Part shown: positions 1-41,614 of the stretch, piece by piece
Layout of the letters: each line of letters starts with the position of its first letter
Numbering within the stretch: position 1 is the stretch's first letter
Source of the DNA: a virus
Length of the DNA: 41,614 nucleotides
Strand: one strand, 5' to 3'
Virus record (IMG/VR): IMGVR_UViG_3300029893_000023
Span: 1 to 41,614 of that record
Notes under the pieces: model-generated
Database searches by the model: none
What the model saw: the letters and a program-made list of their open reading frames with translations, nothing else
What the model was told of the DNA's origin: nothing
Position numbers and translations under genes: made by a program

Positions 1-33
1 CCAGGCCGAAGCCTTGGTCGAGGAGGTTCCAGC

Positions 34-1557
34 ATGATTCGAATCTTAGCTCTAGCCCTGACCCTCGGCCTGCCCGGCACCGCGAGCGCCGCCGGCGCCG
101 GCTGCCAGGATACCTCCGGGCCCCTCGTGCTCGAGAAGGTGAAGGCGTCGGCTGCCGGCTCTCAGATTATCGGGTGCATCAACCGGAGCCTGGAAATCCT
201 TTCATTCTCCACCGCTCCCTCCTACGGCTCCACCACGACCAGCATGACCGCGGTGGGGATCTGGGCCAGCACCTGGGCCGCGACCGGGCACGGGGACGCC
301 TACAACGTCACCGTGAGCTCGGACGCCTACCTCAAGGAGCGCCTGCAGGTGGGGACGACGTTCTACGTGCAGAATGGGCGCGTGGCGATCGGAAGCAAGG
401 ACCCGGTGAGCTCCGGCGGCGCCGGCGTGTCCCGACTCTTCGTCACGGGCAGCGGCCCGCTGACGCTCCGCAACTCCGACGAGCCGAGCGGCGGCGGCGG
501 CGGCTGGGCGTACGACCACGGCTTACTGCTGGGCGGGCACACCGGATACGGTTGGCTCCAGACATTCAACGGGACTCCTCTGCGGTTCAATCCCCTGGGG
601 AACCCCGTGTCCGTCGGGGGCCAGTTCACCGTCCTGGGCGCCTCGGGCACCGTCAACGGCGCCTTCAACGCGACCGGCGCGATGGCGGCCGGCGGGGTGC
701 TCACCGGACTGAGCTCCGGCACCGTCGTCGGCTCCTCCGTCGGCGGCCTGGGCGTCGGCAAGACCGGCCTCTCCGGCGGCCTATTGGTGGTGCGCTCCAC
801 CGACACCACCGCCGCGCACGACACGCTGAGGGTGGAGCAGAACGACGGCGACCCGATCTTTGTGTGTGAGGAGAGCGGGGAGTGCGGCATCGGCACGGCG
901 AGCCCTGGAAGCAAACTTCACGCCTACACGGCGACCGGCGACATCGCGGTCACCATCGAGAATGACAACGCGGGGCCCTCGGACGGGAACGTCAGCCTCA
1001 ACCTGGACCGTACGTTCAACGTCCGCACGGCGCAGATGCAGTTCCAAACGGCGGGCGTCACCGACTGGTACATGGGCATCCTCCGCAACGCGGGCTCGCC
1101 GGTCAGCAACTGGTACCTGGGCACGGGGAGCGATGTCTCGGTAACGGCTCCCGCCCTGGCCGTCATCAAAACCGGAGATATTGGTATCGGGACGATCAGC
1201 CCCGCCACCAAGCTCCACATGAGCAGCGGGACGCTCACCTTAGACGGTACCGCGCCCAAGATTCGCACCGGAGCGTCAACCGATCCCGCGTTATCCGGTT
1301 GCGGAACCTCCCCGACCATCGTCGGAAGCGATCTAGCCGGGACGATCACCGTAGGCACCGACGGCGGCGGGGTGACGGCCTGTACTCTCACGTTCGCGGC
1401 GACCTACACCACGACCCCGGCTTGCACGATCACCGGCGACAACACGGCGGTCACGCTCGCGTTCACGGCCCGGTCGGCCACGGCGTTCACGGTTTCGTCG
1501 AGCGCGGACATGCAGGGCGATGTGCTGACCTACATCTGCATCGGGGTTGACCCGTGA
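34..1557 (+). CDS. Secreted tail-fibre-like virion protein
   Basis: The product is 507 residues. A hydrophobic N-terminus ending in TASA/A looks like a signal peptide (about residues 1-19). The body is rich in Gly, Thr and Ser, with motifs typical of trimeric phage fibres: GIGTASPGSKLH near residue 290 and GIGTISPATKLH near residue 390 are the same repeat. The C-terminal 90 residues form a beta-rich domain common at the ends of phage fibre proteins. The start follows a strong GAGGAGG ribosome site at 20-26. It lies at the head of the lysis cassette and, if the molecule closes, follows the fibre gene at the right edge. I infer a receptor-binding or decorating role. A signal peptide on a virion protein is unusual. 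Confidence 0.6.
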   Translation: MIRILALALTLGLPGTASAAGAGCQDTSGPLVLEKVKASAAGSQIIGCINRSLEILSFSTAPSYGSTTTSMTAVGIWASTWAATGHGDAYNVTVSSDAYLKERLQVGTTFYVQNGRVAIGSKDPVSSGGAGVSRLFVTGSGPLTLRNSDEPSGGGGGWAYDHGLLLGGHTGYGWLQTFNGTPLRFNPLGNPVSVGGQFTVLGASGTVNGAFNATGAMAAGGVLTGLSSGTVVGSSVGGLGVGKTGLSGGLLVVRSTDTTAAHDTLRVEQNDGDPIFVCEESGECGIGTASPGSKLHAYTATGDIAVTIENDNAGPSDGNVSLNLDRTFNVRTAQMQFQTAGVTDWYMGILRNAGSPVSNWYLGTGSDVSVTAPALAVIKTGDIGIGTISPATKLHMSSGTLTLDGTAPKIRTGASTDPALSGCGTSPTIVGSDLAGTITVGTDGGGVTACTLTFAATYTTTPACTITGDNTAVTLAFTARSATAFTVSSSADMQGDVLTYICIGVDP

Positions 1558-1676
1558 GACTCCTGCTCCTCGCCCTCTCCCTGACCGCCTGCTCCGAGCC
1601 CCGCCACGTCGGGATACCGGAGTGCCCGGCGAACGTGAACACGGACGCGCTCAGGTGTTCGGGAAGGAAGTGGTGA
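1554..1676 (+). CDS. Small lipoprotein, 40 residues
   Basis: GTG start overlapping the stop of the fibre gene (GTGA). The product begins with a short charged end and a hydrophobic run, followed by the lipobox LTAC with Cys13. A 27-residue mature part contains two further cysteines. It resembles small phage outer-membrane lipoproteins such as Rz1-type spanins or superinfection-exclusion lipoproteins. Its position in the lysis cassette supports an envelope role. It is too short for a family assignment. Confidence 0.5.
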   Translation: MRLLLLALSLTACSEPRHVGIPECPANVNTDALRCSGRKW

Positions 1677-1867
1677 ATCCGAAGCACGAAGGGTGTATGG
1701 CTTGCGTCGATGCTGGCGAAGACTTCGATTGGTGCCGTTGCTGTGGGCGCGGAGCGAAACGACTTGAACAGTTCATCGAGGAGCAGCAGCCAGAAACACA
1801 GCTCGGTCGAGCAATTAGACTTGCCCGTGGCGGTGAAGAGCCGCCGCAGCGGCGGGGCTTCGCATGA
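1673..1867 (+). CDS. Cysteine-rich small protein, 64 residues
   Basis: GTG start overlapping the previous stop (GTGA), with GGAAGG just upstream. Four cysteines lie in the first half (CMAC, then WCRCC), suggesting a small zinc-binding or disulphide fold. The second half is a charged helix with EQFIEEQQPE. An upstream ATG at 1547 is open in the same frame but would overlap the lipoprotein completely, so the GTG is preferred. The stop overlaps the next start (ATGA). Function unknown. Confidence 0.45.
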   Translation: MNPKHEGCMACVDAGEDFDWCRCCGRGAKRLEQFIEEQQPETQLGRAIRLARGGEEPPQRRGFA

Positions 1868-2166
1868 CGCTCTATCTGCTCGTCGTCGGCTTGATCTTGT
1901 GCGGCAACACCAAGTTCGTCACGCAGTGGTGCGCCCTGGATTATGTGCGAGCGGACGCACACGCTCCCCGCGTCGATTTCTTCCTGTCCCAGGACAACGC
2001 GGCCAGGGAGTACGCGGCGGCACCGCAGGGGTCGGCGAGGCTGTTCAAGATCGAAGTGGATTGCAACTTTCGCGCACAACACAACCTGTCGATCAAGGAA
2101 CTGAACGTCCTGCCCGCCCAGTCCTACGAGGTCAGCGACAAGGCGAGCGTGAAGGCGAAACCATGA
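1864..2166 (+). CDS. Hypothetical protein with N-terminal membrane segment
   Basis: The product is 100 residues. Residues 1-14 (MTLYLLVVGLILCG) are a hydrophobic export or membrane signal. If Cys13 is lipidated this would be a further lipoprotein, but the lipobox is poor. The rest is soluble with two more cysteines (Cys23, Cys66). ATGA couplings link it to both neighbours. No family recognised; position suggests an envelope or lysis accessory protein. Confidence 0.5.
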   Translation: MTLYLLVVGLILCGNTKFVTQWCALDYVRADAHAPRVDFFLSQDNAAREYAAAPQGSARLFKIEVDCNFRAQHNLSIKELNVLPAQSYEVSDKASVKAKP

Positions 2167-2402
2167 AGCTACAAGACGAGATACGCGAAGTGCTGAACCG
2201 CAATTCGGCAGAGAACCCTTCGAACACTCCGGATTTCATCCTGGCGCAATTTCTCTTGAACTGCCTCGACTCGTTCAATTGCGCGGTGCAACAGCGTGAG
2301 ACTTGGTATGGGCGCGATGCGCGACCCAGGGAGACAGTGGAGGCCAAGTCTTGGCCCTCCGCGCCTACGCCTTCATGGCCGCGATGGGGCTGGCGATCCT
2401 GA
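2163..2402 (+). CDS. Conserved small phage protein
   Basis: The product is 79 residues, starting by ATGA overlap. Residues 1-50 contain NRNSAENPSNTPDFILAQFL followed by a WYGRD motif. This pattern recurs in small proteins of unrelated tailed phages and has no known function. The last 30 residues are Pro/Trp/Arg-rich and look less conserved. The DNA near 2340-2430 is also open in another frame encoding a hydrophobic peptide, so the true 3' end may be more complex. Confidence 0.6.
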   Translation: MKLQDEIREVLNRNSAENPSNTPDFILAQFLLNCLDSFNCAVQQRETWYGRDARPRETVEAKSWPSAPTPSWPRWGWRS

Positions 2403-2434
2403 CCGTCGCGGCGATGGGGAGCGTGATCCCATGA
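2375..2434 (+). CDS. Possible tiny membrane peptide
   Basis: An ATG opens a 19-residue hydrophobic peptide (MAAMGLAILTVAAMGSVIP) whose stop overlaps the next ATG (ATGA). The frame is open upstream to a TTG at 2303. No clear ribosome site is visible, so translation would rely on coupling. It fits the chain of overlapping mini-genes in this cassette but could be chance. Confidence 0.25.
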   Translation: MAAMGLAILTVAAMGSVIP

Positions 2435-2508
2435 TCGCCCGAGCCCTAGTCCGCATCTTCACTCTCGCCATCGTGGCGGGGGCTTGGGTGGGGAGGCGGG
2501 TTTGCTGA
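2431..2508 (+). CDS. Possible small membrane peptide, 25 residues
   Basis: ATG start overlapping the preceding stop. The peptide begins MIARALVRIF and continues with a short hydrophobic stretch (TLAIVAGAWVG). It looks like a single membrane helix with positive flanks. The stop overlaps the next candidate start. Support is only the overlap chain and hydrophobicity. Confidence 0.3.
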   Translation: MIARALVRIFTLAIVAGAWVGRRVC

Positions 2509-2603
2509 CCTGGCCCTGGAACGCCGTCGCCGCGGTGGCGGTCCTCGTCGCTCTCAACCTGTTCATAGCGGCGTTTATTCACGCCGGGAAGGGCGAAGGA
2601 TGA
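2502..2603 (+). CDS. Single-pass membrane peptide, possible holin or lysis accessory
   Basis: TTG start preceded by GGGAGGCGGG at an acceptable distance. The 33-residue product has one strong transmembrane helix (about residues 8-27) with a short N-terminus and a basic tail. The stop overlaps the next ATG (ATGA). Such single-pass peptides beside an endolysin and spanin-like genes often act as small holins or holin regulators. That role is inferred from place and topology only. Confidence 0.45.
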   Translation: MLTWPWNAVAAVAVLVALNLFIAAFIHAGKGEG

Positions 2604-3001
2604 GGAGGCTTGCGGTTGAGTGCGCGCTGGTGGCGGCTCTGTTCGGACTCACCGCCATTCTCACGGGCTGCGCCGCTCACCGCAACCGCGTCCCAAAGCC
2701 GGTGCAGGAGTACTACAACGGCGTCTGCTGGGTCCGCTGCTTCAACTACCCGCGCCTCGACCTCGCCGTCTGCGTGACGTGCCGGGAGACCGTCCAGCTC
2801 GAATGCGACGGCGCCACGCGCTACGACGACGGGCGCCCGCGCCAGAAGGGCGACCCGATCGGCGCCTGTCACGATGGCAGCACCAACACCATCTGGCTGG
2901 AGCGACCTGAGGACTGGGTCCATGAGGCCTGCCACGCCGACGGGACGTTCTCGCGCAGGACGTGCGGGCGGTATTTCCAGTGGCCCAAGGAGGCGCCATG
3001 A
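2600..3001 (+). CDS. Lipoprotein with HExxH motif, possible metallopeptidase
   Basis: The product is 133 residues. Residues 5-24 are a signal sequence ending in lipobox LTGC (Cys24). The mature part is cysteine-rich (Cys43, 47, 58, 61, 69, 90, 111, 122), which suits an exported disulphide-bonded protein. Residues 106-112 read WVHEACH, a perfect HExxH zinc-peptidase signature within a region predicted helical. A third zinc ligand is not obvious. Short lipoproteins with an HExxH core occur in phage lysis regions; catalytic activity is unproven. ATGA overlaps at both ends place it firmly in the cassette. Confidence 0.6.
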   Translation: MRRLAVECALVAALFGLTAILTGCAAHRNRVPKPVQEYYNGVCWVRCFNYPRLDLAVCVTCRETVQLECDGATRYDDGRPRQKGDPIGACHDGSTNTIWLERPEDWVHEACHADGTFSRRTCGRYFQWPKEAP

Positions 3002-3234
3002 GCTACCAGCACCTGGACCGCGAAACCCTGGCGAAGGTCGCTTTGACCCTCCTGGCCCTAGGCCTTATCGCCGCCTTCAGTGGCTGTACCCAGGCGTTCG
3101 TTGAAGTCCGGCACGATCGCGCATCCCGCCTCGACAAGCCGCCGGACACCGTTTTATCCGTCGGCGCCCGCTGGTATTTCTGGGACGCATATGGCGACTG
3201 GCTGGCCAACAAGGTCAAGGAGGCTCAGAAATGA
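2998..3234 (+). CDS. Small lipoprotein, candidate outer-membrane spanin
   Basis: The product is 78 residues. A hydrophobic segment (about residues 13-28) ends in lipobox FSGC (Cys30). The 48-residue mature chain is short and ends in a charged helix. ATGA overlap couples it to the next gene, which encodes a membrane-anchored coiled coil. A short lipoprotein next to a one-helix coiled-coil protein is the architecture of a two-component spanin. Here the lipoprotein comes first, the reverse of the usual Rz/Rz1 order. Assignment is by architecture, not similarity. Confidence 0.5.
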   Translation: MSYQHLDRETLAKVALTLLALGLIAAFSGCTQAFVEVRHDRASRLDKPPDTVLSVGARWYFWDAYGDWLANKVKEAQK

Positions 3235-3581
3235 GCTCCTACGTGATTTGGACCGTCGTCGTCGCTCCGATCATCGGCCTCCTCGTTCATGTCGTTCGAA
3301 CTCGCTTCGAGATCCGGGCGAAGACCCCGCTCCAGCTTCTGCAGGACCAGCTCGCCAAGCGCGAAGCGGAATTGATCGAAATCCGAGCGCAGGACCGGCG
3401 CGAGAGGGATGAGTACCTTCAAGCGCTCGGAGCCATCCAGGCGACCATGGAGGAGATGGCTAAAGATATGCGCTCCCTGCGAGAGGAGGAGCGCGCCGGC
3501 CGGGCCAAGGTCCACGAACGTCTCGACACCGTAGAGAAGGACCTGACTGTCATCAAAACGCGGCTGGAGCCAGGGGCTTAG
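3231..3581 (+). CDS. Membrane-anchored coiled-coil protein, candidate inner-membrane spanin
   Basis: The product is 116 residues. Residues 4-22 form one N-terminal membrane helix. Residues 30-112 are an almost continuous charged coiled coil (LQLLQDQLAKREAELIEIRA, later RSLREEERAG). This N-in, C-out topology with a long periplasmic coil matches an inner-membrane spanin, or alternatively a holin-like protein of some phages. It overlaps the lipoprotein gene upstream and abuts the endolysin downstream. Confidence 0.5.
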   Translation: MSSYVIWTVVVAPIIGLLVHVVRTRFEIRAKTPLQLLQDQLAKREAELIEIRAQDRRERDEYLQALGAIQATMEEMAKDMRSLREEERAGRAKVHERLDTVEKDLTVIKTRLEPGA

Positions 3582-4172
3582 ATGGCTGAATCGTCCGGCG
3601 ACTGGCTCCAGTGGGCGGTGGAGAAGCTTTTCTCATGGCTCAGCGGCGCCTTCACCCGTCAGCAGGCCGGCATCGACGGCCCTTCGATTACGACCGCAGT
3701 TTCCATAGAGGCAACCGGCTACAGCCGCGAGGCCGAGGAAGCGGCGATCCGACAGCGGATTCTGGACTACGCCCGCGCCCAGGTGAACGAGCCCTATGCC
3801 TTCGGCGCCGAGGTAAAGCCGGGCGAGGATGGAGAATCCTGGGACTGCTCGGAGCTGGCAGAGCACGCCTATCTAGCCGGTGGCCTGGCCTACCCTGACG
3901 GATCGAACTACCAGCGCGCGCATTGTAGGGGGCGCCGTGTGATGGAACCCAAGCCGGCCGATCCTTTCTTCTTCGATCCAAACGCGTCCGGTATCGGGCA
4001 TACCGGGCTCTATGTCGGCGACGGCATTGTGATCGAGGCCCGCGGAAAACCAGTCAGGCGCGTTCGTTTGCTATCGCGCCATGAGATCGAATCGCATCCG
4101 CGCTTCGCCGGCTGGTTCCGGCATCCAGATTTCGCCTACCCAATGGAGGAGCGCTATCCGGGGGCGGCATGA
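3582..4172 (+). CDS. NlpC/P60-type peptidoglycan hydrolase (endolysin)
   Basis: The product is 196 residues. Residues 52-155 carry the NlpC/P60 cysteine-peptidase core: a helix leading to WDCSEL with nucleophile Cys89, then GIGHTGLYVGDG with His140, and Glu152 where the third catalytic residue normally lies. The family cleaves D-Glu/diaminopimelate peptide bonds in the cell wall. Residues 1-50 form a separate N-terminal region without a signal peptide, so the enzyme should need a holin for access. It starts directly after the coiled-coil gene, the expected place in a lysis cassette. Confidence 0.8.
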   Translation: MAESSGDWLQWAVEKLFSWLSGAFTRQQAGIDGPSITTAVSIEATGYSREAEEAAIRQRILDYARAQVNEPYAFGAEVKPGEDGESWDCSELAEHAYLAGGLAYPDGSNYQRAHCRGRRVMEPKPADPFFFDPNASGIGHTGLYVGDGIVIEARGKPVRRVRLLSRHEIESHPRFAGWFRHPDFAYPMEERYPGAA

Positions 4173-4360
4173 CCATCCTGATCCAAAAGGAAAAGGGCGA
4201 GGAGCATCCAAAGGTGTTCGTCGTCCTCGACCAGACGGAGAATGTCCCGGATGGGCTGGATGTGAAGGACTTGCTAGTCCATGCGGCTTTACGGGTGAGG
4301 CGATACCTGAAGAATCAGCACATCATCCGGCTCCCAAAGCCGGAGGGGGCTAAGCGATGA
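4169..4360 (+). CDS. Hypothetical protein, 63 residues
   Basis: Starts by ATGA overlap with the endolysin gene and ends by ATGA overlap with the next. It is a small basic soluble protein with beta-strand character (KVFVVLDQ) and no membrane segment or cysteine. Unrecognised; its place suggests a late accessory role. Confidence 0.55.
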   Translation: MTILIQKEKGEEHPKVFVVLDQTENVPDGLDVKDLLVHAALRVRRYLKNQHIIRLPKPEGAKR

Positions 4361-4671
4361 CTCCTGAGGAAATCCAGGCAGCGATTCAGCGATGCGTAAG
4401 GGCGGTTCGTGGCGCGGCTCATGAACTGAAGGGCATCAAGGGAGTCTGGGGCTTCATCAAGGCCGCTCCTGAGGTTGTCCAGTGGGCGAACAGGCTGAAG
4501 GAGGAAAAGCAGCTCGCCGGCCAGGACGCCAAGAAGATCGCGGTTGAGGCGCTTCTGCTTCTGGTCCCCGACCGATGGGTCCCGGATGTCGTCGCCCGGC
4601 CCTACGTGGGTTGGGTAGTCGAACGGGCTTACGCCGAGCTCAAGCGGCGGCGACTGTTCGGATTGAAATAA
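4357..4671 (+). CDS. Hypothetical late protein, possibly LL-H-holin-like
   Basis: The product is 104 residues, largely helical. The pattern AGQDAKKIAVEALLLLVPDR followed by RPYVGWVVERAYAELK resembles small helical phage proteins sometimes annotated as LL-H family holins. It lacks a convincing transmembrane helix, so I keep the function open. It lies between the endolysin and the large tail gene. Confidence 0.5.
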   Translation: MTPEEIQAAIQRCVRAVRGAAHELKGIKGVWGFIKAAPEVVQWANRLKEEKQLAGQDAKKIAVEALLLLVPDRWVPDVVARPYVGWVVERAYAELKRRRLFGLK

Positions 4672-4720
4672 CGCCTTGGCGCGCGCGCTTCTGGCAAGCG
4701 CGATCGCTAGGGTGGGGAGG

Positions 4721-4819
4721 ATGTTCCTGGCGGCTCGCATCCTATACCCCGCAAAGTCCGGGGAACTGTGGGACGAGCTTAGGAGCATGGTGAAGGGAAC
4801 GAGACGACGGAAACGATGA
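4721..4819 (+). CDS. Possible tiny basic peptide, 32 residues
   Basis: An ATG preceded immediately by GGGGAGG (spacing unusually short; a GTG at 4712 is an alternative) opens a 32-residue Arg/Lys-rich peptide ending KGTRRRKR. Its stop overlaps the ATG of the next gene. It fills an otherwise empty 145-nt gap and may serve translational coupling. Weak support. Confidence 0.35.
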   Translation: MFLAARILYPAKSGELWDELRSMVKGTRRRKR

Positions 4820-7800
4820 TTCGAACGACTCGACATCCGAGACTACTGAAGACGCGCCTGGGTCCGTGGGAGGGCGGGATAAACGAAAACGCCCATCCTT
4901 CCGCCCTGCCTCCGAACAAGGCGCGAAAGATCCAGAACTTCCTCGTAGACGAGGAGCCTGGGTCCGCGGTTCAGCGGTTCGGTTATCGCAAGGTCTCGAC
5001 GCTTCCTTCCGGCAACGCCGCCCGAGACGGCTATATCTTTCAGAAGGCTGACGGTACGGCTTACTTCCTCGCCTCCGACGGCGAAAAGCTCTACTACACC
5101 ACCGACCCTTCCGTTCAAGCCAACTGGACGCTCCTGAAATCCGGCCTCAACTCCGACGGCTTCATGGAGTTCGAGACCGCCGAGAACAAGGTCTGGATGA
5201 CCAATGGCGTCGATCCGATCATGTCTTGGGACGGGACCACGTTGGTAGTCTACGACCGGACCTATACCTCTACCACCAACGCCGCGGCGGTGACCGGGAC
5301 CACGATCGACCACGCCGGCTTGACTGAGGCAGACGACTACTGGATCGGACAGAAACTCGTCTTCACCGTCGGAGCCAACGTCGGCACAGTCGTCACCATC
5401 ACCGACTTCGACGCCGCAAACGATCGCCTGACGTTTACCCCGGCCGTTACCGGCGCCGCGGTCACCGACCGATGGGTGCTCGGCCTGGACCTGTTTATCG
5501 CTCGCGCTGTTCGGTACTGGGACGGCCACTTGTGGTTCGGCAGCACTACGGACAACGGCTCCGAGCTCCGCTACAACCGCCTAACCGATCAGGACACCGG
5601 GGCCGACATCACGATCGACAACCCCAGGGCCTGGCCCGCGGCCAATCAACTCGACGTTTACTCCCAGGATGGAGACCGGGTGTGGGGCCTCTCGCCTGTC
5701 TGCCGCGATCGCATACTGGCCCACAAGTCCACAGGCCTTTTCCGGCTAGAGCGCGATCCCCTTACCACCTATCGCGTCGAGGTCGTAGACCGGGCCGTCG
5801 GTTCCAGATTCCCTAGATCCTGGGCGATCAAGCGCGTTCCTGGAACCGAAGGCCTCCTCTACTTCATCGGCCAGGACAAGGACCGCCTTCCGGAAGCCTA
5901 CCGGACGGACATGGTTTCCGTTCAACTGGTAGATCCCGACCAGGGAGTCTACCCGACGCTCAAGGCCCTGAAGCAGCCGAACACCGTTCAGCAGTCCATA
6001 TCGCTTGCCGCGACCGCGGATTTCGACGCCGGGGACAAGTCCACCTTGGTCAAGACCGACAACGGAAAGATCGAGGTTGGAGGGTTCGACACCAACGCCA
6101 AGTGGAACACCTACGTCTCGAAGTCGAATCTCGTAGTCGGCAACGTCGCCGGCAGCGTGGACATCCTCGGAATCCCGACCTGGGAAGCCAGGTACGAGGG
6201 AACCGCGATTCCAACGTCTTCGGACCCGGCCTGGAGCCAGGTTGGTACCTCCCAAGGCCTTACCGAAAGCGCAGCCAGCAGCATCCTATCACTGACTCAT
6301 GGCGGAGACTCCACGGTCCCCTACTATCAGCGCAAACGCGCCAGCGTCCTGGATTCTGCCAAGGATGCGTACCTGTGCATTCGAGCGCGGTGCGTCGTTG
6401 CCAGCAACGCGCAAACGGTTCACTTCGGCCTCTGGAACGGCTCCAAGGGTGTCTACATTGAGTTGATCCACGGAACGGGAGTTCGGATCAACGGCTCAAC
6501 CACTGTCGCCGGCAGCGTGGATAGCTTTGCGTTCTACCATCTTCTCTTGAAGTCCGACGGGACCTATAAGTTATGGAAAGATGGATCGCTCATTTCCTCC
6601 GGCAGCGCAGGAACGACGAGCCTCAATAAGGTCCAGATGGGACTTGGCACGAAGTTAGGAGGCGTAGACCCGCTGGTGACCGATGCCGACGCATTCGCCG
6701 GAGCTGGTGGATCGGCGATGGCAAGCAGCGGTATCGAGATCGACAAGCTCTACTACCAGTCCGACCTGAAGGATTCTGCGATCCCGGACACCATACCGAC
6801 TTCCGGGACGATCGTCGTTCCGATCGACTATACCAGGACGCCCGATGCACTTCTCCGCATCTACGCCACGGCTACCTTAAACGGCGGCACCATCGCACTC
6901 CGAAGCTGGACTTCCGGATCCTCGACGTTCACCAGCGACAACGACACAGGCTACGTCTCAGTAGCCAACGGCGCTGCCCCAACGTCGGCCGTGAAGCGGC
7001 ATCAACGCATCGAGCTCACCGTGACGCGCGCCGATCTAAGCGAAGGCCCTCAGGTCACGAATCTCCAGACCGGCATCCTATGGCGTTCGGGCGCGCAGTT
7101 CATCGGGGCCGCGATCGCGTCCTGGAGGACCTTCCTGGCGACCCTGACGACACCAGCAGGAACCGACCAGACGATCAAGATTCGCCGGGCCACGGTCTCT
7201 ACTACTCCGGTAGAGGGCGACTGGGGCGCCTGGGTCACGATCGCCAACGGCAACAACATCGGCACCATCCTATCCGACGCCACGCCGCCGGACACACGAT
7301 GGGTGGACCTGAAGGTCGAGCAAGGCCCGAGCTCCGCAGGAGCCGTTCCAGACGCCGACGCCCTGGTGATTCAGTGGAACGAAGGGTCGGAGAAGATCCT
7401 GCCGCTCCAGGGCATCGTTCACAAGGGCCGCTGGTTGATCGCCGGGGCCTCGAATACGGCATCGACAAATGACACCGTGGTTGTCAGCGACCGCAAGGAC
7501 GCCTGGGTCAAGTTCACCGGCTGGAACCTGAACTGGATGGGCCACTTCCAGGGAAAGTTCTACGGCTTCGACAGCACCTCGGACAAGATCTTCGAGCTCG
7601 ACGTGGATGGCGTTTATGACGACAACGGGACCACGGTCACGGCGATCATCGAGACCCGAGAGGAAGCCCCGGAAGAGGAGCTTCGCAAAGACCTTCGATT
7701 CAGCTACCTCCACGTCGGGGACATCGCCTGCACCATCACCGCCGACTACAAGCGTCCAGGGGACTCGGATTGGACCGGCTCGAAGAGCGTCACGACCGAC

Positions 7801-7950
7801 ACGACTTCCAAGGACCACAACCTGACCTTCTCTGCGGCGACCCTTGCTAAGCGGTTCCAGCGACGGTATCAGCACGCGGAAGCCGGGAAGGGATGTAAGC
7901 TGAGGGGAGAAACGATCTACTACGCAACGCGCGGAGCCCAGAGAGCATGA
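4816..7950 (+). CDS. Large tail protein (podovirus tail stabilisation type) with LamG-like domain
   Basis: The product is 1044 residues. The N-terminus (residues 15-55: GPWEGGINENAHPSALPP, then QNFLVDEEPGSAVQRFGY) is the signature of large tail proteins that form the tail knob or stabilise the head-tail joint in podoviruses. Residues 60-400 contain repeated beta-propeller-like segments (DGTAYFLASDG, GHLWFGSTTDNG, GTEGLLYFIGQD). Residues about 460-630 resemble a concanavalin/laminin-G fold (FAFYHLLLKSDGTYKLWKDG), often carbohydrate-binding. The C-terminal third is again beta-rich. It sits between the lysis cassette and the ejection genes. Confidence 0.7.
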   Translation: MIRTTRHPRLLKTRLGPWEGGINENAHPSALPPNKARKIQNFLVDEEPGSAVQRFGYRKVSTLPSGNAARDGYIFQKADGTAYFLASDGEKLYYTTDPSVQANWTLLKSGLNSDGFMEFETAENKVWMTNGVDPIMSWDGTTLVVYDRTYTSTTNAAAVTGTTIDHAGLTEADDYWIGQKLVFTVGANVGTVVTITDFDAANDRLTFTPAVTGAAVTDRWVLGLDLFIARAVRYWDGHLWFGSTTDNGSELRYNRLTDQDTGADITIDNPRAWPAANQLDVYSQDGDRVWGLSPVCRDRILAHKSTGLFRLERDPLTTYRVEVVDRAVGSRFPRSWAIKRVPGTEGLLYFIGQDKDRLPEAYRTDMVSVQLVDPDQGVYPTLKALKQPNTVQQSISLAATADFDAGDKSTLVKTDNGKIEVGGFDTNAKWNTYVSKSNLVVGNVAGSVDILGIPTWEARYEGTAIPTSSDPAWSQVGTSQGLTESAASSILSLTHGGDSTVPYYQRKRASVLDSAKDAYLCIRARCVVASNAQTVHFGLWNGSKGVYIELIHGTGVRINGSTTVAGSVDSFAFYHLLLKSDGTYKLWKDGSLISSGSAGTTSLNKVQMGLGTKLGGVDPLVTDADAFAGAGGSAMASSGIEIDKLYYQSDLKDSAIPDTIPTSGTIVVPIDYTRTPDALLRIYATATLNGGTIALRSWTSGSSTFTSDNDTGYVSVANGAAPTSAVKRHQRIELTVTRADLSEGPQVTNLQTGILWRSGAQFIGAAIASWRTFLATLTTPAGTDQTIKIRRATVSTTPVEGDWGAWVTIANGNNIGTILSDATPPDTRWVDLKVEQGPSSAGAVPDADALVIQWNEGSEKILPLQGIVHKGRWLIAGASNTASTNDTVVVSDRKDAWVKFTGWNLNWMGHFQGKFYGFDSTSDKIFELDVDGVYDDNGTTVTAIIETREEAPEEELRKDLRFSYLHVGDIACTITADYKRPGDSDWTGSKSVTTDTTSKDHNLTFSAATLAKRFQRRYQHAEAGKGCKLRGETIYYATRGAQRA

Positions 7951-8168
7951 GCGCCCCTCTGCGAAAGGATGCCGATCCCAGGCTGCAGCTCGCTGTTGGC
8001 GAGCTAGGGAGAACCGCCGATCGGCCGGCGTTCCCCTATCTATCCCAGGCCCCTTTGGCCGTTGAAGTGCCAGAGAAAGGAATTGTCTGGGCCAACGTCA
8101 GCGGGACCCGCAGGCTCTACACGAAGCTAGACGGAGCGTTGTACTACGTCAATCTCACCGCAGCATAG
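7947..8168 (+). CDS. Small virion-associated hypothetical protein
   Basis: The product is 73 residues, ATGA-coupled to the tail gene. The C-terminus (KGIVWANVSGTRRLYTKLDG then LYYVNL) is a short beta domain seen in small phage proteins next to tail genes. Role unknown; structural accessory is the simplest reading. Confidence 0.55.
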   Translation: MSAPLRKDADPRLQLAVGELGRTADRPAFPYLSQAPLAVEVPEKGIVWANVSGTRRLYTKLDGALYYVNLTAA

Positions 8169-8177
8169 GAGACGAGA

Positions 8178-8579
8178 ATGGCACAGAATTACGGATTTCA
8201 AGCGCAGGGAGAGTTCAGCGTCCCCTACGAAGCAGCTCTCCGCAGGCTCCGCGGCGACTTCGCCCGCCGCCATGAACAACTCGCTCAAGCCACCTCGGGC
8301 ATGAGGGGGTCCGGGGTGGCCCTTCTACCGCGTGAGACGTTGGAGCGGGGTCAGTCCGAGGCGGAAGCCGGATTGATCGGAGACTTCGCGTTCCGTCAGG
8401 CCGACGAGGCGATCATGGACCGGCGCCGGGGAGAGGACTTCGCGCACGGCGAGAAGATGGCCCGAATGGGCTATGACCTTCAGGACGCCATCGCCCGTCG
8501 GTTGGCCGGGCAACAGCTAAAGGGTCAGCTCATCGGCGGTGGCCTGGGGGCGATCGGCGGCTATCTGACCAGGAGGTAA
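8178..8579 (+). CDS. Putative ejection (internal virion) protein, small
   Basis: The product is 133 residues and highly helical: long Arg/Ala/Glu helices (residues 15-115), then a glycine-rich hydrophobic tail (LIGGGLGAIGGYL). Helical proteins with Gly-rich amphipathic ends, encoded just before much larger helical proteins, are typical of podovirus ejection proteins such as T7 gp14. Assigned by architecture and order. Confidence 0.5.
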   Translation: MAQNYGFQAQGEFSVPYEAALRRLRGDFARRHEQLAQATSGMRGSGVALLPRETLERGQSEAEAGLIGDFAFRQADEAIMDRRRGEDFAHGEKMARMGYDLQDAIARRLAGQQLKGQLIGGGLGAIGGYLTRR

Positions 8580-8582
8580 GGC

Positions 8583-9353
8583 ATGCCCATCGATCCGATC
8601 GAATACCTAATGCGCCGGCCGAGGAGGCTGGATCTTCCTCCTATCCCAGTCCCTTCCGAACTGGCCTCCGCAGTGCAGCCCGCCGCTGTTCCTGCCGAGG
8701 ACCCGAGCCTTGCGACGGGGGCGATCGTTGACGCCCTTCGGACGCCCGATGTTCAAGACACTGGTATTCGCGGCGCCATCGGCCGCGCCCTGACCGGCTT
8801 TTCCAAGGGGTTCTCCGCGACCCCGCAGACCGCCGGCTACCATCCGATCGCCGCTGGAATCGCCGGGGGCCTTTCCGGAACCGGGCAACTCATGGAGAAC
8901 GACGAACGGCGGAGGGCCGCCGCACAGGCCCCCAGAGACAAGATCATCGCCGACATCATCAAAGCCCAGGCCGTCGGAGCCGTGGAAGAGCCAATGAAGC
9001 GGGCGGCCGAAGATCGGCAGCACAAGCGGCAGCAGGAAAACATCAAGTACCGCCACGACCTAAGGATGAAAGAGATTCGCTCCTCGATCCAACAGAAGGC
9101 CGAATCTCTGGGTATCGACCCTCGCGTGTACGAAATGGAGTGGGACAAGGCGGCGAGCGCGATGTTGACGACTCCTGGGGCCCCGGCGTATGGAAGTCCG
9201 CAGTACTACGACGCCGTTCACGCCAGGGTGCTCCAGAGGATCCAAAACCTATCTCGGGCCGGCGTCCGCGGGTCCGGACCGAAGCCACCGCCCGCCCAGC
9301 CTCAGTCCGAGGAGGAGCGAGCAGCCGTCCGCAAGAGGCTCGGCCTGCCGTAG
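8583..9353 (+). CDS. Putative ejection (internal virion) protein, middle-sized
   Basis: The product is 256 residues. A Pro-rich N-terminus is followed by a small hydrophobic Gly/Ala region (residues 75-105, IAAGIAGGLSGTGQLM), a long charged coiled-coil helix (105-180), and a Pro/Gln-rich tail. It stands between the small helical protein and the 1510-residue protein, as in the three-gene ejection sets of podoviruses. No enzyme motif seen. Confidence 0.5.
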   Translation: MPIDPIEYLMRRPRRLDLPPIPVPSELASAVQPAAVPAEDPSLATGAIVDALRTPDVQDTGIRGAIGRALTGFSKGFSATPQTAGYHPIAAGIAGGLSGTGQLMENDERRRAAAQAPRDKIIADIIKAQAVGAVEEPMKRAAEDRQHKRQQENIKYRHDLRMKEIRSSIQQKAESLGIDPRVYEMEWDKAASAMLTTPGAPAYGSPQYYDAVHARVLQRIQNLSRAGVRGSGPKPPPAQPQSEEERAAVRKRLGLP

Positions 9354-9356
9354 CCC

Positions 9357-12300
9357 ATGTCCCGCCTCCTCGAAGCGTCGGACGCGCTCGATAAGGGTTA
9401 TATCTCGAAGGAGGAGTACGCCAAGATCGCCCTGGATGAAGGGGCGATCACTCAGGACGAGTACGCGACGATCGTCCCGCAGGCACAGCCGGCGACTCCA
9501 CTGACTACGAGACTGTCCGATGTTGCGTCTGCCGCCGCCGGACAGATCAAAGGCGCGGCCAAAGCGGTTGGAGAGGTCGTTCGCAGGCCGTTCGAGACGT
9601 TCCGAGCCCAGGCTTCCGAGGTCGTTCCGAAGATCGCGGAGACTCGTATCCCCCTTCTGGCGGAAGCGCAGGAGCGGAAGGAGCAGGCCTTCGGAGATGC
9701 GGCCGAGCAGATGTTCGCGGACGTGGACAACCCCGTCACGCAAGCCCTGCGGCTGAGACTGGCCCGATACGGGATCGAGCCCGAGACCGTTGTTGGAGCC
9801 GGCATGGCCGCGGCCGAGCTCGCCACCGGGTTGCCCAGGACAATCGGAGAGGCGACGGTTATGGCCGCCCTGCCGGTTGCGGCCAAGGGGGCCGCGGTTC
9901 TAGGGAACCGAGTTCCTGTCCTTGGAGCAGAGATACCGGAGCTCTCCCAGATCCCTAATGCGATTCGGAGAGCCTTGGGGCGCCCGGAGGTGGCCGAGGT
10001 CATCCCTTCTGGCCGAACACCGTTCACCGAGACCGTACCGCCAGCCGAGCCGGCTGCCCCTGTGGCGCAGGCGGCGATTCCGGGGCCGGCGCCCCGTCCG
10101 GCCCTCCAGTCTCCGGCGCCGCGCGCCTCCCTACCTCTTCAGCAGCCGGTCCGCGGGGAAGGGTTCGAGATCGTTCCAGAAGCGCCTCGCCGAGTCTTCC
10201 AGCCGGCCCTGGGCGAAGTGGACGTGATGGCTCAACCATCCGATCCTCTCGCTGCCGTGGCCCGCCGATTGGGGCTACCTGAACCGCCCGCGGCACCGCC
10301 TCCCCGCGGCCGAAAAGCAAAGCCCGCGCCTGACCCCTCCGCTCCCACGCCGGAGGTGGTGCAGCCTCAGGCGCCCAAGCTCACCAAGAAGGCCGCCAAG
10401 GACCTGGCGGCTGACCCCGAGGCCGTCAAGGACCCCGCCAAGGTGGACCAGATCGTCGCCCTGGTAAAGGAAGGGAAGGCCTCTGAAGCGCAGATCAAGC
10501 GGTGGACGACGGACCTTAATCTCCAGTACCAGCGCGCCGCTCGGCGTAAGGACGGGGGTGCGAGACAGGTCTACCGCTCCGCTTTGGAACGCCTGGGCAT
10601 CAAGCCGATCGAACCCGTAGAAGACCTTCCGCCTCTGCCAACCCAGTCGGTGAAGGCCCAGATGCAGCAGGCCGCGGAGCCTAGGCCGGCCGCGCCCCAG
10701 GCGCCGGACCTGGCAGCGCAAGCTGGCAAGCCGCTCTGGAAGATGACGCCGGAGGAGTTTCGGAAGCAGTTTCCAGAAGCAGACCCATCCGCCCACAAGG
10801 AAGCGGTCCGGGCCGCGCTCGACACTGAGGAAGTACCGCTTGAAGTAGCTGAATCCTATCCGGACCTGATCCAAGAGGTTCAGTCTCGGCTCGAAGCCAA
10901 CGCCGCCAAGGAGATCGCCGCCGCGCGCGGAGGGCAACCAACTCCTGTCCTCTCGCTGATCCGCAAGCGCGGCCTCGACCCGGACAAGTTCAAGGCCGCC
11001 GCGGAGCTCGGGGAGGTCGAAAATCTGAAGGGGAAGCCCGTATACTGGCGCAAGGGAGGTCTTGGCCCGGACGAGCTCGCGGAAGCCGCTTACACCGAAG
11101 GCCTGATCCCAGACTACGACAAGAACTTCGCCTATGAGGCGCTCAATCATGAGATCACCAAGGGCGCCCCTCGATGGGAACCAGGTCTGACGCATGACAC
11201 ATCCTTTGTGGACCGAGCTGGTCAGGGCGGCTTCGTTCGCCCACCTGGAACCGCAGCCTCCTCAGACTCCCCTGACGTGCGCGCCTACAAGTCCCGGATT
11301 CGGAAGTTCGAGCCGGAAAAGCGCACTCTGAAGCAGACGGCTGAGGAGCTGTTCACTCAGGTCATCGACAAGAACAACCCCATCTACAACCTGGCCGAGC
11401 TCGCCAAAGGCCAGCCAAGGGATAAGGTTCGCTGGACCGCCGCTCGGTACATGGGGACCGGGGGAACCGCGGAACAGTGGCTCATCAACCGCACAACCCG
11501 ACTGAAACCTGACGGGACGGTGGAGATCACCGGAGAAGGCCTGCAGCCGATCGTGCGAGAAGTCGTTCAGCGCCTTGGCCCGGACGCCTTTGAGGACCTA
11601 AAGGCTTACATGCTCGCGCAGCGCGACATCGAGATCAAGCTGAACCGCGACATCCGCGGCCTCGACCCTGAAAAGGCCCCTGCTGTAGTCCGCGACCTCG
11701 ATGCGAAGTACGGGGGAAAGCTGGAGCCCTACGCCAATCGCGTCCGCGCTTGGACTCGGCGGGCGATCCTCGACACCCTATTAGACGCAGGAGTTCTCGA
11801 CAAGGCCGCTGTCGATCGAATCACCAGGCTCAACCGAAACTACATCCCTTATGACCGCGTAATCGACTCCCTCGATCCCGAGGGAGCCGCTAGATTCGCA
11901 CCAGGCTCGCCGATCAAGCCGCTCAAGGGCTCCGAGCGCGACGTATACGACCCGTTCCCTAGACTCATCGCTCTGGCCTACCGCACCGCCGAGTTCGCCG
12001 ACCGAAACCGCGTCCTACGGGCCGTCATCGACCTGAAGGACGCCAACCCAAAACTGGCCGGGATCATCACGGAGGCCAAAGGCTCCGGAGGAAACGCCCG
12101 GCGAGTGTTCATCGACGGCAAGAAGCGTTACTTCACCGTCCCTCCGGATGTCGCCTCGGCCCTGGACAACCTCCAGACCCCGGCCATGGACCTGGTGACC
12201 AAAATCCTTGCGTTTCCAGCCACGATCCAGCGAGCCGGCGTAACGCAGCATCCGCAGTTCTCCCTGATCCGCAACCCCATTCGCGATCAGCTCACCGCGG

Positions 12301-13889
12301 CGATTCACTCTAAGTATGGGTACGTGCCGGCCGTGGACTTCGCCAGGGGACTATTTCACGCCCTCCGCCGAAGCGACCTATACGAAGAATACATCGCCTC
12401 CGGCGGAGCGAACGCCGCCATGGTGGGGATGGACAGGCAGAATGCCGCGGTCACGCTCCGGAAGCTGGCCGGTCTTCGTGAACTGGATTCGGTCAACCCG
12501 ATCAACTGGCTTCAGCAGCTCAGCCACATGGGCGAGGTTGGGACCCGAATGGGAGTCTTCGCGCGCGCCAGAGCCAAGGGCGCCAGCCCACTCGAAGCCA
12601 TGTTCGAGTCGAAGGAGGCCACGGTCAACTTTGGCATCAAGCCCGCCAGTCAGGCGATCCGGTTCCTCAACTCCATCACCGCTTTCCAGCGCCCGGCCGT
12701 CCTCTCAGCGGCAAGGTTCTTTCGGGCGTACAAGGAGGCTCCGGGGCGGACGACGATGCGCGCCGCTTCTCTCGTCACTCTGCCCTCCCTTGCCCTTTGG
12801 TACCTCAACAAGGACGACAAGGAATACAACGAAATCCCGCTGTGGCGCCGAAACCTGTTCTGGCACGTCAAGCCGATGCGGTTCCTGCCGCCCGAAGCGC
12901 GAGAGAAACTGTCCAAGACCGAGCTGGCCTTCCTGGACAGCTACATCGAAATCCCCAAGCCCTTCGAGTACGGGATCCTGTTCGGCTCCAGCGTCGAGCG
13001 TCTCCTGGAATGGGCGCAGAAGAAGGACCCCAAGGCCGTCGAGGCGCTTGGGAAGTCGGTGCTCGACGCATTCTCTCCGCCAATCGTGCCGACCAACATC
13101 AGCCCTCTCATTAGCGCGAGAGCCAACTTCAACCATTTCACCGGCCGGCCGATCGTCCCGAAGAGTCGGGCTCATCTTCTGCCGGCGGACCAATTCGGCG
13201 AGTACACGACCGAAACTGCCAAGGCGATCGGGCGGCGACTGAACTATGCCCCTTCTAAGATCGACTTCCTGGCCCAGGGGTACGCTGGCACCGCCGGGCG
13301 CCTGGCCTTTCAGGTGTCCGACGCGATCATGCGCCGCCTTGGCGGGCCAACCTCCCCGCGGCCCCAGGTTCCGCTCGCCGACAGCCTCGTCGCCCGCAAG
13401 CCCATTGGTTCGCAAAGCGAGAGCGTCAATCGCTTCTACGACATCCTCGACCAGCTCGAACGGGAGCATGCTTCCGCCAACGAGCGCCTCGGCCTCCCTG
13501 GTGCCAGGATGCCGACCCCGCCGCTTCTGGAGCATCTCCGCCAAGCAAACGAGGAGATACACAAGCTCCGCGAAATGAACAAGGCCGTGGTGAACGTCAG
13601 CACCGCGCCGGACGAGGAGCGCCGTAGGGTCATCGACCAAAACAACCTCGCCATCACCACGATCGCTCAGAACGCGCTTCAGGCGGCTCGGAATCCAGGG
13701 CTGAGCGATCCCGGCGCCGACATCGAGCACCTTTTTCGGGCGAATCAGGTTCAGCGGGGAATGGACGAGCTGCGGTCGCTTCCGATTGAGGAGCAGGCCG
13801 CGCTCCTACAGAAGTGGAACAAGAGCGAGGCCGGGCAGGCCATCCTGGGTCAGATCTTCGCCGAGCGCCGCCGCCGAGGAGAAGATTAA
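9357..13889 (+). CDS. Giant polyvalent ejection protein with LPD38-like domain
   Basis: The product is 1510 residues. N-terminal 40 residues are a short repeat of YISKEEYAKIALDEG type (two copies). Residues 200-350 are Pro/Ala-rich linker. Near 480-505 is HKEAVRAALDTEEVPLEVAE then SYPDL, and near 532-586 a GLGPDELAE segment; both small modules recur in phage polyvalent proteins. Residues about 840-1180 match the large polyvalent-protein domain LPD38: NYIPYDRVIDSLDPEG, FSLIRNPIRDQLTA, then FNS-ITAFQRP-type helices and LPSLALWYLNKDDKEYNE. Known polyvalent proteins are packaged and injected with DNA. No lytic transglycosylase or protease motif was seen. Confidence 0.65.
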   Translation: MSRLLEASDALDKGYISKEEYAKIALDEGAITQDEYATIVPQAQPATPLTTRLSDVASAAAGQIKGAAKAVGEVVRRPFETFRAQASEVVPKIAETRIPLLAEAQERKEQAFGDAAEQMFADVDNPVTQALRLRLARYGIEPETVVGAGMAAAELATGLPRTIGEATVMAALPVAAKGAAVLGNRVPVLGAEIPELSQIPNAIRRALGRPEVAEVIPSGRTPFTETVPPAEPAAPVAQAAIPGPAPRPALQSPAPRASLPLQQPVRGEGFEIVPEAPRRVFQPALGEVDVMAQPSDPLAAVARRLGLPEPPAAPPPRGRKAKPAPDPSAPTPEVVQPQAPKLTKKAAKDLAADPEAVKDPAKVDQIVALVKEGKASEAQIKRWTTDLNLQYQRAARRKDGGARQVYRSALERLGIKPIEPVEDLPPLPTQSVKAQMQQAAEPRPAAPQAPDLAAQAGKPLWKMTPEEFRKQFPEADPSAHKEAVRAALDTEEVPLEVAESYPDLIQEVQSRLEANAAKEIAAARGGQPTPVLSLIRKRGLDPDKFKAAAELGEVENLKGKPVYWRKGGLGPDELAEAAYTEGLIPDYDKNFAYEALNHEITKGAPRWEPGLTHDTSFVDRAGQGGFVRPPGTAASSDSPDVRAYKSRIRKFEPEKRTLKQTAEELFTQVIDKNNPIYNLAELAKGQPRDKVRWTAARYMGTGGTAEQWLINRTTRLKPDGTVEITGEGLQPIVREVVQRLGPDAFEDLKAYMLAQRDIEIKLNRDIRGLDPEKAPAVVRDLDAKYGGKLEPYANRVRAWTRRAILDTLLDAGVLDKAAVDRITRLNRNYIPYDRVIDSLDPEGAARFAPGSPIKPLKGSERDVYDPFPRLIALAYRTAEFADRNRVLRAVIDLKDANPKLAGIITEAKGSGGNARRVFIDGKKRYFTVPPDVASALDNLQTPAMDLVTKILAFPATIQRAGVTQHPQFSLIRNPIRDQLTAAIHSKYGYVPAVDFARGLFHALRRSDLYEEYIASGGANAAMVGMDRQNAAVTLRKLAGLRELDSVNPINWLQQLSHMGEVGTRMGVFARARAKGASPLEAMFESKEATVNFGIKPASQAIRFLNSITAFQRPAVLSAARFFRAYKEAPGRTTMRAASLVTLPSLALWYLNKDDKEYNEIPLWRRNLFWHVKPMRFLPPEAREKLSKTELAFLDSYIEIPKPFEYGILFGSSVERLLEWAQKKDPKAVEALGKSVLDAFSPPIVPTNISPLISARANFNHFTGRPIVPKSRAHLLPADQFGEYTTETAKAIGRRLNYAPSKIDFLAQGYAGTAGRLAFQVSDAIMRRLGGPTSPRPQVPLADSLVARKPIGSQSESVNRFYDILDQLEREHASANERLGLPGARMPTPPLLEHLRQANEEIHKLREMNKAVVNVSTAPDEERRRVIDQNNLAITTIAQNALQAARNPGLSDPGADIEHLFRANQVQRGMDELRSLPIEEQAALLQKWNKSEAGQAILGQIFAERRRRGED

Positions 13890-14194
13890 TGCACGACGAT
13901 CAACGCTTCGACTCCTACGTCTGCAGCACCCGCGGCCACCATTGGAGCGCGATGCAGAGAAGGCCAGGCGGCCCTCCGTGGGAGGAGCTCTCCCGTTGCC
14001 GCCGGCCGGGATGCGGGGCGATGGCCCTGGATCGGATCGAGATGAAGACCCTCTCCAACGGGGATGTGATACCGTTTCGCCGGTTCTTCCTAATGGTGGC
14101 GGGAAGCCACCGGGAAATGCCCTGCAGCACCTATGAGGTTAAGGTGAAACCCGAACCCCTGGGGGGAACCGGGGAGGAACCGCGCCGCGCGTGA
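13889..14194 (+). CDS. Zinc-ribbon-like small protein
   Basis: The product is 101 residues; the ATG overlaps the previous stop (TAATG). Residues 11-48 contain CSTRGHHW and CRRPGC, a likely Cys/His metal site. The C-terminus carries EVKVKPEP. It is the last gene of the rightward late block and overlaps the end of a leftward ORF tail to tail. Function unknown. Confidence 0.55.
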   Translation: MHDDQRFDSYVCSTRGHHWSAMQRRPGGPPWEELSRCRRPGCGAMALDRIEMKTLSNGDVIPFRRFFLMVAGSHREMPCSTYEVKVKPEPLGGTGEEPRRA

Positions 14195-14303
14195 GTTCGC
14201 GATAAAGCGTCAACACCTTGTCAAGCGTCTTTTGCGGAATTCTTACACCGAAGCTTGGGCTCAGTTTGTCGTCGAGCAATTCAGCAACAGCCTTGTCGTT
14301 CAT
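14139..14303 (-). CDS. Small leftward ORF in the control region
   Basis: The product is 54 residues (starts MNDKAVAELLDDKL) with a helical, DNA-binding-sized body (RIPQKTLDKVLTLYREL) and a Pro-rich tail. An upstream start at 14444 would run through the predicted RNA, so the ATG at 14303 is preferred; its ribosome site (GAGGT) is weak. It diverges from the promoter at 14317-14345 and is less GC-rich than its neighbours. It could be a regulator of the lysis-lysogeny switch. No family recognised. Confidence 0.4.
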   Translation of the reverse strand: MNDKAVAELLDDKLSPSFGVRIPQKTLDKVLTLYRELTRGAVPPRFPPGVRVSP

Positions 14304-14316
14304 GCGAGACCTCGCT

Positions 14317-14345
14317 CTGGCATAATGTGCATCTTCTGCTATAAT
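14317..14345 (+). promoter_or_regulatory. Rightward extended -10 promoter
   Basis: CTGGCA (14317-14322), a 17-nt spacer and TATAAT (14340-14345), with TGC directly before the -10 (extended -10). A second TGGCATAAT at 14318-14326 overlaps the -35. Transcription should start near 14352, feed the structured RNA and probably the early operon from 14545. Confidence 0.65.
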
Positions 14346-14351
14346 GGCACA

Positions 14352-14490
14352 GAGAGCACTGATCCCTCGCGATGGCGACCACCAGCACCGCTTTAAGGCA
14401 GAGGAACGGTATGAGCCGGAAGGCAGCAATGCCCCGGCCGGCAAAATCCTCGCGAGGGATCAGGCCTAACGTCCTCTGCCTTCGATTTTA
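14352..14490 (+). ncRNA. Predicted pseudoknotted small RNA or leader
   Basis: Perfect inverted repeats cross each other. Stem A is 14359-14371 with 14451-14463 (13 bp, CTGATCCCTCGCG and its complement). Stem B is 14395-14405 with 14472-14482 (11 bp, AAGGCAGAGGA and its complement). The order A-B-A'-B' makes an H-type pseudoknot. Between B and A' lies a hairpin at 14415-14438: GCCGG, bulge AA, GGCA, GNRA loop GCAA, TGCC, CCGGC. ACCG/CGGT (14387-14390, 14407-14410) would close the loop that carries B. A short T-rich stretch follows. It lies directly downstream of the extended -10 promoter. Function unknown. Confidence 0.55.
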
Positions 14491-14544
14491 CACCACCGTC
14501 ACACCAACCGCAATCCGTAAATCCGCAGTGCCCCGGAGGCTCGC

Positions 14545-14826
14545 GTGAAACTCCCGGATACTTCCAGAATCCGGTCCCGCCTTTATGCGGAGTTGGTCGA
14601 GGACGCGCTGCAGATGCGCGGCTGGACAAAAGCCGAGCTCGCGGAGCGCGCTAGCGAAGTAGCGCAAGACCTTGGGATGGACCTAACCGTGTCCGCCGAA
14701 CAGGTCTATCAGTACCTTGAACGCCCCCGGGACGCCCGCGCCGGATTCGCCAAACTGATCGAATGGACCCTGGGGATCAACCTCCCTCCGAGCTGCTATC
14801 TGAACGCCGGTAAGAGGGCCGCGTGA
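14545..14826 (+). CDS. Helix-turn-helix regulator
   Basis: The product is 93 residues with GTG start behind CCGGAGG. Residues 14-60 (ELVEDALQMRGWTKAELAER through QVYQYL) have the spacing of a Cro/CI-type helix-turn-helix. It is the first gene after the rightward promoter and structured RNA, the place of an early regulator in temperate phages. It is GTGA-coupled to the excisionase-like gene. Whether it represses or activates cannot be told. Confidence 0.55.
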   Translation: MKLPDTSRIRSRLYAELVEDALQMRGWTKAELAERASEVAQDLGMDLTVSAEQVYQYLERPRDARAGFAKLIEWTLGINLPPSCYLNAGKRAA

Positions 14827-15101
14827 ACCCCGCCCCTCAAAACCACAAGCATCCCAAGCCTCCCATAGCCCCGATCGTCCCTGAGGGACTGAACGCCGCG
14901 GAGTGCGGCGCGCTGATCGGCTGCAGCGAAGCCAAGGTATGGGAGCTCCGCTTCGACCCGATCGACCCCTTGCCGATCCGCAAGATCGGCCGGCTGACCA
15001 CCTTTCCCCGCGCCGCGGTCATGGAGTGGTACCGCCGCCGGATCACCTTTGGGCCTGACGGCGAGGCCAAGTTGAACGACCAACGGAGGCGGCATGGGTG
15101 A
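14823..15101 (+). CDS. Excisionase-like winged-helix DNA-binding protein
   Basis: The product is 92 residues, GTG start in a GTGA overlap. Residues 21-70 (LNAAECGALIGCSEAKVWEL ... PLPIRKIGRLTTFPRAAVMEW) follow the MerR/Xis-type pattern: helix-turn-helix that picks a site by name, then a wing and a tail helix. Candidate excisionase or transcription regulator, partner to the integrase at 26046. Confidence 0.55.
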   Translation: MNPAPQNHKHPKPPIAPIVPEGLNAAECGALIGCSEAKVWELRFDPIDPLPIRKIGRLTTFPRAAVMEWYRRRITFGPDGEAKLNDQRRRHG

Positions 15102-15966
15102 GTTAGTCACGCAGGAACAGGCCGGCGACTTGATGCTGGCCGGCACGTCCGACCTGAACCAAGCGCTCGCGCAGGAGAACCTGAAGCGCCAGTTCATCGC
15201 AAACGTGCTGAAGGAGGGGGAGGACTACGGAGTCATCCCCGGCACGAAGAAGAAGGGCCTCTTCAAGCCAGGCTCGGAGAAGCTGTTGTTCTACCACGGC
15301 CTGGGAGTCCGCCTCGAACCAGGTCCGAATACCATCCTGGACCACAAGGCGCCCTTCTTCGTCTACGAGTACAAAGCCGTGGCGTATCACAAGCGAAGCG
15401 GGATCGCGGTTGCGGAGTGCATCGGAACAGCGAGCAGCACCGAGCCCCGCTACGCCTACGTATGGGTCCAGGAGAAGGACGTGCCTCGCGGGGTCGGCAA
15501 GGACGACCTTCCGCAGAAGAAGGCCCGGGTGTGGCTCTGGAGCGACGAGAAGAAGACGAAGGTGGAGCAGTGGGCCACGCTCTACCGTATCGACAACCCC
15601 GACCTTCGCGGGCTCCTGAACACCATCAGCAAGATCGCGCAGAAGCGGGCCATCACCGGAGTAGCCTTGATCGCCTGCCGCGCCTCTACGGACTTCGAGG
15701 CCGCGGACGACGATGACGGAGCGGAACGCGGCGAGCCGGGCGGCGAGGATTCCTCCGGCGGAAAGTCGAGCAACGCCATCAGCGAAGGAAAGCTGAAGCG
15801 CCTCTACGCGATCCAGAAGGAGAAGAAGGTCGCGCCCGATGCTCTGATGGCCTACCTCCGCAAGAACAACCCGGAGACCGTCGATGGGGATGAAGTCCAT
15901 CCGTCCCGGATCGACTGGAAGAAGTACGACGCCGTGATCGCCTGGCTGGAGGCCGGAGGCAAGTAA
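15094..15966 (+). CDS. Conserved phage protein of recombination modules (possible ssDNA-binding)
   Basis: The product is 290 residues. Residues 28-100 hold EDYGVIPGTKKKGLFKPGSE and a following YEYKAVAYHKRSG segment. This DYGxIPG...KPGxEKL signature marks a conserved protein found in phage recombination clusters and often proposed to bind single-stranded DNA. Residues 175-200 (NTISKIAQKRAITGVALIAC) are another conserved helix. An acidic linker (FEAADDDDGAE) and a helical C-terminal domain follow, as in SSB-like proteins. It precedes a Cas4-like nuclease. Biochemical role is inferred. Confidence 0.5.
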   Translation: MGELVTQEQAGDLMLAGTSDLNQALAQENLKRQFIANVLKEGEDYGVIPGTKKKGLFKPGSEKLLFYHGLGVRLEPGPNTILDHKAPFFVYEYKAVAYHKRSGIAVAECIGTASSTEPRYAYVWVQEKDVPRGVGKDDLPQKKARVWLWSDEKKTKVEQWATLYRIDNPDLRGLLNTISKIAQKRAITGVALIACRASTDFEAADDDDGAERGEPGGEDSSGGKSSNAISEGKLKRLYAIQKEKKVAPDALMAYLRKNNPETVDGDEVHPSRIDWKKYDAVIAWLEAGGK

Positions 15967-15971
15967 ATCTT

Positions 15972-15997
15972 GGGGTCCCGACTCAGCCCGGGACCCC
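15972..15997 (+). terminator. Strong hairpin, terminator-like
   Basis: GGGGTCCCG (15972-15980) pairs perfectly with CGGGACCCC (15989-15997), loop 8 nt. Only TTCACTTT follows, so termination would be partial. It sits immediately before the ATG at 16006 and may also hide that start or stabilise RNA. Confidence 0.45.
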
Positions 15998-16005
15998 TTC
16001 ACTTT

Positions 16006-16206
16006 ATGGCGAACGCTCTGTTTGCGAACGGTCCCTTGGTCGGCAAGGTGAAGGAGTTTGGTGTCCTCCCTTGGCAGATCGACGCAACCGCCTACGAAGC
16101 GCCTGGCGAGCTCATCGCGCCGCCCGTCGTCCGCTACCGAGCTATCGCATGGACCGAGGACAGGCGCCTCGGAATCTACTGGACGTTCAACCGGAGACAC
16201 CCCTAA
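16006..16206 (+). CDS. Hypothetical protein, 66 residues
   Basis: The ATG follows the hairpin with no obvious ribosome site; an in-frame TTG at 15970 lies inside the hairpin. The product contains WQIDATAYEAPGE and YRAIAWTEDRRLG, a small beta-rich protein. Its stop overlaps the nuclease start (TAATG). Unrecognised. Confidence 0.45.
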   Translation: MANALFANGPLVGKVKEFGVLPWQIDATAYEAPGELIAPPVVRYRAIAWTEDRRLGIYWTFNRRHP

Positions 16207-17231
16207 TGCCCAGTCAGCTCGAAAACCCCATCGTCGATCAGCTCTGCGACGAGATCATGAAAGCACGGACCGAAGACCTGGAGCGCCGGGCCAAGGAACG
16301 GCCCCAGGAGAAGCGCGAGTACCTTTACTTGTCCGACCTGTCCCCCTGCACCCGGTTCATGTTCTACAGCCTTACGGCCGGCGATCAGCGCAAGCCCTTC
16401 GACGCTTACGTTCAGGCGATGTTGGACGAGGGAACCAGGATGGAAGATCGGATCGCCGCGCAGCTCGCGGAGCTCGGCTTCCGGGTCGTTGAGAAAGACG
16501 TTCCGGTTGAGATCCGAAACCGCAAGGGGGAGCTCGTCGCCCGCGGCCGGATCGACGGGAAGATCCTCTACAAGAAAGCCCGCATCCCCATGGAAGCGAA
16601 GATGCTGTCGCCCAACATCTTCGACCGTCTCAACACCGCCGAAGACCTATTCCGCTTCCACTGGACCGAGAAGTATCTTCGGCAGCTTCTGTTCTACCTG
16701 TACGGCTTCGGCGAAGAGCAGGGGTTCTTTCACCTTAACGACGGCCGGGGTCATTGGAAGGTCGTCCCGGTCTACCTCGGGCAGTACTTGGACTACGTGG
16801 AGCGGACCCTGCAGCGGATGGAAGCCGCCTTCGAGGCCAAGAAGTCCGGTCAGGCGCCCGAGCGCATCCCCTACGACCATAAGCTCTGCGGCTCCTGTGC
16901 CTTCAACGCCATCTGTCTTCCGACAACGGTGATCGAGGGCGGAGAGACTCTCAACGACCCGGACGTGGAGGCCAGGATCGCCCGGCATGAGGAGCTCAAG
17001 CCGATGGCCTCGGAGTACGACGACCTTCACGACTCGCTCAAGGAGTTCTTCGCCGGCAAACCGGCCGTCACGGTCGGGGGGCGGTTCATCATCCACCCGA
17101 AGAAGACCGCTCGGCAGTCCTATGACTACAAAGCCCTCGGCCTTTCCAAAGACGACCTGGAGAAGATCAAGAAAACCACGGTCTCCTGGGGCTTCTCCGT
17201 TGAGGACGTGACCAAGAAGGGGGGCGCGTGA
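16206..17231 (+). CDS. Cas4/RecB-like PD-(D/E)XK nuclease with Fe-S cluster
   Basis: The product is 341 residues. Core motifs: Cys48 in SPCTRFMFY; Glu76 to Glu80 helix; RIDGKI with Asp117; MEAKM with Glu130 and Lys132 (D...ExK). At the C-terminal side, Cys228, Cys231 and Cys237 in LCGSCAFNAIC complete a four-cysteine 4Fe-4S site as in Cas4 and AddB nucleases. Such enzymes resect DNA ends with 5'-3' polarity. Between the conserved DYGVIPG-type protein and a resolvase-like gene, it likely works in phage recombination or replication. No cas1/cas2 or CRISPR array is near, so this is not an adaptation Cas4. Confidence 0.75.
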   Translation: MPSQLENPIVDQLCDEIMKARTEDLERRAKERPQEKREYLYLSDLSPCTRFMFYSLTAGDQRKPFDAYVQAMLDEGTRMEDRIAAQLAELGFRVVEKDVPVEIRNRKGELVARGRIDGKILYKKARIPMEAKMLSPNIFDRLNTAEDLFRFHWTEKYLRQLLFYLYGFGEEQGFFHLNDGRGHWKVVPVYLGQYLDYVERTLQRMEAAFEAKKSGQAPERIPYDHKLCGSCAFNAICLPTTVIEGGETLNDPDVEARIARHEELKPMASEYDDLHDSLKEFFAGKPAVTVGGRFIIHPKKTARQSYDYKALGLSKDDLEKIKKTTVSWGFSVEDVTKKGGA

Positions 17232-17356
17232 GCCACATCGCCGGAATCTTCTCCCGCCGCGCGCCTAAGGGTATCCGGCCGGAGATCGAAAAAGTCCTCA
17301 AAGCCTTCGACGCCGCCACCCAGGCCGCGATCGAGAAGGAGAAAAAGAAGAAGTGA
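17228..17356 (+). CDS. Small basic protein, 42 residues
   Basis: GTG start in a GTGA overlap with the nuclease stop. The product has an amphipathic helix (GIRPEIEKVLKAFDAA) and a lysine-rich end (EKEKKKK). It is the last coding sequence before the large structured RNA. Function unknown; a nucleic-acid-binding helper is possible. Confidence 0.5.
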   Translation: MSHIAGIFSRRAPKGIRPEIEKVLKAFDAATQAAIEKEKKKK

Positions 17357-18200
17357 TCACTTCCCGCGCGACCATGGGTCCAGGAAAGCCGTCGTACATG
17401 CGGCCTCCCACTCGCTCCGGTGTCCTGGGGACCGGAGCCGCGCGGTTGATTTTGCAGTCGATCGGAAGCGCTGTTGAGCGCAGCGGCTCCCCTGGCAGGG
17501 GGCGGGGGCGAGGTGTTCGATTCACTGGCCCCGGCCGTTCAACTACCGATCGACTGCTTCCTTTGGACCCTGCGGGCCGCTGTGATGTAGCGGGGCGTGA
17601 GGCGGGGATGTCGGCTATGACAACCGCCCTCGCACAAGACCAGGCCGACTGGCTGCCGGTTGGAATCCGGCCAGGGTCCTTAGTTTTGGGGTTGGCTCCC
17701 AGCTCGTTGGATGAGCGCAAGGCCTACGTCCCGACGGGGGCGTGTCCGCGACGGCGGGCGAACGATGCGGTACGTGTCTCGGGTCTAACCCGGGCGCCCC
17801 GCATCCGATTTCGGCAAGCGCGTAATGGCGGGGTAACAAGCGCATCCGAGGGCTGGAGTAAAGGCCCGCTTGAGTTAGACACGGCGACCATGGTGTCTCG
17901 AAAACCCTGGCGCCGTGCAAATTTTGGACCGGGCAACGCCTGCGCTGCGACCCGGGGGTTTGGGACAGACAAAGCGGCGAGCCGTTTAGAGACAGCGGTC
18001 GGAGAGGCTGACGACAAAAGCCGGAGACGAGGAACAGTGGCGAGGCGAAGCCAACCACGGAAGACCTTAGTCCCCTCTCCCGTAGCGACGATTTCGGGCG
18101 TCTAAGCGCCCCGGAAAGCCGGAGTCGAGACGTAGTGGTGTCTCAGCACCTAGGGCAGGGTTTGTCCCAAACAGAATGCGCTTTGTGTCTCTTGGGAGGC
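17357..18200 (+). ncRNA. Large ornate structured RNA candidate, about 800 nt
   Basis: An 840-nt stretch without credible protein coding but dense in perfect stems. Paired segments: 17414-17421/17431-17438 (8 bp); 17454-17465/17546-17557 (12 bp) enclosing 17468-17472/17477-17481 and a T-loop-like hairpin at 17513-17525 (GTG TTCGATT CAC) inside 17505-17509/17528-17532; 17565-17572/17672-17679 (8 bp) with 17577-17581/17589-17593; 17726-17732/17737-17743; 17764-17770/17799-17805; 17877-17882/17893-17898; 17929-17933/17951-17955; 18037-18040/18055-18058. Size, phage context and T-loop recall GOLLD and ROOL RNAs, but no sequence match can be claimed. No own promoter was found. Confidence 0.6.
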
Positions 18201-18203
18201 GGA

Positions 18204-18440
18204 ATGGCAAAGAAGACGTTGACGATAGACAACCCGGGCGTCGTGATCGCATCCAACGTCCCCGGGAAGCTGGTCCTCGATTTCAACGAGTTCGGAGAGG
18301 GCGGGGTAGTCACGAAGCGAGCCCGCATCCGGTTTACGACCTGGGACATTCGAGTGCTGGCGGAACAGCTCGCGCGCGGCCTGAAGGCTCAACGCCGCTG
18401 GCTGGACGAGATCGACCTTGCCTTCAAGACAACCCCATGA
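18204..18440 (+). CDS. Hypothetical protein, 78 residues
   Basis: ATG chosen at 18204 because GGGAGGCGG lies just upstream; the frame is open further 5' into the structured RNA. The product is a small beta-alpha protein (VVIASNVPGKLVLDFNEFG, then FTTWDIRVLAEQLARGL). Similar short proteins occur in phage early regions with no known role. Confidence 0.55.
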   Translation: MAKKTLTIDNPGVVIASNVPGKLVLDFNEFGEGGVVTKRARIRFTTWDIRVLAEQLARGLKAQRRWLDEIDLAFKTTP

Positions 18441-18443
18441 TCT

Positions 18444-18845
18444 ATGCAGATCGCCAAATACAAGGTGCCCTGCGAGTGCGGGGAGTTCAAAGAGGTCGAG
18501 GTCAATCTTTTCACTGGCGAGCACCGTATTATCTCGCCAATAAAGCCTACCGGATTCGCGGAGCTCAAAGCCGTTACGGATCACTACAAGAAACTGAAGG
18601 GCTTCGATCAAATCCAGACCTGGGACAAACTCTACCGCCCCCGAGCCTTCGCTGCCGCCAAGAAGCTCCTCAATTTCTTCTCGAAGCACGAAGCTCCCAT
18701 CGACCTGATCCGCGAGCTCCTCGCCGACATCAACACCGAGTCGGTCAGGATCGGCTACTCATGGACGCTCGAAACCGCGGTCAAGCGGGCGCCGGACTGG
18801 CTTGCCGGCAAGATCAAGGGGCCGGCGAGGCGCCGCGATGACTGA
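18444..18845 (+). CDS. Hypothetical protein, 133 residues
   Basis: The product begins with a Cys pair (VPCECGEFKEVEV) that may bind metal and continues as a helical domain (PRAFAAAKKLLNFFSKHEAP, IDLIRELLADI). It overlaps the next gene by 8 nt. No family recognised. Confidence 0.5.
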   Translation: MQIAKYKVPCECGEFKEVEVNLFTGEHRIISPIKPTGFAELKAVTDHYKKLKGFDQIQTWDKLYRPRAFAAAKKLLNFFSKHEAPIDLIRELLADINTESVRIGYSWTLETAVKRAPDWLAGKIKGPARRRDD

Positions 18846-19491
18846 GGAGCTGATGGAGGAAGGCGAGGAGTTTATTTCTGGCGTCGAATCCGAGGCCGTA
18901 GAGGAACATGCAGCGACCGGAGAATCTAAGGGGCCACCCAAGCCGGCCTGGGATACGCCGACCCTTACCCTTACGTTTCCGTTCCCCGGCATCGTCCGCC
19001 GCGGTTCTCAGTGGATCACGGACACCGATGGGACAAGATGGGCGATCGAGAAGCTAGAGGATCGAGCCACCTATCCTCCAGCCTGCGGGGACGAAGACGT
19101 TGAGAAGGGCTGCGGCCGGACCACCGGCTATATCGTAATTCCCGAGTACAAGCATTGGCTGAAGGCCAACCCTTACTCCGCCTTTCTCTTCCGCTCCCAC
19201 GGAGCTGGAACCGCGGCCTACGCCATCGAGCGCAATGCCTTCATCCCTGTTCGCATCTGCATCGGTTGCGCCTCCGCTAGAGACGGCTACCGATGCGGGA
19301 AGAAGTATCCCTACGACCAACACCGCCAGAAGCAGCAAATCATGAACAGCGAGGAATTGACCGCAAAGGAGAAGGAGGTCGCCCTAAACGCTTTCAACGC
19401 CGGCTTCAAGAAGGGAGCCGCCGCGGTCCAGGAAGCAGCCGGCGACAAGGACCGCAAGAAGTATCTCCCGAAACCCGGGAAGGGAGGGTAG
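18838..19491 (+). CDS. Hypothetical protein with cysteine motifs, 217 residues
   Basis: ATG at 18838 follows GGCGAGG; an earlier in-frame ATG at 18802 lacks support. Residues 1-50 are acidic. The middle contains CGDEDVEKGCG and later CIGCA plus CGKKYPYDQH, a possible zinc site. The C-terminus is a helical Lys/Ala tail. It directly precedes the resolvase-like nuclease. Unrecognised; nucleic-acid contact is plausible. Confidence 0.5.
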   Translation: MTEELMEEGEEFISGVESEAVEEHAATGESKGPPKPAWDTPTLTLTFPFPGIVRRGSQWITDTDGTRWAIEKLEDRATYPPACGDEDVEKGCGRTTGYIVIPEYKHWLKANPYSAFLFRSHGAGTAAYAIERNAFIPVRICIGCASARDGYRCGKKYPYDQHRQKQQIMNSEELTAKEKEVALNAFNAGFKKGAAAVQEAAGDKDRKKYLPKPGKGG

Positions 19492-19929
19492 ATGGCGCGA
19501 AAGGAAATCGAGGCGGGCAAGCGCTTCGAAAACAAAATCAAGGAGTACCTAGAAAGCCTTGGCTGGACGGTGGACAAGGCTCGGCCGTCGATTGGCCGGA
19601 GGTTCGACAAGGTTCAAAAGAAGGTCCTACTCTTTTCGACCCCAAACGATTTCTTCGGCGCCGCGGATCTTATCGCCGTCAAGCCAAACAGTCCTTATAC
19701 GCTCTTCGCTCAATGCACTCTCGGCGACGTGAGCGCTCGCCGCAAGAAACTCGAAGCCGTCCCATGGAACCTCGATGTTCAGCGCGTTCAGCTCTGGAGT
19801 CGGGACAGCAGCATGGTCGGCGGCGTCAGGGTTCAGCAGCTCATCCAGAACCAGGAAGGAGCGTTGTTCTGGACCCTCGTAGGATTTCGATGCCGAGCCG
19901 GGGAACCCGCCCCGGCCGGAGTTCTGTGA
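19492..19929 (+). CDS. Resolvase-like PD-(D/E)XK endonuclease
   Basis: The product is 145 residues. GKRFENKIKEYLESLGW at the start supplies the motif-I Glu helix; NDFFGAADLIAVK supplies the catalytic Asp; FAQCTLGD occupies the QxT position seen in phage and archaeal Holliday-junction-resolvase-like enzymes in place of ExK. Length and order fit that family. It likely cleaves branched DNA during recombination or packaging. Substrate not provable here. Confidence 0.6.
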   Translation: MARKEIEAGKRFENKIKEYLESLGWTVDKARPSIGRRFDKVQKKVLLFSTPNDFFGAADLIAVKPNSPYTLFAQCTLGDVSARRKKLEAVPWNLDVQRVQLWSRDSSMVGGVRVQQLIQNQEGALFWTLVGFRCRAGEPAPAGVL

Positions 19930-19940
19930 CAGGAGGAGCC

Positions 19941-20279
19941 ATGAGCACAGCCGTAGCCGAACGCCCCAAGAAGACGAAGCCGACCAAGAAGAACGAGACG
20001 CGCCCGGACAAGCAGCCCGAGCTGCCGGGGACCCCTCCCCGCGGCGCCGCCTACCGCGCGGCCCAGGACGTTCTGAAGTACCAGGACGATCTCAGGTCGA
20101 AGGAGGAAGGTCTGGACACCCGAAAGGCTGAGGTCCGCAACCTCATGAAGGATGAGGGCCTCAGCACTCTCACGGTGGAGCACCCCGACGACCCCGGCAA
20201 GCAGTTCGTGTTCGTCAGGAAGAAGACGGAGGAGAAGCTGTCGATCCGGCAGGAGAAGACCGGATTCAACAAGACGTAA
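19941..20279 (+). CDS. Hypothetical protein, 112 residues
   Basis: Starts after AGGAGGAGCC. The N-terminal 35 residues are Lys/Thr/Pro-rich and disordered; a coiled-coil helix follows (YQDDLRSKEEGLDTRKAEVR), then a small beta segment (QFVFVRKKTEEKLSIR). This arrangement occurs in small phage early proteins with no known role. Confidence 0.5.
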   Translation: MSTAVAERPKKTKPTKKNETRPDKQPELPGTPPRGAAYRAAQDVLKYQDDLRSKEEGLDTRKAEVRNLMKDEGLSTLTVEHPDDPGKQFVFVRKKTEEKLSIRQEKTGFNKT

Positions 20280-20286
20280 GCATACA

Positions 20287-20311
20287 GCCCCTCCCCGGAG
20301 GGGCCAATTTT
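20287..20311 (+). terminator. Weak intrinsic terminator before groES
   Basis: GCCCCTCC pairs with GGAGGGGC around a very short loop (20287-20304) and is followed by CAATTTT. The stem is GC-rich; the T run is only four. It could reduce readthrough into the co-chaperonin gene. Confidence 0.4.
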
Positions 20312-20320
20312 GGAGAACCC

Positions 20321-20776
20321 ATGAACCTTATCCCGATCGGTGACAACATCATCGTCCGCCCGCTGCCCCGAGAGAAGAAGCTGGCCTCAGGCCTCATCAT
20401 CCCCGACTCCGCCAAGCGCCCCCCAATGATCGGCGACGTGCTCGCCGCCGGCCCCGGGCGCCACACCGAGACCGGCGCCCTGATTCAAAACCCGGTCAAA
20501 GCCGGCGATCGAGTAGCCTTCCATCGCTTCGCGGGAACGGAGGTAAAGGTCCGAGAGAACGAAGAGCCGGTTGTGATCATGTCCATGCACGATGTGCTCG
20601 CCGTGATCGAAACCGCCCGCAAGCCTTCTGCGCTGGCGGAGCACGTCCGCGAAATCGCCGGATCGCTGTCCGACTCCGGCCAGCCCGCCTACGTTCAGGA
20701 GCTCGCCAAGGCCGCTCTGAGCCTGGCGGAGCAGTACGAGATCCTCAGGATAGGTACGGAGGCGGCAAATGTCTGA
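20321..20776 (+). CDS. groES: Phage GroES-like co-chaperonin
   Basis: The product is 151 residues. Residues 1-97 match the Cpn10 fold: IPIGDNIIVRPLPREK, a mobile-loop region (KKLASGLIIPD), GDVLAAGPG, VKAGDRVAFHRFAG, and the final VVIMSMHDVLAVIE. Co-chaperonins cap host GroEL; phage versions such as T4 gp31 help fold the capsid protein. Residues 98-151 are an extra helical tail absent from bacterial GroES, possibly tuning host GroEL. It lies in the early region and carries its own leader after a terminator-like hairpin. Confidence 0.85.
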   Translation: MNLIPIGDNIIVRPLPREKKLASGLIIPDSAKRPPMIGDVLAAGPGRHTETGALIQNPVKAGDRVAFHRFAGTEVKVRENEEPVVIMSMHDVLAVIETARKPSALAEHVREIAGSLSDSGQPAYVQELAKAALSLAEQYEILRIGTEAANV

Positions 20777-21050
20777 GAAGAGCCCTTACCGGGAAGTGGG
20801 TCTCAACTCGATAACCGCTCGCCGCGACCCGCCAAGGCGCAAGGTGAACCTCAGCAAGGGGCTCGGCCTAGCCTATGTCCGGCTGCAGTCCAGCAAACGA
20901 AGGCGAGCCAAAAAGTGCCTGGTCACGTCCTGCAACCGCCTCCGCGACTACGAGAGCAAGTTCTGCCCCTATCATTCAGAGCCTAGGACGATCACTAGAT
21001 TCCCGATCGTCAGCAAGACTTGGCGCAGGGATGCGGTGACGGCGGTATGA
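20769..21050 (+). CDS. Small basic protein with Cys/His motif
   Basis: The product is 93 residues, overlapping the groES gene by 8 nt. It is Arg/Lys-rich with a C-terminal CLVTSCNRLR and FCPYHS, a Cys4/His-type zinc knuckle spacing. It is ATGA-coupled to the HNH gene. A nucleic-acid-binding protein is likely. Confidence 0.5.
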   Translation: MSEKSPYREVGLNSITARRDPPRRKVNLSKGLGLAYVRLQSSKRRRAKKCLVTSCNRLRDYESKFCPYHSEPRTITRFPIVSKTWRRDAVTAV

Positions 21051-21316
21051 GAGGCAAGCCCATACCCCAGAAGGTCCGCGAAGCCGTCCGCGAACGCTCC
21101 CGCGGCCTGTGCGAAGCCAGGCTCGACGGTTGCCGCTGGTCTGCAACGGAAATGCACCACGTCAAAAGCCGAGCCCGCGGAGGACCGAACACGGCTGAGA
21201 ACATAAAACACCTGTGCTGGTCCTGCCACATGAAGGTGACGACCCACGCCCCGGGTACCGCCCATCTTCGGACGCAGTCCTGGCAGGCCGTTGGTGCGAC
21301 CGAGGCGGACGCATGA
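21047..21316 (+). CDS. HNH endonuclease
   Basis: The product is 89 residues. CEARLDGC and CWSCH form the structural zinc site; MHHVKSRARGGPNTAENIKH is the His-His-Asn core with two catalytic histidines. Free-standing HNH proteins in phages act in packaging or as homing nucleases. Far from the terminase and in the early operon, it is more likely a DNA-metabolism nuclease. Confidence 0.75.
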   Translation: MRGKPIPQKVREAVRERSRGLCEARLDGCRWSATEMHHVKSRARGGPNTAENIKHLCWSCHMKVTTHAPGTAHLRTQSWQAVGATEADA

Positions 21317-21447
21317 TTCACGTCACCATTCCCCGAAACGCCAATGGCGTAGAAGCCGTGATCGCAGTCTGCCGGGCGCTCCAGATCCCGCTCCGGTGGT
21401 TGAACGAGCCAGCCGCTCCTGGGGATCCGCTTTGGAGGCTGAGATGA
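21313..21447 (+). CDS. Hypothetical small protein, 44 residues
   Basis: ATGA overlap at each end. The product (begins MIHVTIPRNANGVEAV) is a short strand-helix unit without a recognised domain. Kept because of tight coupling in the operon. Confidence 0.45.
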   Translation: MIHVTIPRNANGVEAVIAVCRALQIPLRWLNEPAAPGDPLWRLR

Positions 21448-21743
21448 CAGTGACCCGCCCCAACCCGTCGGAGGTAGAGCGTGTGGCGAGGGCGATAGCG
21501 GACAACGATCCGCGCTGTCTCGGATGGGAGATAACCGTCATGAAGCATGAGTATCGAAAACTGGCCCGCGCCGCCATCCGCGCCCTCCGACCGAGCCGAG
21601 ACACGAAGCCGAAGGATTGCCGGGCCGTGATTCATTGCGGTCCCGGCCACCAAACGACGATGCGGTGCGAGTTGAAAGGCCCACATCGACAACACGCAGC
21701 AGGCCGAATGTGTTTCTACGAGTTCTACTGGACCGGCAAGTAG
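21444..21743 (+). CDS. Hypothetical small protein, 99 residues
   Basis: The N-terminal half is one helix pair (SEVERVARAIADNDPRCLGW ... YRKLARAAIRAL), a pattern common in small phage proteins. The C-terminal half has several Cys/His residues (AVIHCGPGHQTTMRCEL, HRQHAAGRMC). It ends at a TAG. The same frame stays open for 28 more codons to a TGA that overlaps the next start. Confidence 0.5.
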   Translation: MTVTRPNPSEVERVARAIADNDPRCLGWEITVMKHEYRKLARAAIRALRPSRDTKPKDCRAVIHCGPGHQTTMRCELKGPHRQHAAGRMCFYEFYWTGK

Positions 21744-21826
21744 GCAGTCAGCGGCTACTTCAACGAGTCGCCGGAAGAAGCTGGCGAGCCCGTCATGAAG
21801 TCGAGGACCGGGAAGGGAGGAAAGAA

Positions 21827-22495
21827 ATGATCGTCACCAAAGAAGCTCTTGAGAAGTCCGACGCTTGCGCCGAAGGTAAGGCCTGGGGTCTAGAAACCCT
21901 GAACCTAAAAGGCGGTATCGAGGCAAAGAAGCTCTGGCCCAAGTTCGACCGCGCTGATTGGTTGATGTGGGCGCTGTGGCATACCGAGAGCGTCAACATC
22001 GAGCAGCTAATCATGCTTTCAGTAGTGACGGGGCGCTTGTCGCTTAAATACGCGAGGAAAGAGGATTTGCCAGTGCTTCAAGTCGCCTTCGATGCGGCGG
22101 AAGCCGTAGCGCGAGAGAATACCCAAGCCAATAGGTCGGCGGCGTGGTCGGCGTGGTCGGCGGCGTGGTCGGCGGAGTCGGCGGCGAGGTCGGCGTGGTC
22201 GGCGGCTTCGGCGGCGGCGAGGTCGGCGGCGAGGTCGGCGGCGTGGTCGGCGGCGTGGTCGGCGTGGTCGGCGGCGAGGTCGGCGGCGAGGTCGGCGGCG
22301 GAGTCGGCGGAGTCGGCGGCGAGGTCGGCGGAGTCGGCGGCGAGGTCGGCGGAGTCGGCGGCGTGGTCGGCGTGGTCGGCGGCGTGGTCGGCGGCTCACA
22401 AAGAAATGTGCGCTATGATCCTGGCCGAAATGAAGAAACCTTACTTCAAAAAGCTCGGGAAGCCCACCCGCCAAGACCGCGATGGGAAGAAATGA
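21827..22495 (+). CDS. Protein with hypervariable Ala/Ser repeat tract
   Basis: The product is 222 residues; start after GGGAGGAAAG. Residues 1-100 form a globular helical domain (LKGGIEAKKLWPKFDRADWL, EAVARENTQANRS). Residues about 104-190 are repeats of AAxSA and AxSA, where x is Trp, Arg or Glu. A 30-residue basic end follows (EMKKPYFKKLGKP). The repeats should make a long amphipathic helix or solenoid edge. Similar repeat proteins are widespread in phages and hosts with unknown role. Stop overlaps the next start. Confidence 0.55.
   Translation: MIVTKEALEKSDACAEGKAWGLETLNLKGGIEAKKLWPKFDRADWLMWALWHTESVNIEQLIMLSVVTGRLSLKYARKEDLPVLQVAFDAAEAVARENTQANRSAAWSAWSAAWSAESAARSAWSAASAAARSAARSAAWSAAWSAWSAARSAARSAAESAESAARSAESAARSAESAAWSAWSAAWSAAHKEMCAMILAEMKKPYFKKLGKPTRQDRDGKK
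22136..22395 (+). repeat. GTCGGC-rich tandem repeat tract
   Basis: About 260 nt of degenerate 6-, 9- and 12-nt units built on TCGGCG with GTG, GAG or AGG interruptions. Nearly all copies use identical codons, so the array is expanding or contracting at DNA level. It codes for the Ala/Ser repeats in one frame and Val/Gly repeats in another. Confidence 0.85.
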
Positions 22496-22866
22496 TGACA
22501 ATTTGTGAAGAAGGGCACGACCCTATCGTGTACCAGGAGAAGCCAAGGGGTACCTACCCCATGAAGTGCCCTTTGTGCGTTGCCATCGACGAGGCAACGG
22601 CGGCGGAAGCGCGCGGCAAGCTGGTGGTAGCGCTGATTCCGTTCCGCTGCCGCGGCGCGTGGTGGCATGAGGCCGTGCTGTGGAGATCCACAGAGATTCG
22701 CTGCGTCCGCAAGCGCATCCACTTCCTGCGTCCTGACGGGAGCCGCGCGGAGTACGGCGCTGGTCACGATTCCTGCATAGTCATTTGGAAGCCGGGACAT
22801 CTTGGCAACCCACGCATTAGATCGTGGGATCAAGGCAAGCCCGCCGCCCCAAGCGTAGCAGCGTGA
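22495..22866 (+). CDS. Zinc-ribbon-like start fused to C-terminal half of phage Dam methyltransferase
   Basis: The product is 123 residues (a second ATG lies at 22492). Residues 1-30 hold CEEGHD and CPLC, a small zinc site. The rest (ARGKLVVALIPFRCRGAWWH, EIRCVRKRIHFLRPDG, DSCIVIWKPG) follows the C-terminal half of phage N6-adenine methyltransferases of the Dam family, whose pattern is VVxLIPxR..WxHxxV...IRxxxGRxxF..., ending in xIVVFxPG. The catalytic DPPY motif and the SAM-binding first half are absent. It is therefore unlikely to methylate alone; a DNA-binding or regulatory remnant is possible. Confidence 0.5.
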   Translation: MTICEEGHDPIVYQEKPRGTYPMKCPLCVAIDEATAAEARGKLVVALIPFRCRGAWWHEAVLWRSTEIRCVRKRIHFLRPDGSRAEYGAGHDSCIVIWKPGHLGNPRIRSWDQGKPAAPSVAA

Positions 22867-22876
22867 GGAGGGAGCG

Positions 22877-23095
22877 ATGAAAGACGGAGGACCGGCGTTT
22901 CCGACCGACCACGTAAAACACTATCCGAGCCACTCAGGCATGAGCCTCCGCGACTACTTCGCGGCCAAGGCCCTACAAGGCATCGTCGCGCTGCAAGATG
23001 GGTGCGGCGATAAACACTCAACGGCTCGATATTGTTACGAGTACGCCGACGCCATGCTCGCGGCCAGGGCCACCCCGCCGACGGAGGGCAGATGA
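22877..23095 (+). CDS. Conserved phage protein of the DGGPAFP/GMSLRDYFA family
   Basis: The product is 72 residues. KDGGPAFPTDHV, then GMSLRDYFAAKALQGIVA, then ADAMLAAR is a widespread small phage and prophage protein pattern of unknown function. Start follows GGAGGGAGCG. It is ATGA-coupled to the coiled-coil gene. Confidence 0.75.
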   Translation: MKDGGPAFPTDHVKHYPSHSGMSLRDYFAAKALQGIVALQDGCGDKHSTARYCYEYADAMLAARATPPTEGR

Positions 23096-24378
23096 GCGAG
23101 ATAGATGTAGTTCACGCAATCAATCACGCCTGTGCTACTGGCGCTTGGTATGAAGCCGCCCGAGAAATCGGCAAAGAGCTTAACGCTCATGTGTTGGCCG
23201 AAAATGAATCACTCCGCGCCAAGCTCTCCGAGTCGGAGCGAGAAACCGAGAAATGGAAAACCCAGGCCGGAACCGAAGCGAGGCGGGCCGTAGATAACGC
23301 CAACATAGCCATCAATATGATGGCACAGCGCGACGACGCCCGCCGCCAGCTTGCCGAAGCCCAATCCGCCCTATCCGGCAAGACCTTTAGCTGCGGCAAC
23401 TGCGACGGACTGGCGAAGAAATTGGAGGAAGTGACCAGGGAGCGGGACCGCTACGCTGACGCTTGGGCCTCGACCGCCGATGCCCTGAACCAAGAACTTC
23501 GAGAGAATGGCCCTGCCGACGTAGGACAGTATACGCGGCCAGAGGACACAAAGAACGGCATCCGCTATCTAGTGGACCTGTTGCGCCGTCGATTCGTCTA
23601 CCAGGAAAAGATGCTCGACGATATGCGCGAGAACGTCAAGGCATCCGACGAGAAGGCCGAAACCGCCGAGTCCCGCGTCCGGGAGTTGGAGGAGAAGTTG
23701 GATGAAGCTCAAAAACGACTCCAGAGCTATGGCAGATTGGCCGAAGCATTAGCGAAAGCCGATACCGAAATACGCCGTCTTCGCGGTGAGCTAGATGCCA
23801 TTCTCCTTCGTGGAGAGACTCCGTGGGCTGAGCAACGCGCTCGCGCCGAAAAGGTCGAGGCCGAAGCCGCCCGCCTAAGTCAATGGCAAGAGATGATGGC
23901 GAAAGCGGCCAAGGAAAACCGCGAGAAGCTAGAAGCCGCCCTGAAATCCGAGCGCGAGCAGACCGCCCGCCTAGAGTCCCAGGTCTCCGAATCCCGAGCC
24001 GAAGCGGAGGAGTACGCGGAGATGTTGAAGGTAGAGCGCGAGCGGAACGAGGTGATTAGGGCAAAAACGGAGGTCCAGTTTGCCTACATTACGGAACTTC
24101 GCGCCGCGCTGGCAAATCATTCTTGCGACCCGGAGCGACAGAAAACTGAGGTCAACTGGGCAGACTTGCTTTTAAAACACGGCGCGAACGCCAAGGCCCT
24201 CGCCGCCGACGCTCCGGGCGAGCCCAAGAACATCGACGAGATTGCGGGCGAATACTACGTCGAGAAGAATCCCGACGCCGAGAAACCCGACGACGGGGAG
24301 GGGCGTGAGCCGAAGTACAAGTGCGCCGATTGCAATTCGGACAACTGCTATCGGAACGACACGGAGGGCGGGGCATGA
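23092..24378 (+). CDS. Long coiled-coil protein, 428 residues
   Basis: Start by ATGA overlap. Residues about 35-350 are nearly continuous heptad-rich helix (ENESLRAKLSESERETEKWK, SRVRELEEKLDEAQKRLQSY), broken by a CGNCDG motif near residue 102. The acidic C-terminus ends with KCADCNSDNCYRND, a probable zinc site. Such proteins in early operons may scaffold replication or be structural. No enzyme motif seen. Confidence 0.55.
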   Translation: MSEIDVVHAINHACATGAWYEAAREIGKELNAHVLAENESLRAKLSESERETEKWKTQAGTEARRAVDNANIAINMMAQRDDARRQLAEAQSALSGKTFSCGNCDGLAKKLEEVTRERDRYADAWASTADALNQELRENGPADVGQYTRPEDTKNGIRYLVDLLRRRFVYQEKMLDDMRENVKASDEKAETAESRVRELEEKLDEAQKRLQSYGRLAEALAKADTEIRRLRGELDAILLRGETPWAEQRARAEKVEAEAARLSQWQEMMAKAAKENREKLEAALKSEREQTARLESQVSESRAEAEEYAEMLKVERERNEVIRAKTEVQFAYITELRAALANHSCDPERQKTEVNWADLLLKHGANAKALAADAPGEPKNIDEIAGEYYVEKNPDAEKPDDGEGREPKYKCADCNSDNCYRNDTEGGA

Positions 24379-24953
24379 GCGAAGAACAAGGCGTCCATCC
24401 AGACCATCCGGTTCCACACAATTCGCTTTTTGTCTGCGGAACGTGCGAGTCGCTTTGGGCCAAAGACAAGTCCCTCTCCGACGCCCAGGCCAGCGTGGCG
24501 ATGCTGACGGAGAAGCTAAAGCAGATAGCGAACGGCCCGGACACAAAAGACCTGATGCACCTGTCCGAAGAAGCCTTTTATGAGCGAATCGCTGAATGGT
24601 GCCAAGACCAGGCCAAGGAAGTTCTTGGCGTGAAGTTCCAGACACCAAAGAATTGCTACTGCCACGCTGTCAAAGGGGAGTGCGGGGCCTGCGTAACTGA
24701 GCGGGGACGACTCGCCGCCCTCTCCCAATCCTCGGACGCCTGGCTGGCGAGGGAGAAGGCTAGAGAGTGGCGCTTGATGGAGCGATGGCACCTAGCCGAA
24801 GCGAAGGCGATTGCCGACAGCTTCAGGTTGGACATTCCAGGTAACCGGCCCGACCCATACAAGACCGGACGCTATGACGCGCACCATGCCTTTGCGAAAG
24901 AGTGTGGGGACCGCGCCGCCGCCCTGGAAGCTGAATGTGGCAAGGAGAAATAA
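24375..24953 (+). CDS. Hypothetical protein with Cys motifs, 192 residues
   Basis: Contains CGTCES near the start, a helical middle, and CYCHAVKGECGAC near residue 93, suggesting metal binding. The C-terminal 70 residues are helical and basic. ATGA-coupled to the preceding coiled-coil gene and TAATG-linked to the next. The early helix LSDAQASVAMLTEKLKQIA echoes the upstream coiled coil. Unrecognised. Confidence 0.5.
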   Translation: MSEEQGVHPDHPVPHNSLFVCGTCESLWAKDKSLSDAQASVAMLTEKLKQIANGPDTKDLMHLSEEAFYERIAEWCQDQAKEVLGVKFQTPKNCYCHAVKGECGACVTERGRLAALSQSSDAWLAREKAREWRLMERWHLAEAKAIADSFRLDIPGNRPDPYKTGRYDAHHAFAKECGDRAAALEAECGKEK

Positions 24954-25142
24954 TGCTCGTTCACTACGATCATAAGAGAAAACGGACATCCCAACCCCGG
25001 CGTCGTCTTGTGCGGGAAGCCGTGGCGACCAACGTACGGAACGCTCTCTTTCTGGTGGCGCTTCGTAACGTGCCCGGATTGTCTGGCGAAGAAGTTTACC
25101 CACCCGCCCGTCACGAAGGGCAAGGAGGAGAGTGGTGGCTAA
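24953..25142 (+). pseudogene. Small Trp/Cys protein gene with apparent +1 frameshift
   Basis: The ATG at 24953 (TAATG overlap) opens a frame reading MLVHYDHK. The protein-like sequence continues only in the +1 frame: NGHPNPGVVLCGKPWRPTY, then FWWRFVTCPDCLAKKF, ending at a TAA at 25140-25142. The likely shift point is AAGAGAAAACGG (24974-24985); one base too many in the A run explains it. The shifted part has the Cys...CPxCL pattern of small phage zinc proteins. The unshifted 65-residue reading is Arg-rich and unlike a known protein. Natural mutation, assembly error or programmed shift are all possible. Confidence 0.5.
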
Positions 25143-25278
25143 GAAGATAACCGACAAGATGCGGCTGGACTGGCTGGAAAGGGTTGCGCCAGGCGTGTAT
25201 GTGACAGTTCGAGCCGCCATTGACGCCGCGATCCGGGCCGAGTGGAAGGCCAAGCGGGAGGGGCGGGAGGGACAATGA
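25135..25278 (+). CDS. Small conserved phage protein, 47 residues
   Basis: GTG start with AAGGAGGAG upstream. The product (starts MAKKITDKMRLDWLER, with VRAAIDAAIRAEW) matches a recurring small phage pattern, TDxxRLDWLE...AIDAA, of unknown function. Overlaps the preceding and following genes. Confidence 0.6.
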   Translation: MAKKITDKMRLDWLERVAPGVYVTVRAAIDAAIRAEWKAKREGREGQ

Positions 25279-25376
25279 TCTGTCTAATCTGCAAGATGAT
25301 GCCTCCCTTTTGCGATTGGGTGCGACACTTTAGATGGACGAAACGGAAGTCCGAGCCCGACAAGGGCAGGAAGTGA
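25275..25376 (+). CDS. Tiny Cys-containing protein, 33 residues
   Basis: ATGA overlap start. MICLICKMMPPFCDWV suggests a small metal-binding site, followed by a basic tail. Found by overlap chain and amino-acid pattern; no family assigned. Confidence 0.45.
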   Translation: MICLICKMMPPFCDWVRHFRWTKRKSEPDKGRK

Positions 25377-25377
25377 C

Positions 25378-25563
25378 ATGGAAGATACAGAGAGCATCAA
25401 AGAGCAGTTGTTGACAGCCAGCACCGAGGCGAAGCAGCACGGCAAGTCGCTGCGTGACTTCGATGAGGAAGGCAATCCCATTTGCCCGCAATGCGGCGAA
25501 CATTTGGTTTTCGCCGGAAACAAGATTCGGAAGCTGTTGCTTCGGCTCCTTCAAACGCTATGA
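25378..25563 (+). CDS. Small zinc-ribbon-like protein, 61 residues
   Basis: An acidic helix is followed by NPICPQCGEHLVFAGNK, a CPxCG knuckle. The tail is hydrophobic and basic (IRKLLLRLLQTL). Stop overlaps the next ATG. Likely a small regulator or adaptor; function unknown. Confidence 0.5.
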   Translation: MEDTESIKEQLLTASTEAKQHGKSLRDFDEEGNPICPQCGEHLVFAGNKIRKLLLRLLQTL

Positions 25564-25686
25564 CCCCCAAGCCTGAGAAGTTGAGCGAAGCCGATATCGA
25601 CGCGATGATTCGGGAGCGAGAAGTATCAGTTAGAGGGCTTGGTCAAAGAGGCCCAAGCCCTACTTGGAGGACCGGATGCCCGCTGA
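25560..25686 (+). pseudogene. Small helical protein gene with apparent +1 frameshift
   Basis: The ATG at 25560 (ATGA overlap) reads MTPKPEKLSEADIDAMIRE. A sensible continuation, EKYQLEGLVKEAQALLGGPD, lies only in the +1 frame and ends at a TGA at 25684-25686, overlapping the next gene. In the original frame the tail is Ser/Pro/Thr-rich and ends at 25700. The shift must fall near CGGGAGCGAGAAG (25611-25623). This is the second such case within 700 nt. Confidence 0.45.
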
Positions 25687-25759
25687 CAACGAGCCGTTAA
25701 CGATAGACCAGGCGCTCCGATCCGAAGCGGGAGAGGCGCGGAAGGAGGCTGGACGATGA
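25676..25759 (+). CDS. Tiny hypothetical protein, 27 residues
   Basis: ATG start inside the end of the preceding gene; the peptide (MPADNEPLTIDQALRSEAGE) is a short acidic helix. Its stop overlaps the next ATG (ATGA). TACTTGGAGGACCGG upstream contains a good ribosome site. Confidence 0.45.
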   Translation: MPADNEPLTIDQALRSEAGEARKEAGR

Positions 25760-26049
25760 GACCCAAGCACGGCCGGAACTTCCCAGCATCAGCCATCACC
25801 GTAGACCTGTTGTGGCGGACGCTGGAAAAGCAGCTATTCGACGGCGTTCAGCCCTCGGAAATCCAGCGCACGGAAATGCGCCGGGCGTTTTACATCGGGT
25901 TCACCGAGGGCTTTGCCGTCCTGACCGACCTGTCGGAGGAACTGAGCGAGGACGAGGCTTGCAAGGTGCTCGACCGACTGGAGAAGGAGTGCAGGGAGTT
26001 TCACGCGGCGGAAATCAACAAGCTGTTGCCGTCCCGGGGGAACGCATGA
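25756..26049 (+). CDS. Hypothetical early phage protein, 97 residues
   Basis: Helical acidic-basic protein: RTEMRRAFYIGFTEGFAVLT then ELSEDEACKVLDRLEKECRE. This pattern (small protein tracking a helix pair, often just before integrase or replication genes) is seen in other phages without assigned function. ATGA-coupled at both ends. Confidence 0.55.
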   Translation: MRPKHGRNFPASAITVDLLWRTLEKQLFDGVQPSEIQRTEMRRAFYIGFTEGFAVLTDLSEELSEDEACKVLDRLEKECREFHAAEINKLLPSRGNA

Positions 26050-27341
26050 ACGACCTGACGACTATCGAAGCAAGGATCTCGCCGGCAGACCTGTTCGAGC
26101 GGTTTCTGCGCCTGTCGATCGCGGACGGCGCCGCCTCTCATCGCACCCTAGCCGTTTACCGCCAGGGCTTCGCCTCTTACCTTGCCTGGTGCCAGGCCCG
26201 CGGCCAAGACCCCGCAACAGCATCGTATGATCACATCCAGGAATACCGCCGGGCGCTCGCAGCGAAGCACAAGCGGAGCACCGTTCAGCTCAGGCTCCGC
26301 GCCGTCCGAATCCTGTACGACGCCATGCAAAGATGGGGGCGGCGCTCCGACAACCCCGCGGCCGGCGTCCGAGCCCCCAAGGATAGGACCGCGCAAGAAA
26401 CCAAGGTCCTGCAAAAGGCCCTCACTCCAGATGAGGCGAAGCGATTCTTCCACTCCCTGCCTGACAACTCCAGCATTCCCGGCGCCCGCGACCGGGCCAT
26501 GATGCTGCTCGCCATGTTCCACGGGCTCAGAGCGGAGGAGCTCCGCAACGCGACCGTTGACGACTTCGGCCCGGCGTACCAGCACATGACCGTCAGGGGC
26601 AAGGGATCGAAGCAGCGGTTGATCGCATTGCTCCCGATCGTGTCCGACTCGATCAAAGTATGGGTCGAAATGATGGGGAGGTTCCGCTTCAACCTGACCC
26701 CGATGTTCTATCGCCTGGACATTCCCGGTTCCTTGCCGCTTTCTGTGCGGAGTATCGAGCGAATCGCGGATTATTATCTGGTCAAGTCAGGACTGAAGCA
26801 AGCCGGCCGCTCGGTTCATGCTCTCCGGCATACCTTCGCGGTCCTCGCCGCCCTCGGTGGCGCCGAACGCGAAGCCCTTGCCAGAGACATGGGACACGCC
26901 GACATCCGAACAACCGACGTATACGTTAGGGCCGCAGCCGCTTTGCAGAAACCCGCCGCCCTCGCAGCCTGGGCGGCATTCGAAGGAGGCAGGATGGGAC
27001 AAGAGACTCAGATCGGAACCGGGAAGGGACCGGACGGCAAGTCCGTGACCTACTGGAGCAAGCCGGCGCCCGGCGGATTATCAGTCGTCGAGGCGCGGGA
27101 CGAGCAGGGCGGGCGGATCACCCACAGCGACAGCATCCGCGGATTGGAAAAGGCCGGGTACACCGTAGACAAGCCGGAGCCGAACGGACCCGACACCCCG
27201 GGCCCGGTCAGGACCAACGGCACCCCGGAGCCGACCGACCAGGCGCCGGAGATCCCGGGAGACCAGGGCGAGCCGGCCGGCGGAGTTCCAACCACGGAAG
27301 GAGACCCCGAGCCAGAGAAGGAGGCCGCAGCCGCCCAGTAA
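26046..27341 (+). CDS. int: Tyrosine recombinase, phage integrase
   Basis: The product is 431 residues. Residues 12-115 are the SAM-like core-binding domain. The catalytic domain (125-315) shows Arg162 in GLRAEEL, Lys186 in RGKGSK, His258-x-x-Arg261 in HALRHTF, His284 in GHADIRT and nucleophile Tyr293 in TTDVYVRA, a full XerC/D-type set. Residues 316-431 are an unusual Gly/Pro/Glu-rich tail without clear fold. It integrates and, with an excisionase, excises the phage genome. ATGA-coupled start; a strong bidirectional terminator follows. The attP core could not be identified. Confidence 0.9.
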   Translation: MNDLTTIEARISPADLFERFLRLSIADGAASHRTLAVYRQGFASYLAWCQARGQDPATASYDHIQEYRRALAAKHKRSTVQLRLRAVRILYDAMQRWGRRSDNPAAGVRAPKDRTAQETKVLQKALTPDEAKRFFHSLPDNSSIPGARDRAMMLLAMFHGLRAEELRNATVDDFGPAYQHMTVRGKGSKQRLIALLPIVSDSIKVWVEMMGRFRFNLTPMFYRLDIPGSLPLSVRSIERIADYYLVKSGLKQAGRSVHALRHTFAVLAALGGAEREALARDMGHADIRTTDVYVRAAAALQKPAALAAWAAFEGGRMGQETQIGTGKGPDGKSVTYWSKPAPGGLSVVEARDEQGGRITHSDSIRGLEKAGYTVDKPEPNGPDTPGPVRTNGTPEPTDQAPEIPGDQGEPAGGVPTTEGDPEPEKEAAAAQ

Positions 27342-27364
27342 TCCACAAGCCAGCCAGAAACAAG

Positions 27365-27403
27365 AAAGCCCCGCCCGGGTTATCCCCAGGGCGGGGCTTT
27401 TTC
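27365..27403. terminator. Bidirectional intrinsic terminator between convergent operons
   Basis: AAAGCCCCGCCC (27365-27376) pairs perfectly with GGGCGGGGCTTT (27389-27400), loop 12 nt, followed by TTC; the opposite strand also ends in a T run. It ends the rightward early operon after int and the leftward accessory operon. Confidence 0.9.
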
Positions 27404-27413
27404 TCAGCAGGCA

Positions 27414-27749
27414 CTACGGCCGGACGATCCGGCGCAGCTCGCAGCCGTACACATCGGCGGAGTATGCCGAGCTCGGCGGGCAAGCCGCCCGCTGCCGATC
27501 GACCTCCGCCAACGCCTCCGGATCGAGCCGCCGGGCCAGCAGGAACCGATAGAGCCGCGCCTTGCGCTCCTGCCTGGCCTCGAAACGTGCCCATCCCGCC
27601 TTTCGGTCCTCCCAGTCAGCCCGGAGCTGGTCCGGCGTGACCGGCTGGAGATCGCCGGACAGCGCCAAGAGGGGATAGCGTTCCTCCTGGCGCCGGTTTC
27701 GTCGCTTGGCGGATCGCTCCGCCCAATCTGGGCGCCGGTCCTGGCTCAC
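27414..27749 (-). CDS. Hypothetical protein, 111 residues
   Basis: Start GTG at 27749 is chosen because it overlaps the preceding stop as GTGA; a longer reading from 27863 would overlap the upstream gene by over 100 nt. The product is an Arg-rich helical protein (WAERSAKRRNRRQEE, FEARQERKARLYRFLLARRL) with Cys residues near the end. Last gene of the leftward module. Unrecognised; DNA binding plausible. Confidence 0.5.
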   Translation of the reverse strand: MSQDRRPDWAERSAKRRNRRQEERYPLLALSGDLQPVTPDQLRADWEDRKAGWARFEARQERKARLYRFLLARRLDPEALAEVDRQRAACPPSSAYSADVYGCELRRIVRP

Positions 27750-28036
27750 ACCAGCCCCGCTATCCGCCGCGACAGGTACCACCGGAACCCCTGCCCGACC
27801 GCCTGAGTAGGCATCCCGCCGCACCCAATAATGGCGTACCATTCCCGCCACCGGGCCCCGCACCAGCGCAGGAAACCGCCCATCCCTCCGGGCGCCTCCC
27901 GCACGTCACCAGGCAAGCGCCGGAGCTCGGCGCAGTAGGCCAGGAAATGAGGATTCCAGCCCCTCAGCTCTAGCCGCTTCCGGCCGCGCGTTTCCGTTCC
28001 CATGGACAGGAGCCGACCGGTCCTTGGGTGCCTCAT
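27746..28036 (-). CDS. Hypothetical protein, 96 residues
   Basis: ATGA-coupled to the DUF5348-like gene. Rich in Arg, Gly and Trp: RGWNPHFLAYCAELRRLP, FLRWCGARWREWYAIIGCGG. Compact helical protein with four cysteines. No family recognised. Confidence 0.5.
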   Translation of the reverse strand: MRHPRTGRLLSMGTETRGRKRLELRGWNPHFLAYCAELRRLPGDVREAPGGMGGFLRWCGARWREWYAIIGCGGMPTQAVGQGFRWYLSRRIAGLV

Positions 28037-28269
28037 CGCGCCCGCCTAGCCGGAAGGTCCGGCCTCAGACCGATGACGGTACGCCCGTCAGGAGCCAGGG
28101 CGACGTAATCCCGGCCGTCATGCTCGATCCGGCAGCAGACCCACAAGTCAGGCCCTATCTGGAGCTCGACCAGATCGCCCGATGTGAGCTCGAATATGCC
28201 GCCGCCATCTTCCAGGGGGCGAGCGTAACCCCATCGCCCGGTTTGCAGGCGTAGCAGGCCGCGCCTCAT
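28033..28269 (-). CDS. DUF5348-like small beta protein
   Basis: The product is 78 residues. GGIFELTSGDLVELQIG, then WVCCRIEHDGRDYVALAPDG follows the small beta-barrel pattern of DUF5348, found beside mobile-element genes. ATGA coupling links it to radC upstream and the next gene downstream. Function unknown. Confidence 0.55.
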   Translation of the reverse strand: MRRGLLRLQTGRWGYARPLEDGGGIFELTSGDLVELQIGPDLWVCCRIEHDGRDYVALAPDGRTVIGLRPDLPARRAR

Positions 28270-28706
28270 AGCGCACCATCCTCACGGAAGGAGTAATGCG
28301 AGTCTTCCGCAATGATGACGTGATCGAGCAGCGGGATGCCGAGGATGCGCCCCGCCCGCTCGAGCCGTTTCGTCGCCTCTCGGTCCTCGTGCGACGGGCG
28401 GGTGTCTCCGGACGGGTGGTTATGCGCCACGATGACCCCGGCCGCTCCGGCGAGGATCGCAGGCTTGAACACTTCGCGAGGATGCACCAGCGAAGCCGTC
28501 AGCGTTCCCATGCTGACCAGGTTGACCGCGATGGGCTTGTTTCGCGCGTCCACCGCGATCATGACGAAGTGCTCCCGATCCGCTCCGGCCCCGATGAACT
28601 CACGGACCAGCGCCGCCGCTTCGCGCGGCCCATCGCAGGATCGGCGACCGTCAAAGGCTATGCCGCCGTCCCTCACTAGCAAGCATTTCACGACTGGAAC
28701 AACCAT
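28266..28706 (-). CDS. radC: RadC-family JAB/MPN protein
   Basis: The product is 146 residues. Start ATG at 28706 follows GGGGGAGG. The JAMM motif is complete: Glu45, AHNHPSGD (residues 94-101) and Ser105/Asp108 downstream. Only the MPN domain is present; the helix-hairpin-helix half of chromosomal RadC is missing, as in plasmid and island copies. The family is common in mobile elements, with debated roles in DNA processing or anti-defence. It lies between a DUF932 gene and a DUF5348-like gene, a plasmid-like grouping. Confidence 0.85.
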   Translation of the reverse strand: MVVPVVKCLLVRDGGIAFDGRRSCDGPREAAALVREFIGAGADREHFVMIAVDARNKPIAVNLVSMGTLTASLVHPREVFKPAILAGAAGVIVAHNHPSGDTRPSHEDREATKRLERAGRILGIPLLDHVIIAEDSHYSFREDGAL

Positions 28707-28764
28707 GCTACCTCCCCCGGCCTCCCGGCCGATGCCAGCGCCCCGCAAGGCGCCCGCACCGACC

Positions 28765-28798
28765 CCCAGGGGGCCGAGGTTGCCCCCGGCCCCCTGGG
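28765..28798 (-). terminator. Strong hairpin between DUF932 and radC genes
   Basis: CCCAGGGGGCC (28765-28775) and GGCCCCCTGGG (28788-28798) form a perfect 11-bp stem with a 12-nt loop. No T run follows on either strand, so it may act as an RNA processing or stability element or a Rho-type pause rather than a full terminator. Confidence 0.5.
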
Positions 28799-28806
28799 AT
28801 ACTCGG

Positions 28807-29961
28807 CTAGGCCGTGACCAGCTCGCCAGAGGCGACCTTCCCAGCGATGGCCTCAAGCTCGGGCGCCGCCTCCGTGTCCGCGTCCTGGGCATACCGCGCG
28901 ACCGCCTGAGCCAGGCCGAAGCGCGTCATGTCGTAATCCCCCAGGAAGTGAGCCAGGAGCGCTTCCTTGCCCTTCTCCGACAGCCCCGCCGCCTTGGCGA
29001 CGTTCTCGACCGCCGCAGAGGGCGCCGTGACCTTGACCGCCTGCGCGTCCCGGCAGCGGTTCACCAGGGCCCGGAAGGTGTCCGCGTTGAAGGCTCCCTT
29101 CACCGCGTCCCGCGCCTTCAGGAAGATCGCCTTAGACTCTACGGCTAGGGTTTGCTCGGAGAACAACCCCACCGCCTGCCGCTCGCCCAGGTGAACCTGA
29201 CCGATGGCCTTTTCGAAGATCAGGCCGTTAGCGCAGGCCCCCTCGAAGATGCCGACCTGGACGGCGTAGCCGCCGTGTCCCGTTTCGCTATTCGAGATCG
29301 TCACCAGCGGATAGACCGTTCCGCCCCCGCCCGGCATGTCCCGGCCGATGTCGAAGCCGATGGACCGGAGGTAATCCGCGTTTCCCATGTCCCCGGCCCG
29401 GATCGACCGCCCCGCCTTCCGGCCCTGGTTGATCGACTCCCAGACGGCCGGGGTAGTCAGCTTGATCCGCATGGACGTTTCCGTCAGCGCCGCTTCGAGG
29501 GGCACGGCGCCCGCCTCCCTCGCCGCCTGCAGGCTGGCAAAGGCGATGTCGTAATGGTCCAGGACGCGGAACCGATCCGAGAGGAACGCCCTGACATTTC
29601 CGTCCAGCACCCGAACGAACCGCCGCGCCGGGCCGTCCGCCATGAGGCCGTTCAAGAGCTCCGCCGCGCGCGCCGGCCGGGTCTCCGCCAAGCGCCGCAG
29701 GAACTGCCCCGGGATGGACGGCTCCGCCTTTTCCCCGACCTGGAGCAGCGCCGCGGGCCGGATCGGCGCCGGCCTGGGGAGCCACTCGCCCGCCTTCACG
29801 TCCGCCGCCTTCAGGACCAGCCCGCTTTCCGTCGCTTCGACCTTGAGGCTTCGCGTGTCCGCCACGAAGTCCGCTTTTGCCTTGGCCTGCCGTTCGAGCT
29901 CCGTTACCAGATCGACCAGCCGCCCCCTGCCCTGCCATGCCTGCCCGTTGTTATCCGCCAT
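28807..29961 (-). CDS. DUF932 (phage/plasmid-like) protein
   Basis: The product is 384 residues; start after GGGAGGTCG. Features of the DUF932 family: RRFVRVLDGNVRAFLSDRFR followed by LDHYDIA, TETSMRIKL, RAGDMGNADYLRSIG-type core and VTISNSETGHGGYAVQVGIF with ACANGLIFE. The family is found on plasmids, integrative elements and phages, usually near radC or anti-restriction genes; no activity is established. The length is normal. Long antisense frames exist opposite to it because of high GC. Confidence 0.8.
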   Translation of the reverse strand: MADNNGQAWQGRGRLVDLVTELERQAKAKADFVADTRSLKVEATESGLVLKAADVKAGEWLPRPAPIRPAALLQVGEKAEPSIPGQFLRRLAETRPARAAELLNGLMADGPARRFVRVLDGNVRAFLSDRFRVLDHYDIAFASLQAAREAGAVPLEAALTETSMRIKLTTPAVWESINQGRKAGRSIRAGDMGNADYLRSIGFDIGRDMPGGGGTVYPLVTISNSETGHGGYAVQVGIFEGACANGLIFEKAIGQVHLGERQAVGLFSEQTLAVESKAIFLKARDAVKGAFNADTFRALVNRCRDAQAVKVTAPSAAVENVAKAAGLSEKGKEALLAHFLGDYDMTRFGLAQAVARYAQDADTEAAPELEAIAGKVASGELVTA

Positions 29962-30012
29962 GTCTACGACCTCCCTTGCTTCGATTCCCTGGCCTACCAG
30001 CCCAGGCGGAGA

Positions 30013-30036
30013 GGCCCCGGGATCGCTCCCGAGGCC
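30013..30036 (-). terminator. Hairpin upstream of the DUF932 gene
   Basis: GGCCCCGGGA (30013-30022) pairs with TCCCGAGGCC (30027-30036) except for one mismatch, loop TCGC. No T run. It may attenuate or stabilise mRNA between the small genes and DUF932. Confidence 0.4.
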
Positions 30037-30048
30037 CTACCGTCCGCG

Positions 30049-30315
30049 CTACTGGCCCGCGAACAGATCGCCCTGTCCGTCGGCCGTCACGACCTCCGGC
30101 AGCGCTCCCCGGCTCCACTTCGCCGGGTCCGACCCCTCACACTCCGCCCCCGCCAGTACTGGGCAGGGGTTCTCAGGCTCGCAGGAATGGACCGGGAAGC
30201 CGACCGGCCCCGCGCCCGCGTGGTAGCTATTCGCCCCATCGCCCGAATGCCCACACGCGCAGATCGAGCGCGGGTAGCTCTTCGCGAACTCCGCCGACTT
30301 GGCGGGGACGGTCAT
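30049..30315 (-). CDS. Hypothetical Cys-rich protein, 88 residues
   Basis: Start ATG at 30315 overlaps the preceding stop (ATGA). The product has RSICACGHSGDG, HSCEPENPCPVLAGAECEG: several Cys/His that suggest a zinc-binding fold. Encoded just before DUF932. No family recognised. Confidence 0.5.
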   Translation of the reverse strand: MTVPAKSAEFAKSYPRSICACGHSGDGANSYHAGAGPVGFPVHSCEPENPCPVLAGAECEGSDPAKWSRGALPEVVTADGQGDLFAGQ

Positions 30316-30491
30316 GCCCGCACCCCGACACGCTCGCGCAGCTCCGCCACCAGGGCGCCGCCCGAAGGCCGCGCAAAGACCCGCTCGCGCGCCTTCCAAG
30401 CGCACGACGGGCCGCACGTCCAGCCCAACAGCCCACGACAGCCCCGCGCGCCATCCGCGCGCGTCACCACGACCTCACCACGTACCGCCAT
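30312..30491 (-). CDS. Hypothetical protein, first gene of the leftward module
   Basis: The product is 59 residues; start ATG at 30491 follows GCGGGAGGTCGC. It has an N-terminal strand pair (VRGEVVVTRADGARGCRG) and a CGPSCAWKAR segment. It follows a leader RNA with a terminator, so its expression may be attenuated. Unrecognised. Confidence 0.45.
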   Translation of the reverse strand: MAVRGEVVVTRADGARGCRGLLGWTCGPSCAWKARERVFARPSGGALVAELRERVGVRA

Positions 30492-30513
30492 TGCGACCTC
30501 CCGCCCCGTCGAG

Positions 30514-30616
30514 GGGCAAAAAGAAAGACCCAAGCGCCCCCTGTGGCTCCCTCGCCCGTTTGGGCGGGTAGCAGCGCGCTTGGGTCTAAATGCCGTCGGT
30601 GCGAGGGCCACAGGGT
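30514..30616 (-). ncRNA. Leader RNA with intrinsic terminator and crossing stem
   Basis: Read leftward from the promoter at 30623-30631. Stem A: CCCTGTGGCCCTCGC (complement of 30601-30615) pairs with 30539-30555 apart from a 2-nt bulge. Stem T: 30576-30587 pairs perfectly with 30526-30537 (12 bp, AGACCCAAGCGC), followed by TTTCTTTTTG, an intrinsic terminator. An inner hairpin is CGCCC/GGGCG with loop AAAC (30553-30566). The order A-T-A'-T' allows a pseudoknot or two exclusive folds. It may be a terminated small RNA or an attenuator for the leftward operon. Confidence 0.6.
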
Positions 30617-30622
30617 GCGCTA

Positions 30623-30631
30623 AGTATAGCA
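30623..30631 (-). promoter_or_regulatory. Leftward extended -10 promoter
   Basis: On the minus strand TGC TATACT (extended -10) lies at 30631-30623. No good -35 at 17 nt; TTGCGT at a 20-nt spacer is the nearest. Transcription would begin near 30616, the exact start of stem A of the leader RNA. Confidence 0.5.
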
Positions 30632-30706
30632 CACGATAGTGCACGACGACGCAAAGCAGCGCTCCCGACGGGAAAGCGCCCCGAATGCGTGTCAAGGCCC
30701 AAGAAT

Positions 30707-30830
30707 GCGTCAGGCCGCGTCAGAGGCCGGTTCGCTCAGACGGGAATGTAATCTTTTCGGAGGGGCCAGGTCCTACATTTCGATCAGCGCGCGTCAGCGT
30801 AAGCCAGCGCAGAAGTCAGCGCGACCAGCG
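30707..30830. repeat. Iteron-like repeats
   Basis: GCGTCAG occurs at 30707, 30717 and 30791. CAGCG occurs five times at 30785, 30795, 30805, 30817 and 30826, spacing 10, 10, 12 and 9 nt, close to a helical turn. GAATGCGT is repeated at 30683 and 30703. In the intergenic region between divergent operons, this could be an origin or operator array. Confidence 0.5.
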
Positions 30831-30984
30831 CCGCGCCTTGCCGGGAGGCCGCTAGCTGGCCCAGGACCGGCCCGCCCTTGCCCCAGGACGAGCCGGGCGC
30901 CGCGATCCGCCCCAAGCCCCGACCCGCGCCCCGCGCGCCTCCTGCGCGATCCTGGGGCCATTCGCGCGCGATCCTGTAGCGCAA
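30784..30984 (-). CDS. Doubtful leftward ORF across the repeat region
   Basis: TTG start without a ribosome site; frame open further upstream to about 31060. Codon third positions are strongly GC, as in real genes here, and the end (QGAALVALTSALAYADAR) looks protein-like. The CAGCG repeats fall in its last codons. May be a gene, a remnant, or chance. Confidence 0.3.
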   Translation of the reverse strand: MRYRIAREWPQDRAGGARGAGRGLGRIAAPGSSWGKGGPVLGQLAASRQGAALVALTSALAYADAR

Positions 30985-31074
30985 CTGGGGGTAGGGGGTA
31001 CGATCCGGCCTTTTGAACGCCTGTTCAGTAAGCCCCCGCCGTAAGGACCCTAGAAGCCATGGGTAAGGCAGGGA

Positions 31075-31195
31075 AGCCAGGCCCGGGGCAGGGCTAGGGA
31101 GTGGGAGGGGAGCTGGGGGAAGGGGGCCGGGGTGACGTAGGGCAGGGAGGCAGGGGAGGGGCGGAGAGGGGGGAGGAGGAAGGGGCGAGGGTGGC
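31075..31195 (+). repeat. G-rich tract with quadruplex potential
   Basis: About 120 nt with more than a dozen runs of three or more G (for example GGGAGTGGGAGGGG and GAGGGGGGAGGAGGAAGGGG). The strand is strongly purine-biased. No gene is visible at 31000-31459 other than low-complexity frames. Confidence 0.6.
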
Positions 31196-31459
31196 GAATG
31201 AAGCCATCAGGCCCGGCGGTCCTCCGGCTCGAAATTCCGCCCGGCCTCCGGCCCCGGCCTGGTCCGGCCGATCCCGTCCGCATCCCGCCAGCCCGCAGGG
31301 TCGGACAATACGCCTAAGGCGACACGCCGCGCGTTGGCGGGCTTCTCGCGCGCCCCCGCCGCGGCCCGCTCGCGTGGGACTCCGACGGGGACCCCCCGGG
31401 CGGCCCTCTGGGTCCCATCATCAACCTGACTTGGACGGTTTTGAAAATCTTTTTCCGGC

Positions 31460-31488
31460 TTGACACAAAAAATTTCCTGCGCTAATAT
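31460..31488 (+). promoter_or_regulatory. Consensus sigma70-type promoter of the late operon
   Basis: TTGACA (31460-31465), 17-nt spacer, TAATAT (31483-31488). Transcription should start at about 31495, the first base of the GTG of the next ORF. It is the best promoter in the window and sits upstream of all packaging and head genes. Confidence 0.85.
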
Positions 31489-31494
31489 CAGCGC

Positions 31495-31602
31495 GTGCTC
31501 CTGTTCTTCGCCGCTGTCGGCGCGCTCATCTCGATCTATCTGACCGTCGCCGCCCTCGTCTGGCTTCTTAAGCTCGCCAACAAGGAGATCGGCTTTCCGT
31601 GA
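31495..31602 (+). CDS. Small membrane protein, probably leaderless mRNA
   Basis: GTG start at the predicted transcription start, with no ribosome site. The 35-residue product is a single membrane helix (LLFFAAVGALISIYLTVAAL) with a short basic tail (KLANKEIG). Stop overlaps the next start (GTGA). Function unknown. Confidence 0.5.
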   Translation: MLLFFAAVGALISIYLTVAALVWLLKLANKEIGFP

Positions 31603-31928
31603 GCCGGCTGATCAAGGCTTCTGCGATCGTGAACGTGGACGGCCTTTCGTTGGGCGGGGATCCTGTGTTTCTGAAGCTGGTTCCTGTGAGGGCGAGGCAG
31701 ATGCAGTTCGCGTTCTCGGTGAGCCATCCCGAAGCGCCCGGGGGAATCCTGTGCGGCAACCCTGGGGACTGGTTGGTCCAGGGGCAGAGCGGGGCGAAGT
31801 GGGTTTGTTCGGACAAGGTTTTTCGGGAGGTGTACCGGAAGGCGTCGGAGATGGAGTTCGTGGGCGTCACGGACTCAAAGCCCGAGCCCCCGGCGCCGCA
31901 GTTGCCCGATCCTGACGTGAAGCAGTAG
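31599..31928 (+). CDS. Conserved phage protein, 109 residues
   Basis: GTG start in GTGA overlap. Contains PGDWLVQGQSGAKWVCSDKV followed by an FREVY helix; this PGD(Y/W)xV...W...F...Y pattern recurs in small phage and bacterial proteins with no known activity. A Pro-rich tail ends the product. It precedes the terminator-like elements before the terminase genes. Confidence 0.55.
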   Translation: MSRLIKASAIVNVDGLSLGGDPVFLKLVPVRARQMQFAFSVSHPEAPGGILCGNPGDWLVQGQSGAKWVCSDKVFREVYRKASEMEFVGVTDSKPEPPAPQLPDPDVKQ

Positions 31929-31967
31929 CGCAGGGAACAAGCCCCTGCTAGACTTGAAGACGTAGGG

Positions 31968-32027
31968 AGCCCTGGCGGGGCTCCGCGGCGGAGGAGAGCC
32001 GTGGAACCGTTCAGGGCTTTTCGTTTT
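31968..32027 (+). terminator. Branched terminator-like element 1
   Basis: AGCCCTG (31968-31974) pairs with CAGGGCT (32012-32018), followed by TTTTCGTTTT. Inner hairpins include GCGG GGCT CCGC. A separate hairpin lies at 31930-31948 (GCAGGG/CCCTGC). Confidence 0.5.
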
Positions 32028-32091
32028 GGTGGGGAAGCCGCCAGCCTCCCCGCCATGCGCGCCGGGGATCGCCGTCACCGGCCCGCCTCCC

Positions 32092-32136
32092 GCTTCGCCC
32101 CCATCCCGCCGCCGCGGTGGGGGCGGAGCCTTTTTT
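32092..32136 (+). terminator. Strong intrinsic terminator before the small terminase gene
   Basis: GCTTCGCCCCCA (32092-32103) pairs with TGGGGGCGGAGC (32118-32129), 12 bp with one G-T pair, then TTTTTT at 32131-32136. The terminase small subunit starts 13 nt later, so late transcription must pass it, presumably by antitermination or partial readthrough. Confidence 0.8.
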
Positions 32137-32148
32137 GGTGGACCAGGC

Positions 32149-32673
32149 ATGGATAACCTCCCGGTCCCGACCACTTCGACTCCTCCCGCGGGCGCGATCG
32201 TCGTCAAGGGCAAGCTGTACTCCCCGGTCTACATGGGCAAGCGAACGGGGATCGTCAAGCTCTCTCAGCGCGAGCAGAAGTTCCTCCACCGCTACCTCCA
32301 GACCCTGAACCTCTTCGAAGCCTGTCATGAGGTCGGAATCCGCCCCGAGGTCGGGAGGGGCTACCTCCGCCGGTCGAACGTGAGAGCCTACATCGACCAC
32401 ATGCTGGAGCAGCAGGCTTTCGCCGCGGGGGTCTCGCTGGAGTCGGTGAAGGCGAGGTTCATGCAGGCCTTCGAAGGGTCCATTGAGCTCAGCGAGAAGC
32501 AGATGGAAGCCGGGAAGGTCTTGGCGCGCATCGTCAAGCCGGCCGCGCCTTCCGGCGGGACCCAGGTCCAGGTGAACGTCAACGTCGGGGAGTCCAGGTA
32601 CAAAGACGCACCTGTCGAGGTCCTGACCGAGCAGATGGCCGAAAGGCTCAAAGCCGTGAGGGGCGATGCGTGA
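32149..32673 (+). CDS. terS: Terminase small subunit
   Basis: The product is 174 residues; start after GGTGGA. Residues 38-85 (LSQREQKFLHRYLQTLN, EVGIRPEVGRGYLRRSNVRA) form the HTH-like DNA-binding unit typical of small terminases. A helix pair for oligomerisation (ESVKARFMQAFEGSIELSEK) follows. It recognises phage DNA and guides the large subunit, which is encoded next (GTGA overlap). Assigned by domain layout and position. Confidence 0.75.
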   Translation: MDNLPVPTTSTPPAGAIVVKGKLYSPVYMGKRTGIVKLSQREQKFLHRYLQTLNLFEACHEVGIRPEVGRGYLRRSNVRAYIDHMLEQQAFAAGVSLESVKARFMQAFEGSIELSEKQMEAGKVLARIVKPAAPSGGTQVQVNVNVGESRYKDAPVEVLTEQMAERLKAVRGDA

Positions 32674-34169
32674 GCTTGGTATCCCGCGCGGATCTGCAGG
32701 CTCAGCTCGAAGAAACCGACCGAAAGCTCGGAAGGGAGTCGCTCTTCTACTTTGCGAAGTTCTGCTTGGGGTACTCGTTGCTCCAGGAGTTCCCGCACAA
32801 GGAGGTGTGCTCCTTTGCCCAAAAGACAGTCGAAGCGCAGAGACACGCCCTCGACCTGGAGCCCCGCGGAGCCTTCAAGACCACGATCTTTTCACAGGCC
32901 CTACCGACCTGGCTGGTGGACCGCAATCCGAATATACGCATCCTTCTCACCTCCCAGGTCCTTCAGAACGCGATCGACAACCTCGGCGTCGTCAAGCGGC
33001 ACCTCGAAGACTCCCACTTCAAGTTCCTCTACGGGGATCACGTCAACCGGGACCACTGGACGCTCGAAGAGATCACGTCGAAGAAGAGAACGGACCACAA
33101 GCTGAAAGAGCCCACCATCCGCTGCGCCTCGCCCGAGAGGATGCAGACCGGCCCGCACTACGACGTGATCATAGCGGACGACCTGTGCGGAAAGGAGAAC
33201 AGCGAGACCCCGGAACAGAGACAGAAGATCAAGGACCACTTCAAGCTCTACTTCTCTCTTCTGGATCCCGGGGGAGTCATCTTTGTCATCGGGACCCGCT
33301 GGCACTACGAGGACCTGTACGGGATGATCGTCGAGTCGGGGGAGTATCCCGACTTCAACCCGAGGATCAAGGACGCCGAGACTGGGGGCAGAGACGGGGG
33401 ACTGTACTTCCCGGAGCGCCTGACGCCGGAGTTCTTGGCCGATCGCAAGTCGAAGCTCGGAAGGGACTTCTACAACTCGCAGTACAAGAACGACCCCGCC
33501 CCGGAAGACGAGCACGCGAAGTTCCAGAAGACCTGGTTCAAGCGCTACGACCACCTTCCGAAGGACGCCTCCGGGAAACAAGTCCCTCTCTACCCGTTCA
33601 TCACGATCGACCCCGGAGGAGAGGAGAAGGGTTCCGACGATTGGGTGTTCTTCCTCGCCTTTCAGGGCGAGAAGGAGTTGTTCTTCCACGACCTGATGGC
33701 GATGCACTGTCGCATGGCGCAGGCCTGGGACTTCCTCTTTCTCTGGGTCGATCAGCATCACCCGATCTCCGTGGGACTGGAGACCACCGGGGGGCAGAAG
33801 TGGCTTCTCGAATCGCTCTACGACCAGATGAAGTCGAGGCAGAGGTTCTTCAACATCGTTCCTCTCCCTCACGCCCACGAATCCAAGCAAACCCGCATCG
33901 AGCGATTGTCGCCGATGTACCAGGCCGGCGCCATCCTCCACTCCTCGAAGATGAAGGACCTGGAGGACCAGCTTCGGAGGTTCCCGAAGGGAAAAGACGA
34001 CATCGCGGACGCGGCGAGCATGATCCTGGAAATCGCCGTCGCCCCAAAATCGTCCAAGCCGAAGGAGGCTCCGCCCAAGAGTTTCGACGAGGCGTTCTGG
34101 CGCGCGGTCATCGCGCAGAGGAAGGGGCGTAAGGTGTTCGTCCATCCGAGGTTGGGGAGCGAATGCTGA
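32670..34169 (+). CDS. terL: Terminase large subunit
   Basis: The product is 499 residues; GTG start by overlap. ATPase: EPRGAFKTT (64-72) is a variant Walker A; VIIADD (166-171) is Walker B; GTRWH (208-212) is the coupling motif. Nuclease: TIDPGG near residue 313, ETTGGQ near 370 and DDIADAAS near 443 carry the acidic metal ligands of the RNase H-like domain. The enzyme pumps and cuts DNA into the prohead. The unusual Phe in Walker A (usually Gly) is a noteworthy variant. Confidence 0.9.
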   Translation: MSLVSRADLQAQLEETDRKLGRESLFYFAKFCLGYSLLQEFPHKEVCSFAQKTVEAQRHALDLEPRGAFKTTIFSQALPTWLVDRNPNIRILLTSQVLQNAIDNLGVVKRHLEDSHFKFLYGDHVNRDHWTLEEITSKKRTDHKLKEPTIRCASPERMQTGPHYDVIIADDLCGKENSETPEQRQKIKDHFKLYFSLLDPGGVIFVIGTRWHYEDLYGMIVESGEYPDFNPRIKDAETGGRDGGLYFPERLTPEFLADRKSKLGRDFYNSQYKNDPAPEDEHAKFQKTWFKRYDHLPKDASGKQVPLYPFITIDPGGEEKGSDDWVFFLAFQGEKELFFHDLMAMHCRMAQAWDFLFLWVDQHHPISVGLETTGGQKWLLESLYDQMKSRQRFFNIVPLPHAHESKQTRIERLSPMYQAGAILHSSKMKDLEDQLRRFPKGKDDIADAASMILEIAVAPKSSKPKEAPPKSFDEAFWRAVIAQRKGRKVFVHPRLGSEC

Positions 34170-34399
34170 ACCTGGGACTTTTACTACTCGGTGCCGCGCT
34201 GCTGGTCAGCGTCTCGCTGAACGTGGGCCAGTGGTATTTCGGCTTTCGAAGGGAACGGGAGCTCCTCGACCGCCTCATGGCCCGGGATTTCGGGGAGTTC
34301 AAGGCTCTCGGCGCCGCGGTCCACTCCAAACCCAAGCGCTTTTCCATGCTGACGGACGAGCAGATGGCTCAGCTTGAGGCCTCCCGGAGGCAGGGATGA
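34163..34399 (+). CDS. Small membrane protein between terL and portal
   Basis: The product is 78 residues. Residues 4-26 (LGLLLLGAALLVSVSLNVGQ) are a membrane helix; the rest is a soluble basic tail. It overlaps terL by 7 nt and the portal gene by 4 nt. Small membrane proteins at this spot are known in other podoviruses but their role is unknown. Confidence 0.5.
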   Translation: MLNLGLLLLGAALLVSVSLNVGQWYFGFRRERELLDRLMARDFGEFKALGAAVHSKPKRFSMLTDEQMAQLEASRRQG

Positions 34400-36336
34400 G
34401 CCTTCTGGAGACCGCCAAAGCCGTCGTGGAGAGACTCGCCGGGATCGACAAGCCCGTAGAGGTCGTTGACGGGGAGAAGTTCTTCCAAGCCGCCATCGAG
34501 GATCAGAAGCAATACCACGCCAGATGGTACCGGAACATCGCGTTCCTCATGGGGTACCACTGGCTCTCTTGGAACGAGGGCTCGGGAACGTGGACCGATC
34601 CACCGAAACCGTCGTGGCGCGTCCGCCTGACCTTCAACCTCATCAAGCCCAAGGTCCGAACTCAGGTCGGGAACATCCTCCGCGCCGAGCCCCAGTTCGC
34701 CGCCCTGCCGGCGAACGACTCCGAAGAGGCCAGAGACGGCGCGAGGGTTGGGAATCGCTTCCTTGAGGGAATCTACTTCACCGACGACATGCAGCGGAAG
34801 CTGTACCGGCTGACCACATGGTTCGTGTCGGTCACCAGCTCCTTCATGTGGGCGCTCTACGACCCTACGGCTGGAAGATCGTGGGAAGACAAGGAGATCG
34901 GACCTGACGGGAATCCGGTTTTGGACGAGAACGGCCAGCCGAAGACCAAGCGGTACTACGAGGGCGCCGTCATCCACGACACCTCCAGTCCCTTCGAGAC
35001 GCTTTTGGAGCCCGGCGCTCCGGAGGATTTCAACGAGCACCGAAGGGTCATGCGGATCAAGGTCCGCGAGGTGGACTACATCCGGGACAAGTACGGCGTC
35101 GAGGTTCCTCCGGAGGAGTTAACCGGCGAGACGATGTTCCACCTCCGGGTCTCCGGACTCCTCGCGGCCGGAAAGGACAAAAACGCCTCCCTGAAGGACC
35201 GCAAAGTCGCTTTGGTCAAAGAGTTCTTCGAGCTCCCGACCACGAAATACCCGAACGGCAGACACTTCATCTACGCCAATGGCGTCGTCCTCGTTGCGAC
35301 CGAAGACCTGGACTACTTCTACAACGGCGAGCGCGCGATCCCCGCGGCCAAGTTCGAGGAGTTCCCGTATCCGGGCTGTGCGTGGGGCGGCGCTCTCCCT
35401 GATGACCTGATCCCTCTCAACGAGTGCTTCAACGGCATGTCTTCCAAGGTCGTCGAGAACGGGAACATGCACGGCCGGCCTAAGGTTCTCGCGCCAAAAG
35501 GGTCCCTGGACGAGGAGGTCTGGACCGACGAGCCCGGAGAGGTTGTGGAGTACACGCCGATCGGGTCTCACAAGCCCGAAGGTTTCAAGCCACCGGAGAT
35601 GCCGCAGTACTTTTTCGCGATGAAGGACTCCATCCCTCCTCTTATCGACCGCATTTCCATGGTCCCCGACTACGCCGAGGGCAGACTGCCGCGGCGCGCG
35701 ACGAGCGGACGAGCGATCGACGCCCTTCAGGAAGCCAACGACGCGGCCCTGGCCCCGGGGATCAAGAACTTCGCCAGCGGCCTTTCCCGGCTGTTCAGCA
35801 TCACCCTGAACACCGTAGGCCGAAAGTACACCGAAGAGCGGCTTCTGCAGTTCGTCGGCCGAGGGCATAAAGCCGAGGTCATGCGCTTCAAAGGCGCCAT
35901 GCTCGCCGGTACCCAACTGGTCCATGTGGAGATGAAGCCGGCTCTGTCTCGGGCAGCCAGGACCAGCCTTGCCATGGAGCTCGCGGAAAAGGAGCTCATC
36001 CCCGGCGACATGGCCCTGAAAATCATGGAGCTCGGGGACCTGAACGCCCTCTTCGACGCCAACTCCGACCACATCCAGTACGCGAAGGTCGAGAACATGC
36101 AGATGGCGAAGGGAATCATGGTTCAACCCGCCCCCTTCGAGAGGCACAAGGCACACAACGAGGTTCACGACCAATTCCTCAACTCCCCGGAAGGCCGCGC
36201 CCTCCCGCCGGAGATCCAGCAGATCATCACGCAGCACATGGCTCTGCACGACCAGTTCATGGTCCAGGCCGCTCAGGCGCAGATGGCTTTGGGTGGAGCC
36301 ACGCCGGAAGCTCCACCGTCAGGAGGTCCGGCGTAG
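34396..36336 (+). CDS. Portal protein
   Basis: The product is 646 residues. N-terminal FFQAAIEDQKQYHARWYRN, then RLTFNLIKPKVRTQVGNILR is the core pattern of P22-like portals. The middle contains LPDDLIPLNECFNGMSSKVV, and residues 430-500 form the channel-helix region. The C-terminal 60 residues are a Gln-rich helical barrel extension. It forms the dodecameric gate at one capsid vertex. Position after terL and before scaffold is canonical. Confidence 0.85.
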   Translation: MSLLETAKAVVERLAGIDKPVEVVDGEKFFQAAIEDQKQYHARWYRNIAFLMGYHWLSWNEGSGTWTDPPKPSWRVRLTFNLIKPKVRTQVGNILRAEPQFAALPANDSEEARDGARVGNRFLEGIYFTDDMQRKLYRLTTWFVSVTSSFMWALYDPTAGRSWEDKEIGPDGNPVLDENGQPKTKRYYEGAVIHDTSSPFETLLEPGAPEDFNEHRRVMRIKVREVDYIRDKYGVEVPPEELTGETMFHLRVSGLLAAGKDKNASLKDRKVALVKEFFELPTTKYPNGRHFIYANGVVLVATEDLDYFYNGERAIPAAKFEEFPYPGCAWGGALPDDLIPLNECFNGMSSKVVENGNMHGRPKVLAPKGSLDEEVWTDEPGEVVEYTPIGSHKPEGFKPPEMPQYFFAMKDSIPPLIDRISMVPDYAEGRLPRRATSGRAIDALQEANDAALAPGIKNFASGLSRLFSITLNTVGRKYTEERLLQFVGRGHKAEVMRFKGAMLAGTQLVHVEMKPALSRAARTSLAMELAEKELIPGDMALKIMELGDLNALFDANSDHIQYAKVENMQMAKGIMVQPAPFERHKAHNEVHDQFLNSPEGRALPPEIQQIITQHMALHDQFMVQAAQAQMALGGATPEAPPSGGPA

Positions 36337-36385
36337 TGGCGGCAGAATTGCGCCACCAACCCCGAATGGGGAGTGGGAATACACG

Positions 36386-37252
36386 ATGAAGCTCAACGAA
36401 ACGATGTTCAGCATGCCGTTGTTCAACACCGCCGTCGCCGAGCCCAGTGGCGGCGGAGCCGGATCGCCCTCCGGGGCCCCGGCGTCGAGCGACGGAGCAG
36501 CGCCGTCCGGCCAACCCTCGGGAGCCGGATCGGGAGGGTCCTCCCCGTCTACGGGAGGCGCCCCGGCCAGCCAAGGAGGCCAACCTTCGGGAGCCCCGGA
36601 AGCTGAGTTCGAGGTCGTCGTAGACGGTCAAAAGGTGAAGGTCAAGCTTAGCGAGCTGTTGTCGGGCTACAGCCGCCAGTCTGACTACACCAAGAAAACC
36701 CAAGAGCTCGCAGAGCAGAGGAAGAGGTACGAAGCCGAGCTCCAGACATACCGCCAAGAGCGAGAGGAATGGGAGCGTCAGCGGCAGCAGCCACCGGAAG
36801 GAGAGCAGGACCCGGTGCAGCAGCTTCAAGCCCGCCAGGACGCGCTTGAGAAGAAGTACGCGGACGAAAAGATGGATCAGGTCCTCGGGGAGCTGACGAA
36901 GAAATACCCGTTGGCTGACCCCAAGCTGATCCTCCTTGCGGCCTCCGAGGCGCGCGTGAAGCGATGGGAGGACTTCGATCCCATCGCCAAGCAGCTCCAC
37001 GAACAGGCCGAAGGCGACCGCAACTCCCTGATCGAGAAGTTCCTTTCCAATCCGGACGACCCACGGATGAAGGCGTTGGAGGAGAAGATCATCAACGCCT
37101 ACCTCCAGCGCAAAGCCAAGGAGGGCAAGCCGGCCCACGAAACGGGATCGACCGGCGCTCCGGGCGGGACGACCGGACAAAAGCCTCCGCAGTCGAGGGA
37201 GGAAGAGCGGAACATGGCCCTGGAGCGGCTGAGGAACCTCAACAAGCTCTAG
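36386..37252 (+). CDS. Scaffold protein
   Basis: The product is 288 residues. Residues 15-70 are Gly/Ser/Pro-rich and disordered. EFEVVVDGQKVKVKLSELL, then YSRQSDYTKKTQELAEQ is a conserved phage scaffold motif. A long charged coiled coil (RYEAELQTYRQEREEWERQ) and helical C-terminus complete the architecture. It directs capsid assembly and leaves the prohead. Between portal and major capsid, the standard place. Confidence 0.85.
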   Translation: MKLNETMFSMPLFNTAVAEPSGGGAGSPSGAPASSDGAAPSGQPSGAGSGGSSPSTGGAPASQGGQPSGAPEAEFEVVVDGQKVKVKLSELLSGYSRQSDYTKKTQELAEQRKRYEAELQTYRQEREEWERQRQQPPEGEQDPVQQLQARQDALEKKYADEKMDQVLGELTKKYPLADPKLILLAASEARVKRWEDFDPIAKQLHEQAEGDRNSLIEKFLSNPDDPRMKALEEKIINAYLQRKAKEGKPAHETGSTGAPGGTTGQKPPQSREEERNMALERLRNLNKL

Positions 37253-37270
37253 CGACACAGGAGGACTCAA

Positions 37271-38530
37271 ATGGCAGTCGATTCGGCAACACTATCGACC
37301 GCAGCGGGGATCCTGAAGGAAGTCTACCTTCCCGGGATCGTCAACTCGGTCAACAACCCCAACGCCTTCTTGGCGGAGGTGGACAGGAACAGTCTCGACA
37401 TCGAGACCGACATGCAGGGCTCCAAGGCCGTCTTCGCGGTCCAGCTCGGCGTGTCTCAGGCAGTCGGCGCGCGGGCGGAGCTCGGAACGCTTCCCGGAGC
37501 GCAGCGCACGCTGGTCCGCCAGGCAACGGCGAACCTGAAGTACCTCTACGGCGTCATCCGCCTGACCGGACCGTTCATCGAGTCCGCGAAGACGAACGCC
37601 CAGTCGTTCGAGCGCGGCCTTCGGGTCGAGGTGGACGGCATCAAGCTGTCCATGCGGCTCGACTTGAACCGCCAGGTCTGGGGCGACGGAACCGGCCTCC
37701 TGGCGAACTTCAAGGTCAACACCTCTACCCGGGTGCTGAACCTCGCCGACGGTGCCAACATGCAGTACTTCCAGGTCGGCATGCTGATCGACCTGAAAGA
37801 CAACGCCGGCGCCGACATCTCCAACGGCAACTCCCGAGAGATCATCGCGATGGACGTGGCCGCCAAGCAGATCACGCTCGACGTGGCCGGCGGGGACGTC
37901 ACGACCGCGGTCACCGACGGCGCCTACCGGGAGGATGCTCGCAACAACGAGCTGACGGGCCTCGATGCGATCGTTGACTCCTCCGGGACGCTGTTCAACA
38001 TCGACCCCACAACGGCCGGAAACGAGCGGTGGGTCTCGACCGAGAAAGGAACCTGGGGAGCCTTCTCCCTGGACAAGTTCCAGGAGGTCATCGACGCCGT
38101 CCATGACGAGTCCGGGGAGTGGATCACCCACATCTTCTCCCAGGGCACCGAGCGGAGGCTGTATCTGCAGCAGCTCACCGCCGACCGCCGGTTCGCTGTC
38201 CAGGAGAACCCCAAGAAGCTGAACGCCGGCTTCAAGGGCCTGGCCTACACCGGGGGCGGGGACGTGGACGCCGTCTGGGTCAAGGACCCCTACGTCAACG
38301 GGACGCAGCGCATCTACGGCCTGACGATGCGCGGTCGCGAGGGCGAGCCCATCATGCAGTTCCGCAAGCAGAAGGAGTTCGAGTTCATGGACGTGAACGG
38401 CTCGACGCTCCTTCCGGACATCTACGGAACGACGGGCGTGGACGCCTACAAGGCGGTCCTTTGCACCTACGCGGAGATCATCTGCACCAAGCGCAACGCC
38501 CACTTCAAGCTGACGGGCGTGACCGGCTAA
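37271..38530 (+). CDS. Major capsid protein
   Basis: The product is 419 residues; start after CACAGGAGG. Helical N-terminus, then a beta-rich core with GARAELGTLPGAQRTLVR, YLYGVIRLTGPFIESAK, IKLSMRLDLNRQVWGDGTG and FSLDKFQEVIDAVHDESGE, a pattern of HK97-fold capsid proteins in P22-like and related phages. The product probably folds with help from the GroES-like protein and host GroEL. Unlike neighbours it has no signal peptide. Confidence 0.85.
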   Translation: MAVDSATLSTAAGILKEVYLPGIVNSVNNPNAFLAEVDRNSLDIETDMQGSKAVFAVQLGVSQAVGARAELGTLPGAQRTLVRQATANLKYLYGVIRLTGPFIESAKTNAQSFERGLRVEVDGIKLSMRLDLNRQVWGDGTGLLANFKVNTSTRVLNLADGANMQYFQVGMLIDLKDNAGADISNGNSREIIAMDVAAKQITLDVAGGDVTTAVTDGAYREDARNNELTGLDAIVDSSGTLFNIDPTTAGNERWVSTEKGTWGAFSLDKFQEVIDAVHDESGEWITHIFSQGTERRLYLQQLTADRRFAVQENPKKLNAGFKGLAYTGGGDVDAVWVKDPYVNGTQRIYGLTMRGREGEPIMQFRKQKEFEFMDVNGSTLLPDIYGTTGVDAYKAVLCTYAEIICTKRNAHFKLTGVTG

Positions 38531-38567
38531 TCCCCACAGGAGGGGGGAGAGGTACGAAGCATCTACT

Positions 38568-39086
38568 ATGACGAAGCGGAACCAGACGATCAAAGCGCTC
38601 CTGCTCCTGTCGGCGCTGTTCGGAGTAGTCGCGCTGCATCACGCGGCGTTCGCTACCGGGATTCCCGGAGGCGTCATCGCCGTCAGCGAGTACAAGAAGA
38701 GAGAGAAGCCCAGGGGAACCAAGGGCGATCTCATGGACACCCTCGATGTGGGCTACAAGGTCTACGCGATCGAGGGCGCCGACACCGTCAAGCTGGTGAC
38801 CGACGAGCGCGGAAACGTGCCGGCCGCGGGCCTTCTGCATAAGGTCTGCGTGGGAGCCGCGGACACGGACAAGTCGTTTACGGTCTTCGACTCGTCTGTG
38901 ACCACCGGAAACATCGCGGTCACCGATGCCAGCAAGCGGTTGATCCCGCGGGTCCATGCCGACACCGGCAAGGTCACCTGTGAGACGTTCGATGTGCAGT
39001 TCCACCACGGACTGGTGGGAGTGCTCTCGAAAGCCTCCAGTTGCGAGGGCTGGATCTACTGGCGCCCGTTCGACGGGAGCCACTAG
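38568..39086 (+). CDS. Secreted capsid-adjacent structural protein
   Basis: The product is 172 residues. Residues 9-30 form a signal peptide ending near AFA/TG. The mature part is beta-rich (GGVIAVSEYKKREKPRGTKG, YKVYAIEGADTVKLVTD) with a few cysteines. Directly after the major capsid gene, it would normally be a decoration protein, but export would place it outside the cytoplasm. Either the signal is not cleaved or the protein acts on the envelope. Confidence 0.5.
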   Translation: MTKRNQTIKALLLLSALFGVVALHHAAFATGIPGGVIAVSEYKKREKPRGTKGDLMDTLDVGYKVYAIEGADTVKLVTDERGNVPAAGLLHKVCVGAADTDKSFTVFDSSVTTGNIAVTDASKRLIPRVHADTGKVTCETFDVQFHHGLVGVLSKASSCEGWIYWRPFDGSH

Positions 39087-39090
39087 GACG

Positions 39091-39441
39091 ATGCAGCGCA
39101 CCGCTCCTCCATGGTTCATCCGCAAGCTGAAGGCGATCGACCCTTGTCTGGACGTCGAGTGGAGGGAAAACCTCGGCCCGGACAAGCTCGGTCGCTGGAT
39201 GGTGGGGGAGCGGTTGCGCTGGTCGGTCTTTACCGGATTCGGTCCTGACGGAAGCCCGGTCTACCACGTCAGAAGCAGGCTGGTCCGGGTGATCTTCGCT
39301 GAGGAGCTCGGCTCCAGGGTCCTCGACTGGCTCCGCCGACTGAGGATCAACCGCTTCGACACGGTAGACCAGATGGACGACGAGCTCGACATGGAGGGTA
39401 CGGGCAAGCATGACGCCCGCGTTTCAAATCTCGCTGTTTAA
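39091..39441 (+). CDS. Hypothetical head or joining protein, 116 residues
   Basis: The product (starts MQRTAPPWFIRKLKAID) is a soluble Trp/Arg-rich protein: WRENLGPDKLGRWMVGERLR, FAEELGSRVLDWLRRLR. It overlaps the adaptor gene by 32 nt. Between head and adaptor genes; a small head-tail joining role is possible. Unrecognised. Confidence 0.5.
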   Translation: MQRTAPPWFIRKLKAIDPCLDVEWRENLGPDKLGRWMVGERLRWSVFTGFGPDGSPVYHVRSRLVRVIFAEELGSRVLDWLRRLRINRFDTVDQMDDELDMEGTGKHDARVSNLAV

Positions 39442-40042
39442 GCTTCTCACTGGCGAGCCATCCTCGGGTGGACGGTGGGAAGACCCTGACATCATCCAGT
39501 TCATCAACTTGGGCCGCAACGAGCTCGCGGAAAAGACCCGCTGTTTCCAGATCCGCGACTCGCAAACCACCTCCTCCGGCACGAAGTCCTACTCCCTTCA
39601 GAACGACGTGATCGACTTCTACGCTTTGGAGTACGACGGCCATCCCCTGACGCCAGTGCGGCCTGAAGACTGGAGAGCGACGATCGGGGATGACGACACG
39701 ATCAAAGGCGACCCCTCGGTCTACAAGTACCAGGCCCGGCAGATTCAGCTTTTCGAAGTACCGAACGCCGCCAAAACTCTCCGCTACGAGGGATGGGGCT
39801 ACCCCACGGCGTTGACCGCGACCGGCTCTGACACCGAGTTCACGGACCGGATGGCGGAGGGAGGCGTAGCCCTTGGCGTCATCATCGCCAAGATGGCCGA
39901 TGAGCGAGCCTTGGGCCGCGAAGAGAAGATTGCAGCCGACATCATCGCGGAATTGAGCCGGCAGTTCCGTCAGAAGGGCCCGCGAAGGGTCCGATTCGGA
40001 CATACGACCAGCGCTATCCCGAGGTGGCTACGCAATGGCTGA
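39410..40042 (+). CDS. Head-tail adaptor protein
   Basis: The product is 210 residues. PDIIQFINLGRNELAEKTRC, then SYSLQNDVIDFYALEYDG, DTEFTDRMAEGGVALGVI and a C-terminal helix (AADIIAELSRQFR) follow the pattern of podovirus adaptors bound to the portal (like P22 gp4 and T7 gp11). It overlaps the fibre gene at its end. Confidence 0.65.
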   Translation: MTPAFQISLFKLLTGEPSSGGRWEDPDIIQFINLGRNELAEKTRCFQIRDSQTTSSGTKSYSLQNDVIDFYALEYDGHPLTPVRPEDWRATIGDDDTIKGDPSVYKYQARQIQLFEVPNAAKTLRYEGWGYPTALTATGSDTEFTDRMAEGGVALGVIIAKMADERALGREEKIAADIIAELSRQFRQKGPRRVRFGHTTSAIPRWLRNG

Positions 40043-41498
40043 TCCCTCTCCGTCCACGAACTGGACTTCCGACCTTCCGACCCTTCCGTCCACGAACTGG
40101 ACTTCCGACCTTCCGACCCTTCCGTCCACGAACTGGACTTCCGACCTTCCGACCCTCAGGGCCAAACCCAGGGCTTACGGCGTGGGGAAGTACGGCTCGG
40201 GTAAGTATTCCGCAGACCCAACCAGGTATGCCTGGACCAGGGTCAAGGCGACCGTCGGGATCCTGCTTCTCTTCGGCAGCATCGCCCTCATGCTGTCTTC
40301 CGCTCTCGCCGCGGACACCTACACCACGAACCTCAACCTCCGCAAACCGGCTGTCGATGTCGAAGACACCGCGACTCCCTGGGGCGAGAAGATCAACAAC
40401 AACTTCGACCTGATCGACGCGGCTCTATGGAACATCGACACCGCCAAGATCAAGACCGACGCGATCGACTCCACGAAGATACTCACCGACGCGGTTCAGA
40501 CGAACAAGATCAAGGACGATTCCGTCACCACCGCCAAGATCATCACCGGTGCGGTTACAACGCCTAAACTTGCCGACGACTCCGTTACCTCTGCGAAGGT
40601 CGCCTTCAACTATGCGGGCTCCTCCTCAGAGGGAGGCGCCGCCACGACTGCCTCAGCCCTGGCGGCGAACGGGGCGAACTGCGGGGCCGGGAACTTCCCG
40701 CTCGGAGTAGATGCTTCCGGCGCGGCCGAGAGCTGCACGGACGCGGCGACCCAGGCAGAGCTCGACACCCACGCTAACGCGACGAGCGCTCACAGTGCGA
40801 CAAGTGCGAACACCGCCAGCAGAATCGTCATGCGCGACGCTTCCGGCAATTTTACAGCCGGGACAATCCGAGCCGACACCGGCTTCAACCATAACGGTGC
40901 CGCTGGCTCAAGCTCAATATCGTGCTCTGCTGGACAAGTGGTGGGCGGGCAGACAGTCAGCGGCGGCATTGTTACTGGTGGATCATGTCAAGCGGCCGGA
41001 GGTTCTGGAGACGCTGTCCTGTCGGCAACCCAGACTTTTTCGGGAGCCAACTCGTTCACTTCTACGACCACGTTCAAAGGTCCGGTCGAACGATCCACCT
41101 GGGTGATCGTCAGCGTAACACCCGCCGCCCACTCCAACACGACGCTGGCTACAGCCAACGGGGTGAACTCGCTGACTCTCAATATGTCCGGCGGCTACGC
41201 GGAACTCATCTGGAATTGTTCTTGTTCTGGCAGCGCTGCTAACGCTTGGCGCAGATTCACAGTAGACATCGACGGTACGAAGGTCGATGGGACAGGGGAG
41301 AATAAGGGCCTTTCGTACAGCACGCACACCGGACCGGCTCAGGTCTGTGGGTTCAACCATACGACCAGGGAGCGGCTAAGCGCTGGCTCTCATACCTTCA
41401 CTCTCTATATCGACACGGACGGTAATTCACACACCATCAATCCAGGTGCCGACGTCTGTATGTTCAAGATTAGAGAGCAAATGAGTCACAACCCATGA
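40035..41498 (+). CDS. Tail fibre protein with N-terminal repeats and internal signal-like segment
   Basis: The product is 487 residues. Residues 6-41 carry three copies of a PSTNWTSDLPTL repeat. Residues 71-92 form a hydrophobic segment ending in ALAA, a signal-peptide-like anchor in the middle. Residues 96-130 (TYTTNLNLRKPAVDVEDTAT, NNNFDLIDAAL) are the usual beginning of phage fibre proteins. Residues 135-190 are KITDAVT-type collagen-like shaft repeats. The C-terminal 150 residues are a beta-rich head. It appears that a leading module was fused to a secreted fibre. Confidence 0.65.
   Translation: MADPSPSTNWTSDLPTLPSTNWTSDLPTLPSTNWTSDLPTLRAKPRAYGVGKYGSGKYSADPTRYAWTRVKATVGILLLFGSIALMLSSALAADTYTTNLNLRKPAVDVEDTATPWGEKINNNFDLIDAALWNIDTAKIKTDAIDSTKILTDAVQTNKIKDDSVTTAKIITGAVTTPKLADDSVTSAKVAFNYAGSSSEGGAATTASALAANGANCGAGNFPLGVDASGAAESCTDAATQAELDTHANATSAHSATSANTASRIVMRDASGNFTAGTIRADTGFNHNGAAGSSSISCSAGQVVGGQTVSGGIVTGGSCQAAGGSGDAVLSATQTFSGANSFTSTTTFKGPVERSTWVIVSVTPAAHSNTTLATANGVNSLTLNMSGGYAELIWNCSCSGSAANAWRRFTVDIDGTKVDGTGENKGLSYSTHTGPAQVCGFNHTTRERLSAGSHTFTLYIDTDGNSHTINPGADVCMFKIREQMSHNP
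40051..40158 (+). repeat. Three tandem 36-nt repeats in the fibre gene
   Basis: Units begin CGTCCACGAACTGGACTTCC at 40051, 40087 and 40123 and are identical except the last six bases. They keep frame and encode PSTNWTSDLPTL. Likely slippage or recombination hot spot. Confidence 0.95.
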
Positions 41499-41523
41499 GC
41501 TCGAAATTTAAGGGGCTCCGCTA

Positions 41524-41614
41524 ATGGGCTACCAGCCGACCGGCAAGCCGATGGAGCCTTCCTGTAGGCCCTGCGGCGGGAGGAAGTTCTACGAACGATG
41601 GGGACTCGAGTTTT
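41524..41614 (+). CDS. Partial gene at right edge, Cys-containing
   Basis: ATG overlaps a stop (TAATG) with AAGGGG upstream. The visible 30 residues (begins MGYQPTGKPMEPSC) include CRPCGGRKFYERWG, a zinc-ribbon-like CxxCG. The 3' end is outside the window. An even smaller frame at 41495-41524 (9 codons) bridges it to the fibre gene. Confidence 0.4.
   Translation, partial: MGYQPTGKPMEPSCRPCGGRKFYERWGLEF

Follow-up and report, generated by a model that had tools for sequence, protein, structure and literature searches.

The window analysed here, 41,614 bases in length, is a complete IMG/VR virus record and belongs to a phage with a portal protein of podovirus type (PHROG 156), an integrase and a GroES. 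Only remote relatives were detected for the proteins of this phage, at about 25-30% for its Cas4 and about 25% for its terminase, and its capsid protein was distant (27-31%) from the capsids of Arthrobacter, Microbacterium and spring-water phages. A packed operon was found on the + strand, in which adjacent genes mostly overlap or lie no more than 11 nt apart; one gap in it, at 17357-18203, measures 847 nt, compared to a maximum of 41 nt for the others. Its limits are a TGA codon (17354-17356), immediately before it, and the ATG at 18204, immediately after it. It is preceded by the genes for a 290-aa protein and a Cas4/RecE-like exonuclease and by a 42-codon ORF, and it is followed by a 78-aa gene and then by more small genes. 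The elements concerned are the following:

16206-17231, + strand: upstream gene for the Cas4/RecE-like exonuclease (PHROG 1706 and 1990)
17228-17356, + strand: upstream 42-codon ORF with a GTG start and a coding score of 0.70 bits/codon
17357-18203, + strand: non-coding segment, proposed structured RNA, with no codon periodicity and negative coding scores in every frame
18204-18440, + strand: downstream 78-aa gene of no assigned function, with a coding score of 0.38 bits/codon and the RBS GGGAGG

No promoter or terminator of its own was found for the segment, and the closest promoter-like site on its 5′ side is located at 14317-14345. This site is of the extended -10 type (CTGGCA-17-TATAAT with TG), and the leader directly after it, through 14545, contains a perfect 14-bp inverted repeat (14359-14372/14450-14463) crossed by an 11-bp one (14395-14405/14472-14482). 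The 14317-14545 stretch, for which no Rfam match was obtained, is possibly a leader, structured or attenuating, for the operon to which the non-coding segment belongs. The GroES gene (Cpn10, PF00166, E 1.5e-22) lies in the same operon downstream of the segment, at 20321-20776.

Several other features of the record were noted. A 1510-aa protein with an LPD38 polyvalent-protein domain (PF18857, E 1.3e-37), related to proteins of Pelagibacter and Bacillus megaterium phages, is encoded at 9357-13889, and a gene at 21827-22495 carries a long repeat tract of the Ser-Ala-Ala-Trp/Arg type with a strong local G-over-C skew. A second long region with no sign of coding, about 1.2 kb in length and with a G+C content of about 70%, is present at 30316-31494; in it lie an inverted repeat of 12 bp (30526-30537/30576-30587) and a promoter-like TTGACA-17-TAATAT (31460-31488) that faces the structural genes.

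The G+C content at codon positions 1, 2 and 3 was flat in the segment (.64/.66/.64), whereas it differed between positions in the exonuclease gene (.64/.40/.81) and in the 78-aa gene (.61/.42/.80). The ORF at 17353-18105 scored -0.10 bits/codon, compared to +0.38 to +0.40 in these two genes, and sliding coding scores in six frames stayed at or below about zero throughout the segment. The translations of the three largest frames of the segment had no PHROG match, the 17353-18105 frame had no related contig in IMG/VR or GTDB, and the minus-strand frame had no relative in IMG/VR. Codon-level conservation of the 17353-18105 frame, which would contradict an RNA reading, was sought in IMG/VR and GTDB and was not found. 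A protein-coding gene was thus rejected by the flat codon-position G+C, the negative score and the lack of homologous proteins in IMG/VR, GTDB and PHROG, and 17357-18203 is, with high confidence, non-coding. The earlier proposal of a non-coding, folded stretch lacking plausible coding capacity within a phage operon is supported.

Relatives were searched for in IMG/VR with the Cas4, the capsid, the terminase, the 78-aa protein, the 17353-18105 frame, the minus-strand frame and two DNA patterns as queries, and further by GTDB scans and by blastn of phages and plasmids. No homologue of the segment was detected in IMG/VR, in GTDB or by blastn of phages and plasmids, collections from which records very close to the window may have been missing; they yielded chance matches of 18-45 nt, the majority of them located in coding genes. 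Among five matches of 18-38 nt that were inspected, four fell within coding genes and the fifth extended no further. The part of domain 2 (see below) comprising the variable arm and the T-arm gave a 38-nt match of 89% (E 0.02) to coding DNA on a megaplasmid of Streptomyces, a match most likely due to chance. One remote Cas4 relative was recovered, and its Cas4 neighbourhood was packed with ORFs. A 2.2-kb unannotated gap of the distantly related phage MW202801 was also considered as a counterpart and discarded, being filled with ORFs and giving no RNA match.

When the region was compared by cmscan with all 4,227 Rfam families, just one chance match was obtained (HOTTIP_3, E 5.9), and no aptamer family was found. 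Group I and group II intron models gave no match at E≤10, the group II model RF01998 also being run singly, and tmRNA was not detected by ARAGORN or Rfam. The sequence-only reading had put forward GOLLD and ROOL as the closest known types, with possible membership. GOLLD RNAs are phage-borne and non-coding, many of them exceed 800 nt, some carry a tRNA in a linker region, and their 3′ region is described as universally conserved (PMC12286853); ROOL is a large non-coding RNA of phages, often close to tRNA islands (PMC12286853). The segment is similarly large (about 0.8 kb, as in GOLLD), phage-borne and non-coding, but the GOLLD model (RF02032) did not match it at E≤10 and its conserved 3′ region was not recognised. 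The ROOL model (RF03087) did not match it at E≤10 either, a negative that leans mainly on the cmscan since control genomes were also unmatched by this model. tRNA genes, which often lie near ROOL and are frequent beside or within GOLLD although not required there, were not found in the record by ARAGORN or by the tRNA model RF00005 (E≤10), so that the supposed tRNA association did not hold. The segment also differs from GOLLD in being embedded in an operon after an exonuclease gene, and from ROOL in its predicted organisation as a string of separate domains. The best reading is that it resembles GOLLD and ROOL in size and setting, without membership.

The global folding of the segment was ordinary. 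The whole region gave z values of -1.7 to -2.2, and its best local value (-3.98 in a 110-nt window) ranked 8th of 27 equal-length stretches of the genome, most of which are coding. Pairing entropy and the unpaired fractions of A, G and T were similar to those of shuffled sequences, with only C being more paired, so neither A-enrichment of loops nor pairing entropy gave a signal of structure in the segment. The energy of the whole region was lower on the + strand than on the - strand (-396 vs. -356 kcal/mol), a difference due largely to base composition, because the z-scores of both strands were about equal. Moreover, five perfect inverted repeats of at least 12 bp exist in the record, several of them within other gaps. 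Therefore, the presence of at least ten stems, which had been taken as a mark of an ornate RNA, is to be expected of about 850 nt at 64% G+C. The case for structure rests instead on domain 1, the T-loops, the layout of domain 2 and the absence of coding. The elements of the predicted fold are listed below, with z values that are favoured by the choice of taking the domain limits from the fold itself:

17454-17557, + strand: domain 1, with a 12-bp closing helix; z -4.8, 0 of 200 shuffles folding as well
17565-17679, + strand: domain 2, a tRNA-like cloverleaf in which MFE and centroid structures coincide; z -2.8, 0 of 200 shuffles
17687-17868, + strand: domain 3, multibranch with several 5-7-bp arms and 11 G-U pairs; z -2.5 to -3.1
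17880-17917, + strand: domain 4, a hairpin with the 7-bp base CACGGCG/CGCCGTG; pairing probability 1.0
17958-18172, + strand: domain 5, multibranch, containing inverted repeat I6; z -2.6, 1 of 200 shuffles
18194-18199, + strand: Shine-Dalgarno GGGAGG of the 78-aa gene, predicted to pair with 17360-17365 (probability 0.81)

The 12-bp helix that closes domain 1, already pointed out in the sequence-only reading, proved to be exact (17454-17465/17546-17557), and a helix as long within 150 nt was found in just 0.25% of dinucleotide-shuffled regions (P 0.0025). Inside it are a hairpin at 17468-17481 and a T-loop hairpin with the canonical loop UUCGAUU (17516-17522), as in tRNA. Domain 2, which lies 7 nt further on as a second cloverleaf-like unit, consists of an 8-bp acceptor-like stem (17565-17572/17672-17679), three hairpin arms, one of them similar to a variable arm, and a 5-bp T-arm (17655-17671) with the loop UUGGAAU. 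This T-arm, with its 7-nt loop, abuts the acceptor strand and would stack on the acceptor-like stem, and the order of the arms is that of a tRNA with a variable arm. The same T-arm/acceptor layout was found in 132 of 20,000 shuffled regions (P 0.0066), in a test that was defined post hoc. Differences from tRNA are also clear, as the middle arm of domain 2 is overlong and has no 7-nt anticodon loop, the acceptor is of 8 bp, there is no CCA and position 56 of the loop is a G; neither ARAGORN nor the tRNA model detected the domain. On the + strand, two T-loop hairpins with a stem of at least 4 bp were counted where 0.11 would be expected (P=0.005); their loops start at 17516 and 17660, and the - strand of the segment has none. 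Thus, there are two such hairpins, and not the single T-loop-like one proposed before.

Domain 3 folded well on the + strand and not on the other (z -3.1 vs. +0.5), whereas domains 1 and 2 folded nearly as well on the - strand relative to shuffles. The area of domain 4 (17880-17957) gave a z of -1.6, and the closing stem of domain 5 (17958-17970/18160-18172) had 12 of 13 positions paired, 10 of them consecutive plus two more. An alternative pairing of the Shine-Dalgarno region, of 18193-18200 with 17403-17410, corresponds to inverted repeat I4.

The non-coding status of the segment, its position in the operon, its helices and its T-loops are established as sequence features. The explanation that we favour, tentatively and at somewhat less than even confidence, is that 17357-18203 may be a functional structured RNA of about 0.8 kb, embedded in the operon, read from the + strand and acting in trans; its transcription, processing, stability and function are inferred. 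The segment would be co-transcribed with the operon, for which 14317-14345 is the nearest promoter-like site on the 5′ side, and would fold into consecutive domains, each closed on itself, of which the first two with a strong fold are cloverleaf-like and carry T-loops. The RNA could then be excised from the operon transcript, for instance through cleavage by RNase P or another enzyme of tRNA processing at the putative acceptor/T-arm stack of domain 2. Once excised, it would be stable and might work in trans, serving as a GOLLD/ROOL-like scaffold or as a decoy that attracts tRNA-binding factors of the host. Such a structured RNA is favoured by the lack of coding signal amid a packed operon, by the P values of the helix, the T-arm/acceptor layout and the T-loops, by the z values of domains 1, 2 and 5, and by domain 3, with its 11 G-U pairs and its fold on the + strand only. 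Against it stand a global folding that is ordinary for this genome, the lack of a homologue and of an own promoter or terminator, the folding of domains 1 and 2 on the - strand too, and the post hoc nature of the T-arm/acceptor test.

The segment could also lack a present function, being filler or a remnant that was inserted or has long since decayed, such as perhaps a degenerate cluster of tRNAs. The lack of homologues and the global folding within chance agree with this, as do two tRNA-like units only 7 nt apart in an array-like order. However, phage genomes rarely retain that much filler (0.8 kb) between the genes of an operon, the segment has no residual codon periodicity, its domain helices are intact rather than decayed, and neither the tRNA model nor ARAGORN detected anything in it, making a remnant an unlikely explanation.

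Next in rank, and improbable as well, is a long cis-acting leader, in which the 5′ end of the segment (17360-17365 or 17403-17410) would mask the Shine-Dalgarno sequence at 18194-18199 and control translation of the 78-aa gene, or else an internal element for mRNA stability or processing. The segment is immediately 5′ of this gene, and the predicted Shine-Dalgarno pairing and the second anti-Shine-Dalgarno match are consistent with such a switch. Nevertheless, long-range matches of 8 bp over such a distance are near chance level in the region, 800 nt far exceeds the length that such a switch needs, and no aptamer family of Rfam is present.

The inverted repeats could instead act in double- or single-stranded DNA, as part of a replication origin or of a recombination or packaging site, a reading suggested by the strong 12-bp inverted repeat, the adjoining recombination exonuclease gene and the folding of domains 1 and 2 on both strands. 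We consider it quite improbable, as the segment has no iterons, AT-rich stretch or GC-skew turn and the record no DnaA box, and the domain 3 fold and the T-loops are confined to the + strand.

A self-splicing intron, placed between the two neighbouring ORFs or within them, is very improbable. It is suggested by a direct repeat (AAAGAAGAAGT/AAAGAAGACGT, at 17344-17354 and 18209-18219) on either side of the segment, which is read in the same frame in both ORFs, so that removal of the segment would fuse them. The absence of group I or II matches in Rfam at E≤10, the own RBS and ATG of the downstream gene, and the lack of any phage homologue or PHROG match for the fused protein speak against it. 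Finally, membership in GOLLD or ROOL, despite the size, the phage genome and the tRNA-like units, can practically be dismissed, given that neither covariance model matches at E≤10, even with a GOLLD 3′ region that is described as universally conserved (PMC12286853), and that the record has no tRNA genes.

Returning to a functional structured RNA acting in trans, a more specific and rather unlikely version of it is that the segment represents a class of large phage RNAs not described before, with several tRNA-like modules, which would be freed from the transcript of an operon by tRNA-processing enzymes and would serve as a scaffold or act as a decoy for host factors directed at tRNA. Just a handful of very large structured phage RNAs are known, and GOLLD and ROOL are without an established function. 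If this version were true, an unrelated RNA with tRNA-like modules in an operon of recombination genes would show that the large RNAs of phages have more than one origin, and would make the processing or the mimicry of tRNAs a theme worth testing.
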